Source: Curvivirga aplysinae
GTDB lineage: Bacteria; Pseudomonadota; Alphaproteobacteria; UBA8366; Aestuariispiraceae
Direction of reading: 5' to 3'
Length of the DNA stretch: 46,744 nt
NCBI RefSeq assembly: GCF_009711445.1
Contig: NZ_SMMC01000202.1
Location: 1 to 46,744 of the forward strand
The notes below the pieces were generated by a model. It saw nothing but the letters and a program-made list of their open reading frames with translations. It had not been told where the DNA came from and ran no database searches. This document shows positions 1 through 46,744 of this stretch, piece after piece (the first letter of the stretch is position 1; every line of letters starts with the position of its first letter). The translations under genes were made by a program, and so were the position numbers.

Positions 1-1488
1 GCATCATCTCCTAAAGGCGGTGGGAATCCGAAGCTCGGTGCGAAAATCCGAAGGCTTCGCCGAGATCATGGGAGGACACAGGCACAGCTGGCAGAACAGC
101 TTGGCGTGTCAGCTAGCTATTTGAACCTGATTGAACATAACCATCGTAAGGTGACGGTGGATATGTTGTTGCGTCTTTCTGAAATCTTTGATTTGGAGAT
201 GAAGGATCTAGCTGAGGGAGATGAAAGCCAGCTGCTGGCAGATGTTATGGCTGTGCTAGGGGATGACTTGTTTGAAGAGCTAGATCTAACAAATACCGAT
301 GTAAGAGACTTTGTGTCTACTTCCCCACAAGTGGCTAGGGCAATGTTGCTTATACATGACGCCCTACGATCCACTGTAGATGATGCACGAGACTTGGCGT
401 TTCGATTGGCAGAAGATGACGACGAAGATGGTGTGATTGGTATTTCTAGCGGGCAGGCTGCTCCTGCAGATTTGGTTTCTGACTTTATGCAGGAAAGTAA
501 CAACTTCTATCCAGATTTGGAGGATGAGGCTGACCGCTTACGACGTGAAATAGGAATTTTGGGGGCTATTACTTTTGATACTTTAATTAACTATATGAAA
601 ACTGCTTTGGATGTCAGTGTTGTACTTTCGGATCAGCATGTGGAATTTCAGCGTAGATATGATCCTGCCACGAAACAATTGATTTTATCCCCACGTGTTG
701 ACGTGCATAGCCGCAAGTTTCAAATTGCTCATCAAATAGCGCTGCTGTCTGCGGGGCCCGTTATTGATATGTTGTTGATGGAGGGTCGCGTTAAAGAAGG
801 TGAAGCGCGAAATCTAGGTCGGGTGGCCTTGGCGAATTATTTAGCGGCCGCCCTGTTAATGCCATATGATGAGTTTTTGAATGCGGCGCGGCAATTTCGA
901 TATGATATAGAATTGCTACAACATCGATATAACGTAAGTTTTGAACAAGTTTGGCAACGTTTAACCAGTCTTAATAATCCCGATAACAAAGGAATTCCTT
1001 TGCATTTTTTACGGGTAGATATTGCAGGGAATATTTCGAAACGCTTCACTTTATCTGGTTTGCCAATCCCAAGGCATGGAGGTGCGTGCTCTCGTTGGAA
1101 CGTTTATTCTGCTTTCATGAGTCCTGATATGGTTCAGGCACAAGTGAGCTATTTACCGGACGGTGCAGGTTTCTTTTGCATAGCACGCAGTATTCGCAAA
1201 GGTGCGATTGGATATGGTGCTCAGCAAAGTGTGTTTTCTATCGGTTTGGGCTGCAGTTTGATCCATGCTCATGAAATGATTTATGCGGATGGCCTCGATC
1301 TTGTGAATAGGGACGCCGGTGGGCAGATAGGTGTGCAATGTAAAATTTGTGATCGTATGGATTGCGGTCAGCGTGCATTTCCACCAATTCATCAACGCTT
1401 CCGTGTGGATGAAAATGCGAGAGGAATGTCACCTTATGCATATGCTGGGTGGCCTCATACGCATAACGATCCTGGTGGCACGCGTTAA
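1..1488 (+). CDS. XRE-family regulator of short-chain acyl metabolism (ScfR/RamB/PccR type), 5' truncated by window edge
   Basis: The reading frame is open from base 1, so the gene begins before the window; the GTG at 106 is only an internal Val codon. Visible N-terminal residues include LGAKIRRLRRDHGRTQAQLA followed by a second helix ending in ASYLNLIE, a complete Cro/C1-type helix-turn-helix. The middle has the IrrE/DUF955-like region (QIAHQIALLSAG, then ALANYLAAALLMPYDEFL). The C-terminus carries a conserved CKICDRMDCGQRAFPP cysteine cluster typical of the DUF2083 short-chain fatty acyl regulators. Known members of this family (RamB, PrpC-type, PccR) sense acyl-CoA status and control glyoxylate or propionyl-CoA genes. 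About 495 codons are visible against a usual 460-480, so almost nothing is missing. The target genes here are unknown. Confidence 0.88.
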   Translation, partial: ASSPKGGGNPKLGAKIRRLRRDHGRTQAQLAEQLGVSASYLNLIEHNHRKVTVDMLLRLSEIFDLEMKDLAEGDESQLLADVMAVLGDDLFEELDLTNTDVRDFVSTSPQVARAMLLIHDALRSTVDDARDLAFRLAEDDDEDGVIGISSGQAAPADLVSDFMQESNNFYPDLEDEADRLRREIGILGAITFDTLINYMKTALDVSVVLSDQHVEFQRRYDPATKQLILSPRVDVHSRKFQIAHQIALLSAGPVIDMLLMEGRVKEGEARNLGRVALANYLAAALLMPYDEFLNAARQFRYDIELLQHRYNVSFEQVWQRLTSLNNPDNKGIPLHFLRVDIAGNISKRFTLSGLPIPRHGGACSRWNVYSAFMSPDMVQAQVSYLPDGAGFFCIARSIRKGAIGYGAQQSVFSIGLGCSLIHAHEMIYADGLDLVNRDAGGQIGVQCKICDRMDCGQRAFPPIHQRFRVDENARGMSPYAYAGWPHTHNDPGGTR

Positions 1489-1595
1489 GCTTTCTATTAG
1501 TTTTTTATAAAATACGTAAAAATATCGTGGATTCCTCTGGAACCTTCAGGTAGCATTAACTTGTAACTCATTGTTTCTTCTAGTGCTTATTTATC

Positions 1596-2105
1596 ATGCG
1601 ATCAATTCTAAAAATATTGGCTTTTTTATATGGCTTTTTATTTCCATTTTTGGGATATGCCAGCGATCTACCCACTCCTGAAGGGGAAGTTATACTCACC
1701 ATAGATGGAAATGTTGGTGTGCGTAATTTGGGTAATACAGCAATCTTTGACCTTGAGATGCTGCAAGCACTGGAAGTTAAAACCTATGAAACTCATACGC
1801 CATGGAGCGATCATATGTATCGTTTCAAAGGTCCAACTTTGGAATCTATTTTAAAAACAGTGCGATTTGAGGAAGGTCAGACATTAACCCTTTATGCATT
1901 AGATGGATACCAAACGGATTTAAATTGGAAAGATGCGACTGAGTTCAAGCCGATTTTGGCTTATAGCCGTAATAATGTACCTATGAGTCGCCGTGATAGA
2001 GGGCCGTTATGGCTTATATTTCCTTATGATGCTCATGAAGAACTGAAAGATGCCAGATATGATAATTTCTGGGTCTGGCAGGTGTATCGGATTGAGGTGA
2101 AGTAA
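1596..2105 (+). CDS. Periplasmic molybdopterin-binding-domain-like protein (SUOX fold), cofactor Cys absent
   Basis: A 169-residue protein with a signal peptide (MRSILKILAFLYGFLFPFLG, cleavage near YAS-D). The remainder matches the oxidoreductase molybdopterin-binding domain in short form: a beta start (GEVILTIDG), the helix FDLEMLQAL, a 'TPW...F.GP.L..IL' region, 'LYALDGYQ' and 'GPLWLIFPYD', then a terminal W-V-W-Q-VYRIEV. No cysteine occurs anywhere in the protein, whereas true sulfite-oxidase-type enzymes bind molybdenum through a Cys. It is therefore probably not a redox enzyme. Its stop codon overlaps the start of the downstream hybrid kinase by one base, so the two are translationally coupled and it is a good candidate for a periplasmic sensing partner. 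The fold assignment is by motif pattern; the role is inferred. Confidence 0.8.
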   Translation: MRSILKILAFLYGFLFPFLGYASDLPTPEGEVILTIDGNVGVRNLGNTAIFDLEMLQALEVKTYETHTPWSDHMYRFKGPTLESILKTVRFEEGQTLTLYALDGYQTDLNWKDATEFKPILAYSRNNVPMSRRDRGPLWLIFPYDAHEELKDARYDNFWVWQVYRIEVK

Positions 2106-4993
2106 TGGGGGGAATGGCACGGGCCGGAACTTATCTGATTGCTTTAGCATTACTCGTGGCGACAGGTTTGTTTTTTGTGACAAGCGTAAAGCTTGTGAAA
2201 ACCTTAGTGATCATTAATGAGTCAAAACCCGAAAACGCCTTATGGATGGGAGGGCGCTTAGCTATAGCTCTGCGTGATTTTGAAAAAGCTGCATTGCAAT
2301 ATGAGCTAAACCCAACTGAAGAGAATCTTCAGAAGCTATCTGTGAAGCTAGATTTATACTGGAGTGCAACTTCTGTTTTTCACAGTACTGCGGGTCGTAT
2401 CTTTAGGAAAACATATGAATCCCAACAAAATGTCTTTATCGAAATAAACCAAGGTCTAGATTATCTGGATTTCTTATTGGGACGAATGAAGGACATGCCG
2501 GATGAGAGTCTTGCAGAGATAAAGCAGGTTATAGAGAGGTCTTTACCTCAGGTAGATCAAATCCGTAGATATATTTTACAAGTCGAAGCATCAGAAGTGA
2601 ATAGGTTGCGCCAACTGCAAGAGGAACGCGTATATATCCTATTTTGGCAATTTGTTTGTTGGGTATGTCTATTGCTTGTGCTTGCTGCGATTTTATATCG
2701 AAAGTATCAGTTGCATGCTATTCAAGCAAAGATTTTAGGGGAAACAAGAGATCGTTTTATTGCCTTGTCAACAGATATGCCTTTTGGACTTTCTATGACA
2801 ACACCGGACGGTCAGGATGTTATAAGAACAAAAGGCTACCGTGATCTGGGTGGGGTAGGTGAGGTGCGTAAAGAGGATTCTCTTTTATCTGATGCCCAGT
2901 TCAATCTATATGATTATCCCAATGGTCATGTTGCAATTGGGCATGATGTCCGGCTTGAAGATGGATCTCTGATGCATTTTCGCATCGATATGAGCGATTT
3001 GAATAAAAAGGTTGAAGAAATTCAGCTGGCCCTGATGAATCATGAAAGCGCGACAGAAGCAAAATCTGATTTTATGGCAACTATGAGCCATGAAATGCGC
3101 ACGCCATTGAATGGTGTTTTAGGATTGTTAGGGTTGCTTTTGGATGGAGAGTTAGAAGCAGAACAGCGAGGTTATGTGTTGACCGCGCGAGAATCTGCAG
3201 AAGTATTGCTGCATCTTATCGAAGATATTCTCGACTATTCGAAAATTGAAGCTGGGAAATTGGAGATCGAATCTACCGATTTTTCTGTTTCTGAATTGGT
3301 TGGGGGTGTTTGCGACATGCTAGCACCAAAAGCTTATGAAAAAGGAATCGAAATAGGTTGGGATATTGATCCTGCAGTTCCAGCCAATTTACGTGGCGAC
3401 CCTGGACGTTTAAGACAGATTCTTCTGAATCTTGCTGGTAATGCCGTGAAATTCACGGAACGTGGTGGCGTGGCAGTGGAAATGGCTTTGGCTTCAGATC
3501 AGGGGGGAGACATTTTTCTTTCTGGGCAAATTAGTGACACCGGTATTGGTATTCCATATGAATCTCAAGATTCAATGTTTGGGGAATTTAATCAGTTAGA
3601 TGCTTCTTTCTCTCGTCGTTTCGGTGGGAGTGGTCTTGGTCTTGCTATTACACGTCGGTTGGTGGAAGCGATGGGTGGGTCTATCCGTGTCTCCAGTGAA
3701 CCAGATCATGGTAGTGTTTTCAGTTTTTCTGTGAAGATGAAGAAAACACAAGAAATGAACTTGCCGATACAGCGATCCCAAGTTGCTGATAAGTTAAAGT
3801 TGTTATTGTGGTCGGTCGAAGGTTTATATGCTGACTTGTTGTTAAGGTCTTTGCGCAATATGGGGCATGAAGTTGTTATGGCCCAGACCGATAATGAGCT
3901 ATTAGCACTAGTCTCAAAGTCTCAAGTAGATGTGGTTTTACTAGATTGTAAAATTGGAGATGATACCGGGAAGAATTTTGCACGTAAACTGTATGATGTT
4001 AACAAAGATATTGAGTTAATTGTTTTACATGCCACAAAGAATGCTGAGCTTGACCAAGAATTACTTGCAGGTGGATTTGTTAAAAGTTTTATTCAGAAAC
4101 CGATAAACCCTCTTCAACTTTCTCAGTTGTTAACTGGTGATGGGGCTTTGGCGAGTCAACCAGTTATGACTGAAAAAGACATCGATGAGGGGTTGATTGG
4201 CGATGGTTATCGTCTGTTACTTGTTGAAGATAGTCCAACCAACCGTATGGTTGCTTCGGTGCTCCTACGTCGCGCAGGATATAAAGTGGATTGGGTGATT
4301 GATGGGGTAGAGGCTGTCGAGGCAGTACAAAAATTATCATATGATCTGGTTTTGATGGATATTTCCATGCCTAATATGGACGGGGAAGAAGCAACGAAGA
4401 TTATTCGAAATTTAGGTGGGGCACATACTAAATTACCGATTATCGCATTAACGGCGCATGCAATGCCAGGAGACCAGGAACGTTTCCTTGCTGCGGGGAT
4501 GAATGGATATTTAACCAAACCATTGGAGGCGAAGAAAATGCTGGAAATGATTCAGTTTTATTTGCCACGAAAAATAACCGCGACGCTTGGTGAAAATTTG
4601 TATTTGCAGACCAAAGCGATAGCGGAGAAGGATAGGAATAGGATGATGGAAAGCTTGCCATTAATTGATATGACTGTAATTGAGCAGATGACAGAAGATG
4701 CCGGCGAAGAGGCTATTCCAATGTTGATTGAAGTATTTAAAAGTGAAGTCCCCATGCGTGTTGAAGGTATTAAATCCAACTTAGCATCCCGTAATTTTAT
4801 TGAATTGGCAAGGGATGCTCATACTTTGAAAAGTAGTAGTGGTAGCTTTGGTGCGATGCGTCTTAATAGATTAGCTCTGGAAATCGAAACGGCTGCAAAG
4901 GCCAGCAATTCAGAAGCTGTCCAAAATCTTGTAATTAATCTTGATAGTATTTCGGAAAAAACTTTGTCTTCATATGATAGCGTTTTAAGATAA
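2105..4993 (+). CDS. Hybrid sensor histidine kinase with two receiver domains and C-terminal HPt
   Basis: A 962-residue membrane phosphorelay protein. N-terminal TM near residues 8-32, a periplasmic helical region, a second TM near 178-198, then a degenerate PAS-like stretch. HisKA contains SHEMRTPLNG with phospho-acceptor His329, and the HATPase follows (N-box LNLAGNAVKF, DTGIGIP, GGSGLGLAI). Receiver 1 has Asp614 (LLDCKIGD). Receiver 2 is more canonical (LVEDSPTNR, Asp752 in LMDISMPNMDG, then a TAHAM stretch). The C-terminal HPt has His906 in AHTLKSSSGSFGA. All phosphorelay residues needed for an ArcB/BarA-type H-D-H chain are present. It begins on the A of the upstream TAA, so it is co-translated with the SUOX-fold protein. 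The signal and the output regulator are not evident, and no response regulator gene lies next to it. Confidence 0.95.
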   Translation: MGGMARAGTYLIALALLVATGLFFVTSVKLVKTLVIINESKPENALWMGGRLAIALRDFEKAALQYELNPTEENLQKLSVKLDLYWSATSVFHSTAGRIFRKTYESQQNVFIEINQGLDYLDFLLGRMKDMPDESLAEIKQVIERSLPQVDQIRRYILQVEASEVNRLRQLQEERVYILFWQFVCWVCLLLVLAAILYRKYQLHAIQAKILGETRDRFIALSTDMPFGLSMTTPDGQDVIRTKGYRDLGGVGEVRKEDSLLSDAQFNLYDYPNGHVAIGHDVRLEDGSLMHFRIDMSDLNKKVEEIQLALMNHESATEAKSDFMATMSHEMRTPLNGVLGLLGLLLDGELEAEQRGYVLTARESAEVLLHLIEDILDYSKIEAGKLEIESTDFSVSELVGGVCDMLAPKAYEKGIEIGWDIDPAVPANLRGDPGRLRQILLNLAGNAVKFTERGGVAVEMALASDQGGDIFLSGQISDTGIGIPYESQDSMFGEFNQLDASFSRRFGGSGLGLAITRRLVEAMGGSIRVSSEPDHGSVFSFSVKMKKTQEMNLPIQRSQVADKLKLLLWSVEGLYADLLLRSLRNMGHEVVMAQTDNELLALVSKSQVDVVLLDCKIGDDTGKNFARKLYDVNKDIELIVLHATKNAELDQELLAGGFVKSFIQKPINPLQLSQLLTGDGALASQPVMTEKDIDEGLIGDGYRLLLVEDSPTNRMVASVLLRRAGYKVDWVIDGVEAVEAVQKLSYDLVLMDISMPNMDGEEATKIIRNLGGAHTKLPIIALTAHAMPGDQERFLAAGMNGYLTKPLEAKKMLEMIQFYLPRKITATLGENLYLQTKAIAEKDRNRMMESLPLIDMTVIEQMTEDAGEEAIPMLIEVFKSEVPMRVEGIKSNLASRNFIELARDAHTLKSSSGSFGAMRLNRLALEIETAAKASNSEAVQNLVINLDSISEKTLSSYDSVLR

Positions 4994-4996
4994 TAT

Positions 4997-5024
4997 AAAG
5001 GGCGGGTATATTCCCGCCCTTTTT
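4997..5024 (+). terminator. Rho-independent terminator, convergent
   Basis: A ten-base-pair stem (AAAGGGCGGG / CCCGCCCTTT) with a six-base loop and a following T run lies four bases after the kinase stop. It sits between convergent genes and could also serve the peroxiredoxin transcript on the other strand. Confidence 0.9.
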
Positions 5025-5045
5025 AGAAATGAATGTAAGTGTTGC

Positions 5046-5525
5046 TTATAGACGTGAAAGAACAGATTCAGCAGATGAGACATCAAAGGCACCACCTTCT
5101 TCAACGGCTAAATCTTTTAAGACACCATCTTCGATGATCATTGCGAAACGCTGACCACGAACGCCCATACCAGCCGCAACAAGATCTAATTCTAGCCCCA
5201 CTGCTTTGGACCATTCAGCAGAACCATCGGCAAGCATCATCACTTTATCACCAACTTCTTGAGCTTTACCCCATGCGTCCATAACAAAGGCATCATTTAC
5301 TGCAACACAACCAATTGTATCAACGCCTTTTGCTTTTAAGGCGTCAAAATTTGCGACGAAACCTGGAAGATGTTTTGCAGAACATGTCGGTGTGAACGCA
5401 CCAGGAAGGGAGAATAAAACAACCTTCTTACCCGCAAATAAATCTTGTGCGCTTAGCGCTTCTGGACCATTGGAGCCCATTACCTTAAAACCAACTTCAG
5501 GAAGTTTATCACCAACATTGATCAT
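5046..5525 (-). CDS. Peroxiredoxin, Prx5/type II family
   Basis: A 159-residue thiol peroxidase that reduces H2O2 or organic hydroperoxides using glutathione or thioredoxin-type donors in the cytosol. It shows GDKLPEVGFKV, then the peroxidatic site PGAFTPTCSAKHLPGF with Cys48, plus Cys73. Length matches the family. An upstream in-frame ATG at 5540 would add five residues, but AAAGG lies eight bases before the ATG at 5525, so the shorter start is chosen. It lies 55 bases downstream of the dsbD gene on the same strand, so both envelope thiol chemistry and peroxide defence could share a transcript. Confidence 0.93.
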   Translation of the reverse strand: MINVGDKLPEVGFKVMGSNGPEALSAQDLFAGKKVVLFSLPGAFTPTCSAKHLPGFVANFDALKAKGVDTIGCVAVNDAFVMDAWGKAQEVGDKVMMLADGSAEWSKAVGLELDLVAAGMGVRGQRFAMIIEDGVLKDLAVEEGGAFDVSSAESVLSRL

Positions 5526-5580
5526 GATCTTGCCTTTCATAGACGTTAAAAATTGAAGTTATCATATAGGAAAGATTGAG

Positions 5581-7722
5581 TTAATTGGAAGAGCTTGTTT
5601 CACTTTCTTCAATTTTTTCAAGCATACTCTCCACAGTCAAAAGTTCGGGCAAAATGACACCTTTAGGCTTATCCGGGCTGTAAATAATGTTAAAGGGGAT
5701 GCCATAGCGGCCATATGTTTGCAGATAGCTTAGAATATCATCGTTTGGTAAAGTCCAGTCTGCTTGCATTGGAACTACATTTTCATTGGATAGCCATTTA
5801 GTGATTTCTGCATCTGTCAAAGTTGAGCGCTTGTTATACTGGCAGGTAATACACCAATCAGCAGTTACATCGACAAAAACGGTTTTGCCTTGATTGACAA
5901 GGTTATCAATATCCGATCGATTAAATGCAATCCAATCAATATCACTTTCTACGTGGGTGACTGCGGTTGCTGGTTTTGTTGGTAAGATATATGGGCTCGA
6001 AAGACCTATTAAAACAGGCACTATTGCGGCAAATGTATACTGTCTATATCGGTGTTGTTGCTCTTTTTTACGAAGATATAACGCCGCAAGCATAAGACAG
6101 GATAAAACAAATCCAAGCCAAGCGGATATTGTGCCGACGCTTGTTTCTAATACGGTGACGAGCCATATGGCAGTTATGACTAAGGCGGCAGCCAAAACCA
6201 GTTTCACCCATCCCATCCATTTTCCGGGTTTAGGTAGCTTTTTCGCTAAATTAGGTGCAAGCATGAATAGCAGATAAGGTGCGGCAAGGCCGACACCTAA
6301 GGTGGCAAAAATTACAAATATCTCTGTACTACCTTGTGACAGAGCAAAGCCTACAGCAGTTCCTAAAAAAGGCGCAGAACATGGGGTTGCTAACAATGTT
6401 GCAAAAACACCAGTTAGGAAATGTCCTTTTATGCTACTGCCTTGAGATGCATTTGAGGCAGAAGTTGCGAGCTGGCTCGGCAGTTGAATTTCAAAAAAGC
6501 CTAATAAATTTGCAGTGAATGCCATAACCACAAAAAGCATAAAGATAAGGAAAATAGGGTGTTGGAATTGAATGCCCCACCCGATTGCGACACCACCTGC
6601 TTTTAACCCAGCTAAAACCGCGGCAAGTACTAAAAAGGCAACTAAAATACCCATTGTTGTCGCCAAGAAACTTATACGGATTTTTGTTGGACTACTATCG
6701 CCATGATTGATGATCGAAAGCACCTTTAAAGAAAGAACAGGTAGAACACATGGCATTAGGTTTAAAATAAGCCCGCCTAATAACGCGATTAAGACAATTT
6801 CTAAAGATAAGCCTGATTGCGTATCTGGTTTATAGTTTTCGACCCAACTTGCGTCATTTGAGACTAAAATACTTGTTTCAATAGATTGGCCGATTGCAGA
6901 AATTGTTAGAATAACGGGCTCTGTTTGGCGGGCTTCTTCTTCAAAGCCACCTCCAAGTGAGGTAACTAAGGCAGATTTCTTATCCTCGGAAAAAGAAAAA
7001 ATTGGTGGGTCAAAAAAGCTTCCTATGGGACCTTCAATAAACAAGTCTAGATTTTCAAGTTCTTCATTACCTTCAACCAGAATGGATAGTTTATTTTCGC
7101 CGTTAATTTCTTCCAAAGCAGTTTGTGTGACTTTCAATCCAACAGGATTATTTTGTCCATATTCTACTAATACCGGAACTTCTGAGAGGTATTGATTAAT
7201 TGTGAAAGCATGGTCTGTTGGATCAGCTTTGCCCATTGGTATGGTTAAGTCCAATGAGGCTGAATAAGGGATACAGATTTCTTCACATGTTAGATAGTTA
7301 ATGTCACCTTTTAAACGTAATTCTTGTCCTATTGTCTGAGGTGTAACATTAAAAGGTAAAATTACGTGGTCTTTGTAGCCAAGACTTTCTAAGCCTAGAA
7401 TGGAAAAGCGTGTAGGCAACGGCCAAAGAATCTCCGTGTCTTTCAAATTTTCAGCTGCCATCCAGTCAGGTTGCGGCGGGTAACCAGCATCTCCCGGGTT
7501 GCGCCAGTAAATTTTCCAATTTTTCTTGATTTCAAACTCAAGCCCAAGTGGAATTGTTTCAAGGTCACCGACGGCTTCAACGGCACTGATCAAGCGCACA
7601 GATACATGATCGTTGCGATCCCATTTGCTTTCTAGTGCATATACTGGGTTTGAATTGAAAAATGCAATTAGACCAAGAAGTATTACAAAAAACAAATAAG
7701 ACAAGTTTCTAAATTTGTGCAT
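5581..7722 (-). CDS. dsbD: Protein-disulfide reductase DsbD, ScsB-like
   Basis: A 713-residue inner-membrane protein that transfers electrons from cytoplasmic thioredoxin to periplasmic thiols. The chosen ATG gives a proper signal peptide (MHKFRNLSYLFFVILLGLIA ... PVYA); the frame extends upstream to 7833, but that extension has no signal-like character, and AGG lies before the chosen ATG. The N-terminal part is the ScsB-type domain (KNWKIYWRNPGDAGYPPQPD, CEEICIPY). The central part has about eight TM segments with the two transmembrane redox cysteines in LMPCVLPVLSLKV and ATPCSAPFLG. The C-terminal thioredoxin domain carries ADWCITCQYNK (Cys624, Cys627). All redox centres are intact. Confidence 0.93.
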   Translation of the reverse strand: MHKFRNLSYLFFVILLGLIAFFNSNPVYALESKWDRNDHVSVRLISAVEAVGDLETIPLGLEFEIKKNWKIYWRNPGDAGYPPQPDWMAAENLKDTEILWPLPTRFSILGLESLGYKDHVILPFNVTPQTIGQELRLKGDINYLTCEEICIPYSASLDLTIPMGKADPTDHAFTINQYLSEVPVLVEYGQNNPVGLKVTQTALEEINGENKLSILVEGNEELENLDLFIEGPIGSFFDPPIFSFSEDKKSALVTSLGGGFEEEARQTEPVILTISAIGQSIETSILVSNDASWVENYKPDTQSGLSLEIVLIALLGGLILNLMPCVLPVLSLKVLSIINHGDSSPTKIRISFLATTMGILVAFLVLAAVLAGLKAGGVAIGWGIQFQHPIFLIFMLFVVMAFTANLLGFFEIQLPSQLATSASNASQGSSIKGHFLTGVFATLLATPCSAPFLGTAVGFALSQGSTEIFVIFATLGVGLAAPYLLFMLAPNLAKKLPKPGKWMGWVKLVLAAALVITAIWLVTVLETSVGTISAWLGFVLSCLMLAALYLRKKEQQHRYRQYTFAAIVPVLIGLSSPYILPTKPATAVTHVESDIDWIAFNRSDIDNLVNQGKTVFVDVTADWCITCQYNKRSTLTDAEITKWLSNENVVPMQADWTLPNDDILSYLQTYGRYGIPFNIIYSPDKPKGVILPELLTVESMLEKIEESETSSSN

Positions 7723-7940
7723 GAAGTGACCTAAGCGAAATTGAGGCATAAGCAAGTAACAGATAACGGTTGATGTAGCGATATTACTGATTTTTTCAAT
7801 GAAAGCATGGTTTATTTCTTCTCCATTGATCAAAAAAAAGTGTGTGAAAGCTAGCGAAGCTTGTTTGGCTAAGCTACAATCCTATGCAATACTAGATTAA
7901 GGCTATACAATTTATAGTTTTTACATGAATGGATTGATTT

Positions 7941-8519
7941 ATGGTTCAAGTTCTAAGCGCGCATTCAGGTTATTTGGCCGGGCATCTTTTGGTTGCGATG
8001 CCAGGAATGACTGATCCACGTTTTGAGCGCAGTGTCATTTATATGTGCGTGCATAATGAAGATGGTGCCATGGGGCTTATTTTAAATCAGTTAATCGACA
8101 CGATTACCTTTAATGAACTGCTGGAACAGCTAGATATTCCTGCAAGTGACCCCTCAAATGAAATAAAGGTGCATTTTGGTGGTCCGGTTGAAGCAGGGCG
8201 TGGTTTTGTACTACATTCTTGTGATTACAAAAAAGATGGTACTGTCGTCATGGAAGATGGCGTTGGGCTAACTGCAACTGTCGATGTGCTAAGGGATATT
8301 TCCCGTGGAGAAGGACCGTTGAATAAGGTGCTTGCACTTGGTTATGCTGGATGGGGACCCGGGCAGTTGGACGCGGAAATTCAGGAGAATGCATGGCTTC
8401 ATTGTTCGGCGAGTGGTGATATTTTGTTTGATCCGGACCTTTATACGAAATGGGATCGGGCAATGACCATGATTGGTATCGATCCAAGTTTATTATCTGG
8501 TGAAGCTGGTCACGCCTAG
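7941..8519 (+). CDS. yqgE: YqgE/AlgH family protein (UPF0301)
   Basis: A 192-residue cytosolic protein of the UPF0301 family. Recognised by LAGHLLVAMPGMTDPRFERS near the N-terminus, VIYMCVHNEDGAMGLILNQ, the central FGGPVEAGRGFVLHS, and the C-terminal ALGYAGWGPGQLDAEI with a following NAWL. Length is typical. AlgH was linked to alginate regulation in Pseudomonas, but the molecular function of the family is not established. It is divergent from dsbD with about 220 bases between the two chosen starts. Confidence 0.95.
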   Translation: MVQVLSAHSGYLAGHLLVAMPGMTDPRFERSVIYMCVHNEDGAMGLILNQLIDTITFNELLEQLDIPASDPSNEIKVHFGGPVEAGRGFVLHSCDYKKDGTVVMEDGVGLTATVDVLRDISRGEGPLNKVLALGYAGWGPGQLDAEIQENAWLHCSASGDILFDPDLYTKWDRAMTMIGIDPSLLSGEAGHA

Positions 8520-8662
8520 GAGTAACCAGATTTATTCTTTCCCCGACATAGTCTTTTCTTAGATATGCCAGCTTAATTCTTTGTAAATTAATGCGAGGCG
8601 GATCAATATTGTTGTTAAGCAAAAGTAATAGAAGAACGGGTTGATCATTTGAGGGGGCTGGA

Positions 8663-9964
8663 ATGCTAAAAGACTATTTCACTTATAAAGAGGGAGGGGA
8701 TCAGGCCTTCACTGTTGAGGCGCCAAAAATCAAGTTTGGTGCAGGTTCCTTGGCGGAAGCCGGGGGGGATGCTGTTTCTTTAGGATTGAAACGCGTTGTT
8801 GTTTTTTCCGATCCACGCGTTGCGGTGATGGATTGTACTTCACGCTTATTAGCGTCCCTGCATGATGCAGGTGTTGAAGCTGTATTATATGATGCCTGTG
8901 AAGTAGAGCCCACAGATGCCTCTTTCATAGCAGCGGGTGAATTTATGAAAACAGGTGATTTTGACGGGGTGTTTTCTATTGGGGGCGGTTCAGTGATGGA
9001 TACGGCAAAGGCTGCGAATCTACTCTCGACTTATCCGAATGATTTAATGGCATATGTGAATGCACCAATCGGTGAGGCAAAGCCAGTACCTGGACCTTTG
9101 AAACCGCATGTTGCATGCCCAACCACATTTGGAACGGCGAGTGAATGTACAGGGATTGCAATTTGTGACTTTCCATCACTTGGAGCAAAAAGTGGAATAT
9201 CCCATCCTCGTTTACGCCCTGTTTTAGGGATTATTGATCCCTTGAATTTGAGCAGCTTGCCGAAGAATGTCCTTGCGGCAAATGGATTTGACGTGTTTTC
9301 ACATGCAGTGGAATCAGTGACTGCACGTCCATATACGCATCGTCCGGCACCTGACGCCCCGGATAAACGACCATTAAGCCAAGGTGCAAATCCCTATAGT
9401 GACTTGTCATGTTTAGAGGCTATTCGCTTAATTGGGCAAAATTTAGTGGACGCAGTGAACAGTCCAACTGATGAGGGGTATGAAGCCATGGCGATGGCAG
9501 GTATGTTGGCGGGAATTGGTTTTGGGAATGCTGGGTGCCATTTACCGCATGGCATGTCTTATGCTGTTGCTGGCTTGTCACATGATTATGTTGCGGATGG
9601 TTGGCCGGGAAATCATCCAATGGTGCCGCATGGTATTTCTGTGATTGTAAATGCTCCTGCTGTTTTTCGTTTTACAGGAAAAGCTTGTCCAGAACGCCAT
9701 TTAAAAGCTGCTAAAGCAATGGGGGCAGATATTGAAGATGTTGCATTGGAAGATGCGGGTAATGTATTAGCGGACCGCGTTATTGAAATGATGCAACAGA
9801 CAGGTATGCCAAATGGTGTTTCTGCAGTGGGGTATAGTGACAATGATATTGATGCTTTAACCGAACGTGCTTTTATGCAAAAACGTTTATCTGATAATGC
9901 GCCGTTACCTGTTTCTAAAGAGGATATGCGTGCACTTTTTGTTGATGCAATCAAATATTGGTAA
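8663..9964 (+). CDS. Iron-containing alcohol dehydrogenase, hydroxyacid-oxoacid transhydrogenase (ADHFE1) type
   Basis: A 433-residue group III (Fe-dependent) dehydrogenase. The NAD-binding loop GGGSVMDTAKAANL is near residue 110. Metal ligands lie in NGFDVFSHAVES (Asp and His) and in HLPHGMSYAVAGLSHDYV. The long insert after TARPYTHRPAPDAPDKRPLS and the overall match to the mitochondrial ADHFE1 family suggest a transhydrogenase that oxidises 4-hydroxybutyrate or a similar hydroxyacid while reducing 2-oxoglutarate; a plain alcohol dehydrogenase is the alternative. GAGGGGG precedes the start. It is 18 bases upstream of a DUF1491 gene and probably co-transcribed with it. Confidence 0.88.
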   Translation: MLKDYFTYKEGGDQAFTVEAPKIKFGAGSLAEAGGDAVSLGLKRVVVFSDPRVAVMDCTSRLLASLHDAGVEAVLYDACEVEPTDASFIAAGEFMKTGDFDGVFSIGGGSVMDTAKAANLLSTYPNDLMAYVNAPIGEAKPVPGPLKPHVACPTTFGTASECTGIAICDFPSLGAKSGISHPRLRPVLGIIDPLNLSSLPKNVLAANGFDVFSHAVESVTARPYTHRPAPDAPDKRPLSQGANPYSDLSCLEAIRLIGQNLVDAVNSPTDEGYEAMAMAGMLAGIGFGNAGCHLPHGMSYAVAGLSHDYVADGWPGNHPMVPHGISVIVNAPAVFRFTGKACPERHLKAAKAMGADIEDVALEDAGNVLADRVIEMMQQTGMPNGVSAVGYSDNDIDALTERAFMQKRLSDNAPLPVSKEDMRALFVDAIKYW

Positions 9965-9982
9965 AATTGAGTTTATCTGAAT

Positions 9983-10318
9983 ATGCCGGAAGACAGAATA
10001 CCCACACATCTTTGGGCGGGGGGCGTGATGCGTCAACTTGCTATGGAAGGCCGGCCTGCTTATGTATTGCAAAAAGGCGATGCATCCGGCGGTATGTTAC
10101 TTGTAAAAATTGCTTTGCTGGATGGGAATTGTCATCTCAAAACTCAGCAGCGGGATCTAGAAGGGCGACTTGGGTGGGTTTCGGCTTTAAAGGACGATTT
10201 ACTCACTGAAACGCGTGCAGATGAATATATTCGTCGTGCGATAGATCGGGATCCTGATTTATGGGTTGTCGAGGTTGAAGATCGAGATGGTAGAAATCCT
10301 TTCGACGATATGTCATAA
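9983..10318 (+). CDS. DUF1491 family protein
   Basis: A 111-residue protein of a family largely limited to Alphaproteobacteria. It has the diagnostic start RIPTHLWAGGVMRQL, a central GGMLLVKIALLDG and a C-terminal RADEYIRRAIDRDPDLWVVE followed by an EDRDGRNPF tail. The function is unknown and no catalytic motif is visible. It starts 18 bases after the upstream dehydrogenase stop and probably belongs to that operon. Confidence 0.88.
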   Translation: MPEDRIPTHLWAGGVMRQLAMEGRPAYVLQKGDASGGMLLVKIALLDGNCHLKTQQRDLEGRLGWVSALKDDLLTETRADEYIRRAIDRDPDLWVVEVEDRDGRNPFDDMS

Positions 10319-10323
10319 GAGAT

Positions 10324-10348
10324 AAGGGGAGCAATAAGCCCCCCCCTT
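10324..10348 (+). terminator. Weak terminator-like hairpin after DUF1491
   Basis: AAGGGG pairs with CCCCTT around a GC-AATAA-GC core, followed on the plus strand by a T-rich but broken tract. It sits between convergent genes. The pairing is imperfect because of extra C residues. Confidence 0.45.
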
Positions 10349-10351
10349 CAT

Positions 10352-10741
10352 TTATTTATGTGGATATAGGCGGCCAAAACCTTGGGTCACCTTTTCAATC
10401 ATTTCTGGATCACGTTCACGCCAATATCGTGGGTCACGCATCATCTTGCGTAATGCTTCTTCAGAACCGGAAGAGGCTTGTGAACCTATATGTTTTTCTT
10501 TGTAAAAATCCATATCACGATTAGCTTCTTCGAATGGTTCCAGATCTTCGTCATCCTCGGTTAAGGGAGCTAGTAATTCATAAATGCCATATCCAAATGC
10601 CTTTGATAAAAGCTCTGCAGCGCGCGGGGTAATGATTTCATCTAACTCTTGCAGTTCCATAGGATTAAGAGATTTAAGATTGTTTTTCATTTGTTGAATT
10701 GTTTGAGTTTGGTAATTCATTTTATTCACTTTATGTTCCAT
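10352..10741 (-). CDS. Small phage-cluster protein with scaffold-like C-terminal motif
   Basis: A 129-residue hydrophilic acidic protein and the last gene of the minus-strand phage-type cluster. Its C-terminal ~30 residues (EEALRKMMRDPRYWRERDPE plus MIEKVTQGFGRLY) closely match the end of the preceding 276-residue scaffold-like protein, so the two share a duplicated terminal element. The N-terminal half is helical with a run of acidic residues (LTEDDEDLEPFEEA) and has no recognisable domain. The start at 10741 lies three bases after the upstream stop; an internal ATG at 10720 is also possible, and neither has a strong ribosome site. The function is unknown; it may interact with the same partner as the scaffold C-terminus. 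Confidence 0.75.
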   Translation of the reverse strand: MEHKVNKMNYQTQTIQQMKNNLKSLNPMELQELDEIITPRAAELLSKAFGYGIYELLAPLTEDDEDLEPFEEANRDMDFYKEKHIGSQASSGSEEALRKMMRDPRYWRERDPEMIEKVTQGFGRLYPHK

Positions 10742-10744
10742 TTA

Positions 10745-11575
10745 TTAATTGCCGTAAAGGCGTTGATAACCTTCACTAACTTTGCGAATTGTAGCAGGGT
10801 CACGATCTTGCCAGTATTTTGGTGATTTCATTATTTTCCGGAGGTCACCTTCTTCTAGTTTGTTTGAAGCAATATCACCATTTAACAGAGTTGGTTCTTC
10901 GGCTTGATCAAGCATGGCATACATAGCCAAAATGCCTTCATAGGAAGAAGACAATGCATCATAAGCATGATGTGGGAGGTTCTTATTGGCCCAGTTGCGA
11001 ATTTGACGGCTTATTTCTCGCCAGCGTGCTTTTCCACCAAAATGGTGTTCCAGACGGCTAAGGTCATTTTCCATGCGATATCTGTTACCAATCTCTTCAG
11101 CAAGGGGCATTAGTTCGGCTTCTGCAAGATCATAAACCAATTGGGCTTGTTCGTTACTGAAGCCAGCTTGATGTAAAACCTTGTTGATCCATGGGTCGTT
11201 GTCAAAGAGTTGATTGCTTACATGAATGTCGTATTCTTCTGGTGATTGTGGTGGAATACTGTGCATTGCGTTATTCGGATTTAAAAAGGTAACCTGTGCT
11301 TCTTCTTCGTTGATTTCTAACATATCTAGAAGCGCATCATTTTCTTCTTTTAACTCGGTTAGGCGACGCTCTAATTCTTTGTAAGATTTTACAAGAGCTT
11401 CGATCCGAATTTTTTGCTTCTTCTCATCCCAAAACTTAACAGGGATTCCTTTGGGTTTATCTCCGCAGTTGCAAGTCGACTTTTGATCTACAACTTGATC
11501 TTTAATAAAGCTATTTTCCAATGCACCATGTGTATGATCTTGAAGTGGTTTGATTAGAACTTCTGTATTTTCCAT
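10745..11575 (-). CDS. Phage capsid-assembly (T7-type scaffold) family protein
   Basis: A 276-residue protein. The N-terminal part reads GIPVKFWDEKKQKIRIEALV followed by KSYKELERRLTEL, the 'fed to a coiled coil' opening typical of T7-like capsid-assembly scaffolds. A middle region (HQAGFSNEQAQLVYDLAEAE, LSRLEHHFGGKARWREISRQ) and a C-terminal DPxYWxxRDP element ending in RLYGN follow. Scaffolds of this class direct procapsid formation and leave the mature head. The long frame reaches 11704, but AAAGGAG lies just before the ATG at 11575, so that start is used. An unusual CNCGD pair of cysteines sits near residue 35. No capsid gene lies beside it, so its present role is open. Confidence 0.78.
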   Translation of the reverse strand: MENTEVLIKPLQDHTHGALENSFIKDQVVDQKSTCNCGDKPKGIPVKFWDEKKQKIRIEALVKSYKELERRLTELKEENDALLDMLEINEEEAQVTFLNPNNAMHSIPPQSPEEYDIHVSNQLFDNDPWINKVLHQAGFSNEQAQLVYDLAEAELMPLAEEIGNRYRMENDLSRLEHHFGGKARWREISRQIRNWANKNLPHHAYDALSSSYEGILAMYAMLDQAEEPTLLNGDIASNKLEEGDLRKIMKSPKYWQDRDPATIRKVSEGYQRLYGN

Positions 11576-11597
11576 ATAAATCTCCTTTGGTAAGAAT

Positions 11598-11912
11598 TTA
11601 TGCTGGGTGTGTTGTTGCTTGTTTGATGATTCGTTCAATGCGAAGGACGAGTTGCCTTTGTCCTTCAAGTTGTCGAAGCGCATCTTGTGTACTATCAGGA
11701 CCAAGGGCGCGTTCTAGGGTCGTTTGTCGCATGTGCGAGAGTACGATTTTACCTTCTGGTGAATTGAAACAACGCAGATACGCTTGATTTATGCGAAAGG
11801 CATGATCTTCCTCTATATTATCAGTAAGAGGAGAATCTATGGTATTTTCTGATAACGTTGTAGGATGCACGGCATCCCATAACCAATCTATATTTTGTTG
11901 ATCAGGCGTCAT
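11598..11912 (-). CDS. Bbp19-like small phage protein
   Basis: A 104-residue protein. The core AYLRCFNSPEGKIVLSHMRQ followed by TTLERALGPDSTQDALRQLE and a terminal EGQRQLVLRIERIIKQA resembles the small 'Bbp19' proteins found between the portal and scaffold genes of Bordetella-phage-BPP-1-like podoviruses. The start lies three bases after the portal stop, and its ribosome site (GAAGG) is inside the last portal codons, so translation is coupled. The role in the parent phages is not well established. The family name is from pattern memory and moderately certain. Confidence 0.7.
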   Translation of the reverse strand: MTPDQQNIDWLWDAVHPTTLSENTIDSPLTDNIEEDHAFRINQAYLRCFNSPEGKIVLSHMRQTTLERALGPDSTQDALRQLEGQRQLVLRIERIIKQATTHPA

Positions 11913-11915
11913 ATT

Positions 11916-13616
11916 CTAACCTTCGATTTGTGGTGAGTTGGCCATTTCAGAAAAACGCGATTGAACTTGAGACAGGTTTAATTTGCCATCAGCGACATCT
12001 TGAGCCATCTGCTGTGCCATGTTTTGCATGTCAGGTGGCAATTGTTGCATAAGCTGTTTTGGATCAATACTTGTTAAATCTTGCTCGTTAATTGCGTTTT
12101 CAGAGTTCATTCTGTCCGTGGCTTGATTGACATTTTGATGCGCTGCAGAAGGTTGGTTCTCTTCTGGGTGAAGGAATGTTTCAGGCACACCTAACAAATC
12201 GGCCAGATAGCGACCTATGTCATTACTTTTGAGTAAGCCAACAGCGTCAGGGCTTGCTTGTTTAATCATGTCGAGCCATCGGATGATCGGTTTCGCTTTT
12301 TGCATCCGTTGTCTCATGGCAAGCGGTGCGTTAATTTGTAAGTTGATTTCCCGACCATCAATCATGATATCGCCTATGTCGCCACGCCGACGCAATATGG
12401 CTAAGGCGCGGTCTGCCAAAGGTATTATTAGTTCCCCATGAAGGCGGCCAAAAATTGCACTTAGATTTCGTGTGGCGCTTTCTGTGCGTTCTACAAATTC
12501 GGTTGCGCTCATGCCTTGTGCCATAGGTTGTCCTAGCTGGTCGCGGTAAAGTGCTAATGAAATTTGGGCGCGAATTTTCTCAAGTAAGGCTTCAGACAGA
12601 TTGATGTCGCTGGCAGTTGTTAAGGGTTGAAGTCCTTTACTACCAACCGCTTTAGGAATGACTGTACCTGGGGTAAGTTTGATCGTCGCGGGATTTAAAA
12701 CGCCGTCATCATCCGCTTGCCATATGCCTGTCACAGCAATACTGGCATTTTTCAACATTAATTCAACTATCTTATTTGCGGTTTTAATATCAGGTAAAGC
12801 TTTCATGACGGGTGAGCGTCCGTAAATCTCACCAGGCGCTTTAATCCATCTGAATGTTATAAATGGACTGCTTTCAAATGACCCTTTGGTTAATACCATC
12901 GGTTGCTCATCACCTTCAGTTTCACCCGTCAAAATTGCCATATAGTCATAACGGCCATGTTTATTTGGATGAACTGCTTCTAGAACTTGAAATTTCTTTT
13001 GATCAAAATCTTGGTCATCCATTGCCAGACTTTCAGGCAAACTCGCCTTTGGAAAACGACTCACCAACTGAGCTTCATTAAGAACTGATTTTCGATAGAT
13101 AATATCGAGTCGACCTCTCGCTCCTTCTTCCATCACCACTTCACCAAGTGGGATGGCAGTGAATTTAAAAGCACTGGTTTCACCTAACGGCGCCTCTTCG
13201 AAAAGAAGACAAGCTGTTCCTGCTGTAACTAGGTCTAGATAGCATTGGTGAAGTTCAACAATGAAGTTCGATCGATCAAACTGGCCCTGAATTGTTTGTG
13301 ATAATTGTTGAAGTGCTTTTTCAACAGATGATTGCGATTCGTCTGTAACCTCTGATCCGGGAATTAGTTGGAACCAACTAGACCAAGCTGGTGTTAGTTC
13401 CGCCATAATGGAAGAGGCAAGCTGTTCAACAGCATCTGGAGCAGTTCCATCAAATAGATGCTGTCGTTTCATTTCCCCCGCGGTTTGATTTTGAATCGCG
13501 CCATCGCGGCGAGGAAGGGCATAATCATAACAATCTTGCCAATGGCTTTCCCAATGTCCACGTTGGCTCTTCGCCTTTTCAAATTTTCGTTGTAGGATTT
13601 CCGGAGTAAGCTCCAT
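11916..13616 (-). CDS. Podovirus-type portal (head-to-tail connector) protein
   Basis: A 566-residue protein of the head-tail connector family. Recognisable parts are the N-terminal WESHWQDCYDYALPRRDG, HLFDGTAPDAVEQLASSIMA followed by ELTPAWSSWFQLIPG, the central FRWIKAPGEIYGRSPVMKAL, and the Gln/Met-rich C-terminus. In podoviruses twelve copies form the portal through which DNA is packaged and ejected. The length is full and no frameshift is visible, so the gene looks maintained rather than decaying. Its ribosome site (GGAGGG) is formed by the last two Gly codons of the upstream gene, with three bases between stop and start. No terminase or capsid gene is adjacent. Confidence 0.92.
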   Translation of the reverse strand: MELTPEILQRKFEKAKSQRGHWESHWQDCYDYALPRRDGAIQNQTAGEMKRQHLFDGTAPDAVEQLASSIMAELTPAWSSWFQLIPGSEVTDESQSSVEKALQQLSQTIQGQFDRSNFIVELHQCYLDLVTAGTACLLFEEAPLGETSAFKFTAIPLGEVVMEEGARGRLDIIYRKSVLNEAQLVSRFPKASLPESLAMDDQDFDQKKFQVLEAVHPNKHGRYDYMAILTGETEGDEQPMVLTKGSFESSPFITFRWIKAPGEIYGRSPVMKALPDIKTANKIVELMLKNASIAVTGIWQADDDGVLNPATIKLTPGTVIPKAVGSKGLQPLTTASDINLSEALLEKIRAQISLALYRDQLGQPMAQGMSATEFVERTESATRNLSAIFGRLHGELIIPLADRALAILRRRGDIGDIMIDGREINLQINAPLAMRQRMQKAKPIIRWLDMIKQASPDAVGLLKSNDIGRYLADLLGVPETFLHPEENQPSAAHQNVNQATDRMNSENAINEQDLTSIDPKQLMQQLPPDMQNMAQQMAQDVADGKLNLSQVQSRFSEMANSPQIEG

Positions 13617-13619
13617 ATG

Positions 13620-13889
13620 TTACCCTCCTAAGGTAGATTTTAAAGCGCTTGCTGATGGTGAGGAAGAGGAGGGCTTATTCCCATTATCATTGCCTGAAAA
13701 ATTTAATTCTTCGGGGATTTCAACTTTATCACCGGTCCAGCTAGTGTGAACGGTGCCTGCGCGCCCTCGTCGGCGTCGTCGAATCATTTCTAGCCGATCT
13801 TCCCGTGCCTTCTCTTCAGATAGATCTTCTTCAACTGGTTCTTCAACAGGTGGAACATAACTACTTCCACCTCCAAATACGCCACCCAT
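13620..13889 (-). CDS. Small Gly/acidic-rich phage-cluster protein
   Basis: An 89-residue protein, MGGVFGGGSSYVPPVEEPVE followed by an acidic stretch, then a basic patch EMIRRRRRGRAGTVHTSW and a polar serine-rich tail. Proteins with this MGG-x-FGG start and Arg-rich centre are common just upstream of portal genes in podovirus-like clusters. The function is unknown. The longer frame to 13985 is rejected because AAAGGAGAA lies right before the ATG at 13889 and because an operator-like palindrome occupies the extra region. Confidence 0.75.
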   Translation of the reverse strand: MGGVFGGGSSYVPPVEEPVEEDLSEEKAREDRLEMIRRRRRGRAGTVHTSWTGDKVEIPEELNFSGNDNGNKPSSSSPSASALKSTLGG

Positions 13890-13902
13890 AAAATTCTCCT
13901 TT

Positions 13903-13958
13903 TGTTCTGATATGAGAAAATAAAAAAGAACAACTTTTGTTCTTTGTCGAATGTTCTC
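13903..13958. promoter_or_regulatory. Operator-like cluster with TTGTTC/GAACAA palindrome
   Basis: A perfect inverted repeat, AAAGAACAA and TTGTTCTTT separated by three bases, occupies 13925-13945. Single TTGTTCT-type half sites flank it at 13903-13909 and 13952-13958. It lies directly upstream of the small gene that opens the portal operon. The same core recurs at 14001, 14427, 14505 and 14528, suggesting sites for the divergent S24-type repressor. This role is inferred from position and symmetry. Confidence 0.65.
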
Positions 13959-13996
13959 TATATAGTCCAATTTTGCTAAAGTCAATAATTATATTC

Positions 13997-14395
13997 TTAT
14001 TTTGTTCTTTTTAGGTGTTGATAGAGCTGCCATGGCGTTAGAATAAAGCATGCATGTAATCCGAGTAATCTTTTAATGGTCTCAACGCAACTGAAGGGAA
14101 GTGGGGGGGCTATTTTTTGTGGTGGAAACGAACATGGTGTGATTAGGTGGCATATATGCCCTTGTTTTCTGTGTGTTTTAATGAGATCAAACGGAGTTAT
14201 GCCCTGTATTTGTTGAACCGTGGTGATATTCGAAAGGGAATCAATTTTTAAAATATTGCTCCCTTCCACTTGATAGGCAAAGCAATGTCTAAAACCCTTT
14301 TTAAGAAGTTTCAAAATAGAAATATTTGTTTCGTTTTGAAAAATGATAATGAAATATTTTGCTGGTTCTGTTTTGAAATGTTCTAGCTTCATCAT
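13997..14395 (-). CDS. Phage-cluster protein, possible permuted papain-like (His...Cys) hydrolase
   Basis: A 132-residue protein of unknown function. A conserved-looking beta hairpin GFRHCFAYQVEGSNILKIDS carries a His, and PFSCVETIKRLLGLHACFIL places a Cys at the start of a helix, followed by LTPWQLYQHL. A His strand before a Cys helix is the arrangement of circularly permuted NlpC/P60 (LRAT-like) enzymes, but the match is only at motif level. Similar small proteins occur with portal genes in other alphaproteobacterial phage-derived clusters, from memory. AGGCG lies before the first of two adjacent ATGs. It is separated from the portal operon by the operator-like region, so it may be its own transcription unit. 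Confidence 0.6.
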   Translation of the reverse strand: MMKLEHFKTEPAKYFIIIFQNETNISILKLLKKGFRHCFAYQVEGSNILKIDSLSNITTVQQIQGITPFDLIKTHRKQGHICHLITPCSFPPQKIAPPLPFSCVETIKRLLGLHACFILTPWQLYQHLKRTK

Positions 14396-14426
14396 ATATT
14401 CGCCTGAGTGTAGTGCAATATTCCTG

Positions 14427-14540
14427 TATTGTTCTTATTTTTAGAGTTTTGTCAAATGATGTTCATGAAAAGCTTGCATGGTATAGGAAAATTTGTAAAT
14501 AATAGGAACAATATATGAGATTTAAAAGGGAACAGTTTTG
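14427..14540. promoter_or_regulatory. Divergent control region with paired TTGTTC/GAACAA sites
   Basis: TATTGTTCTTATT at 14427-14439 and AATAGGAACAATA at 14501-14513 are near-exact inverted copies (12 of 13) facing each other across 61 bases, and a further GGGAACAG lies at 14528-14535. They sit between the divergent S24 repressor gene and the phage-type cluster, as expected for autoregulated operators. Confidence 0.6.
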
Positions 14541-14574
14541 AATTGGAGCTGTATCCTATCAATGTGAGGATATC

Positions 14575-15228
14575 ATGTTAAAGCATGACCAATTATGGCG
14601 GGCGCTTGATCGCTACGCAGATCATTATGGGATGACAAGTTCTGGTCTTGCAAGGCATGCAGGACTTGATCCAACTAGTTTTAATCCTAGTAAGCGTCAA
14701 ACTAAGGAAGGGAAACCTCGTTGGCCGAGTACGGAAAGTATTGGCAAGGTTTTGGAAGCGACAGGGGGTACTATGGTTGAATTTGTGTCTTATCTGCAAG
14801 ATGTTCCAGGGGCTGTTCTTTCGCAGGATATTCCGTTTCTTAGTATTGAAGAAGCGCATGACCTTCTGCAAAAGGAAGGAGATGAAGGCCTATTTGATGA
14901 TCATGGTTTTCCTATCCGGGAAAATTGGGATTTTATGGTGTATCCAGATGTAAATGACGCCGAAGCCTTTGGGGTAGAGATCACAAATGACGATTTAGCG
15001 CCTGTTTATCGCACAGGCACTGTCTTGGTCATGTCACCAAATGCCAGTATTCGACGATTGGATCGTGTCTTATTATGCATGGCGAATGGCGATATTCTGG
15101 TGCGTGAATTAATTCGCCAGACCGCCCATCGTATGGATTTGGCAATGCTAACTAATCCGGCCGAAGTTGAAACAATCATGGCAAATGAGGTGATTTGGAT
15201 GACTCGCATTGTTTGGGCAAGTCAATAA
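14575..15228 (+). CDS. S24/LexA-like HTH repressor with substituted catalytic dyad
   Basis: A 217-residue phage-repressor-type protein. The N-terminal HTH (SSGLARHAGLDPTSFNPSKR and RWPSTESIGKVLEATG) and the C-terminal S24 dimerisation fold (FGVEITNDDLAPVYRTGTVL, SPNASIRRLDRVLL, WMTRIVWASQ) match a common alphaproteobacterial family whose usual active site reads GDSMEPVYR ... VMAKEL. Here the GDSM position reads NDDL (Asp140 in place of Ser) and the Lys position reads LVREL (Arg177 in place of Lys). Self-cleavage should therefore be impossible. It is divergent from the capsid-less phage cluster, with matching operator-like repeats between them, so it is probably a constitutive repressor of that cluster. 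GAGG precedes the ATG. Confidence 0.88.
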   Translation: MLKHDQLWRALDRYADHYGMTSSGLARHAGLDPTSFNPSKRQTKEGKPRWPSTESIGKVLEATGGTMVEFVSYLQDVPGAVLSQDIPFLSIEEAHDLLQKEGDEGLFDDHGFPIRENWDFMVYPDVNDAEAFGVEITNDDLAPVYRTGTVLVMSPNASIRRLDRVLLCMANGDILVRELIRQTAHRMDLAMLTNPAEVETIMANEVIWMTRIVWASQ

Positions 15229-15363
15229 AATAATCACAAAATCTATATGTATGCTTCTTAAATTTCAGTATTTTTAAAATACCTGTAACAATCATCTAAT
15301 CTTGATAAAAGCCACGATTTATGAGGTATTTTTCCTTTTCCTACATACTGTCTAGTGTAAGAT

Positions 15364-15389
15364 AAGTAATAAAATTACTTTCTTATAAT
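15364..15389 (+). promoter_or_regulatory. Inverted repeat next to TATAAT-type promoter
   Basis: AAGTAAT-AAA-ATTACTT at 15364-15380 is a perfect inverted repeat ending three bases before TATAAT (15384-15389), about 24 bases before the aminotransferase start. It could be an operator over the -35 region; the regulator is unknown. Confidence 0.45.
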
Positions 15390-15412
15390 AATGTTTTGAC
15401 GGGGTAAAGTTT

Positions 15413-16267
15413 ATGGATTCTACAAATGCAATTATGTGGACCGAAGGGCAATGGCAGGACGCAAATACACCTATTATTAATGTAACGTCTAACAGCTTTT
15501 GGCTTGCGTCGACTGTTTTCGATGGGGCGCGCTCATTTGATGGTGTCGCACCGGATTTGGATTTACATTGTCAACGTGCTGTTCGTTCAGCTGAGGCATT
15601 GGGGTTGAGGGCGACTAAAAGCTGGGAAGAGATTTATGCGCTGGCTTGGGAAGGAATTAAAAAATTTCCAAAGGAGGCTGTTTTATACATCAAGCCTGTT
15701 TTTTGGGCAGATGAAGGCTTTATTGCGCCTGATCCAGATAGCACAAGATTCGCGCTGACATTGTATGAAGCCCCTTTTCCGCCAAATACCGGCTTTAGTG
15801 CAAAATTATCATCTTATCGTCGTCCTTCTGAGGAAGTCGCACCAACAAATGCCAAGGCGGCTTGCCTTTATCCAAATGCAGGTCGTGCTTTACAAGAGGC
15901 AATCAAAGATGGCTATAACAATGCTGTTATGTGCGATAGCATGGGCAATGTGGCTGAATTTGCAACAGCTAATCTATTCTGTGTGAAAGATGGGCATGTT
16001 ATGACACCTGCGCCTAACGGAAGCTTCTTAAATGGCATCACGCGTCAACGTGTTATTGCACTGTTGAAAGGTCAAGGTATTGACGTGGATGAATGTCGTG
16101 TCACACCTGCGATGCTTGAGGAAGCAGATGAAATCTTCAGTACAGGAAATTATGGTAAGGTGGTTGCTGTCATTAATTATGAGGGCAGAGAGATGCAACC
16201 TGGACCGATCATGCAAAAAGCACGTGATCTATATTTTGAATATGCTAAGAAAGAGGGCGGCGAATAA
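15413..16267 (+). CDS. Class IV (branched-chain type) aminotransferase
   Basis: A 284-residue PLP enzyme of fold type IV. SFWLASTVFDGARSFDGVAP marks the family start, Lys148 in PTNAKAACLYPNAGRAL is the Schiff-base lysine, and NVAEFATANLF plus FLNGITRQRVIALL are the cofactor phosphate-binding parts. It probably exchanges the amino group of Leu/Ile/Val with 2-oxoglutarate. The EAATSNLF-type motif reads EFATANLF, and the enzyme is slightly short, so a related D-amino-acid or aromatic transaminase cannot be excluded. It is a single gene with its own promoter and a hairpin at its stop codon. Confidence 0.85.
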   Translation: MDSTNAIMWTEGQWQDANTPIINVTSNSFWLASTVFDGARSFDGVAPDLDLHCQRAVRSAEALGLRATKSWEEIYALAWEGIKKFPKEAVLYIKPVFWADEGFIAPDPDSTRFALTLYEAPFPPNTGFSAKLSSYRRPSEEVAPTNAKAACLYPNAGRALQEAIKDGYNNAVMCDSMGNVAEFATANLFCVKDGHVMTPAPNGSFLNGITRQRVIALLKGQGIDVDECRVTPAMLEEADEIFSTGNYGKVVAVINYEGREMQPGPIMQKARDLYFEYAKKEGGE

Positions 16268-16278
16268 GCCGCTCTTTT
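16250..16278 (+). terminator. Rho-independent terminator overlapping aminotransferase stop
   Basis: AAAGAG-GG-CGGC pairs with GCCG-CTCTTT around the GAATAA loop that contains the stop codon, followed by a short T run. A small bulge interrupts the stem. Confidence 0.6.
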
Positions 16279-16351
16279 GCAATGTCTAACGGTTTTATGG
16301 ATTTATTAACCAACTGCATGGTAAAAGAAATCTGTAATGGGGGCATTGTGA

Positions 16352-17917
16352 ATGAAATCCGAACTGAAATTTCCAAATCGCATTTCATATAAATTAGTAC
16401 GAACAAGTGTGATCTTAGCTTTTGGGATTGGCTTGTTTATGAGCATGCTGCAATTGATCTGGGATTATCGAATTGAGCAGGAAACGATTGATCATACAAT
16501 TCAACGTATTCTAGAGGTTGCTGAACCTCCTGCATCTCGTGCAGTTCATATTCTTGATGAAGATCTTGCACAGGAAGTTGTTGTGGGGTTACTCCAATAT
16601 GACTTTGTCGTAGAGGCCCGCATTATAGATGACTTAAATATTCATCTCGCAACCATGAACAAGGAAGCAATTGTAAGTGCAACCCGATGGATCACTAAAG
16701 GTATTGCCGAGGAGTATGTTGAATATTCAATCCCTCTAACGAGCTCTGAACTACAATCCAGTCAGCCGGGGCGTTTAGTCATTCTTGTTGATTTTGATGC
16801 GGCTCTTGAAGGGTTTTTTGATCGCACAACTTTTGTCATGATCGCAGGCTTTATTAGAAATATTCTTCTAGTTTTGGCTTTGTTAATTGCTTTTTATTGG
16901 ATGTTGACCCGCCCTTTGGTTGAGCTTGCTGAAGATATTGGTGAATTGGAACCAAGTGATAGAGATGGGCATTTGGTTAAAGTTCCAGACCATCATGAAA
17001 ATGACGAATTAGGCATTGTCGCTGAGCGGGTAAATAGCTTCATACTTTCCATTCGCAACTTACTTGAAATTCGCAAGAAAAACGAAGAGGATTTATTGAA
17101 ATCCAAACAGGATTTGGAAAACCGTGCTATTGCCTTGCAGGAAGAAATTAGTGAGCGTGAAAAAGCGCAAGAAGAAGCACTAGAAGCAAAAGAAGCTGCA
17201 GAACTCGCTAATCGAACAAAATCCGAATTTTTAGCAAATATGAGTCACGAATTAAGAACACCTTTAAATGCTGTTATTGGTTTTTCCTCGATCATGAAGG
17301 ATGAAATGTTTGGCCCGGTTTCAAATGATAAATATTTGGAATATTGTCATGATATCCATGGGGCGAGCAGTCATTTACTAGAAGTTATAAATGACATTCT
17401 GGATGTGTCCAAGATTGAGGTCGGGGAATTTAAGTTGTCTGTCGACAATATAAATACATCTGAATTACTGGATGGATGTTTGAGAACAATGAGCACAACA
17501 TTCGAACGTCGCGGTCAGGTTATCGTTAAAGAGTTACCGGAGCCAGCCGTAATGCTTTTGGCAGATAGCGTTCGGGTGAAGCAAATCTTATTTAATCTAT
17601 TAACTAATGCATCAAAATTTACATCTGCAGGCGGCACAATTAGTTCAAAAATTGAAATATTGGCAGGAAATAGAGTCGCTATTTCTATTCAAGATACAGG
17701 TGTTGGTATTCCGGCTAAAGAATTATCAAATGTATTAGATCCATTTGTTCAGGTAGATAATGCTTTCTCTAAAACACATGATGGCGTTGGACTTGGATTA
17801 TCTTTATGTCGGTCCTTGATGCAAATGCATGAAGGGGAACTATTACTTGAAAGTGAAGAAGGAATAGGAACCAAAGTTACAATCATTTTCCCGTCTAGTC
17901 GTACGCTGGAAGCATAA
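16352..17917 (+). CDS. Membrane sensor histidine kinase
   Basis: A 521-residue orthodox kinase. TM1 spans about residues 18-40, then a periplasmic domain of ~120 residues, TM2 about 162-188, a HAMP-like linker and a long coiled coil (EEDLLKSKQDLENRAIALQE). HisKA has SHELRTPLNAVIGFSSIMKD with His299, and the ATPase has NLLTNASKFT, DTGVGIP and GVGLGLSLCRSLM. It resembles PleC/DivJ-like kinases that contain 'GFSSIMKDEMFGPV', a phrase common in alphaproteobacterial kinases of cell-cycle type, but no specific assignment is possible. No response regulator is nearby. Confidence 0.93.
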   Translation: MKSELKFPNRISYKLVRTSVILAFGIGLFMSMLQLIWDYRIEQETIDHTIQRILEVAEPPASRAVHILDEDLAQEVVVGLLQYDFVVEARIIDDLNIHLATMNKEAIVSATRWITKGIAEEYVEYSIPLTSSELQSSQPGRLVILVDFDAALEGFFDRTTFVMIAGFIRNILLVLALLIAFYWMLTRPLVELAEDIGELEPSDRDGHLVKVPDHHENDELGIVAERVNSFILSIRNLLEIRKKNEEDLLKSKQDLENRAIALQEEISEREKAQEEALEAKEAAELANRTKSEFLANMSHELRTPLNAVIGFSSIMKDEMFGPVSNDKYLEYCHDIHGASSHLLEVINDILDVSKIEVGEFKLSVDNINTSELLDGCLRTMSTTFERRGQVIVKELPEPAVMLLADSVRVKQILFNLLTNASKFTSAGGTISSKIEILAGNRVAISIQDTGVGIPAKELSNVLDPFVQVDNAFSKTHDGVGLGLSLCRSLMQMHEGELLLESEEGIGTKVTIIFPSSRTLEA

Positions 17918-17919
17918 AA

Positions 17920-17950
17920 AAAGCCCTGTGAAATGAAACACAGGGCTTTC
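17920..17950 (-). terminator. Bidirectional Rho-independent terminator
   Basis: AAAGCCCTGTG pairs with CACAGGGCTTT (11 base pairs, eight-base loop). The T run is best on the minus strand, so it mainly ends the lysyl-tRNA synthetase transcript while also closing the kinase gene. Confidence 0.88.
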
Positions 17951-17968
17951 TAAATAAGGTCTTATTGT

Positions 17969-19558
17969 TTAACCAGCTAGGCCCTCAGCAGAAAGCGCTT
18001 GGTCAATCAAGGCAACAGTTTCTTTGATGCCGTAAAGCGCAATAAATGACCCCATACGCGGACCTTGTTCTTGGCCGAGAAGAACTTCGTAGTTAGCTTT
18101 GAACCATTCGCGCAAGTTTTCATATTCGAACTCTTTACCAATGGCAAAAACGCTGGATTGCACTTCATCAGACGGTGTGTCCACATCCATCTTATCCAAT
18201 TTGTTACGAAGTGCCGTGAAGGCTTCGCGCTCTTTATCATTTGGGGTGCGATAGTTTTTATGCGGTTTTACAAAGTCAGTGTAATAACGAATTGCGTATC
18301 CAACCAGATCATCCAATTGTTTATGTGATTCGGGAGATGCTTCCGGCGCGTAGCGGCTGATGAAGCCCCATAACACGGATTTGTCGTCGGTGTTACAAAC
18401 GCTCGCCAAGTTTAGCAGAATGTTAAAGCTTAATGGCATATTTGCTTTTGGTGGGTTGCCATTATGGATATGCCATACCGGGTTTTCTAGTTTCTTCGCA
18501 TCTTCCATACCTTCGAAAGAAGAAAGATGACTGTAATATTCATCTACATTCTTTGGAATTACATCAAAATACAGCCGTTTTGCTGTTTTTGGCTTTTGAT
18601 ACATAAACAAAGACAAGCTTTCCGGTGTTGCATATGTTAGCCATTCTTCCATGGAAAGGCCGTTGCCTTTGGATTTGGAAATCTTTGTGCCTTCACCATC
18701 CAAGAATAATTCATAAGTCAATGTTTGTGGCGGATTACCACCCATTGCACGTACGATAGACGAAGAAGCCTTAACAGAATCGATCAAGTCTTTACCGGAC
18801 ATTTCATAATCAACGCCCAAAGCCCATTGACGCATTGCCCAGTCAGGTTTCCATTGAAGTTTAGTACGACCGCCTGTGACCAAGGTTTCTACTTCTTGGC
18901 CATCTTCGCGTTTGTAAACAATTGTACCTGCTTTGGCATCGGTATGAAGCACTGGCACCTGTAATACATTACCTGTTTCTTCGCAGATCGGCAGAAACGG
19001 GCTATATGTTTGACGGCGTTCTTCGCCTAATGTCGGTAGCATGATGCCCATAATGCGATCATAAACCTCAAGAACGCGGATCAATGCGTCATCAAATTTG
19101 CCAGAGGTATAGTAATCTGAGGCAGAGGCAAATTCATATTCGAAACCATAAGAATCCAAGAAATCACAGAGGCGCGCATTGTTGTGATGCGCAAAGCTCT
19201 CATGCGTGCCAAATGGGTCAGGCACTTTAGTCAATGGCTTATGTAGGTATTCCGCTAACATTTCCTGATTAGGAAGGTTTGTTGGCACCTTGCGGAAACC
19301 ATCCATATCATCAGAAAAGGCAATTAATTTGGTTGGAATGTCGGATAGCAATTCAAATGCGCGACGTACCATAGTGGTACGCTGTACCTCGCCAAATGTA
19401 CCAATATGTGGCAAACCGGATGGACCATAGCCTGTTTGGAAAAGTACATATCCCTTTTCAGGTGTCTTATTGTTGATACGTTTGAGCACCTTTCGAGCTT
19501 CCTCAAAAGGCCATGCTTTTGCGGTTTGGGCTAATTCTCGAAGGGCGGTATCGCTCAT
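17969..19558 (-). CDS. lysK: Class I lysine--tRNA ligase
   Basis: A 529-residue class I enzyme that charges tRNA-Lys, the form found in archaea, spirochaetes and most Alphaproteobacteria in place of class II LysS. The HIGH-like motif is HIGT (residues 51-54) in YGPSGLPHIGTFGE, and the KMSKS-like motif is KISKSKGNG near residue 300. The C-terminal helical anticodon-binding part ends in GSFIALYGIKETVALIDQAL. The GTG at 19567 would add three residues, but AAGG is spaced eight bases from the ATG at 19558, which is preferred. The leader contains a CCGGAGA/TCTCCGG stem (19591-19631). Confidence 0.95.
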   Translation of the reverse strand: MSDTALRELAQTAKAWPFEEARKVLKRINNKTPEKGYVLFQTGYGPSGLPHIGTFGEVQRTTMVRRAFELLSDIPTKLIAFSDDMDGFRKVPTNLPNQEMLAEYLHKPLTKVPDPFGTHESFAHHNNARLCDFLDSYGFEYEFASASDYYTSGKFDDALIRVLEVYDRIMGIMLPTLGEERRQTYSPFLPICEETGNVLQVPVLHTDAKAGTIVYKREDGQEVETLVTGGRTKLQWKPDWAMRQWALGVDYEMSGKDLIDSVKASSSIVRAMGGNPPQTLTYELFLDGEGTKISKSKGNGLSMEEWLTYATPESLSLFMYQKPKTAKRLYFDVIPKNVDEYYSHLSSFEGMEDAKKLENPVWHIHNGNPPKANMPLSFNILLNLASVCNTDDKSVLWGFISRYAPEASPESHKQLDDLVGYAIRYYTDFVKPHKNYRTPNDKEREAFTALRNKLDKMDVDTPSDEVQSSVFAIGKEFEYENLREWFKANYEVLLGQEQGPRMGSFIALYGIKETVALIDQALSAEGLAG

Positions 19559-19590
19559 TTTTTTCACCTTGAAAGTAACAATTAAATAGA

Positions 19591-19631
19591 CCGGAGAGTG
19601 AGGGTAAGGCCCTGATCAATGACATCTCCGG
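19591..19631 (-). other. Stem-loop in lysK leader
   Basis: CCGGAGA and TCTCCGG enclose a smaller AGGG/CCCT hairpin about 33 bases before the lysK start codon. This could affect translation or mark a small leader structure; it does not match a riboswitch class I know. Confidence 0.4.
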
Positions 19632-19840
19632 CGAAACCCGCGGAAACTAAGAGAAATTCCTGCTTTCGTCAACTAAATAGACTGAATGTCACGTGCTTTT
19701 CCTGCCGATTCGGATTTAAAGAGCATCAACCACAGGCAAACACTGAATGAATCAATAGATAAGGTATTGGGGGTATTAAGAAATTATAGTTGTTGTGACT
19801 TTCTTCGTGACCAATAAAGAACAGTGGGTATGATGCGCCT

Positions 19841-22657
19841 ATGAATGACTTGCCAGATAATGTAACGCCCTTTCCGCATGCAGCCTCACAGAATGCAGAA
19901 ATACCTGCAGGTGAGGTGCGTGTTATGGTGCCTGATACCTCTATTCTGGTAACATCTGCGACGCATGCTGTCGCGTTGACAGGCGATGGTGAGATTTTAG
20001 AAGATACGCCAGTTGAACTGGCTGATATTTACAAGGCCGAGATACCGCCAATCCTTGTGCATTCACCTTCTGTGGCGAAACGCATGGGATTGCAATCACC
20101 GCGGCGTTGTTATGATTTGTTAGAACTTTTTGCATTTGTAAAGCCTGCTGCTTTTTGTTTGCCTACGCCCGGCGGGATTATGCAAGCCTGCGGTTTAGAA
20201 GATAGTTGGGAATTATCTTCTTATCCGGTCGGATTACATCGTGTTGTTTCAACACTCTTGGAACAATTTTCCCTAACAGGTAGCCGTCCTGATACAAGGC
20301 GCATTCTTTGGAGTATGACCCGCGATGGGTGGTTGTGGGGACCATATCTATTGGCTGCTATCGGTGAAGATGTTGGGCAAGATAACAATGTTAAATCGCC
20401 AATGTCCGGTTTAGATGTCTGGAAAGCTTTGCCTGAATGGGAAGAGCAACCACCACCGCCACCACCGGGCACCTATCCGGTTGAACCAACTGAAGCACGT
20501 CAGCGGTTGGCAGATTTGCTAGGTCAACGTGCGGAAGACCGACCCAGTCAGTCAGATTTTTCCAGTGCCGTTTCCGAAGCTTTCACCAATCCTGAAAGTG
20601 AAGATATGCCGCGTTTTGTGATGGCAGAAGCAGGCACAGGCGTTGGTAAAACTATGGGTTATATTGCACCGGCAAGTCTGTGGGCTGAAAAGAATCAGAC
20701 ACCTGTATGGTTGAGTACCTATACACGAAATCTTCAGCACCAAATTGATGATGAATTAAATCGTCTTTATCCGGACGAAACAATTAAACAGGATCGTGTT
20801 GTATTGCGTAAAGGGCGTGAAAACTATCTTTGTTTATTGAATTATGAAGATAGTGTGCGTGGATCAAGTTTGCCGGGGCGTACGGTTGGGTTAGGGTTAA
20901 TGGCGCGCTGGATTGCAGCAACACGCGACGGAGACCTTAGTGGTGGGGATTTTCCATCTTGGTTGCCGGATTTGATCGGTCAGGCACAGTCCGTGGGGTT
21001 AAGCGATAAGCGCGGTGAATGTATTCATTCAGCCTGTAATCACTATAGTCGCTGCTTTATTCTGAATTCTATCCGTCGTGCGCGTTATGCTGATCTTGTG
21101 GTGGCTAATCATGCCTTGGTCATGATCCAAACAGTACAAGGCGGTTTAGATCGAGATGGTCGTGCTAATCGCGTGGTTTTTGATGAGGGGCATCATGTTT
21201 TCGATGCGGCCGACAGTGCGTTTGCTGCCTATCTCACTGGGCGTGAGATGTGGGAATTACGTCGATGGCTTCGTGGGAATGAAAGCCGTGCCCGAAAAAG
21301 CCGTATTAGAGGCCTTAAAACCCGTTGTGAAGACTTACTTGGCGAAGAAGTGCAAGCGATTGAAGCTTTAGAACATGTTCTTCATGCGTCTCGTATTTTA
21401 CCGAATGAGAATTGGACGCAGAATATCGGTAATGGACAACCACAAGGTCCGGCTGAGAACTTCCTTTATATGATTCATGAGTTGGTTTTAGCGCGTGCGA
21501 ATAATACGGATGGCCCGTTTAGCTTGGAAATCCCTGCTGTGGATATGCCGGAAAAATTGCTGGATGTCGCGACAGAGCTTGAAGAAGCGCTTATGGCGAT
21601 CTTTAAACCAGTGATCAAATTGCGTGAAGGTTTAATGCGTCGTTTGGATGAGAAGTCGGATACGCTGGACAGTTCTACGCGCGGGCGGATCGAACAAGTT
21701 GCGCAATCCCTTGAATTCAGATGTTCGCATCTTTTGGGGGCTTGGATTGAAATGTTAAAGGCATTGAAGATGGAAGCAACGCAACCAACTGAATTATTTG
21801 TGGACTGGCTTGGAATTGAAAAAATATCAGGTCGTCCTGTTGATGTGGGATATTACCGGCATTGGCTGGATCCAACCAAACCTTTTGCTGGGGTTGTTGC
21901 GAAAAATTTAAGTGGGGTTTTATTGACTTCGGCCACATTAACCGATGGATCTGGTGATGTGGATACCGATTGGGCACGGGCCGAAGAACGCACAGGCGCT
22001 AATCACCTGCCGGATTTCGCGACACGTGCTAAGGTTCCATCGCCGTTTGATTATCCCAACCAAACGAAGGTGTTGGTTGTTACGGATGTGCGTAAAGATG
22101 ACCTTGATCTGGTTGGTGCTGCATATCGTGAATTAATGTTGGCATCTGGTGGCGGGGCGTTGGGTTTATTTACAGCAATTAGCCGATTGCGCGCTGTACA
22201 TGAACGAATAGTAAAGCCTATCGAACAGCAGGGTTATCCTCTCTACTCCCAGCATATTGATGCGCTGAATTTACCGACCTTGATCGACATATTCCGGGCA
22301 GAAACGGATAGTTGTTTATTAGGTACCGATGCGGTGCGTGATGGTGTGGATGTACCGGGGGATAGTTTGCGTCTTATTATCTTTGATCGTGTGCCATGGT
22401 CGCGCCCAACCATCTTACATAAAGCACGAAAAAATGAGTTTGGCGGGGCGAAATATGAAGACATGCTCACACGACTTAAATTAAAGCAGGCTTTTGGTCG
22501 ATTGGTGCGCCGTGGAAATGACAAAGGTGTATTTGTCTTGCTTGATCCAATGATGCCAAGTCGTTTGGCAGGTGCTTTTCCTGAAGGCGTAGAGGTTGAG
22601 CGTGTTGGACTTGCCGACGCCATTCAGCAAATCAAAGGTTTCTTCCCAGATCATTAG
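19841..22657 (+). CDS. ATP-dependent DNA helicase, DinG/XPD family
   Basis: A 938-residue superfamily 2 5'-3' helicase. Walker A is AEAGTGVGKT with Lys270, the DEAH-type box is DEGH at 448-451, and helicase motif VI is QAFGRLVRRGNDKG near the C-terminus. Cysteines at NYLCLLN and in GECIHSACNHYSRCF fit the four-Cys 4Fe-4S cluster of XPD/DinG proteins. The ~200-residue N-terminal extension, including the proline run PPPPPPG, is typical of the alphaproteobacterial form and shows no known domain. Such enzymes unwind forked, R-loop or G4 structures during repair. No GTTC-N7-GTTC LexA box was seen upstream. Confidence 0.92.
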   Translation: MNDLPDNVTPFPHAASQNAEIPAGEVRVMVPDTSILVTSATHAVALTGDGEILEDTPVELADIYKAEIPPILVHSPSVAKRMGLQSPRRCYDLLELFAFVKPAAFCLPTPGGIMQACGLEDSWELSSYPVGLHRVVSTLLEQFSLTGSRPDTRRILWSMTRDGWLWGPYLLAAIGEDVGQDNNVKSPMSGLDVWKALPEWEEQPPPPPPGTYPVEPTEARQRLADLLGQRAEDRPSQSDFSSAVSEAFTNPESEDMPRFVMAEAGTGVGKTMGYIAPASLWAEKNQTPVWLSTYTRNLQHQIDDELNRLYPDETIKQDRVVLRKGRENYLCLLNYEDSVRGSSLPGRTVGLGLMARWIAATRDGDLSGGDFPSWLPDLIGQAQSVGLSDKRGECIHSACNHYSRCFILNSIRRARYADLVVANHALVMIQTVQGGLDRDGRANRVVFDEGHHVFDAADSAFAAYLTGREMWELRRWLRGNESRARKSRIRGLKTRCEDLLGEEVQAIEALEHVLHASRILPNENWTQNIGNGQPQGPAENFLYMIHELVLARANNTDGPFSLEIPAVDMPEKLLDVATELEEALMAIFKPVIKLREGLMRRLDEKSDTLDSSTRGRIEQVAQSLEFRCSHLLGAWIEMLKALKMEATQPTELFVDWLGIEKISGRPVDVGYYRHWLDPTKPFAGVVAKNLSGVLLTSATLTDGSGDVDTDWARAEERTGANHLPDFATRAKVPSPFDYPNQTKVLVVTDVRKDDLDLVGAAYRELMLASGGGALGLFTAISRLRAVHERIVKPIEQQGYPLYSQHIDALNLPTLIDIFRAETDSCLLGTDAVRDGVDVPGDSLRLIIFDRVPWSRPTILHKARKNEFGGAKYEDMLTRLKLKQAFGRLVRRGNDKGVFVLLDPMMPSRLAGAFPEGVEVERVGLADAIQQIKGFFPDH

Positions 22658-22662
22658 GTGGG

Positions 22663-23598
22663 TTAACCCGGTACAAGATAACTCAACAGCGCTGATAACG
22701 TAATGATTGAAGCTAACGTGGAAATCAGGATGATCGAGGCAGATCGATCCACATAGGTATTAAATTGTTGCGAGACAATGAAGACCAAACCACCTGTTGG
22801 TAACGCTGCCATAATAATGGCAGAGGCCGCAAAAAGAGGCGGAAGGTCGAGCATGATCACGAGTATCCAAGTGATTGTCGGATGAATGATCAATTTTATA
22901 AAACTTGCCCAGCCGCTTTCAATTAGCCCTGATTTAATTTCACTGTTAACGAGAAAAAGTCCCATAGCAAAGAGAGCCGCAGGACTGGCAGCAGCGCCTA
23001 ATAATTCGGTGAAAGTTTCAACAGGTAACGGTAATGCAATGCCGGTGAAGGCGAAGAATAAACCAATAGCAGCACCGATGAGAAGTGGATTGCGTACCAC
23101 CGCGCCAAAGACGCGACGCATCATTTGACCTTTAGTTTCACCATCTGCTTTGTCTAATTCCAGAATCACTATGGCAAGTGGGGTTATGATGCCACCATTG
23201 ATGATGGTTGCTACAATCGCAGGCACCGCACCTTCTTCCCCAAAGGCGGTAATCATCAAAGGAATACCCATATAGCCAGTATTGGCAAAGGCTGCGGACC
23301 AACCATGTTGGCTCATTGCGCCCAGACGGTCGGCAAAGAAAAAGCTGGCGACAAATAATGCGATACCATATGTGGCAAAAGTACCGCCTACATAAGCCGC
23401 CAAATAAGGGATATTCAAAATATCATCAACAGGCGCACGACTCATGGAGACGATAAAAAGCGCAGGCAACGCGGCGTAATAGACGAATCCATTCAGGGCA
23501 GCGGTGCTATCCTGACCCAGAAAGCGAAAACGCCCACAGAGGAAACCAGCCCCCATGATGGCGAAAACAGGTAAAGCGACATTAAGAATTGCATACAT
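22663..23598 (-). CDS. AEC family transporter
   Basis: A 311-residue integral membrane protein of the auxin efflux carrier family, with ten predicted TM segments in two halves. It starts with NVALPVFAIMGAGFLCGRFR, has FANTGYMGIPLMITAFGEEG in the middle and ends in ALPTGGLVFIVSQQFNTYVD. Bacterial members carry malate, malonate or other anions; the substrate here cannot be read. It converges with the helicase gene, with five bases between stops. Confidence 0.9.
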   Translation of the reverse strand: MYAILNVALPVFAIMGAGFLCGRFRFLGQDSTAALNGFVYYAALPALFIVSMSRAPVDDILNIPYLAAYVGGTFATYGIALFVASFFFADRLGAMSQHGWSAAFANTGYMGIPLMITAFGEEGAVPAIVATIINGGIITPLAIVILELDKADGETKGQMMRRVFGAVVRNPLLIGAAIGLFFAFTGIALPLPVETFTELLGAAASPAALFAMGLFLVNSEIKSGLIESGWASFIKLIIHPTITWILVIMLDLPPLFAASAIIMAALPTGGLVFIVSQQFNTYVDRSASIILISTLASIITLSALLSYLVPG

Positions 23599-23704
23599 AA
23601 GAATAACTTATGCCGCGTTGCAGTATTTGTCGATATGGGGATTGAGGAAAAAATCGCATATAGTTTGTGATCTTCTTCTTTATCCCTAAGTTGATTATAA
23701 GGAT

Positions 23705-24205
23705 TTATCCTGGGTAATAAATCGTAAGGATTGTTATGTAATAAGCTACAGCGCCGATCCAACAACCTACAATCGCGCCCAGTGATTGATATTCTTTTGC
23801 GATTAAGGTTCCGATAAAGCCAACGGCTATCCCACCTATGCCTCCACCAAATTTAACTAATAACGCTCCTAAAAAGTCTAAGTTTATCGCTTCAAACATC
23901 ATTGAAATGATACCAAGTAAAAAGGAAAGGAGCATGGAAATTACATATACTACGATAAATGCGACTAAAAATAATCCTAGTTCTTTGAGCAAAGGGTGCC
24001 GTTGCCAGAAGTTTTGTGGTGCAAATAAATCTATTCCCTCTTCATGTGCTTGAATAACTTGTTCAATGAATTGAAGGGTATTCGGTATGTTGGGGAATGA
24101 TTTACTTATTTTATTTTGAATGGATTTTGGTTTTGCGCCTTTTTTATGTAAACTGATGATAGCATTTACAAAGATTTCAGGTTCAGAATTCACGTGCTGA
24201 TTCAT
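23705..24205 (-). CDS. Hypothetical membrane protein
   Basis: A 166-residue protein not assigned to a family. The N-terminal 70 residues form a soluble helical part (EIFVNAIISLHKKGAKPKSI), followed by three or four TM segments (LGLFLVAFIVVYVISMLLSF, GGGIGGIAVGFIGTLIAKEY, VGCWIGAVAYYITILTIYY). The frame is open to 24241, but GGGGGA precedes the ATG at 24205. It is a single gene with no obvious partner. Confidence 0.7.
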   Translation of the reverse strand: MNQHVNSEPEIFVNAIISLHKKGAKPKSIQNKISKSFPNIPNTLQFIEQVIQAHEEGIDLFAPQNFWQRHPLLKELGLFLVAFIVVYVISMLLSFLLGIISMMFEAINLDFLGALLVKFGGGIGGIAVGFIGTLIAKEYQSLGAIVGCWIGAVAYYITILTIYYPG

Positions 24206-24349
24206 TATAAGTGTCCCCCATTTATGCTTACTGAATTTCAATATTAGTATATTCTAATTTTTTGATTGATGCATTAGTTAAATGAAAACTTGCTTGAAAT
24301 TAGTTTTGAGATGATCATATGTAGAAAAGTTCAATTTAAAGGTTTTCCC

Positions 24350-24754
24350 ATGCTCACAAAACACCAATCCCTGATTTATACAATGGTTCTTATGTCTGCA
24401 GCTGATAGCGAGATGTCAGAAACAGAGATGTTAAAAATTAAAGAAGTGATTTCTTATTTGCCGATATTTGAAGGCTATGAGCAAAGTAATATTGCAAAAG
24501 ACGCTGGTGCGGTTGCCGAACTTCTTTTAGATGAAGATGGTTTTGAAAAAGCGTTGGAACTGGTTCGCGAAAGTTTACCTGTACATCTTCGCGAAACTGC
24601 CTATGCCTTGGCTGTGGAAGTTGCTGCGGCAGATTTGGAAGCTGCTGAGGAAGAGTTAAACCTATTGCAGATGATTCGTCATATACTGGAAATAGATCGC
24701 CTGATTGCCGCTGGAATTGAACGTGGGGCACGTGCGAGATATGCGCAAGCCTAG
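24350..24754 (+). CDS. TerB-family protein
   Basis: A 134-residue all-helical protein of the tellurite-resistance TerB fold. The hallmark is an early acidic metal-binding helix (MVLMSAADSEMSETEMLKIK) followed by a second helical repeat (AVEVAAADLEAAEEELNLLQ). Cytosolic; TerB folds bind Ca2+ or other divalent ions and sit in membrane-stress systems, but stand-alone copies have no known role. The start at 24350 is preferred over 24290 because AAAGG lies seven bases before it. A terminator follows at 24831. Confidence 0.85.
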   Translation: MLTKHQSLIYTMVLMSAADSEMSETEMLKIKEVISYLPIFEGYEQSNIAKDAGAVAELLLDEDGFEKALELVRESLPVHLRETAYALAVEVAAADLEAAEEELNLLQMIRHILEIDRLIAAGIERGARARYAQA

Positions 24755-24830
24755 AAAAATTCGATGAAATGGTTGGAAGATATCGAAATTGAGTCTTCAA
24801 AATAAATTTTTTTGAAGTAAATATATTGAA

Positions 24831-24863
24831 AGTCAGAGTTGAAAACGGCTCTGGCTTTTTTTA
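24831..24863 (+). terminator. Rho-independent terminator after terB-like gene
   Basis: AGTCAGAG pairs with CTCTGGCT (one G-U pair), followed by seven T residues. Confidence 0.8.
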
Positions 24864-24925
24864 TTTTTCAAGAAAAATAAGGGGTTGTTGACCAAATGGT
24901 TAACTTGTTCGTGAGCTATGCGATT

Positions 24926-25129
24926 ATTGCATGGCAGCATTGTTGTTTTGGCTCTGGTCTTTGGAGCTGTTCGGACATACATAGAGGGCGCTTCAGTTGT
25001 TGCAATGCGCAACAACGATTTGAGATGGCGCCCCGGCAAGTCCGGCAGAGCGCGTCTCTATACGTCTCCCAGACGTGAAGCCTCCCTGTTCAACTTTGCC
25101 GGTGGCCTGCGCTACCGGCAATTTTTTTT
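24926..25129 (+). ncRNA. Structured non-coding RNA candidate, possibly 6S RNA
   Basis: A GC-rich ~200-base island in AT-rich DNA, ending in an excellent intrinsic terminator (TTGCCGGT/ACCGGCAA plus eight T). Internal pairing includes GTTGTTGC/GCAACAAC (24996-25003 with 25009-25016), GGGCGC/GCGCCC (24986 with 25028), ATAGAG/CTCTAT (24981 with 25056) and ACGTCT/AGACGT (25062 with 25071). Together these give a long rod with a branched top. The 5' TTGCATGGCAGC can partly pair with the 3' GCTACCGGCAA. The words GAAGCC and GCCTGCG near the 3' end also occur in that order in E. coli 6S RNA, from memory. An 82-codon frame here has no family match and covers the terminator. 6S is a hypothesis; that it is a structured RNA is much more likely. 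No clear promoter is seen. Confidence 0.5.
25096..25129 (+). terminator. Strong intrinsic terminator of the RNA candidate
   Basis: TTGCCGGT (25096-25103) and ACCGGCAA (25114-25121) form an eight-pair stem followed by a run of eight T. Confidence 0.9.
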
Positions 25130-25415
25130 GTCTTTTTTTAGGGATGCTGTAGGTTTGCACTGTTAAACCACTTGAATTTAAAAGCCAAACGTCCTACTTT
25201 CTTGCCCAAGTGTTGTTTTATTTGTTTTTGAAGCCATTCGATTTTAGTCGAATAACAGGCATTCTCTACGAACATGGTGAACTTTTTTCTATGTGAATTA
25301 AGTTTTTCCGCTGATTGTAATATTTCTGACCTTCAAATAGTGAATGATGCGTGCTTACAAGGCTCTCCCGATTTTGGGCAGAGAAAAATATTATGAAGTT
25401 TTAAGGAATAGTCTC
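25130..25415 (+). other. Cold-shock gene upstream region
   Basis: This 286-base gap holds no gene. It has a small ATTCGA/TCGAAT hairpin at 25236-25253 and a pyrimidine-rich AT stretch, and it probably carries the promoter and a long leader of the cold-shock gene, as is usual for cspA-type genes. No promoter can be fixed by eye. Confidence 0.4.
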
Positions 25416-25619
25416 ATGGCGACTGGTACAGTTAAATGGTTTAACACAACAAAAGGATATGGCTTTATTGCACCGGATGATGGTGGCAAAGATGTTTTTG
25501 TTCACATTTCTTCTCTGCAAAAAGCAGGTCTTCAACAATTGGATGATGGTCAAAAAGTCAGCTATGAGCTAACAGTACACCGTGATCGTGAATCTGCATC
25601 TGACATCCAACTTGTATAG
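25416..25619 (+). CDS. Cold-shock domain protein (CspA family)
   Basis: A 67-residue single cold-shock domain that binds single-stranded RNA and DNA. RNP1 is [12 protein letters not shown] and RNP2 is [13 protein letters not shown], with the N-terminal GTVKWFN strand. Length matches the family. The frame opens at 25344, but AAGGA spaced eight bases before the ATG at 25416 and the canonical MATGTVKWF start fix the true beginning. A strong terminator follows directly. Confidence 0.96.
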
Positions 25620-25646
25620 TTGTTGATGTAAAGATCAAAGATTTGA

Positions 25647-25683
25647 AAAAGCCGGGTTCTTCGATAAGACCCCGGCTTTTTTG
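25647..25683 (+). terminator. Bidirectional terminator after cold-shock gene
   Basis: AAAAGCCGGG pairs with CCCGGCTTTT around a 14-base loop, followed by a T run; A-rich sequence before it allows termination on both strands between convergent genes. Confidence 0.88.
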
Positions 25684-25688
25684 TTTGT

Positions 25689-26360
25689 TTAACTTTTCGG
25701 TTTATCCAAAGAAAGTGGGACAGACAGATAAACACCAAATTCCTCGCCAATGTCACAGCTCACTCGGGCATGTACTTTACCTTGCCGATCCAAGAAACGT
25801 TGGTTGTCTGTAACTGGAAAAATACCTTCATGCCAAATATCTGCATGAATATAGAGACCTTTTGAGCCATCACACCAAAATGCTACAACCTTTTCCGGTT
25901 TCAAGTCATCGCCGGGTAGGGCAGCAGGAATGACAAATGGTTTGTTATCCAATGGATAAAACAATTGCCCTCCATCCGGATGATAATTCATGTGCCAAAG
26001 AAGAACCTGATCCCGTGGGCATGTTTGCTTTGTAAATGACGAATCTTTTGGGTTACGACTGAAGCCCAAGATGTAATCTCCTGCAACGGCTTCGTTTTTC
26101 CCTTTTAGGATATCGCCTTCCCAATTACCGTGAAAGATGCCTTCAACATGTCCGGCTTCATTACCGGTGCCTGCATCTATTTTGCGCCATCCTTGCGCTG
26201 GCCAGGTCGTAATCTCAATTTCAAAGTTGTTGGGGTCATCGACAAGGCAACCATATCCTTTCACAGATTCCTCAGTTGCCTCTATTAATGGGACCTGAAC
26301 TAAAGGAAGGGTTGGTTTGCTTTTGGGGTCGAAGATATATTCTGGCGCATCTGCTAGCAT
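25689..26360 (-). CDS. Ureidoglycolate lyase (AllA)-like cupin protein
   Basis: A 223-residue cupin-fold protein. The AllA-type features are VPLIEATEESVKGYGCLVDD near the N-terminus, HMNYHPDGGQLFYPLDNKPF in the middle, VVAFWCDGSKGLYIHADIWH and the end VSCDIGEEFGVYLSVPL. AllA releases urea and glyoxylate from ureidoglycolate in purine breakdown. No other purine-degradation genes are present, and the protein is longer than classical AllA (~160), so a related substrate is possible. It is divergent from an MBL hydrolase and lies beside the gbc genes; a joint role is only positional. Confidence 0.75.
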   Translation of the reverse strand: MLADAPEYIFDPKSKPTLPLVQVPLIEATEESVKGYGCLVDDPNNFEIEITTWPAQGWRKIDAGTGNEAGHVEGIFHGNWEGDILKGKNEAVAGDYILGFSRNPKDSSFTKQTCPRDQVLLWHMNYHPDGGQLFYPLDNKPFVIPAALPGDDLKPEKVVAFWCDGSKGLYIHADIWHEGIFPVTDNQRFLDRQGKVHARVSCDIGEEFGVYLSVPLSLDKPKS

Positions 26361-26482
26361 GGAATTCCTGATCCTTTATTAAAAGTAACTTGGCAAAAGA
26401 TAGCCAATATCACTAAACTTTGTCATCAAGAGAATGTTTCACATAATATTTAAGCATATGAATAGATACTCATGAGGTACCG

Positions 26483-27232
26483 ATGCCTGTCGAAATTGCC
26501 GATAAATGGTTTGATACGAAAAGAATTGATGAAGATATCACTTTACTGTGGGAGCCATATGTAGATCCTTTATTGCAATGTAACATCTGGCATATTCGTG
26601 GACGAGATCAAGACATGCTGGTTGATACAGGTCTTGGTATTGCCAGTCTTTATGATGCAACACGCCATTTGATTGATAAGCCTGTCGAGGCTGTTGCCAC
26701 CCATACACATCTGGATCATGTAGGTAGTCATTATGAATTTGAAAAACGCACAGTCCATAAGGCTGAAGCAGATTTACTGACATATCCTGAAGAAACGACC
26801 CTAGACACTGATTACTGGCGAGATGCTTTGGCGGGCACGGGATGCGAGCCGCAATGGCCAGAGATGTTATGTAAATTACCGCATGATGGATATTGCATGG
26901 AACATTATCATGTGAAGCCTGCAGAACCTACAAGAATTGTGGTTGAGGGAGATGTCGTTGATTTGGGTGATCGACAATTTGAAGTCCTTCACCTTCCTGG
27001 GCATTCCGTTGGCAGCATTGGCCTTTGGGAAGCATCTACCGGAATATTGTTTTCCGGGGACGCAATTTATGATGGTCCGTTGATAGAAGAAGACGTGCCT
27101 ACCTATATTGAAACCATGAAAAGATTAAGAGAATTACCTGTATCCGTTGTGCATGGTGGTCATGAGCCAAGCTTTGGTAGGGAAAGACTGGTTGAACTTT
27201 GTAATGCATTCTTAGCAAAAAGAGATTGTTAG
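26483..27232 (+). CDS. MBL-fold metallo-hydrolase
   Basis: A 249-residue metallo-beta-lactamase-fold enzyme. The zinc motif THTHLDHVGSHYEF gives His74, His76, Asp78 and His79; further ligands fit LPGHSVGSIGLWE, SGDAIYDGPL and VVHGGHEPSFG. Full-length, probably cytosolic (no signal peptide). The substrate is not evident; thioester, lactone or sulfur substrates are all possible for this branch. It is divergent from the AllA-like gene and convergent with gbcB, with a shared terminator after it. Confidence 0.88.
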   Translation: MPVEIADKWFDTKRIDEDITLLWEPYVDPLLQCNIWHIRGRDQDMLVDTGLGIASLYDATRHLIDKPVEAVATHTHLDHVGSHYEFEKRTVHKAEADLLTYPEETTLDTDYWRDALAGTGCEPQWPEMLCKLPHDGYCMEHYHVKPAEPTRIVVEGDVVDLGDRQFEVLHLPGHSVGSIGLWEASTGILFSGDAIYDGPLIEEDVPTYIETMKRLRELPVSVVHGGHEPSFGRERLVELCNAFLAKRDC

Positions 27233-27336
27233 ATATAGTGCAGCTCATATTGTTGTTTTGGGATATTTCGAGCTGCCATAGTGACCGCTTTGATCAAGCA
27301 TTTATTAATCTTATACTGTAAACTAAATATCTGAAG

Positions 27337-27367
27337 AAAAGGCCTGAGATAAACTCAGGCCTTTTTT
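27337..27367. terminator. Bidirectional terminator between MBL gene and gbcB
   Basis: A 12-base-pair stem, AAAAGGCCTGAG and CTCAGGCCTTTT, with a five-base loop and T runs usable on both strands. Confidence 0.92.
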
Positions 27368-27371
27368 GAAA

Positions 27372-28445
27372 CTAACATTCAATCTCTACTTGTCCAATTG
27401 GGTGTGAACAGCAGGCTAGAATAAATCCGTCTTCGACATCTTCTTCGGAAATACCACCATTATGAACCATATGAACTTCGCCTTTGGTTTTCTTAACCTT
27501 ACAGGTTCCGCAAACGCCAAAGGTACATCCTGAAGGGATATTCAGACCGGATGATCTTGCTGCTGCAAGAACGGTTTCTGTTTCCGGTACTTTGATCGTG
27601 ACATCTGATGAGGTGAAGTGGATCTCTGCCTTGCTTTCATCATCTGGGATAACGTCATCTAAGTCAGGTTGTTCTGCTTCAGTTTTAACAGGTGCGCCAA
27701 AGCTCTCTTGGAAGTAATTATCCATGTTAAATCCAAGTCCAGTTAAAGCTTCACGAACCGCCTGCATGAATGGTTCTGGACCGCAACAATAAACTTCGCG
27801 ATCAAGATAATCCTGCGCCATAAGGCCAAGCATAAGCTGGTTGAATTGGCCTTCATAGCCAGTCCAAGGGCTATAAAGGTCTGGTTCTTCAACAACGAAT
27901 TTTAGGTCAAGGCCCGGTGTGCGGCTTGCCATTCTTTCTAAACCTTGTTTGAAGATAATTTCAGAAGGTCTTTTGGCGCAGTTGATAAAGACGATATCTA
28001 GGTCATGACCTTCATCCCACATATAGGTGGTCATCGACATCATTGGTGTGATGCCAGAACCTGCCGAGATAAAAAGATACTTTGATGCCTTGCTATCCGC
28101 GTTTGTGAAAACACCGGCAGGCCCCATAGCTTTCATACGCATGCCCGGTTTCAGGTTATCAAGCATCCAGCGAGTCCCAATACTACCTTCCTGAGCCTTC
28201 ACTGTGACTGCAAGCAGTCCCGGACGGGAAGGTGAGGAGGAGATGGTATAAGTTCGATGAACGACCCCGCCCGGTTGATCCGGTGCGGGGATTTCCAATG
28301 TTACAAATTGGCCTGGTTTATAGTCAAAATACGCGCCACTTGGTGAGCGAAAACTAAAAGTAGCAGTATTTGGAACTTCTGGTACGACAGAAACGCATTC
28401 AAGTATTTCGCTATCTTTCCAGAACGATTTGTTCGCCATGTTCAT
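27372..28445 (-). CDS. gbcB: Glycine betaine monooxygenase reductase subunit
   Basis: A 357-residue electron-transfer protein with FAD-binding, NAD(P)H-binding and C-terminal plant-type ferredoxin domains. RTYTISSSPSRPG binds flavin, SAGSGITPMMSM binds the nucleotide, YCCGPEPFMQAVREAL closes that domain, and Cys307, Cys312, Cys315 and Cys345 hold the 2Fe-2S cluster (CTFGVCGTC). It passes electrons from NAD(P)H to the Rieske oxygenase. The start is five bases after the gbcA stop with GGAG eight bases before it, so it is co-translated with gbcA. Identity as GbcB rests on its partner; the same architecture also serves choline, carnitine or stachydrine oxygenases. Confidence 0.88.
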   Translation of the reverse strand: MNMANKSFWKDSEILECVSVVPEVPNTATFSFRSPSGAYFDYKPGQFVTLEIPAPDQPGGVVHRTYTISSSPSRPGLLAVTVKAQEGSIGTRWMLDNLKPGMRMKAMGPAGVFTNADSKASKYLFISAGSGITPMMSMTTYMWDEGHDLDIVFINCAKRPSEIIFKQGLERMASRTPGLDLKFVVEEPDLYSPWTGYEGQFNQLMLGLMAQDYLDREVYCCGPEPFMQAVREALTGLGFNMDNYFQESFGAPVKTEAEQPDLDDVIPDDESKAEIHFTSSDVTIKVPETETVLAAARSSGLNIPSGCTFGVCGTCKVKKTKGEVHMVHNGGISEEDVEDGFILACCSHPIGQVEIEC

Positions 28446-28450
28446 TTGAA

Positions 28451-29710
<1,260 letters not shown>

Positions 29711-29754
29711 TTATGAATTACGGATTGGCTTTATTCATGGTGGGAACAGGGACC

Positions 29755-29779
29755 GAAAATGCTGCTGCCTAGCATTTTC
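29755..29779 (-). other. Hairpin between riboswitch and gbcA
   Basis: GAAAATGCT and AGCATTTTC form a perfect nine-pair stem with a seven-base loop in the gbcA leader, downstream of the B12 box. On the minus strand it overlaps a 16-codon frame (MKMLGSSIFGPCSHHE, about 29731-29781) that has AGG before its ATG. There is no T run, so it is not an intrinsic terminator. Confidence 0.55.
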
Positions 29780-29799
29780 ATCGGTACCTATATCTCAGC

Positions 29800-30037
29800 C
29801 AAATCGCCCGCCGCAATTCTGTGGACTGTTACATCTAGGCTGGTTTCCGGGCTTAAAGAGTGAAGTGTTACGCCTCATATTTGAACAACCTTCCCGGGCG
29901 GCTAGACCCAGTGGTATATTGTTCAAACTACACCTTATTACCGTTGCGGGGGCAGCACTGGATTCAATTACTTTCACCAGTTTCCCAATTATCTCCACCC
30001 AGTTTTTGATCAGAAAACCGAATGGGGCACCAAAATG
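29800..30037 (-). promoter_or_regulatory. Cobalamin (B12) riboswitch upstream of gbcAB
   Basis: On the minus strand the conserved elements follow in order: GGTGCC near 30030, GGGAAACTGGTGAAAG near 29985, GAATCCAGTGCTGCCCCCGC then AACGGTAA near 29960-29940, CCACTGGG and CCCGGGAAGG near 29910-29890, and the B12 box AAGCCCGGAAACCAGCC near 29855-29838. A CGGCGGGCGAT loop near 29810 fits the kissing-loop arm. All parts of the adenosylcobalamin/B12 aptamer core are present, so it is intact. The gbcA start codon is ~115 bases after it with no other full gene between, so it should repress gbcAB when B12 is high; an intervening 16-codon frame is possible. Confidence 0.94.
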
Positions 30038-30233
30038 TAAATCTTGATCTCTCAAGATGGGCACACATTACCAATTTTTGTCTGAAGCATATTTCAATTT
30101 GCGCCAAGTTAAATTAATCTCGCGACGAAGTAATATTATTTTGAGAAAAAGTAATAGGCAGAATTTTAAAATTTGGGTCTTGTCGTAGTATAGGGTTAAT
30201 AAAATTTGAACCAAACAAACTAGGGGTGGATAA
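30038..30233. promoter_or_regulatory. Divergent promoter region, riboswitch/FMN reductase
   Basis: About 200 bases with no gene must hold the promoter of the B12 riboswitch transcript (minus) and that of the FMN reductase (plus). A GATCTTGAGAGATCAAGATT-like small inverted repeat occurs near 30040-30058. No clear -35/-10 pair can be fixed by eye. Confidence 0.4.
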
Positions 30234-30836
30234 ATGAAGATTACAGTTGTTTCTGGAAGTATTCGCGAAACGTCGCAATCTGATCGTATAGCAAAGATTG
30301 TTCAAAACATCATTAATGAACTGGATATGGATGTGGAGGCGGATGTCGTATTTTTGAAGGATGAAAAGATACCGCTTTGGGATGAGGGGAAGTGGAAATC
30401 TGATAGTGAAATCACAAAACATTGGAAGCCAATTTCGGATAAATTAAAAGCATCAGATGGTTTTGTGATCGTGACACCTGAATGGGCTGGCATGGCACCA
30501 CCACATCTTAAAAATTTTTTATTGATGTGTGAGGTCGGTGAGTTGGCCCATAAGCCAGCACAGATCGTTTCGGTAAGTTCAGGTATGGGGGGCGCTTATC
30601 CTGTCTCGGATTTACGCGTTTCAGGATCAAAGAATAATATGATCACATGGTTACCAGATCATATCATTTTGCGGAATGTTACAAATTTATTCATTGAAGA
30701 CGAACCAACTGATCTGGATGCTGAGTTATTGGCACGTATTAAATATAGTATGACTTATCTCGCAGCCACAGCAGAAGCATGGAACCCGGTTCGCGATAAA
30801 TATCAAAATCGTAAAGAGTATAAATTTGGAATGTAA
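30234..30836 (+). CDS. NAD(P)H-dependent FMN reductase-like flavoprotein
   Basis: A 200-residue flavodoxin-like protein of the FMN_red family. The phosphate loop is VVSGSIRETSQSDRIAK, followed by FVIVTPEWAGMAPPHLKNFL (the usual 'TPEYN.S.P..LKN' position) and SVSSGMGGAYPVSDLR. Probably a cytosolic quinone, chromate or azo reductase or a flavin supplier. The C-terminal ~50 residues (AEAWNPVRDKYQNRKEY) are somewhat longer than in the minimal family. It is divergent from the B12-controlled gbc operon; a flavin-supply role for GbcAB is speculative. Confidence 0.85.
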   Translation: MKITVVSGSIRETSQSDRIAKIVQNIINELDMDVEADVVFLKDEKIPLWDEGKWKSDSEITKHWKPISDKLKASDGFVIVTPEWAGMAPPHLKNFLLMCEVGELAHKPAQIVSVSSGMGGAYPVSDLRVSGSKNNMITWLPDHIILRNVTNLFIEDEPTDLDAELLARIKYSMTYLAATAEAWNPVRDKYQNRKEYKFGM

Positions 30837-30848
30837 CTATCATTGATT

Positions 30849-31634
30849 TTAGTTGGAGGGAGATTGATTTAGGTAACTATTGATAATGTCATCAATTTTC
30901 CCTTCCAATTTTAATTCAATGAATGTCTTGTTGAACTGATCAAGAAATCCACGCATTTTTGATGACTTGGAAAAAGCAAGAAAGGCAGGGTTAACGGTCA
31001 CAGGGGTTGGTAGAGATATGATCTGATCATTGAAAATGGATGTTGATAGAATCATAGTCGCTGATAGTCGATCTATAAAAACAGCCTCTACTCTTCCGCG
31101 GGACAACATCAACAGTCCATGTTTATTATCACGAACTTCGAATATCCTAAATAATCTGGTTTTGCGCGCGAACTCAATTTTATCTCCGTAACTCCAGCCC
31201 AGATTGAGACCAACATTTTTACCCCTTAAGTCTTCCATAGTATTAAAGGTGAAAGTGTTTTTTATTGTTGTATAAATAAAGAGCTTTTCCGAATGTATAG
31301 GAATGGAAAAGTCATGTTTTTTTAATCTACTTTTTGTTTTGTATAATCCAGCAATCCCTGCTCTCCCTTTTTGAACCTCCTTAATTGCACGTTTCCAAGG
31401 GACCGCCTTAATCTTTATATTACTCTCCATTCTATTAAAGCTGGCCTGAATCAAATCTTTATAAAGACCCAAAGGATAATCAACTTCTCCATACATATAT
31501 GGGGCATATGAATTATCTATATACACAATTTCTGGATCACTTTTAGCGCATGCCAAACTCATAAAAGTATAAGAAAAGTACAAGAAAGATAATATACTGA
31601 CCAGATTGTGGATTCTTATGGCAAAAAGTCTCAC
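30849..31634 (-). CDS. Periplasmic solute-binding protein (family 3-like)
   Basis: About 262 residues with a signal peptide (LVSILSFLYFSYTFMSLACA). The mature part has a bacterial extracellular solute-binding family 3 pattern: YIDNSYAPYMYGEVDYPLGL, IKAVPWKRAIKEVQKGRAGI, DLRGKNVGLNLGWSYGD and a final FIELKLEGKIDDIINSY. The frame extends to 31745, but the extension lacks signal character and overlaps the terminator of the upstream acyl-CoA dehydrogenase gene, so the GTG at 31634 is chosen; the start is uncertain. No permease or ATPase is adjacent, so it is an orphan receptor or binding protein. Low-GC, codon-poor composition differs slightly from neighbours. Confidence 0.75.
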   Translation of the reverse strand: MRLFAIRIHNLVSILSFLYFSYTFMSLACAKSDPEIVYIDNSYAPYMYGEVDYPLGLYKDLIQASFNRMESNIKIKAVPWKRAIKEVQKGRAGIAGLYKTKSRLKKHDFSIPIHSEKLFIYTTIKNTFTFNTMEDLRGKNVGLNLGWSYGDKIEFARKTRLFRIFEVRDNKHGLLMLSRGRVEAVFIDRLSATMILSTSIFNDQIISLPTPVTVNPAFLAFSKSSKMRGFLDQFNKTFIELKLEGKIDDIINSYLNQSPSN

Positions 31635-31722
31635 TTCAGTTGTCTCAACTCTAAAAACTGTTATTACCCTTATTAATTGTAGGGATGATACTGACTTTTT
31701 GATTATTTTGAAAGAAGTGATC

Positions 31723-31760
31723 CAAAAAAAATGGGTATCAATCATAATGATCGATACCCA
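31723..31760 (-). terminator. Terminator of the acyl-CoA dehydrogenase operon
   Basis: On the minus strand TGGGTATC pairs with GATACCCA, with an inner ATCAT/ATGAT stem, followed by eight T. It lies about 64 bases after the dehydrogenase stop. Confidence 0.85.
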
Positions 31761-31823
31761 ACAACTTGTTCAATAGTGAACAGAGTTAGAGCCTTATCTA
31801 AGACTCGCAGGAAAAGGTAAGTT

Positions 31824-32951
31824 TCATGCCATTTGACGGGCAATAATAATTTTTTGAATATCGGATGTACCCTCATAAATTTGGCAAATTCGGACATCGC
31901 GATAGATTTTTTCAACCGGATATTCACGTAAATATCCATATCCACCTAATGTTTGAATGGCTGCTGAGCATACTTCTTCGGCAATTTCAGAAGCGAAAAG
32001 TTTTGCCATAGCGGCCTCTCGTAAACAGGGAATACCAGCATCTTTCATCCGTGCGGCATGTAAAATTAACTGACGCGCAGCTTCAAGCTTTGTATCAGCA
32101 TCAGCAAGACGAAATTGGACGGCTTGATGTTCAAAGATAGGTTTTCCAAAACTTGTACGTTCTTTAGAATAGGCAAGCGCATAATCAAAGGCTGCTTGAG
32201 CCATGCCAACAGATTGAGAGGCAATGCCAATGCGTCCTGTTTCTAGGCTGCTTAAAGCGATACCATATCCTTGGCCTTCTTTACCTATAAGATTTTCATC
32301 AGGCAAAAACATATCATCAAACTGCAGGGCGCATGTGTCAGACGCCATCTGGCCCATTTTTTCTTCAACACCTGCAATATTGAACCCTTTTATATCATTG
32401 CGGGCATAAAAGGCACTTAATCCTTTTTTGCCTGCTTCTGGATCAGTCACGGCAAATAGGATCGTTGCTCCACCAATACGGGCCGAAGAAATGAATTGCT
32501 TTGATCCATTAATAATGTAGCCACCATCCGTTTTAACTGCACGCGTGCGAAGTGCGGAGGCATCTGATCCGGCATGTGCCTCTGTTAAGGCAAAACAACC
32601 AATGAACTCTCCACGCGCGGCAGGTTTCATCCATTTTTCTTTTTGCGCATCACTTGCAAATTTATCAAGGATCGCAAGGAAAGGTGCATTATGAACGGAT
32701 AGCATTGTGGAAACCGCACCATCCCCAGCAGCGACTTCCATTAAGGCAAGTGCATATGAAACATAATCAGCACCTGCGCCATCCCATTCTGGATCAATTG
32801 TCATACCAAGGAAGCCAAGTTCTGCCAGTTGTCTGCGGACAGATTCTTCAATTTCATGATTTTCTTCGCGTTCAACGGCTTTTGGTTTTAAGATATCATT
32901 TGCAAAGTTACGTGCCATGTCCTGAATGAGTTGTTGTTCTTCTGTCAGCAT
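31824..32951 (-). CDS. Acyl-CoA dehydrogenase
   Basis: A 375-residue FAD-dependent acyl-CoA dehydrogenase. CFALTEAHAGSDASALRTRA binds substrate and flavin, FISSARIGGATILFAVTD lies on the re-face, and IQTLGGYGYLREYPVEKIYR with YEGTSDIQKIIIARQ forms the C-terminal signature. The catalytic base position fits Glu360 in YEGTS. The start MLTEEQQLIQDMARNF is typical of short-chain and branched-chain members. It lies 29 bases downstream of the thiolase gene in the same operon, so a beta-oxidation-like or branched-chain degradation role is likely. Chain length specificity cannot be read. Confidence 0.92.
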   Translation of the reverse strand: MLTEEQQLIQDMARNFANDILKPKAVEREENHEIEESVRRQLAELGFLGMTIDPEWDGAGADYVSYALALMEVAAGDGAVSTMLSVHNAPFLAILDKFASDAQKEKWMKPAARGEFIGCFALTEAHAGSDASALRTRAVKTDGGYIINGSKQFISSARIGGATILFAVTDPEAGKKGLSAFYARNDIKGFNIAGVEEKMGQMASDTCALQFDDMFLPDENLIGKEGQGYGIALSSLETGRIGIASQSVGMAQAAFDYALAYSKERTSFGKPIFEHQAVQFRLADADTKLEAARQLILHAARMKDAGIPCLREAAMAKLFASEIAEEVCSAAIQTLGGYGYLREYPVEKIYRDVRICQIYEGTSDIQKIIIARQMA

Positions 32952-32980
32952 TATGTGCCTCCTTTGGCTTCAATCAGTGA

Positions 32981-34171
32981 CTATACGCGTTCAATCGCAA
33001 CAGCTGTACCTTCACCACCGCCAATACAAACGGCAGCAACACCACGCTTTTTATCTTCTACCTCTAAAGCGTTAAGTAATGTAACGAGAATACGTGCGCC
33101 GGATGCCCCGATTGGATGACCTAATGCACAGGCACCACCATGGATATTTAATTGATCTCGGGAAACGCCTAATTCATTCATAAAGGCCATCGGCACAACT
33201 GCAAAGGCCTCATTCACTTCCCATAGGTCCACATCTTCAACGGACCAATCTAACTTTTCCAGAAGTTTTTTTGTCGCAGGAACTGGCGCAGTAGAAAACC
33301 AGCCTGGCTCTTGTGCATGTGATCCATGTCCCATGATTTTTGCGCGAATTTTATAACCATGTTTTTTAGCGACAGATTCCCGCATGAGAACTAGCGCGGC
33401 CGCACCATCAGAAATGGAAGATGCATTTGCAGGTGTCACCGTGCCATCTTTGCGGAAGGCAGGTTTGAGATGTGGAATTTTTTCCGGACGTGCATTACCC
33501 GGTTGTTCATCTTTATCCACGATTGTTTCGCCTTTGCGGGTTTTAACCGTGACAGATGTAATTTCATTTTTAAATTTGTCACCGTCCTGCGCGGCTAACG
33601 CATTACTTAAGGACTTTAAGGCATATTCGTCTTGTTGTTCACGGGTGAATTGATATTTATCTGCGCAATCTTCGGCAAATGTGCCCATCAGGCGGCCTTT
33701 TTCATAAGCGTCTTCCAGGCCATCAAGGAACATATGATCAATCACTTCACCATGTCCAAGGCGCGCACCACTGCGCATCTTAGGTAGTAAATAAGGAGCA
33801 TTTGTCATGCTTTCCATGCCGCCAGCAACAACGATTTCACCATTATCTGCTTTAAGCTGGTCAAAGGCCATCATCACAGTGCGCATGCCAGACCCGCACA
33901 TCTTATTTAGAGTATTCGCAGGTGTCATATCTGTAAGGCCTGCAGCAAAACCTGCTTGACGCGCAGGTGCTTGTCCTTGGCCAGCGGGTAATACACAACC
34001 CATATGTAATTCGTCTACAAGCTTTGGATCAACATCGCTTTCTTCCAACGCGGCTTTGATCGCTGCTCCACCAAGTTGAGATGCAGTAACATCCGAGAAG
34101 TCGCCTTGCATACCGCCCATTGGGGTACGCTTCGCGCCTACAATTACGATTGGATCATTTGCTTCAGCCAT
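32981..34171 (-). CDS. Thiolase (acetyl-CoA C-acyltransferase)
   Basis: A 396-residue thiolase. The acyl-accepting Cys92 lies in NKMCGSGMRTVMMAFDQL, His352 in GACALGHPIGASGAR and Cys382 in CIGGGEGTAVAIERV, so all catalytic residues are present. The usual CIGGGMG reads CIGGGEG. It cleaves 3-ketoacyl-CoA with CoA or condenses acetyl-CoA, depending on direction. It is the first gene of a two-gene operon with the acyl-CoA dehydrogenase. A 16-base palindrome lies about 90 bases upstream of the start. Confidence 0.93.
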   Translation of the reverse strand: MAEANDPIVIVGAKRTPMGGMQGDFSDVTASQLGGAAIKAALEESDVDPKLVDELHMGCVLPAGQGQAPARQAGFAAGLTDMTPANTLNKMCGSGMRTVMMAFDQLKADNGEIVVAGGMESMTNAPYLLPKMRSGARLGHGEVIDHMFLDGLEDAYEKGRLMGTFAEDCADKYQFTREQQDEYALKSLSNALAAQDGDKFKNEITSVTVKTRKGETIVDKDEQPGNARPEKIPHLKPAFRKDGTVTPANASSISDGAAALVLMRESVAKKHGYKIRAKIMGHGSHAQEPGWFSTAPVPATKKLLEKLDWSVEDVDLWEVNEAFAVVPMAFMNELGVSRDQLNIHGGACALGHPIGASGARILVTLLNALEVEDKKRGVAAVCIGGGEGTAVAIERV

Positions 34172-34261
34172 GGTTCTTCCTCATCTGAGTAGCTTTTGTT
34201 ATGGCGAGAGTATACGCCAATATTTACATTGATGTGATTGCTAATTTAATAAATAGAGTGC

Positions 34262-34277
34262 TTTACGTTAACGTAAA
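34262..34277. promoter_or_regulatory. Palindromic operator upstream of thiolase operon
   Basis: TTTACGTTAACGTAAA is a perfect 16-base palindrome, followed by a further ACGTCAAG. It resembles the ACGT-rich palindromes bound by LiuR-type MerR regulators of branched-chain amino acid and acyl-CoA catabolism (from memory). It sits between the thiolase promoter and the divergent FAH-family gene, so it may control both. Confidence 0.55.
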
Positions 34278-34467
34278 CGTCAAGTAAAAAGAGTTGTGAA
34301 TTATTGCAATGCAATAAAGCTAAAAATAGCTAAGTCCGTGTCGTGTTGGTATTTTGACATTGATTGAGATACTCCTTGTATAAATTTTCATAAGCCAAAC
34401 TGACCAAACAGTTTTATAAAGACGCTAATGAATCTTATAAAAATAAACCTTTTACAGGGAGATAAAG

Positions 34468-35304
34468 ATGAAACTATTACGTTATGGTGATGCAGGGCAG
34501 GAAAAGCCTGGCCTTCTTGATGTTGATGGCAATATTCGTGATTTGTCCAGAGTGGTAGATGACATCGATACCAAACTGTTATCAGATTTTTCTGTGTTGA
34601 ATAATGTAAATATTGCCAATTTACCTGTGGTCTCAGGCGAGCCACGGATTGGAGCGCCTGTATCGGGTGTTGGGAAAGTTATAGGTATAGGGTTGAATTA
34701 TTCCGATCACGCGGAAGAGGCGGGGATGGATGTGCCGTCTGAACCTATCATGTTTATGAAGGCTACGTCGTCTATTTGTGGGCCCAATGATCCGGTTATT
34801 ATTCCACGAGGATCTGAAAAAACTGATTGGGAAGTTGAGCTTGGTGTCATTATTGGCAAAGGCGGCAAATATATTGAAGAGAAAGATGCGCTGGATGCTG
34901 TTGCTGGCTATTGCGTGATTAACGATGTGTCTGAACGCGCCTTTCAAATAGAAAGACAGGGCACTTGGGATAAAGGTAAGTCAGCTGATCATTTCTGTCC
35001 TATGGGGCCATGGCTGGTGACTGTTGATGAAATTGGTGATCCACAAAACAAAGATTTGTGGTTGGATTTAAATGGCATTGCGACCCAGCGAGGCAACACT
35101 AATAAAATGGTATATGGCGTCACGTATGTGGTTTCATATTTAAGTCAGTTTATGACATTGCATCCGGGTGATGTGATTGCGACAGGCACGCCACCCGGGG
35201 TTGGGATGGGGATGAAACCTCCTATGTTTTTGAAGGTGGGGGATGTGCTTGAGTTAGGTGTCGAAGGTTTAGGTCGACAGCGACAAGATGTGATCGCGGA
35301 TTGA
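34468..35304 (+). CDS. Fumarylacetoacetate hydrolase family protein
   Basis: A 278-residue FAH-fold enzyme. VIGIGLNYSDHAEEAGMDVP gives the metal-site region, followed by EPIMFMKATSSICGPNDPVI, DWEVELGVIIGKGGKYI (the acidic metal ligands) and TGTPPGVGMGMKPPMFLKVG. Such enzymes hydrolyse or decarboxylate 2-oxo acids, for example ureidoglycolate lyase-type or acylpyruvate-type substrates; the specific one is not evident. AGGGAG precedes the start. It lies 32 bases before glycerate 2-kinase, suggesting a joint role in the fate of a small oxo or hydroxy acid. Confidence 0.88.
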   Translation: MKLLRYGDAGQEKPGLLDVDGNIRDLSRVVDDIDTKLLSDFSVLNNVNIANLPVVSGEPRIGAPVSGVGKVIGIGLNYSDHAEEAGMDVPSEPIMFMKATSSICGPNDPVIIPRGSEKTDWEVELGVIIGKGGKYIEEKDALDAVAGYCVINDVSERAFQIERQGTWDKGKSADHFCPMGPWLVTVDEIGDPQNKDLWLDLNGIATQRGNTNKMVYGVTYVVSYLSQFMTLHPGDVIATGTPPGVGMGMKPPMFLKVGDVLELGVEGLGRQRQDVIAD

Positions 35305-35336
35305 ACGATACTTAATTATGAAAGAGAGAAACGCCG

Positions 35337-36632
35337 ATGTTAACACTCAATGAAAAACGGGCGCTGGCGTTGAATGCTTTTCTCGCAGCAATTAAAGCAG
35401 CAGATCCAAAAACGGCTATAGAGACGCATCTGTCAAAATGGCTGGAAGAAGAGGGCGCAAATGTATCTTCAATTATTCCTATAGCTGTTGGTAAGGCTGC
35501 TATTCCATTGATGCAGGGGCTTTTATCTGTCATCCCATCTGAGAGGTTGAGGCAAAAAGGTTTGGTGATTACCAACCGCGAAAATCAAATGAATATTGAT
35601 GGCGCAGAAGTTCTGGTTGCTAGTCATCCTTTGCCAGATGAGCAAGGACTAATGGCAACACAGAAGCTGATCGAAATTATTTCTAATGCGTCTGATGAAG
35701 ATCATATCTTATTTTGCGTCAGTGGTGGTGCTTCCGCTATGTTGCCAGCACCTTTAGGCGGTATTTCGTTAGCAGATAAAATTGCTACGACCGATCTTTT
35801 ACTGGCGAGCGGCGCTGACATCGTTTCTGTGAATACTGTCCGCAAACATCTCTCAAATATAAAAGGCGGTGGTGTTGTAAAGTTGGCTGCACCTGCAAGG
35901 ATAACATCGTTTGTTTTATCGGATGTAATTGGTGATGATTTAAGTGCAATTGCTAGCGGACCCACAGTGGCAGATGAAACCACATTTCAGGATGCAGAAA
36001 GTATTTTAAGACAGTTTAAAATTTGGGACAAAGTGCCTCAATCAGTCCGTGATGTTTTAGGGGCCGCGGCTGAAGAAACATTGAAACCCGATGATCCGCG
36101 TCTATCCCTAACTCAAAATCATTTGATTGGTTCAAATGCGGTTAGCGTTGAAGCTGCAAAGAACTATCTCTCAGAGGCTGGGGTAGAACTGCTTGAAACG
36201 CTCTATCCTTTGGAAGGAAATGCAAGGGAAGAAGCTGTTGCACTGGTCTCAGCTGTCGCAGATATCCCGAGTACGGATCAGGTTAGTGCTTTTGTGACAG
36301 GTGGGGAAACAACCGTGAGCCTTGTCGGGGATGGCAAAGGGGGGCGCAACCAGGAATTTACATTGGCCTTTATGTTATACGCCATGGAAAAAAGACTTCC
36401 ACATGAATGGGTTTGCTTAAGTGGTGGTACAGATGGGCGGGATGGCCCAACCGATGCGGCTGGTGGCCTCATAGACAAAGACAGTTTTATGCGTATGATG
36501 AAGAAAACCAGAAATCCAGTAGCTGAGCTTGAAAATAATAATGCTTATGAAGCGCTTAAGGCTTCAGAAGATTTAATTATGACAGGCGGCACAGGTACGA
36601 ATGTAGCAGATATTCAGATTGTTTTGATTTAA
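35337..36632 (+). CDS. gckA: Glycerate 2-kinase (MOFRL/GckA type)
   Basis: A 431-residue kinase that makes 2-phosphoglycerate from glycerate and ATP. The N-terminal DUF4147 part has PIAVGKAAIPLMQGLL and ASHPLPDEQGLMATQKLIEI, and FCVSGGASAMLPAPLGGISL forms the nucleotide loop. The C-terminal MOFRL domain has FVTGGETTVSLVGDGKGGRN followed by QEFTLAF, then CLSGGTDGRDGPTDAAGG. It would feed glyoxylate- or tartrate-derived glycerate into glycolysis. Its TAA stop overlaps the stop of the convergent lysR gene by four bases (TTAA). Operon with the FAH-family gene. Confidence 0.92.
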   Translation: MLTLNEKRALALNAFLAAIKAADPKTAIETHLSKWLEEEGANVSSIIPIAVGKAAIPLMQGLLSVIPSERLRQKGLVITNRENQMNIDGAEVLVASHPLPDEQGLMATQKLIEIISNASDEDHILFCVSGGASAMLPAPLGGISLADKIATTDLLLASGADIVSVNTVRKHLSNIKGGGVVKLAAPARITSFVLSDVIGDDLSAIASGPTVADETTFQDAESILRQFKIWDKVPQSVRDVLGAAAEETLKPDDPRLSLTQNHLIGSNAVSVEAAKNYLSEAGVELLETLYPLEGNAREEAVALVSAVADIPSTDQVSAFVTGGETTVSLVGDGKGGRNQEFTLAFMLYAMEKRLPHEWVCLSGGTDGRDGPTDAAGGLIDKDSFMRMMKKTRNPVAELENNNAYEALKASEDLIMTGGTGTNVADIQIVLI

Positions 36633-37510
36633 GCGTCACTTTTGTTTTTGATATAATCTCGTGTAGCTTGCATGAAGGCTTTGATCGCACCCAGATGTGC
36701 ACGGTCTTTCATGCAAACAACTGATTCTGTAAGGAGCCGTGTGCAATCTTCAATAGGGATTGCTTTAAGGCGACGGTCATAGCCAAATTCCGGTTGGGTC
36801 ACAAAACCGACACCGATACCTGCGGCAACTGCATCTTTTAAGGCCTCTAATCCATCCACATCCATCACAACTTTTGGTGTGATTCCTTTATCTGCAAATT
36901 CCTGTTTGATGGTTTGAATGGTACGTGAACCGCCTTCACGGAATACAAGTGCTTCTTCACGTAGATGTTCCAAGGTAATGCTATCATATTGGGCAAGTGG
37001 ATGGCTGTTTTCAACAAAGGCAACCAATGGGTCACTGCGTAAGGGAATGAATTCAAGGCGATCATCACCCGGAGGTTCCGCCAAGACGGCTACGTCGGCC
37101 GTAAAATCAAAAATCTGATAAAGTGCGTTTTGTGAGTTAGCAACTTTAAGAGAGACAGAAACGCCGGGATGTTTTCTGCGAAAATCCCCAACAGTCTGTA
37201 TGATATGTAGAGGTGAGTCCGCGGTAATGTTCAAATGACCCACACGCAGCTTTTGGCTTTCAGACAGTAACTCAATTGCCTGTTTTTCATATTCAAACTG
37301 GCGTTTTGTGATTTCAAACAAGGCTTGGCCTAATTCGGTTGGTGTTACCAGGCGTTTATGACGATTAAAAAGTAAGATACCAAATCGTTCTTCTAATTTA
37401 CGAACCTGATCAGAAATCGCAGGTTGTGTAAGGCCTAACTCATTGGCAGCTTTGGAAAAGCCCCCATAAGTGGCAACTGCATGAAAGGCACGAAACTGGG
37501 CATAATACAT
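36629..37510 (-). CDS. LysR-family regulator, likely activator of phnWAY
   Basis: A 293-residue LysR regulator. The winged HTH (YAQFRAFHAVATYGGFSKAA, GLTQPAISDQVRKLEERFGI) and the effector domain (residues ~88-290, RVGHLNITADSPLHIIQTVG) are complete. It is divergent from phnW across 176 bases containing a T-N11-A palindrome. Such LysR proteins (PhnR) activate AEP catabolism in other Proteobacteria, in some cases without phosphate control. Activation by AEP or a product is inferred from position. Confidence 0.9.
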   Translation of the reverse strand: MYYAQFRAFHAVATYGGFSKAANELGLTQPAISDQVRKLEERFGILLFNRHKRLVTPTELGQALFEITKRQFEYEKQAIELLSESQKLRVGHLNITADSPLHIIQTVGDFRRKHPGVSVSLKVANSQNALYQIFDFTADVAVLAEPPGDDRLEFIPLRSDPLVAFVENSHPLAQYDSITLEHLREEALVFREGGSRTIQTIKQEFADKGITPKVVMDVDGLEALKDAVAAGIGVGFVTQPEFGYDRRLKAIPIEDCTRLLTESVVCMKDRAHLGAIKAFMQATRDYIKNKSDA

Positions 37511-37569
37511 GGCGTTATCTCTTACATATTTGTGTCACATAATTCTGCTATAAACATACCTACTTTTGC

Positions 37570-37584
37570 ATAAGTAAAACTTAT
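37570..37584. promoter_or_regulatory. LysR-type operator (T-N11-A) between lysR and phnW
   Basis: ATAAG-TAAAA-CTTAT is a perfect inverted repeat that contains the T-N11-A rule, at 103 bases before the phnW start and 60 bases before the LysR start. Confidence 0.6.
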
Positions 37585-37686
37585 TAATTTGATATGAATT
37601 AACGATTTGAATTATTATTAGCGATATGCGAAATAATGTCCAGAAGATAATTTTCAGAAGTTACATGCCTGATTTGGGAAAAACAG

Positions 37687-38889
37687 ATGACGAAACAAAC
37701 ACCACGTGAGAACGGTCCATTTGCTGATTTAGCATCTGCAGGTACAGAACCTGCATTGTTAACACCCGGCCCTTTGACAACTTCCATGCGTACAAAAGAA
37801 TCCATGCTTCGGGATTGGGGGTCTTGGGATGATGACTTCAAAGCTATCTCCAAGGAAATCCGTATCCGTTTGGTTGATATGTGTGACGGTGGTGAAGATT
37901 ACGATTGTGCTTTGATGCAAGGCAGTGGGTCTTTCTCAGTTGAGGCAATGTTATCTTCCTTTATCCCAAAAAATGGAAGTAAAACACTATTGTTGATGAA
38001 TGGCGCATATGGTCAACGTTCCAAGAAAACAATGGATTATCTTGATCGTGATTATGTGGAATTGGACAAAGGTGATTACTTGCCGCCAATGCCAAATGAA
38101 GTCGCGGATATTCTGGATAGTGATCCGGCAATTAGCCATGTGGTTCTGGTTCATTGTGAAACCAGTTCCGGCATTTTGAATCCATTAAAAGAAATTTCTG
38201 ATGTTGTTGTGGCTAAAGGTCGCAAGCTTCTGGTCGATTCAATGTCTGCATTTGGTGCTGTGCCATTATCCGTTAAGGATATCCCTTTTGAGGCTATGGT
38301 ATCTTCTGCCAATAAATGTATCGAAGGTGTGCCGGGTTTTGGATTTATTGTGGCAAAGAAATCAGCGCTGGAAGCGGCAAAAGGAAATAGTCATTCTTTG
38401 GCCTTGGATGTCCATGATCAATGGGCGCATATGAATAAGACAGGTCAATGGCGTTTCACCCCACCGACCCATACGGTTGTGGCATTTCTAGAAGCGCTTT
38501 ACCAACATGAAGAAGAAGGCAATGTGGAAGGTCGTCATGGCCGTTACCTAAATAACCGTCAGGTTTTGGTTAAAGGTATGCGCGAATTGGGCTTTGAAAC
38601 ATTATTGGAAGACCGTTGGTTATCGCCAATCATTACAACTTTCTTTTGTCCAGCTCACAAAAATTTCGATTTCGCAACTTTCTATGCAGAAATCAAAAAG
38701 GAAGGTTACATCATCTATCCGGGTAAATTAACCGTGGTTGATAGCTTCCGCGTTGGCAATATTGGCCAACTTTTCGAAGAAGATATGAATGGTGTTCTGG
38801 CTGCCATGAAAAAAGCCTGCGTTTCTATGGGGGTGGACGATTGTTCCCCACCTGCGGAAGCTCTTGAACAACGCAAGCTGCAAGCTTGA
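37687..38889 (+). CDS. phnW: 2-aminoethylphosphonate--pyruvate transaminase
   Basis: A 400-residue fold-I PLP aminotransferase that converts AEP and pyruvate to phosphonoacetaldehyde and alanine. LLTPGPLTTSMRTKESMLRD followed by WGSWDDDF is the PhnW signature, ALMQGSGSFSVEAMLSSFIP and HCETSSGILNPLKEI follow, DSMSAFGAVP binds PLP, and SSANKCIEGVPGFGF carries the Schiff-base Lys210. The N-terminal ~25 residues and the C-terminal tail make it longer than the ~365-residue enterobacterial form. First gene of phnW-phnA-phnY, 38 bases before phnA. Confidence 0.95.
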   Translation: MTKQTPRENGPFADLASAGTEPALLTPGPLTTSMRTKESMLRDWGSWDDDFKAISKEIRIRLVDMCDGGEDYDCALMQGSGSFSVEAMLSSFIPKNGSKTLLLMNGAYGQRSKKTMDYLDRDYVELDKGDYLPPMPNEVADILDSDPAISHVVLVHCETSSGILNPLKEISDVVVAKGRKLLVDSMSAFGAVPLSVKDIPFEAMVSSANKCIEGVPGFGFIVAKKSALEAAKGNSHSLALDVHDQWAHMNKTGQWRFTPPTHTVVAFLEALYQHEEEGNVEGRHGRYLNNRQVLVKGMRELGFETLLEDRWLSPIITTFFCPAHKNFDFATFYAEIKKEGYIIYPGKLTVVDSFRVGNIGQLFEEDMNGVLAAMKKACVSMGVDDCSPPAEALEQRKLQA

Positions 38890-38927
38890 TTAAATAAACT
38901 AATGGATTTGAATTAAAGGATAAAACT

Positions 38928-40172
38928 ATGTCTGAGAAACCAGCTTCTGTATCTGTAAATGGTCGTGATTATAAATGGCCGTCCCGTCCGGTTTGCGTTG
39001 TATGTATCGATGGTTCTGAGCCAGCTTACATTGAAAAAGCAATTGAAATGGGGGTGATGCCTTATATGAAAGAAGCTTTGGCAAAAGGCGCAGACCTTCG
39101 TGCGGATTGCGTAATCCCAAGTTTCACAAACCCAAATAATATGTCTATCGTGACAGGCCAGCCACCAAAAGTTCATGGCATTTGCGGTAACTATTTCTAT
39201 GATATGGAAAACGATACTGAAGTTATGATGAATGAGCCACGTTTCTTGCGTGTGCCAACAATCTTTAAAGCCTTCCAGGATGAAGGTGCAAAGATTGCTG
39301 TTGTGACAGCGAAAGATAAATTGCGTCGTATGTTGGGTCATGAGTTAGATTTCTCCAAAGGGACAGCGATTTCCTTCTCATCTGAGAAATCAAATGAAAC
39401 AAATATGGCGGAGCATGGTATTGAAAACGCTTCTGAGTGGTTAGGGCGTGAAGTGCCTTCTGTATATTCTGCGGAATTGTCTGAATTCATTTTTGCTGCA
39501 GGTGTCAAGCTTGCTGACGAATTCAAGCCGGATTTAATGTATCTTTCCACAACGGATTACATCCAGCATAAACATGCGCCAGGTACACCTGTTGCCAATG
39601 AATTTTACGCAATGTTGGACAAATACATGGCTCAGTTGGATGAGCGTGGCTTTGTTATCGGCATGACCGCCGACCATGGTATGAAGCCGAAACATACAGG
39701 CGAAGGTGAGCCTGATGTTATCTTCTTGCAAGATGTTTTGGATGAGTGGTTGGGCAAAGGTCAAAGCCGTGTGATCCTTCCAATTACCGATCCATATGTA
39801 GTTCATCATGGTGCACTTGGTTCTTTCGCCACAGCATATCTTCCAGAAGAAGGTCGTGAAGAAATTATCGCGAAACTAGCTGCGATGGACGGCATGATGG
39901 TTGCGCTAAATCGTGAAGAAGGCTGTGCAAAGTTTGAATTACCAGAAGACCGCACAGGTGACGTTATTCTCGTTTCCGATACAAATAAAGTATTAGGTAC
40001 ATCGGCTGATCGTCATGATTTGAGTGCGTTGAAGGAACCTCTTCGTTCTCATGGTGGTATTTCTGAGCAGCAAGTACCTTTGCTTTGTAACAAAGCAGTT
40101 GAAGGCATCACAGCAGATCGTCGTCTTCGTAACTTTGATGTATTTGATGTGGCGTTGAACCACGCTTCCTAA
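38928..40172 (+). CDS. phnA: Phosphonoacetate hydrolase
   Basis: A 414-residue alkaline-phosphatase-superfamily enzyme that cleaves the C-P bond of phosphonoacetate to acetate and phosphate. Metal ligands fit Asp28 (VCIDGSEP), Asp210 and His214 (TTDYIQHKHAPG), Asp249 and His250 (MTADHGMK) and His375 (LRSHGGIS). The nucleophile is Thr67 in PSFTNPNNMSI. All match the pattern of the Sinorhizobium enzyme. AAGGA precedes the start. It needs phosphonoacetate made by the downstream PhnY, so AEP goes through the oxidative route rather than PhnX. Confidence 0.95.
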   Translation: MSEKPASVSVNGRDYKWPSRPVCVVCIDGSEPAYIEKAIEMGVMPYMKEALAKGADLRADCVIPSFTNPNNMSIVTGQPPKVHGICGNYFYDMENDTEVMMNEPRFLRVPTIFKAFQDEGAKIAVVTAKDKLRRMLGHELDFSKGTAISFSSEKSNETNMAEHGIENASEWLGREVPSVYSAELSEFIFAAGVKLADEFKPDLMYLSTTDYIQHKHAPGTPVANEFYAMLDKYMAQLDERGFVIGMTADHGMKPKHTGEGEPDVIFLQDVLDEWLGKGQSRVILPITDPYVVHHGALGSFATAYLPEEGREEIIAKLAAMDGMMVALNREEGCAKFELPEDRTGDVILVSDTNKVLGTSADRHDLSALKEPLRSHGGISEQQVPLLCNKAVEGITADRRLRNFDVFDVALNHAS

Positions 40173-40193
40173 ATCTCGGGAAGGAGAGAAATT

Positions 40194-41630
40194 ATGCCTG
40201 CAAATTTTGAGGTAAGACATGAAGCCATGCGCATCGCTGGCAAGAAGATACTAACGGATGAACGTATTGATGTTTTACATCCATATGACAATCAGTTGGT
40301 CGGAACTGTCCCAAAAGGGAAAGTGGAACATGTTCGTGACGCTTTTGAAAAGGCTGCGAATTTTGAATCTAAACTAACCCGGCACGATCGTTATGAGATT
40401 TTGCAAAAGACAGCAGATATTCTTGTGGAACGTAAAGAATTGATTTCAGACGTGATTACTGCGGAATCAGGTCTTTGTAAAAAAGATAGTCTTTATGAAG
40501 TTGGTCGTGCCTATGATGTATTTAGCTTATCTGCGCGCTTATGCATTATGGACGATAGTGAAGTTTATTCCTGTGACATCACACCGCATGGCAAACAACG
40601 TAAGATTTTCACAACGCGTGAACCTCTTTCTGCAATCAGTGCGATTACCCCGTTTAACCACCCGTTAAATCAGGTTGCACATAAGGTTGCACCATCTATC
40701 GCAACAAATAACTGCATGGTGTTAAAGCCAACAGAAAAGACACCATTAACTGCGATGTTATTGGCTGATGTTCTTTATGATGCTGGTTTGCCGCCTGAAA
40801 TGTTCTCTGTGGTGACAGGAGATCCTGCAGATATCGCGGATGAAATGTTGACCAATGAACATGCCGAATTGGTGACATTCACCGGTGGTGTGCCAATTGG
40901 TAAATATATCGCCGAACATGCAGGTTATAAGCGTAAGGTCCTTGAACTTGGTGGTAATGACCCGTTGATCGTTTGTGCGGATGCGGACTTGGATAAAGCG
41001 GCTGAGCTGGCTGTTGCAGGTAGTTTCAAAAACTCTGGTCAACGCTGTACAGCGGTGAAACGTATCTTGGTTGTAGAAGAAGTTGCAGATGAATTTGCGG
41101 CATTGGTGGCTGAAAAAACCAAAGCGATAAAATATGGCGATCCATTTGATGCGTCCGTTGATATGGGAACTGTGATCACCGAAGATTCTGCAATTCTGTT
41201 TGAAAATCGTGTGAATGATGCTGTTTCAAAAGGGGCCAAGTTGCTTCTTGGAAATGAACGTCATGGGGCTTTGTATTCCCCAACTGTGGTGGATCATGTT
41301 CCTTATGACTGTGATTTGGTACGTGAGGAAACATTCGGTCCGGTTGCGCCAATCATTCGTTGTAAAGATATCGACGATGTAATCCGTGTTTCCAATTCTA
41401 CTGCCTTTGGCTTGTCATCGGGTGTCTGCACTGATGATTGGCCAACAATCCAACGTTTTATTAAAGAGCTGAAAGTTGGCACTGTGAACGTTTGGGAAGT
41501 TCCTGGTTACCGTATTGAGATGTCTCCATTTGGCGGCATTAAAGATTCTGGTCTTGGGTATAAAGAAGGTGTTTTGGAGGCAATGAAAAGTTTCACCAAT
41601 GTGAAATCCTACTCTCTGCCTTGGGTGTAA
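40194..41630 (+). CDS. phnY: Phosphonoacetaldehyde dehydrogenase
   Basis: A 478-residue NAD+-dependent aldehyde dehydrogenase. Cys285 in [14 protein letters not shown] is the nucleophile and Glu251 in [11 protein letters not shown] the general base; the cofactor part is [16 protein letters not shown]. An early stretch [20 protein letters not shown] is typical of PhnY. It oxidises phosphonoacetaldehyde to phosphonoacetate for PhnA. Lying 21 bases after phnA with GGAAGGAGAG before its ATG, it ends the catabolic operon; two hairpins follow. Confidence 0.94.
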
Positions 41631-41661
41631 TTCAATAACGACCCATTAGGTTATCCTGAGA

Positions 41662-41734
41662 CTTGGCTTTGTAGGAAAGCCAAGGTTTCAAATAACTGGG
41701 CTGTTCTCTTTGGAGAGGCAGCCCATTTTTTTTT
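41662..41734 (+). terminator. Tandem hairpins and terminator after phnY
   Basis: A perfect CTTGGCTTT/AAAGCCAAG hairpin (41662-41684) is followed by a TGGGCTG/CAGCCCA stem with inner TCTC/GAGA pairing (41697-41725) and nine T. The second is an intrinsic terminator; the first may guard the 3' end. Confidence 0.85.
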
Positions 41735-41791
41735 ACTCTTGTATATATGTGAATGCTAATAAATAATAAGGAGCTAGTTACGAGGGTAAAG

Positions 41792-42343
41792 ATGGCGGTA
41801 TGCGATGTTGCCATAGAGAGAGTCTTAAATCATCAGTTGATGCAATTGTATAATTATTGGCTTTCTATTTCTGATGGGGGAAGTTCTCTTCCTCCTAAAT
41901 CTTTCTTTGATCCAGTTGATCTACCAAAATTACTTTCCTCCCTTATCATGGTAGAAATGCGCCAAGAGGGCGATGGTGAACCACGTGTGTTTTATCGTCT
42001 GGTGGGGTCTGACATGGTGCGCAACTGGGGGGCGGATAGTTCCGGAAAATACTTAGATGAATTAACGGACGGCAAATTTACCGGTTATTTAAACTCTCAA
42101 TACCAACAAGTTGCGCAATTGAAGCGGCCGTTATATTGGCATTATCTTCTTCGTTGGGAAGATGGACATTTATCAAATAATAGCCGACTTTATATTCCAT
42201 TCTCGTCCGAAAAAGATCCCAATAGGGTCTCTACAATCATCGTTGGTCAAATCATTCGACATGATACTAAAATTTTGATGGAACCTATGTCGCCTCATGT
42301 GAAAGATCTGGAAGTGATTGAGTTAGATTTTCAAGAATTTTAG
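41792..42343 (+). CDS. PAS-domain protein (PAS_5/DUF1488-like alphaproteobacterial type)
   Basis: A 183-residue single-domain protein with the PAS_5 pattern: LMQLYNYWLSISDGGSSLPP with FDPVDLPKLLSSLIMVEM, then FYRLVGSDMVRNWGADSSGK and a final YIPFSSEKDPNRVSTIIVGQ. Such proteins are common in Rhodospirillales, often in high copy, and are thought to be sensors without output domain. The ATG at 41753 is possible, but GAGGG lies five bases before the one at 41792. No clear link with the phn operon except position. Confidence 0.8.
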   Translation: MAVCDVAIERVLNHQLMQLYNYWLSISDGGSSLPPKSFFDPVDLPKLLSSLIMVEMRQEGDGEPRVFYRLVGSDMVRNWGADSSGKYLDELTDGKFTGYLNSQYQQVAQLKRPLYWHYLLRWEDGHLSNNSRLYIPFSSEKDPNRVSTIIVGQIIRHDTKILMEPMSPHVKDLEVIELDFQEF

Positions 42344-42350
42344 AGAATAA

Positions 42351-42380
42351 AAAAGCCCCTGATTACGGATAATCAGGGGC
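42351..42380 (-). terminator. Terminator of the AEP transporter operon
   Basis: An 11-base-pair stem, GCCCCTGATTA and TAATCAGGGGC with a four-base loop, followed by six T on the minus strand; on the plus strand there is no T run. Confidence 0.9.
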
Positions 42381-42411
42381 AAACTTACAAGGAGTAAGAC
42401 TTAAAATTATC

Positions 42412-44115
42412 TTACCTCCTGCGCCACGCTTGGAAATGGCGTTGCATTAGATAAGAAGAAATTGCATGAATGATTCTTGCACAGATACAGGTGTAGGCAA
42501 TCATCATTGCCATAGCCGCAGCCGGAGCAATATCGCCCGCATCATCCATGTTTAAAACGGCAACAGATGCGAGTGTCGTGTCTGAGGAATACAAGAATAC
42601 AACCGCGGATACGGTGGTCATCGCATTCAGGAACAGATACATGGACACATCCAAAATTGCTGGTGAACATACAGGTACAGTCACACGTCCGAAGGTTTTA
42701 TAGAATGGCGCCTTCAAACTTGCTGAAACGGATTCAAATTCGTTATCCATTTGTTGTAAGGCAGTCACTGAGGTCAAATGACATACAGTGTAAAAGTGAG
42801 TAATCGTCACTAATACAAGGATCGCCATTGTGCCGTAAATCATCTCTCCAAGCCCATTCCATGGGGCATTGAAGAAGAAGATATAGGCAAGACCCAATAC
42901 CATACCTGGTACCGCAAGTGGGACAATGGCAATCATCTGAAAGATGCCACGTCCAATTTCAAAACCACGTCCTTTTTGTACAAGATATGCACCAAAGAAA
43001 ATGATGATTGTACCAAAGAATGCGGAATAGAGAGACATCTCAATAGAATTGTAGAAAGCTTCCCAGCCGCCACCGTCCATGAGATCGAAATCATAGTTGG
43101 CTAAGCTTAATTCTAGATTATAAGGCCAGAATGTTACAAGAGCAGCATATTGCGCCATACCGATCATACCAATGATGATCGCTGCGATCGCTAGGCAAAA
43201 ACCAAAGAAGAACCAGTCACGTTTTGCATCTGGTTTCGGGATCAAAACCACAGCTTTCGCAGATAGTAATGCGACTTGTTTCTTTTGTACAATACGATCG
43301 ACAACGAATGCTAGGACTGCGGGTGCTAGAAGAACGACGGATACAACAGCACCCATCTGGAAGTTCTGCTGACCAATTACCTGTTTATAGATATCTGTAG
43401 CCAAGACGTTAAAGTTACCGCCAATTACTTTGGGGACACCGAAATCTGTGAAGACAAGTGTGAAGACAACAAATGCCGCACTTATCAAACCATACTTCGC
43501 GCCCGGTAGAGTTACAGTAAAGAATGTCTTGATCTTGCTTGTACGTAACGCATCTGCTGCCTCATAGAGGCGGGCATCAGCAATGGATAGGGCGGTAATG
43601 ATAATCATCAACGCATGCGGGAAAACCCAATAGCTTGAGCCAATCACGACGCCAATCGGGCCGTAAATAGATTCGCCCATAAGCATGTCTTTTGCGACAC
43701 CTTGATTACCAAACCAATATACCAATGAAATACCGGAAAGCAGAGATGGTGTCAGAAGGGGAATTAAAGCAATGAGTTTAAAGAACCACTTAAACGGCAT
43801 ACATGTGCGCGTTAATGCGTATGCGTACATGAAAGAGACGGATAAGACAACGACTGACGCAATGATTGCGATATATAAACTGTTGAAGATAGAATTAAAC
43901 AATGCAGGCGTTGCGAAGAATTCGATATAGTTGGCTAGACCAACAAAAGCGCCATCGTCATTCTCGAAGGATTTCGAAAGCATTGTGAAGAGTGGCAAAA
44001 TGATACCAACAACCAGCAAGATACCGATTGCGATCATTGCTATACGCATGATCCAATCATCACGACTGACTTTTGGTTTTACAATTTGAGCTTTATTTTC
44101 TGTCATATCTGTCAT
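42412..44115 (-). CDS. AEP ABC transporter permease, fused double-domain
   Basis: A 567-residue inner-membrane protein with about 12 TM segments and two BPD-type permease halves. Each half has an EAA-like loop that meets the ATPase (EAADALRTSKIKTFFTVTLP and DNEFESVSASLKAPFYKTFG). It corresponds to the PhnU+PhnV pair in a single chain (FbpB-like), as in the 'putative AEP permease' family. It starts three bases after the ATPase stop, last gene of the importer operon. The cognate binding protein and ATPase are next to it. Confidence 0.9.
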   Translation of the reverse strand: MTDMTENKAQIVKPKVSRDDWIMRIAMIAIGILLVVGIILPLFTMLSKSFENDDGAFVGLANYIEFFATPALFNSIFNSLYIAIIASVVVLSVSFMYAYALTRTCMPFKWFFKLIALIPLLTPSLLSGISLVYWFGNQGVAKDMLMGESIYGPIGVVIGSSYWVFPHALMIIITALSIADARLYEAADALRTSKIKTFFTVTLPGAKYGLISAAFVVFTLVFTDFGVPKVIGGNFNVLATDIYKQVIGQQNFQMGAVVSVVLLAPAVLAFVVDRIVQKKQVALLSAKAVVLIPKPDAKRDWFFFGFCLAIAAIIIGMIGMAQYAALVTFWPYNLELSLANYDFDLMDGGGWEAFYNSIEMSLYSAFFGTIIIFFGAYLVQKGRGFEIGRGIFQMIAIVPLAVPGMVLGLAYIFFFNAPWNGLGEMIYGTMAILVLVTITHFYTVCHLTSVTALQQMDNEFESVSASLKAPFYKTFGRVTVPVCSPAILDVSMYLFLNAMTTVSAVVFLYSSDTTLASVAVLNMDDAGDIAPAAAMAMMIAYTCICARIIHAISSYLMQRHFQAWRRR

Positions 44116-44118
44116 GGC

Positions 44119-45201
44119 TCAGCCCTCGACCGGAAACAGACGAATATGTTTCTTAGGTAAGCGAACTTCAATCTCATTCCCAACAGCTAACTCAATACGT
44201 CGGGACAAGTTGATGGAGAAATCAGCTTCGATTGCGTTGCCACCTAATGGGCCGCCAGTCAGTTCCGCACGGAAGAAAGAGCCTAAGAATTCAAGATGTT
44301 TAATAGTAACGTGCATGCCATTATCATCGCGTTTTCCATCTTCAATCGCCACAATATCTTCTGGGCGAATCGCGACATGAATTCTATCACCAGTTTTAAA
44401 ATCTATATCTTCCTTTACAGAAAGTTCACAACCACCAACATTAACTTTGTGATCGCCAATTACTTCTCCTTCCATGAAATTCATGGTTCCAATGAAGTCT
44501 GCAACAAAAGCTGTTGTTGGGTGGCGATAAATTTCCATCGGGGTACCGATTTGTTCAATAACCCCATGGTTCATCACGACGATCCGGTCCGCCATTGTCA
44601 AAGCCTCTTCTTGGTCATGGGTTACCATAATGGTTGTTACGCCCAATTTTTGTTGAAGTGACTTAATCTCGTGGCGCAGGTGAGTACGTACGCGTGCATC
44701 CAGAGCGGAAAGTGGTTCATCAAGTAAAAGTAAGCCAGGGTTTGTTGCGATCGCACGGGCAAGTGCTACGCGTTGTTGCTGGCCACCGGAAAGTTGTGCC
44801 GGATATTTATTACCTTGATCAGGAAGGCCTATCGTATCTAGAAGTTCATCTACACGCTTTTCGATTTCAGGTTTCGGCATTTTGCGATTTTCAAGGCCAT
44901 ATGCAATATTTTTGCGAATAGTCATATTCGGAAAAAGTGCATAGGATTGGAATACGATACCAAAATCACGCTCGGAAGGTGGTAAAGCAGAAATATCCAG
45001 ACCAGCTTGATTAATGCTGCCTGTTGTTTGAATGTCCAATCCGGCAACTGCACGTAATAAAGTTGTTTTACCGCAACCAGATGGGCCGAGGAAACAGACA
45101 AATTCACCTTCATTCACGCTCATGGATACGTCGTTCAGAGCGGTAAAATCACCAAAATTCTTCACAACGTTATCAATTTTTAAGTAAGTCTTTTCCGACA
45201 T
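44119..45201 (-). CDS. phnT: AEP ABC transporter ATP-binding protein
   Basis: A 360-residue ATPase. Walker A is GPSGCGKT (39-46), the Q-loop is VFQSYALFPNMT, the signature LSGGQQQRVALARA, and Walker B LLLLDEPLSALD followed by VTHDQEEAL. The C-terminal TOBE-type domain runs from NFMEGEVIGDHKVNVGGCEL to the end. The family (TIGR-type PhnT) is close to PotA/FbpC. The frame starts at 45240, but GGGGAG lies just before the ATG at 45201. It follows phnS after a 204-base gap that holds a stable hairpin. Confidence 0.92.
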   Translation of the reverse strand: MSEKTYLKIDNVVKNFGDFTALNDVSMSVNEGEFVCFLGPSGCGKTTLLRAVAGLDIQTTGSINQAGLDISALPPSERDFGIVFQSYALFPNMTIRKNIAYGLENRKMPKPEIEKRVDELLDTIGLPDQGNKYPAQLSGGQQQRVALARAIATNPGLLLLDEPLSALDARVRTHLRHEIKSLQQKLGVTTIMVTHDQEEALTMADRIVVMNHGVIEQIGTPMEIYRHPTTAFVADFIGTMNFMEGEVIGDHKVNVGGCELSVKEDIDFKTGDRIHVAIRPEDIVAIEDGKRDDNGMHVTIKHLEFLGSFFRAELTGGPLGGNAIEADFSINLSRRIELAVGNEIEVRLPKKHIRLFPVEG

Positions 45202-45271
45202 TTGTTTTTCTCCCCAGCTTCCAGTCGTCCGCTGATCCATACGCCAAGATTATAAATGACGCGATGATATT

Positions 45272-45305
45272 ATTATAACTAATGGTTTCTATGATTATAA
45301 CTAAT
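45272..45305 (-). promoter_or_regulatory. Tandem TATAAT direct repeat upstream of phnT
   Basis: ATTAGTTATAAT occurs twice on the minus strand (45305-45294 and 45283-45272), start-to-start 22 bases apart, two helical turns. Each copy contains the -10 consensus. They may form an internal promoter or a paired operator before phnT. Confidence 0.45.
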
Positions 45306-45325
45306 AGAACCCTTGTAACGAATGA

Positions 45326-45353
45326 CCCGAGGTATCCATACAGATACCTCGGG
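45326..45353 (-). other. Strong hairpin between phnS and phnT
   Basis: CCCGAGGTATC pairs with GATACCTCGGG (11 base pairs, six-base loop). On the minus strand no T run follows, so it probably blocks 3' exonucleases and keeps phnS message more abundant than the rest of the operon; on the plus strand it would be a terminator. Confidence 0.75.
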
Positions 45354-45405
45354 CCTTTTTCCAACTTACGTTAGATTATTCGCATTCGCTGAATTTGCAA
45401 AAAGA

Positions 45406-46431
45406 TTATTTTGCTTCAGACTTGGAATCGTAACGTTTTTGCCACTCTGCCAAGATGTCTTTGCGATTAACCGCAGCCCATTCGAAATCGTTGTCGATCA
45501 TAGCATCGCTTAGATTTGCTGGGAAGTGTTCAACAGGTTTCGCAACGCCAGGATAAGCAACTACCGCATAACCTTTGTTATACATTTCGTTTGCTTGTTT
45601 GGTCACTGTGAAGTCTACAAGCTTTTGAGCTGCTTCTAACTTCTTTGTGCCTTTCACGATTGCTGTCGCTTCCATGTCCCAGCCAACGCCTTCGGATGGA
45701 ACAACGATATCAATCGGTGCGCCTTTAGCTTTGGACTTAGCACCACGGAAAGCAAAGCTGACGCCAATTGGTGTCTCACCAGAAGCGGCTTGTTTACAAG
45801 GTTTGGAGCCTGAATGAGTGTACCATGCGATGTTTTCATGTAGACCATCCATGAATTCCCAACCACCTTCTTCACCGAAAATTTGCAACCAAGAAGATAC
45901 GTCAAGGAAGCCTGTACCAGAAGAGTTCGGGTTAGGCATTACAACATGACCTTTATATTCAGGCTTTGTTAAGTCTTTCCAGCTTGTTGGTGTTGCAAAG
46001 CCGTGTTTAGCTTGTTCTACTGTGTTCACACAAACAGCCGCAACCCATGCATCCATACCTGTCCAAGAAGGAGGATTGTCACCGTCGACAAATGCTTTGT
46101 CTAGCTTGTCAACACCAGCAGGTGCATAAGCTTCTAGCATGCCTTCAGATTTCAAAAGCATCAAAGATGTTGCTGCAAGACCCCAAACCACGTCAGCTTT
46201 TGGGTTTTCTTTTTCAGCAAGCAATTTTGCAGTTACGATACCTGTGGAATCGCGAACCCATTTGATTTTGATATCTGGGTTTTCTGCTTCAAAAGCTTTT
46301 TTGTACTTTTTCAAGTCTTCAGCTTCTACAGCTGTGTATACTGTCAATGTTTCCGCAGCCATTGCAGAAGTAGCCATTGTTGTCGCCACGGCACCGAATA
46401 CAGCAGCTTTCAAGATAGAAGAAAATTTCAT
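45406..46431 (-). CDS. phnS: AEP ABC transporter substrate-binding protein
   Basis: A 341-residue periplasmic protein. The signal peptide is MKFSSILKAAVFGAVATTMA with cleavage after TSAMA. The mature part has TLTVYTAVEAEDLKKYKKAF, GIVTAKLLAEKENPKADVVW (the FbpA-like opening), PNSSGTGFLDVSSWLQIFGE and WYTHSGSKPCKQAASGE. It matches the binding component of AEP (PhnS/AepX-like) importers. AGGGA precedes the start. Its promoter carries a Pho box, and its leader a terminator-like hairpin. Confidence 0.9.
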   Translation of the reverse strand: MKFSSILKAAVFGAVATTMATSAMAAETLTVYTAVEAEDLKKYKKAFEAENPDIKIKWVRDSTGIVTAKLLAEKENPKADVVWGLAATSLMLLKSEGMLEAYAPAGVDKLDKAFVDGDNPPSWTGMDAWVAAVCVNTVEQAKHGFATPTSWKDLTKPEYKGHVVMPNPNSSGTGFLDVSSWLQIFGEEGGWEFMDGLHENIAWYTHSGSKPCKQAASGETPIGVSFAFRGAKSKAKGAPIDIVVPSEGVGWDMEATAIVKGTKKLEAAQKLVDFTVTKQANEMYNKGYAVVAYPGVAKPVEHFPANLSDAMIDNDFEWAAVNRKDILAEWQKRYDSKSEAK

Positions 46432-46452
46432 TTTATATTCCCTGTCTGTTAA

Positions 46453-46470
46453 GGATAACCGAGGTTATCC
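46453..46470 (-). promoter_or_regulatory. Palindrome in the phnS leader
   Basis: GGATAACCGAGGTTATCC is an almost perfect 18-base palindrome (eight-pair arms), 22 bases before the phnS start. It may be an RNA hairpin near the ribosome site or an operator. Confidence 0.55.
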
Positions 46471-46477
46471 GGACTGA

Positions 46478-46504
46478 TAAAAAAAGACCGACCTTTTTCG
46501 GTCT
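46478..46504 (-). terminator. Terminator-like hairpin in the phnS leader
   Basis: On the minus strand AGACCGA pairs with TCGGTCT (seven pairs, six-base loop) followed by seven T. It lies between the Pho box and the start of phnS. It could be an attenuator, or the end of a gene beyond the window edge. Confidence 0.7.
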
Positions 46505-46533
46505 CTGGTCTAGTCAGAAAGCGTTACTTTGGA

Positions 46534-46551
46534 GTGACAGAAATGTGACAA
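46534..46551 (-). promoter_or_regulatory. Pho box upstream of phnS
   Basis: TTGTCACATTTCTGTCAC on the minus strand fits the PhoB site of two 7-base CTGTCAT-like repeats with a 4-base gap (11-base period). It would direct PhoB activation under phosphate limitation. The rest of 46552-46744 is AT-rich with no gene seen. Confidence 0.72.
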
Positions 46552-46744
46552 TTTTTTTACATACTCTTTCCGCATAAAACAGCGAAATGTAGGTTAAATA
46601 TGAAGGATTTATGACTTTTATATGTCAAAAAAATTAAATTGTCCCATCTTCATCTGTTCTGTAACTTATTGTATTTATTTAATTTTTTGGCAATATTGTC
46701 CGGAAGTCAATATCAATTGCAAATGAAGTCTAACCTGAAAAAAC

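Follow-up and report, generated by a model that had tools for sequence, protein, structure and literature searches.

The gene cluster described here, a tight run of six minus-strand genes in the alphaproteobacterium Curvivirga aplysinae, is likely to be the head-assembly half of a dispersed, vertically inherited and podovirus-derived system resembling gene transfer agents (GTAs), as judged from gene content and comparison of genomes, with the second half located elsewhere in the same genome. It lies in a stretch of 46,744 nucleotides of contig NZ_SMMC01000202.1, referred to below as the window, and was recognized in a sequence-only reading that proposed three explanations: a domesticated portal and scaffold module, a satellite that borrows capsids, or part of a dispersed GTA with other genes elsewhere. 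The last of these fits the results below, and it is the GTA function itself that we infer. The retention, under selection, of genes for a short-tailed virus-like particle in a split arrangement suggests that a family of virus-derived machines, so far little noticed, may carry host DNA between cells.

Organization of the cluster and its flanks

A reading-frame check found all six genes open and in the order that had been claimed. The first encodes a conserved 132-aa protein (13997–14395, minus strand, as are the five that follow), in which His37, Cys38 and Cys103 are invariant in an alignment of 40 rows. Its structure model (pLDDT 88) predicts a fold resembling six phage proteins of unknown function, and a PDB fold search gave no significant match, the weak cysteine-protease-fold matches being a hint only. 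The second encodes a small pre-portal protein of 89 aa (13620–13889), recognized by its reading frame and ribosome site, and relatives of it precede the portal gene in other genomes; its start is probably the ATG at 13889 rather than the TTG at 13985 of the longest frame, and the gap upstream of this gene is thus 107 bases. Next come the portal or head-tail connector (566 aa; 11916–13616; PF12236, E 1.5e-121), which is single-copy in its own genome and of which 44 of 114 related genomes carry a relative, and a Bbp19-like protein of 104 aa (11598–11912; PF25181, E 7.7e-14). The scaffold, of the T7 capsid assembly protein type (10745–11575; PF05396, E 9.2e-12), was detected in 88 of 100 portal-centred loci and probably starts at ATG 11575 rather than TTG 11704. 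The last gene encodes a small protein of 129 aa (10352–10741) with a C-terminal T7-scaffold motif only (PF05396, E 4.5e-4, below the Pfam cut-off), a homologue of which adjoins the scaffold in 13 of the 100 loci (E<=1e-15).

The portal, scaffold and Bbp19 identities first proposed from the sequence are thus borne out by Pfam. So is the tight packing: three junctions measure exactly three bases (p121/portal, 13617–13619; portal/Bbp19, 11913–11915; scaffold/second scaffold-like gene, 10742–10744), and the AGGAGG of the portal gene sits inside the end of the gene upstream, in keeping with the claim of ribosome sites within preceding genes.

Housekeeping genes had been said to flank the cluster directly, and this holds on one side only, where DUF1491 is followed by ADH and yqgE. 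The opposite flank begins with a gene, divergently oriented, for an S24/HTH regulator (217 aa; 14575–15228, plus strand; PF00717, E 3.4e-6). We count this regulator, found in 83/100 portal-centred loci, as a member of the cluster; it lies near the cluster in most relatives. Its self-cleavage dyad has been replaced (Ser by Asp140 and Lys by Arg177), and a PDB sequence search with the protein gave no match. Between cluster and regulator is a divergent promoter region (14396–14574), which in relatives often contains GTTC-N7-GTTC, a box that is absent here; dyad and box are weakly linked (Fisher p 0.042, with kinship ignored and one unscorable row taken as lacking the dyad), and we place no weight on the link. 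Beyond the regulator, a class IV aminotransferase (15413–16267), a histidine kinase (16352–17917) and lysK (17969–19567, minus strand), spanning 15413–19567 in all, are host neighbours kept in other families and not part of the element; the aminotransferase was found in 34 and the lysyl-tRNA synthetase gene lysK in 23 of the 100 portal-centred loci.

The second half and the split

The cluster had been described as having no capsid, tail or terminase gene beside it, and alignments of capsid, nozzle and terminase indeed found no match on the window contig. The whole-genome search for capsid and terminase that had been suggested recovered one intact set of capsid, tail and terminase genes on other contigs: a single intact major capsid protein (MCP), matching Phage_capsid_2, with the tail nozzle on contig C95, and a single large terminase (TerL) on contig C203, the C95/C203 junction being left unjoined in the assembly. 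The GKS, DD and acidic positions of TerL are invariant in its alignment and are read as putative ATPase and nuclease sites. The genome also encodes a holin (Pfam GTA_holin_3TM, E 1.4e-14) and an endolysin (Hydrolase_2, E 2.2e-20), so that it has genes of phage type for the head, the tail and packaging, namely portal, scaffold, MCP, adaptor, nozzle, TerL, endolysin and holin. No small terminase subunit was identified, and a search of plasmids with the MCP gave no match.

In related families the whole gene set forms one run, flanked by lysK and the aminotransferase at one end and by DUF952 and pyrD at the opposite end. In the window's family the set is broken between scaffold and MCP, and in this genome each half retains its former outer neighbours; the proposed synteny check found the module retained in relatives, often with the same genes beside it. 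An assembly artefact was considered as the cause of the split and ruled out, since complete genomes are likewise split, by 243 kb to 1.3 Mb. In several families the halves are separated by 69 kb to 1.6 Mb, and 5 of the 43 class genomes with a strong portal, representing four family codes, have portal and MCP on one contig at a distance of over 60 kb. With the halves so far apart in the window's family, one fragment would probably not hold both.

In a survey of 289 genomes of the class, the MCP was present in 45, always in single copy, all 43 strong portals were accompanied by an MCP, and portal, MCP and TerL occurred together in 40. Carriers belong to at least 26 of the sampled family codes of the class. 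The RcGTA marker GTA_TIM (PF13547), carried by 31 of the 289 genomes, was found in none of the 45 MCP genomes, C. aplysinae included, where 4.8 would be expected.

Inheritance, selection and decay

Trees of portal, MCP, gp11, gp12 and TerL from related genomes, with some weak branches, lie at RF distances of 2–6 of 22 from the rpoB tree, compared with a permuted minimum of 16. Together with the common chromosomal site in several families, these rpoB-like trees show that the element is inherited vertically and has evolved with the host genome. The dN/dS check that had been proposed was run, and points to purifying selection in the two closest pairs (0.006–0.063 in G005/G013 and 0.014–0.111 in G009/G011).

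This selection on the genes is silent on their purpose, and the particle may have been domesticated for a use other than DNA transfer, such as killing relatives or acting on a eukaryotic partner. The carriers include small genomes of 0.9–2 Mb, in which gene exchange is hard to explain; however, TerL, portal and capsid are all retained, the terminase with its invariant positions, and a capsid and terminase would be superfluous for a killing tail. We regard this alternative as unlikely.

That both halves are the left-overs of a decaying defective prophage is very improbable. Clear decay, which the earlier reading had named as grounds for refutation, does occur among relatives: stops interrupt the MCP in G057 and G226 and the portal in G174 and G293, the portal of G093 is cut by about 17 kb, G042 has lost the stretch from capsid to nozzle, and G103, G110 and G214 have a TerL split in two. 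However, the relatives in which decay is clear (G057, G093, G042 and G293) are a minority, 43 of the 45 class MCP matches are free of stops, and the intact frames, low dN/dS, conserved site across families and agreement with the rpoB tree uphold the view that this is not random prophage decay. Stops seen in the portal of G010 are only apparent and fall where the match runs out, close to the gene's natural terminus.

Relationship to phages

In the MCP tree the element's rows group together in a single clade that excludes the phages (support 99/99), as do 24 of 25 rows in the portal tree; the branches of the element are mostly shorter than those of phages, TerL having been compared by identity only. 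Isolated phages are distant, with identities of at most 34.6% for portal, at most 47.3% for MCP and about 30% for TerL. Podoviruses of Pelagibacter and Methylophilales (Hodr, Baldr, HTVC024P and MEP301), among which Hodr is the nearest phage in the MCP tree, share with the element the order portal, small gene, capsid assembly protein, MCP, small gene and tail tubular A, but are isolated phages with genomes of 34–39 kb.

A functional temperate podovirus or phage satellite might be expected from the 27/43 class genomes with strong portal and MCP in which the two lie within 20 kb, and viral collections class relatives as viral, with 272 IMG/VR stretches encoding one. We give this explanation very little credence, given the large separation of the halves in several families, the host-like trees and fixed chromosomal neighbours, and the distance of isolated phages; moreover, no integrase or replication family was seen in the 69 scanned frames of 205 listed, with PHROGs results covering 25/63 families. 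A full prophage at the same site, named in the earlier reading as grounds for refutation, is present in appearance only: related families have the full structural cluster there, and the frames scanned yielded neither integrase nor replication genes. The two other original proposals fall away: a stand-alone portal and scaffold module is rejected because capsid, nozzle and TerL are in the same genome, and a capsid-borrowing satellite is not needed where the genome has its own capsid, tail and terminase.

Proposed mechanism and comparison with known gene transfer agents

In the dispersed GTA-like system that we favour, the first half would supply portal, scaffold, Bbp19-like protein, accessory genes and regulator, and the second the capsid, tail adaptor, nozzle, fibres, large terminase, endolysin and GTA-type holin. 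The products of both loci would assemble one short-tailed particle, the terminase would fill it with host DNA, and holin and endolysin would lyse a few producer cells, with the S24 regulator otherwise holding the system off. The ancestor was probably tied to DNA damage via a LexA-type box and an S24 regulator able to cleave itself, and this coupling probably persists in relatives; the window's family has lost the self-cleavage dyad and would need another signal. The split offers a clean test, as particles combining the portal from one locus with the capsid from the other are possible only with a dispersed system.

Features of GTAs given in one account include vertical inheritance, TerL and MCP that are separate from caudoviricete homologues and slower evolving, a gene set that cannot be packaged whole, and particles with host DNA, released by few cells, that transfer genes (PMC9662315). 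RcGTA (Rhodogtaviriformidae) is likewise phage-derived, vertically inherited, spread over several loci and found in Alphaproteobacteria (PMC9662315), and the Pfam family matched by the holin here takes its name from gene-transfer release. Unlike RcGTA, the element has a Phage_capsid_2 capsid, a PF12236 portal and a T7-type scaffold and nozzle, and lacks GTA_TIM. The Bartonella GTA (Bartogtaviriformidae), a second alphaproteobacterial type of independent origin in the same account, has an MCP of the HK97 type and a range at the level of a genus, Bartonella, and is set apart by description from the element with its Phage_capsid_2 MCP (PMC9662315).

The FpGTA of Faecalibacterium is GTA-like, with proteins of the short-tailed-phage type encoded by two operons that in one strain lie about 125 kb from each other, and it has holin and endolysin and is described without replication genes, a likeness of description (PMC12946183). 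FpGTA differs in its Gram-positive gut hosts and in its observed particles and packaged DNA; its holin and endolysin lie in the tail-gene operon, whereas here MCP, tail and TerL are together, with portal and scaffold apart (PMC12946183).

We lean, somewhat less firmly, towards a separate and old alphaproteobacterial GTA lineage of podovirus origin, given its one ancestral site in several families, its breadth across family codes and its occurrence in genomes without the RcGTA marker, with the dyad lost and the cluster cut in the window's family and both halves intact. Should particles be produced, the reach of DNA transfer by domesticated phages would extend to Magnetospirillum, Azospirillum, Terasakiella and Skermanella among other alphaproteobacterial groups, and such transfer would have had a further origin, in a different type of phage; viral collections would then hold such clusters as 'viruses'. 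In reduced genomes of Rickettsiales and Holosporaceae, endosymbionts of protists, GTA capsid and portal genes are reportedly under purifying selection but, in contrast to the set here, with head genes retained and tail genes missing, in work ascribed to George et al. in 2022. The particles of Azospirillum lipoferum are reportedly siphovirus-like in the description by Boyer et al. in 2008, a form that argues against a link to the element. These particles are reported to carry random host DNA of 10 kb, tentatively tied to an RcGTA-like region (PMC3899980).

The second half of the cluster

The finding is real: Curvivirga aplysinae has a podovirus-type particle gene set that is maintained and dispersed. 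The boldest suggestion of the sequence-only reading, a dispersed gene-transfer agent (GTA) with other genes elsewhere, has become the best one, and such a set would presumably move host DNA.

The six tightly packed minus-strand genes at window positions 10352-14395, with their three 3-base junctions, all have intact frames, as the sequence-only reading had claimed. They encode the portal (Pfam PF12236, E 1.5e-121), a T7-type capsid assembly protein or scaffold (PF05396, E 9.2e-12), a Bbp19-like protein (PF25181, E 7.7e-14), a second small protein matching the C-terminal part of PF05396 only (E 4.5e-4, under the cut-off), a pre-portal protein, and, in the first gene, a 132-aa protein; the likely starts of the scaffold (ATG 11575) and the pre-portal protein (ATG 13889) are not those of the longest reading frames. 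The 132-aa protein has invariant residues including His37, Cys38 and Cys103 (alignment of 40 rows), a confident structure model (pLDDT 88), and fold matches (E≤0.001, best 4.7e-9) to six viral proteins that have no assigned function; our guess is a permuted cysteine hydrolase. Module GC (0.415) is close to that of the flanks (0.42-0.43). The next gene on the right (14575-15228), on the opposite strand to the cluster, encodes an S24/HTH protein and is present in 83 of 100 portal-centred loci, a set in which some genomes were entered twice, as a related-genome (G) handle and by name.

Relatives with capsid, terminase and nozzle genes after the portal supplied protein alignments, which were searched in 114 genomes including that of C. 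aplysinae. The matching capsid and terminase that the earlier reading had wanted sought genome-wide are there: exactly one major capsid protein (MCP), one tail nozzle (gp12) and one large terminase (TerL) gene, without stops. The MCP gene (contig C95:6858-7697; Pfam Phage_capsid_2, 2.4e-81; PHROGs major head protein, 8.6e-70) and the nozzle gene (C95:3919-5895; found by alignment search) share an 8,177-bp contig with p85, tail adaptor (gp11), internal-virion-like and fibre genes; PHROGs matches in this half include tail proteins (6.7e-47 and 7.7e-127) and an internal virion protein (1.2e-8). TerL lies on another contig (C203:30794-32206; PHROGs terminase large subunit, 1.4e-79) together with a 151-aa cell wall hydrolase (Pfam Hydrolase_2, 2.2e-20; PHROGs endolysin, 5e-22) and a 126-aa holin (Pfam GTA_holin_3TM, 1.4e-14; PHROGs holin, 5.3e-29); after these come host genes for nitronate monooxygenase, DUF952, pyrD and others, named by eye. 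The left end of C95 probably adjoins the right end of C203, the two being unjoined in the assembly.

An inherited cluster, probably cut in two

In a relative with a one-piece cluster (G070; neighbours here and in other relatives named by eye) the order is lysK, aminotransferase, S24 divergent from the 132-aa gene, portal, scaffold, MCP, p85, gp11, nozzle, a 140-aa gene, TerL, a 101-aa gene, endolysin, DUF952 and pyrD. G101 has the same order, plus Bbp19 and minus an aminotransferase match; the G015 locus spans lysK to TerL, and that of G042 spans lysK to pyrD with capsid to nozzle deleted. The pyrD side is visible in G038, G057, G082 and G093, and the aminotransferase side in G086. C. aplysinae retains aminotransferase and lysK (15413-19567) beside its left half, and DUF952, pyrD, EAL and HAD genes beside its right half. 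Because each half keeps its outer neighbours, the inherited cluster seems to have been cut between scaffold and MCP, both parts staying intact. Six further members of the family (G005, G009, G010, G011, G012 and G013) have DUF952 and pyrD next to MCP at the end of their cluster part, a sign of a possible inversion.

An assembly effect is ruled out as the source of the split, since the halves are also far apart in single-contig chromosomes (~243 kb in G001, 1.23 Mb in G009 and 1.29 Mb in G011).

The internal deletion in G042 (L125, contig C257, 12074-13705) leaves the scaffold running directly into TerL's second part.

Distribution in the class

Among 289 class genomes, each at least 90% complete, MCP (E≤1e-50) was found in 45, with one copy each and 28 family codes, TerL in 43, and the portal in 67, of which 43 are strong (358 bits or more) and 24 weak, by a line at 350 bits chosen once the scores were known. 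All 43 strong-portal genomes have MCP, and MCP occurs without a strong portal in G058 and G231. TerL is found without MCP in G140 and G211, and MCP without TerL in G058, G125, G222 and G301; the three genes co-occur in 40 genomes, which represent 26 family codes. By their coordinates, portal and MCP are no more than 20 kb from each other in 27 of the 43 strong-portal genomes. Five genomes (G001, G093, G203, G222 and G242; four family codes) have over 60 kb between the two on a single contig, and ten have them on different contigs; in G057 the portal is beside a broken MCP. A self-packaging phage could hardly tolerate such separation, whereas a GTA can.

The marker GTA_TIM of RcGTA, a known alphaproteobacterial GTA, was found in 31 of the 289 genomes and in none of the 45 with MCP (4.8 expected; Fisher p 0.007, kinship ignored). 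In an excerpt of PMC6821227 the Rhodospirillales figures are 24, 10, 0, 15, 0 and 0, and we take the zeros, on an assumed meaning of the columns, to refer to RcGTA-like clusters. Titles and passages of the listed GTA literature on Rhodospirillales, Azospirillum, Magnetospirillum, Holosporales and podovirus, T7-like or short-tailed types hold no description of the element. The Faecalibacterium GTA, FpGTA, likewise has two operons, ~125 kb apart in one strain according to a passage of PMC12946183.

Several loci depart from the common form. Three genomes of family code f85 (G125, G222 and G301) have a portal near 360 bits and MCP, with no TerL of the element's type; they may represent a diverged variant that uses a different terminase. 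In G222, a single contig, ~1.6 Mb separates portal from MCP. A ~17-kb insert splits the portal gene of G093 (L271, G093:C2:1262000-1281900), with Bbp19 and scaffold beyond it. Two genomes of ~0.9 Mb each have TerL as two separate open frames ~4 kb apart, covering model residues 5-199 and 207-467 (G110:C4:153856-158567 and G214:C2:68123-72839). Two records, L162 (CP051228.1, titled Mesoflavibacter) and L180 (VBWB01000012.1, titled Stygiobacter), carry the alphaproteobacterial element with 52% portal identity; the title of L162 is probably wrong, because this locus matches G011 of the window's family.

Inheritance and selection

Trees were compared for 14 genomes picked for having all six genes. 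Robinson-Foulds (RF) distances to the rpoB tree, of a possible 22, are 6 for portal, MCP, gp11 and gp12 and 2 for TerL, and the smallest among 1000 label permutations is 16, for genomes that are related, not independent, and trees with several weak inner branches. Distance correlations with rpoB are 0.70 (portal), 0.88 (MCP), 0.63 (gp11), 0.55 (gp12) and 0.81 (TerL). Values of dN/dS (NG86, own script), rough in the several pairs with dS near or above 1, are 0.016 for portal, 0.018 for MCP, 0.006 for gp11, 0.063 for gp12 and 0.041 for TerL in G005/G013 (rpoB 0.021). For G009/G011 they are 0.071 (portal), 0.100 (scaffold), 0.059 (Bbp19), 0.014 (MCP), 0.061 (gp11), 0.095 (gp12) and 0.111 (TerL), with rpoB at 0.043; the ranges are 0.085-0.340 for G002/G007 and 0.056-0.170 for G005/G010, and G000/G001 is saturated.

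Phage relatives and life-cycle genes

Seven stretches hold 205 frames of at least 100 aa, of which 69 were scanned: the gene-like or gap-filling ones of the G070 one-piece cluster and the G001 second half, and nearly all of the two C. aplysinae halves (the other 136 include all of L124 and L263). Pfam gave 13 families for the 69 frames, all structural, lysis, terminase or HTH/S24, and no integrase or replication family was named among the best 25 of 63 PHROGs families. The best identities of isolated phages to the C. aplysinae proteins are 34.6% for portal and 47.3% for MCP, both to the Pelagibacter/Methylophilales-type podovirus Hodr, and ~30% for TerL. Of the 25 element rows chosen for the portal tree, 24 group in a single clade (97/93) that is separate from the seven phages; G100 sits among the phages, and G103, G104 and G110 have long branches. 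The MCP tree gives the element clade 99/99 support, with Hodr adjoining it. MT838907.1, an unannotated 5-kb record from human faeces with the label 'Bacteriophage sp.', has portal and MCP identities of 46.9% and 60.4% and is probably a piece of bacterial chromosome carrying the element.

Regulation

The Ser and Lys of the S24 proteins, assigned by motif after LexA, are presumably self-cleavage residues. Of the 67 loci that could be scored, 58 retain both. All eight loci of the window's family in the set, the window having Asp140 and Arg177, have lost one or both, and so has G070. The motif GTTC-N7-GTTC, which a passage of PMC3323433 gives as the LexA motif of alphaproteobacteria, occurs on either strand in 35 of 68 non-redundant divergent regions, with varying spacers; in 31 of these 35 it sits 77-97 bp away from where S24 is estimated to start. 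An earlier count in 500-bp regions found the forward motif in 30 of 78, versus 0.5 on average and at most 2 after shuffling. Among the eight window-family loci only G007 has the box, at another position. Judging by this distribution of dyad and box, the older form was probably under SOS control, from which the split family would be uncoupled.
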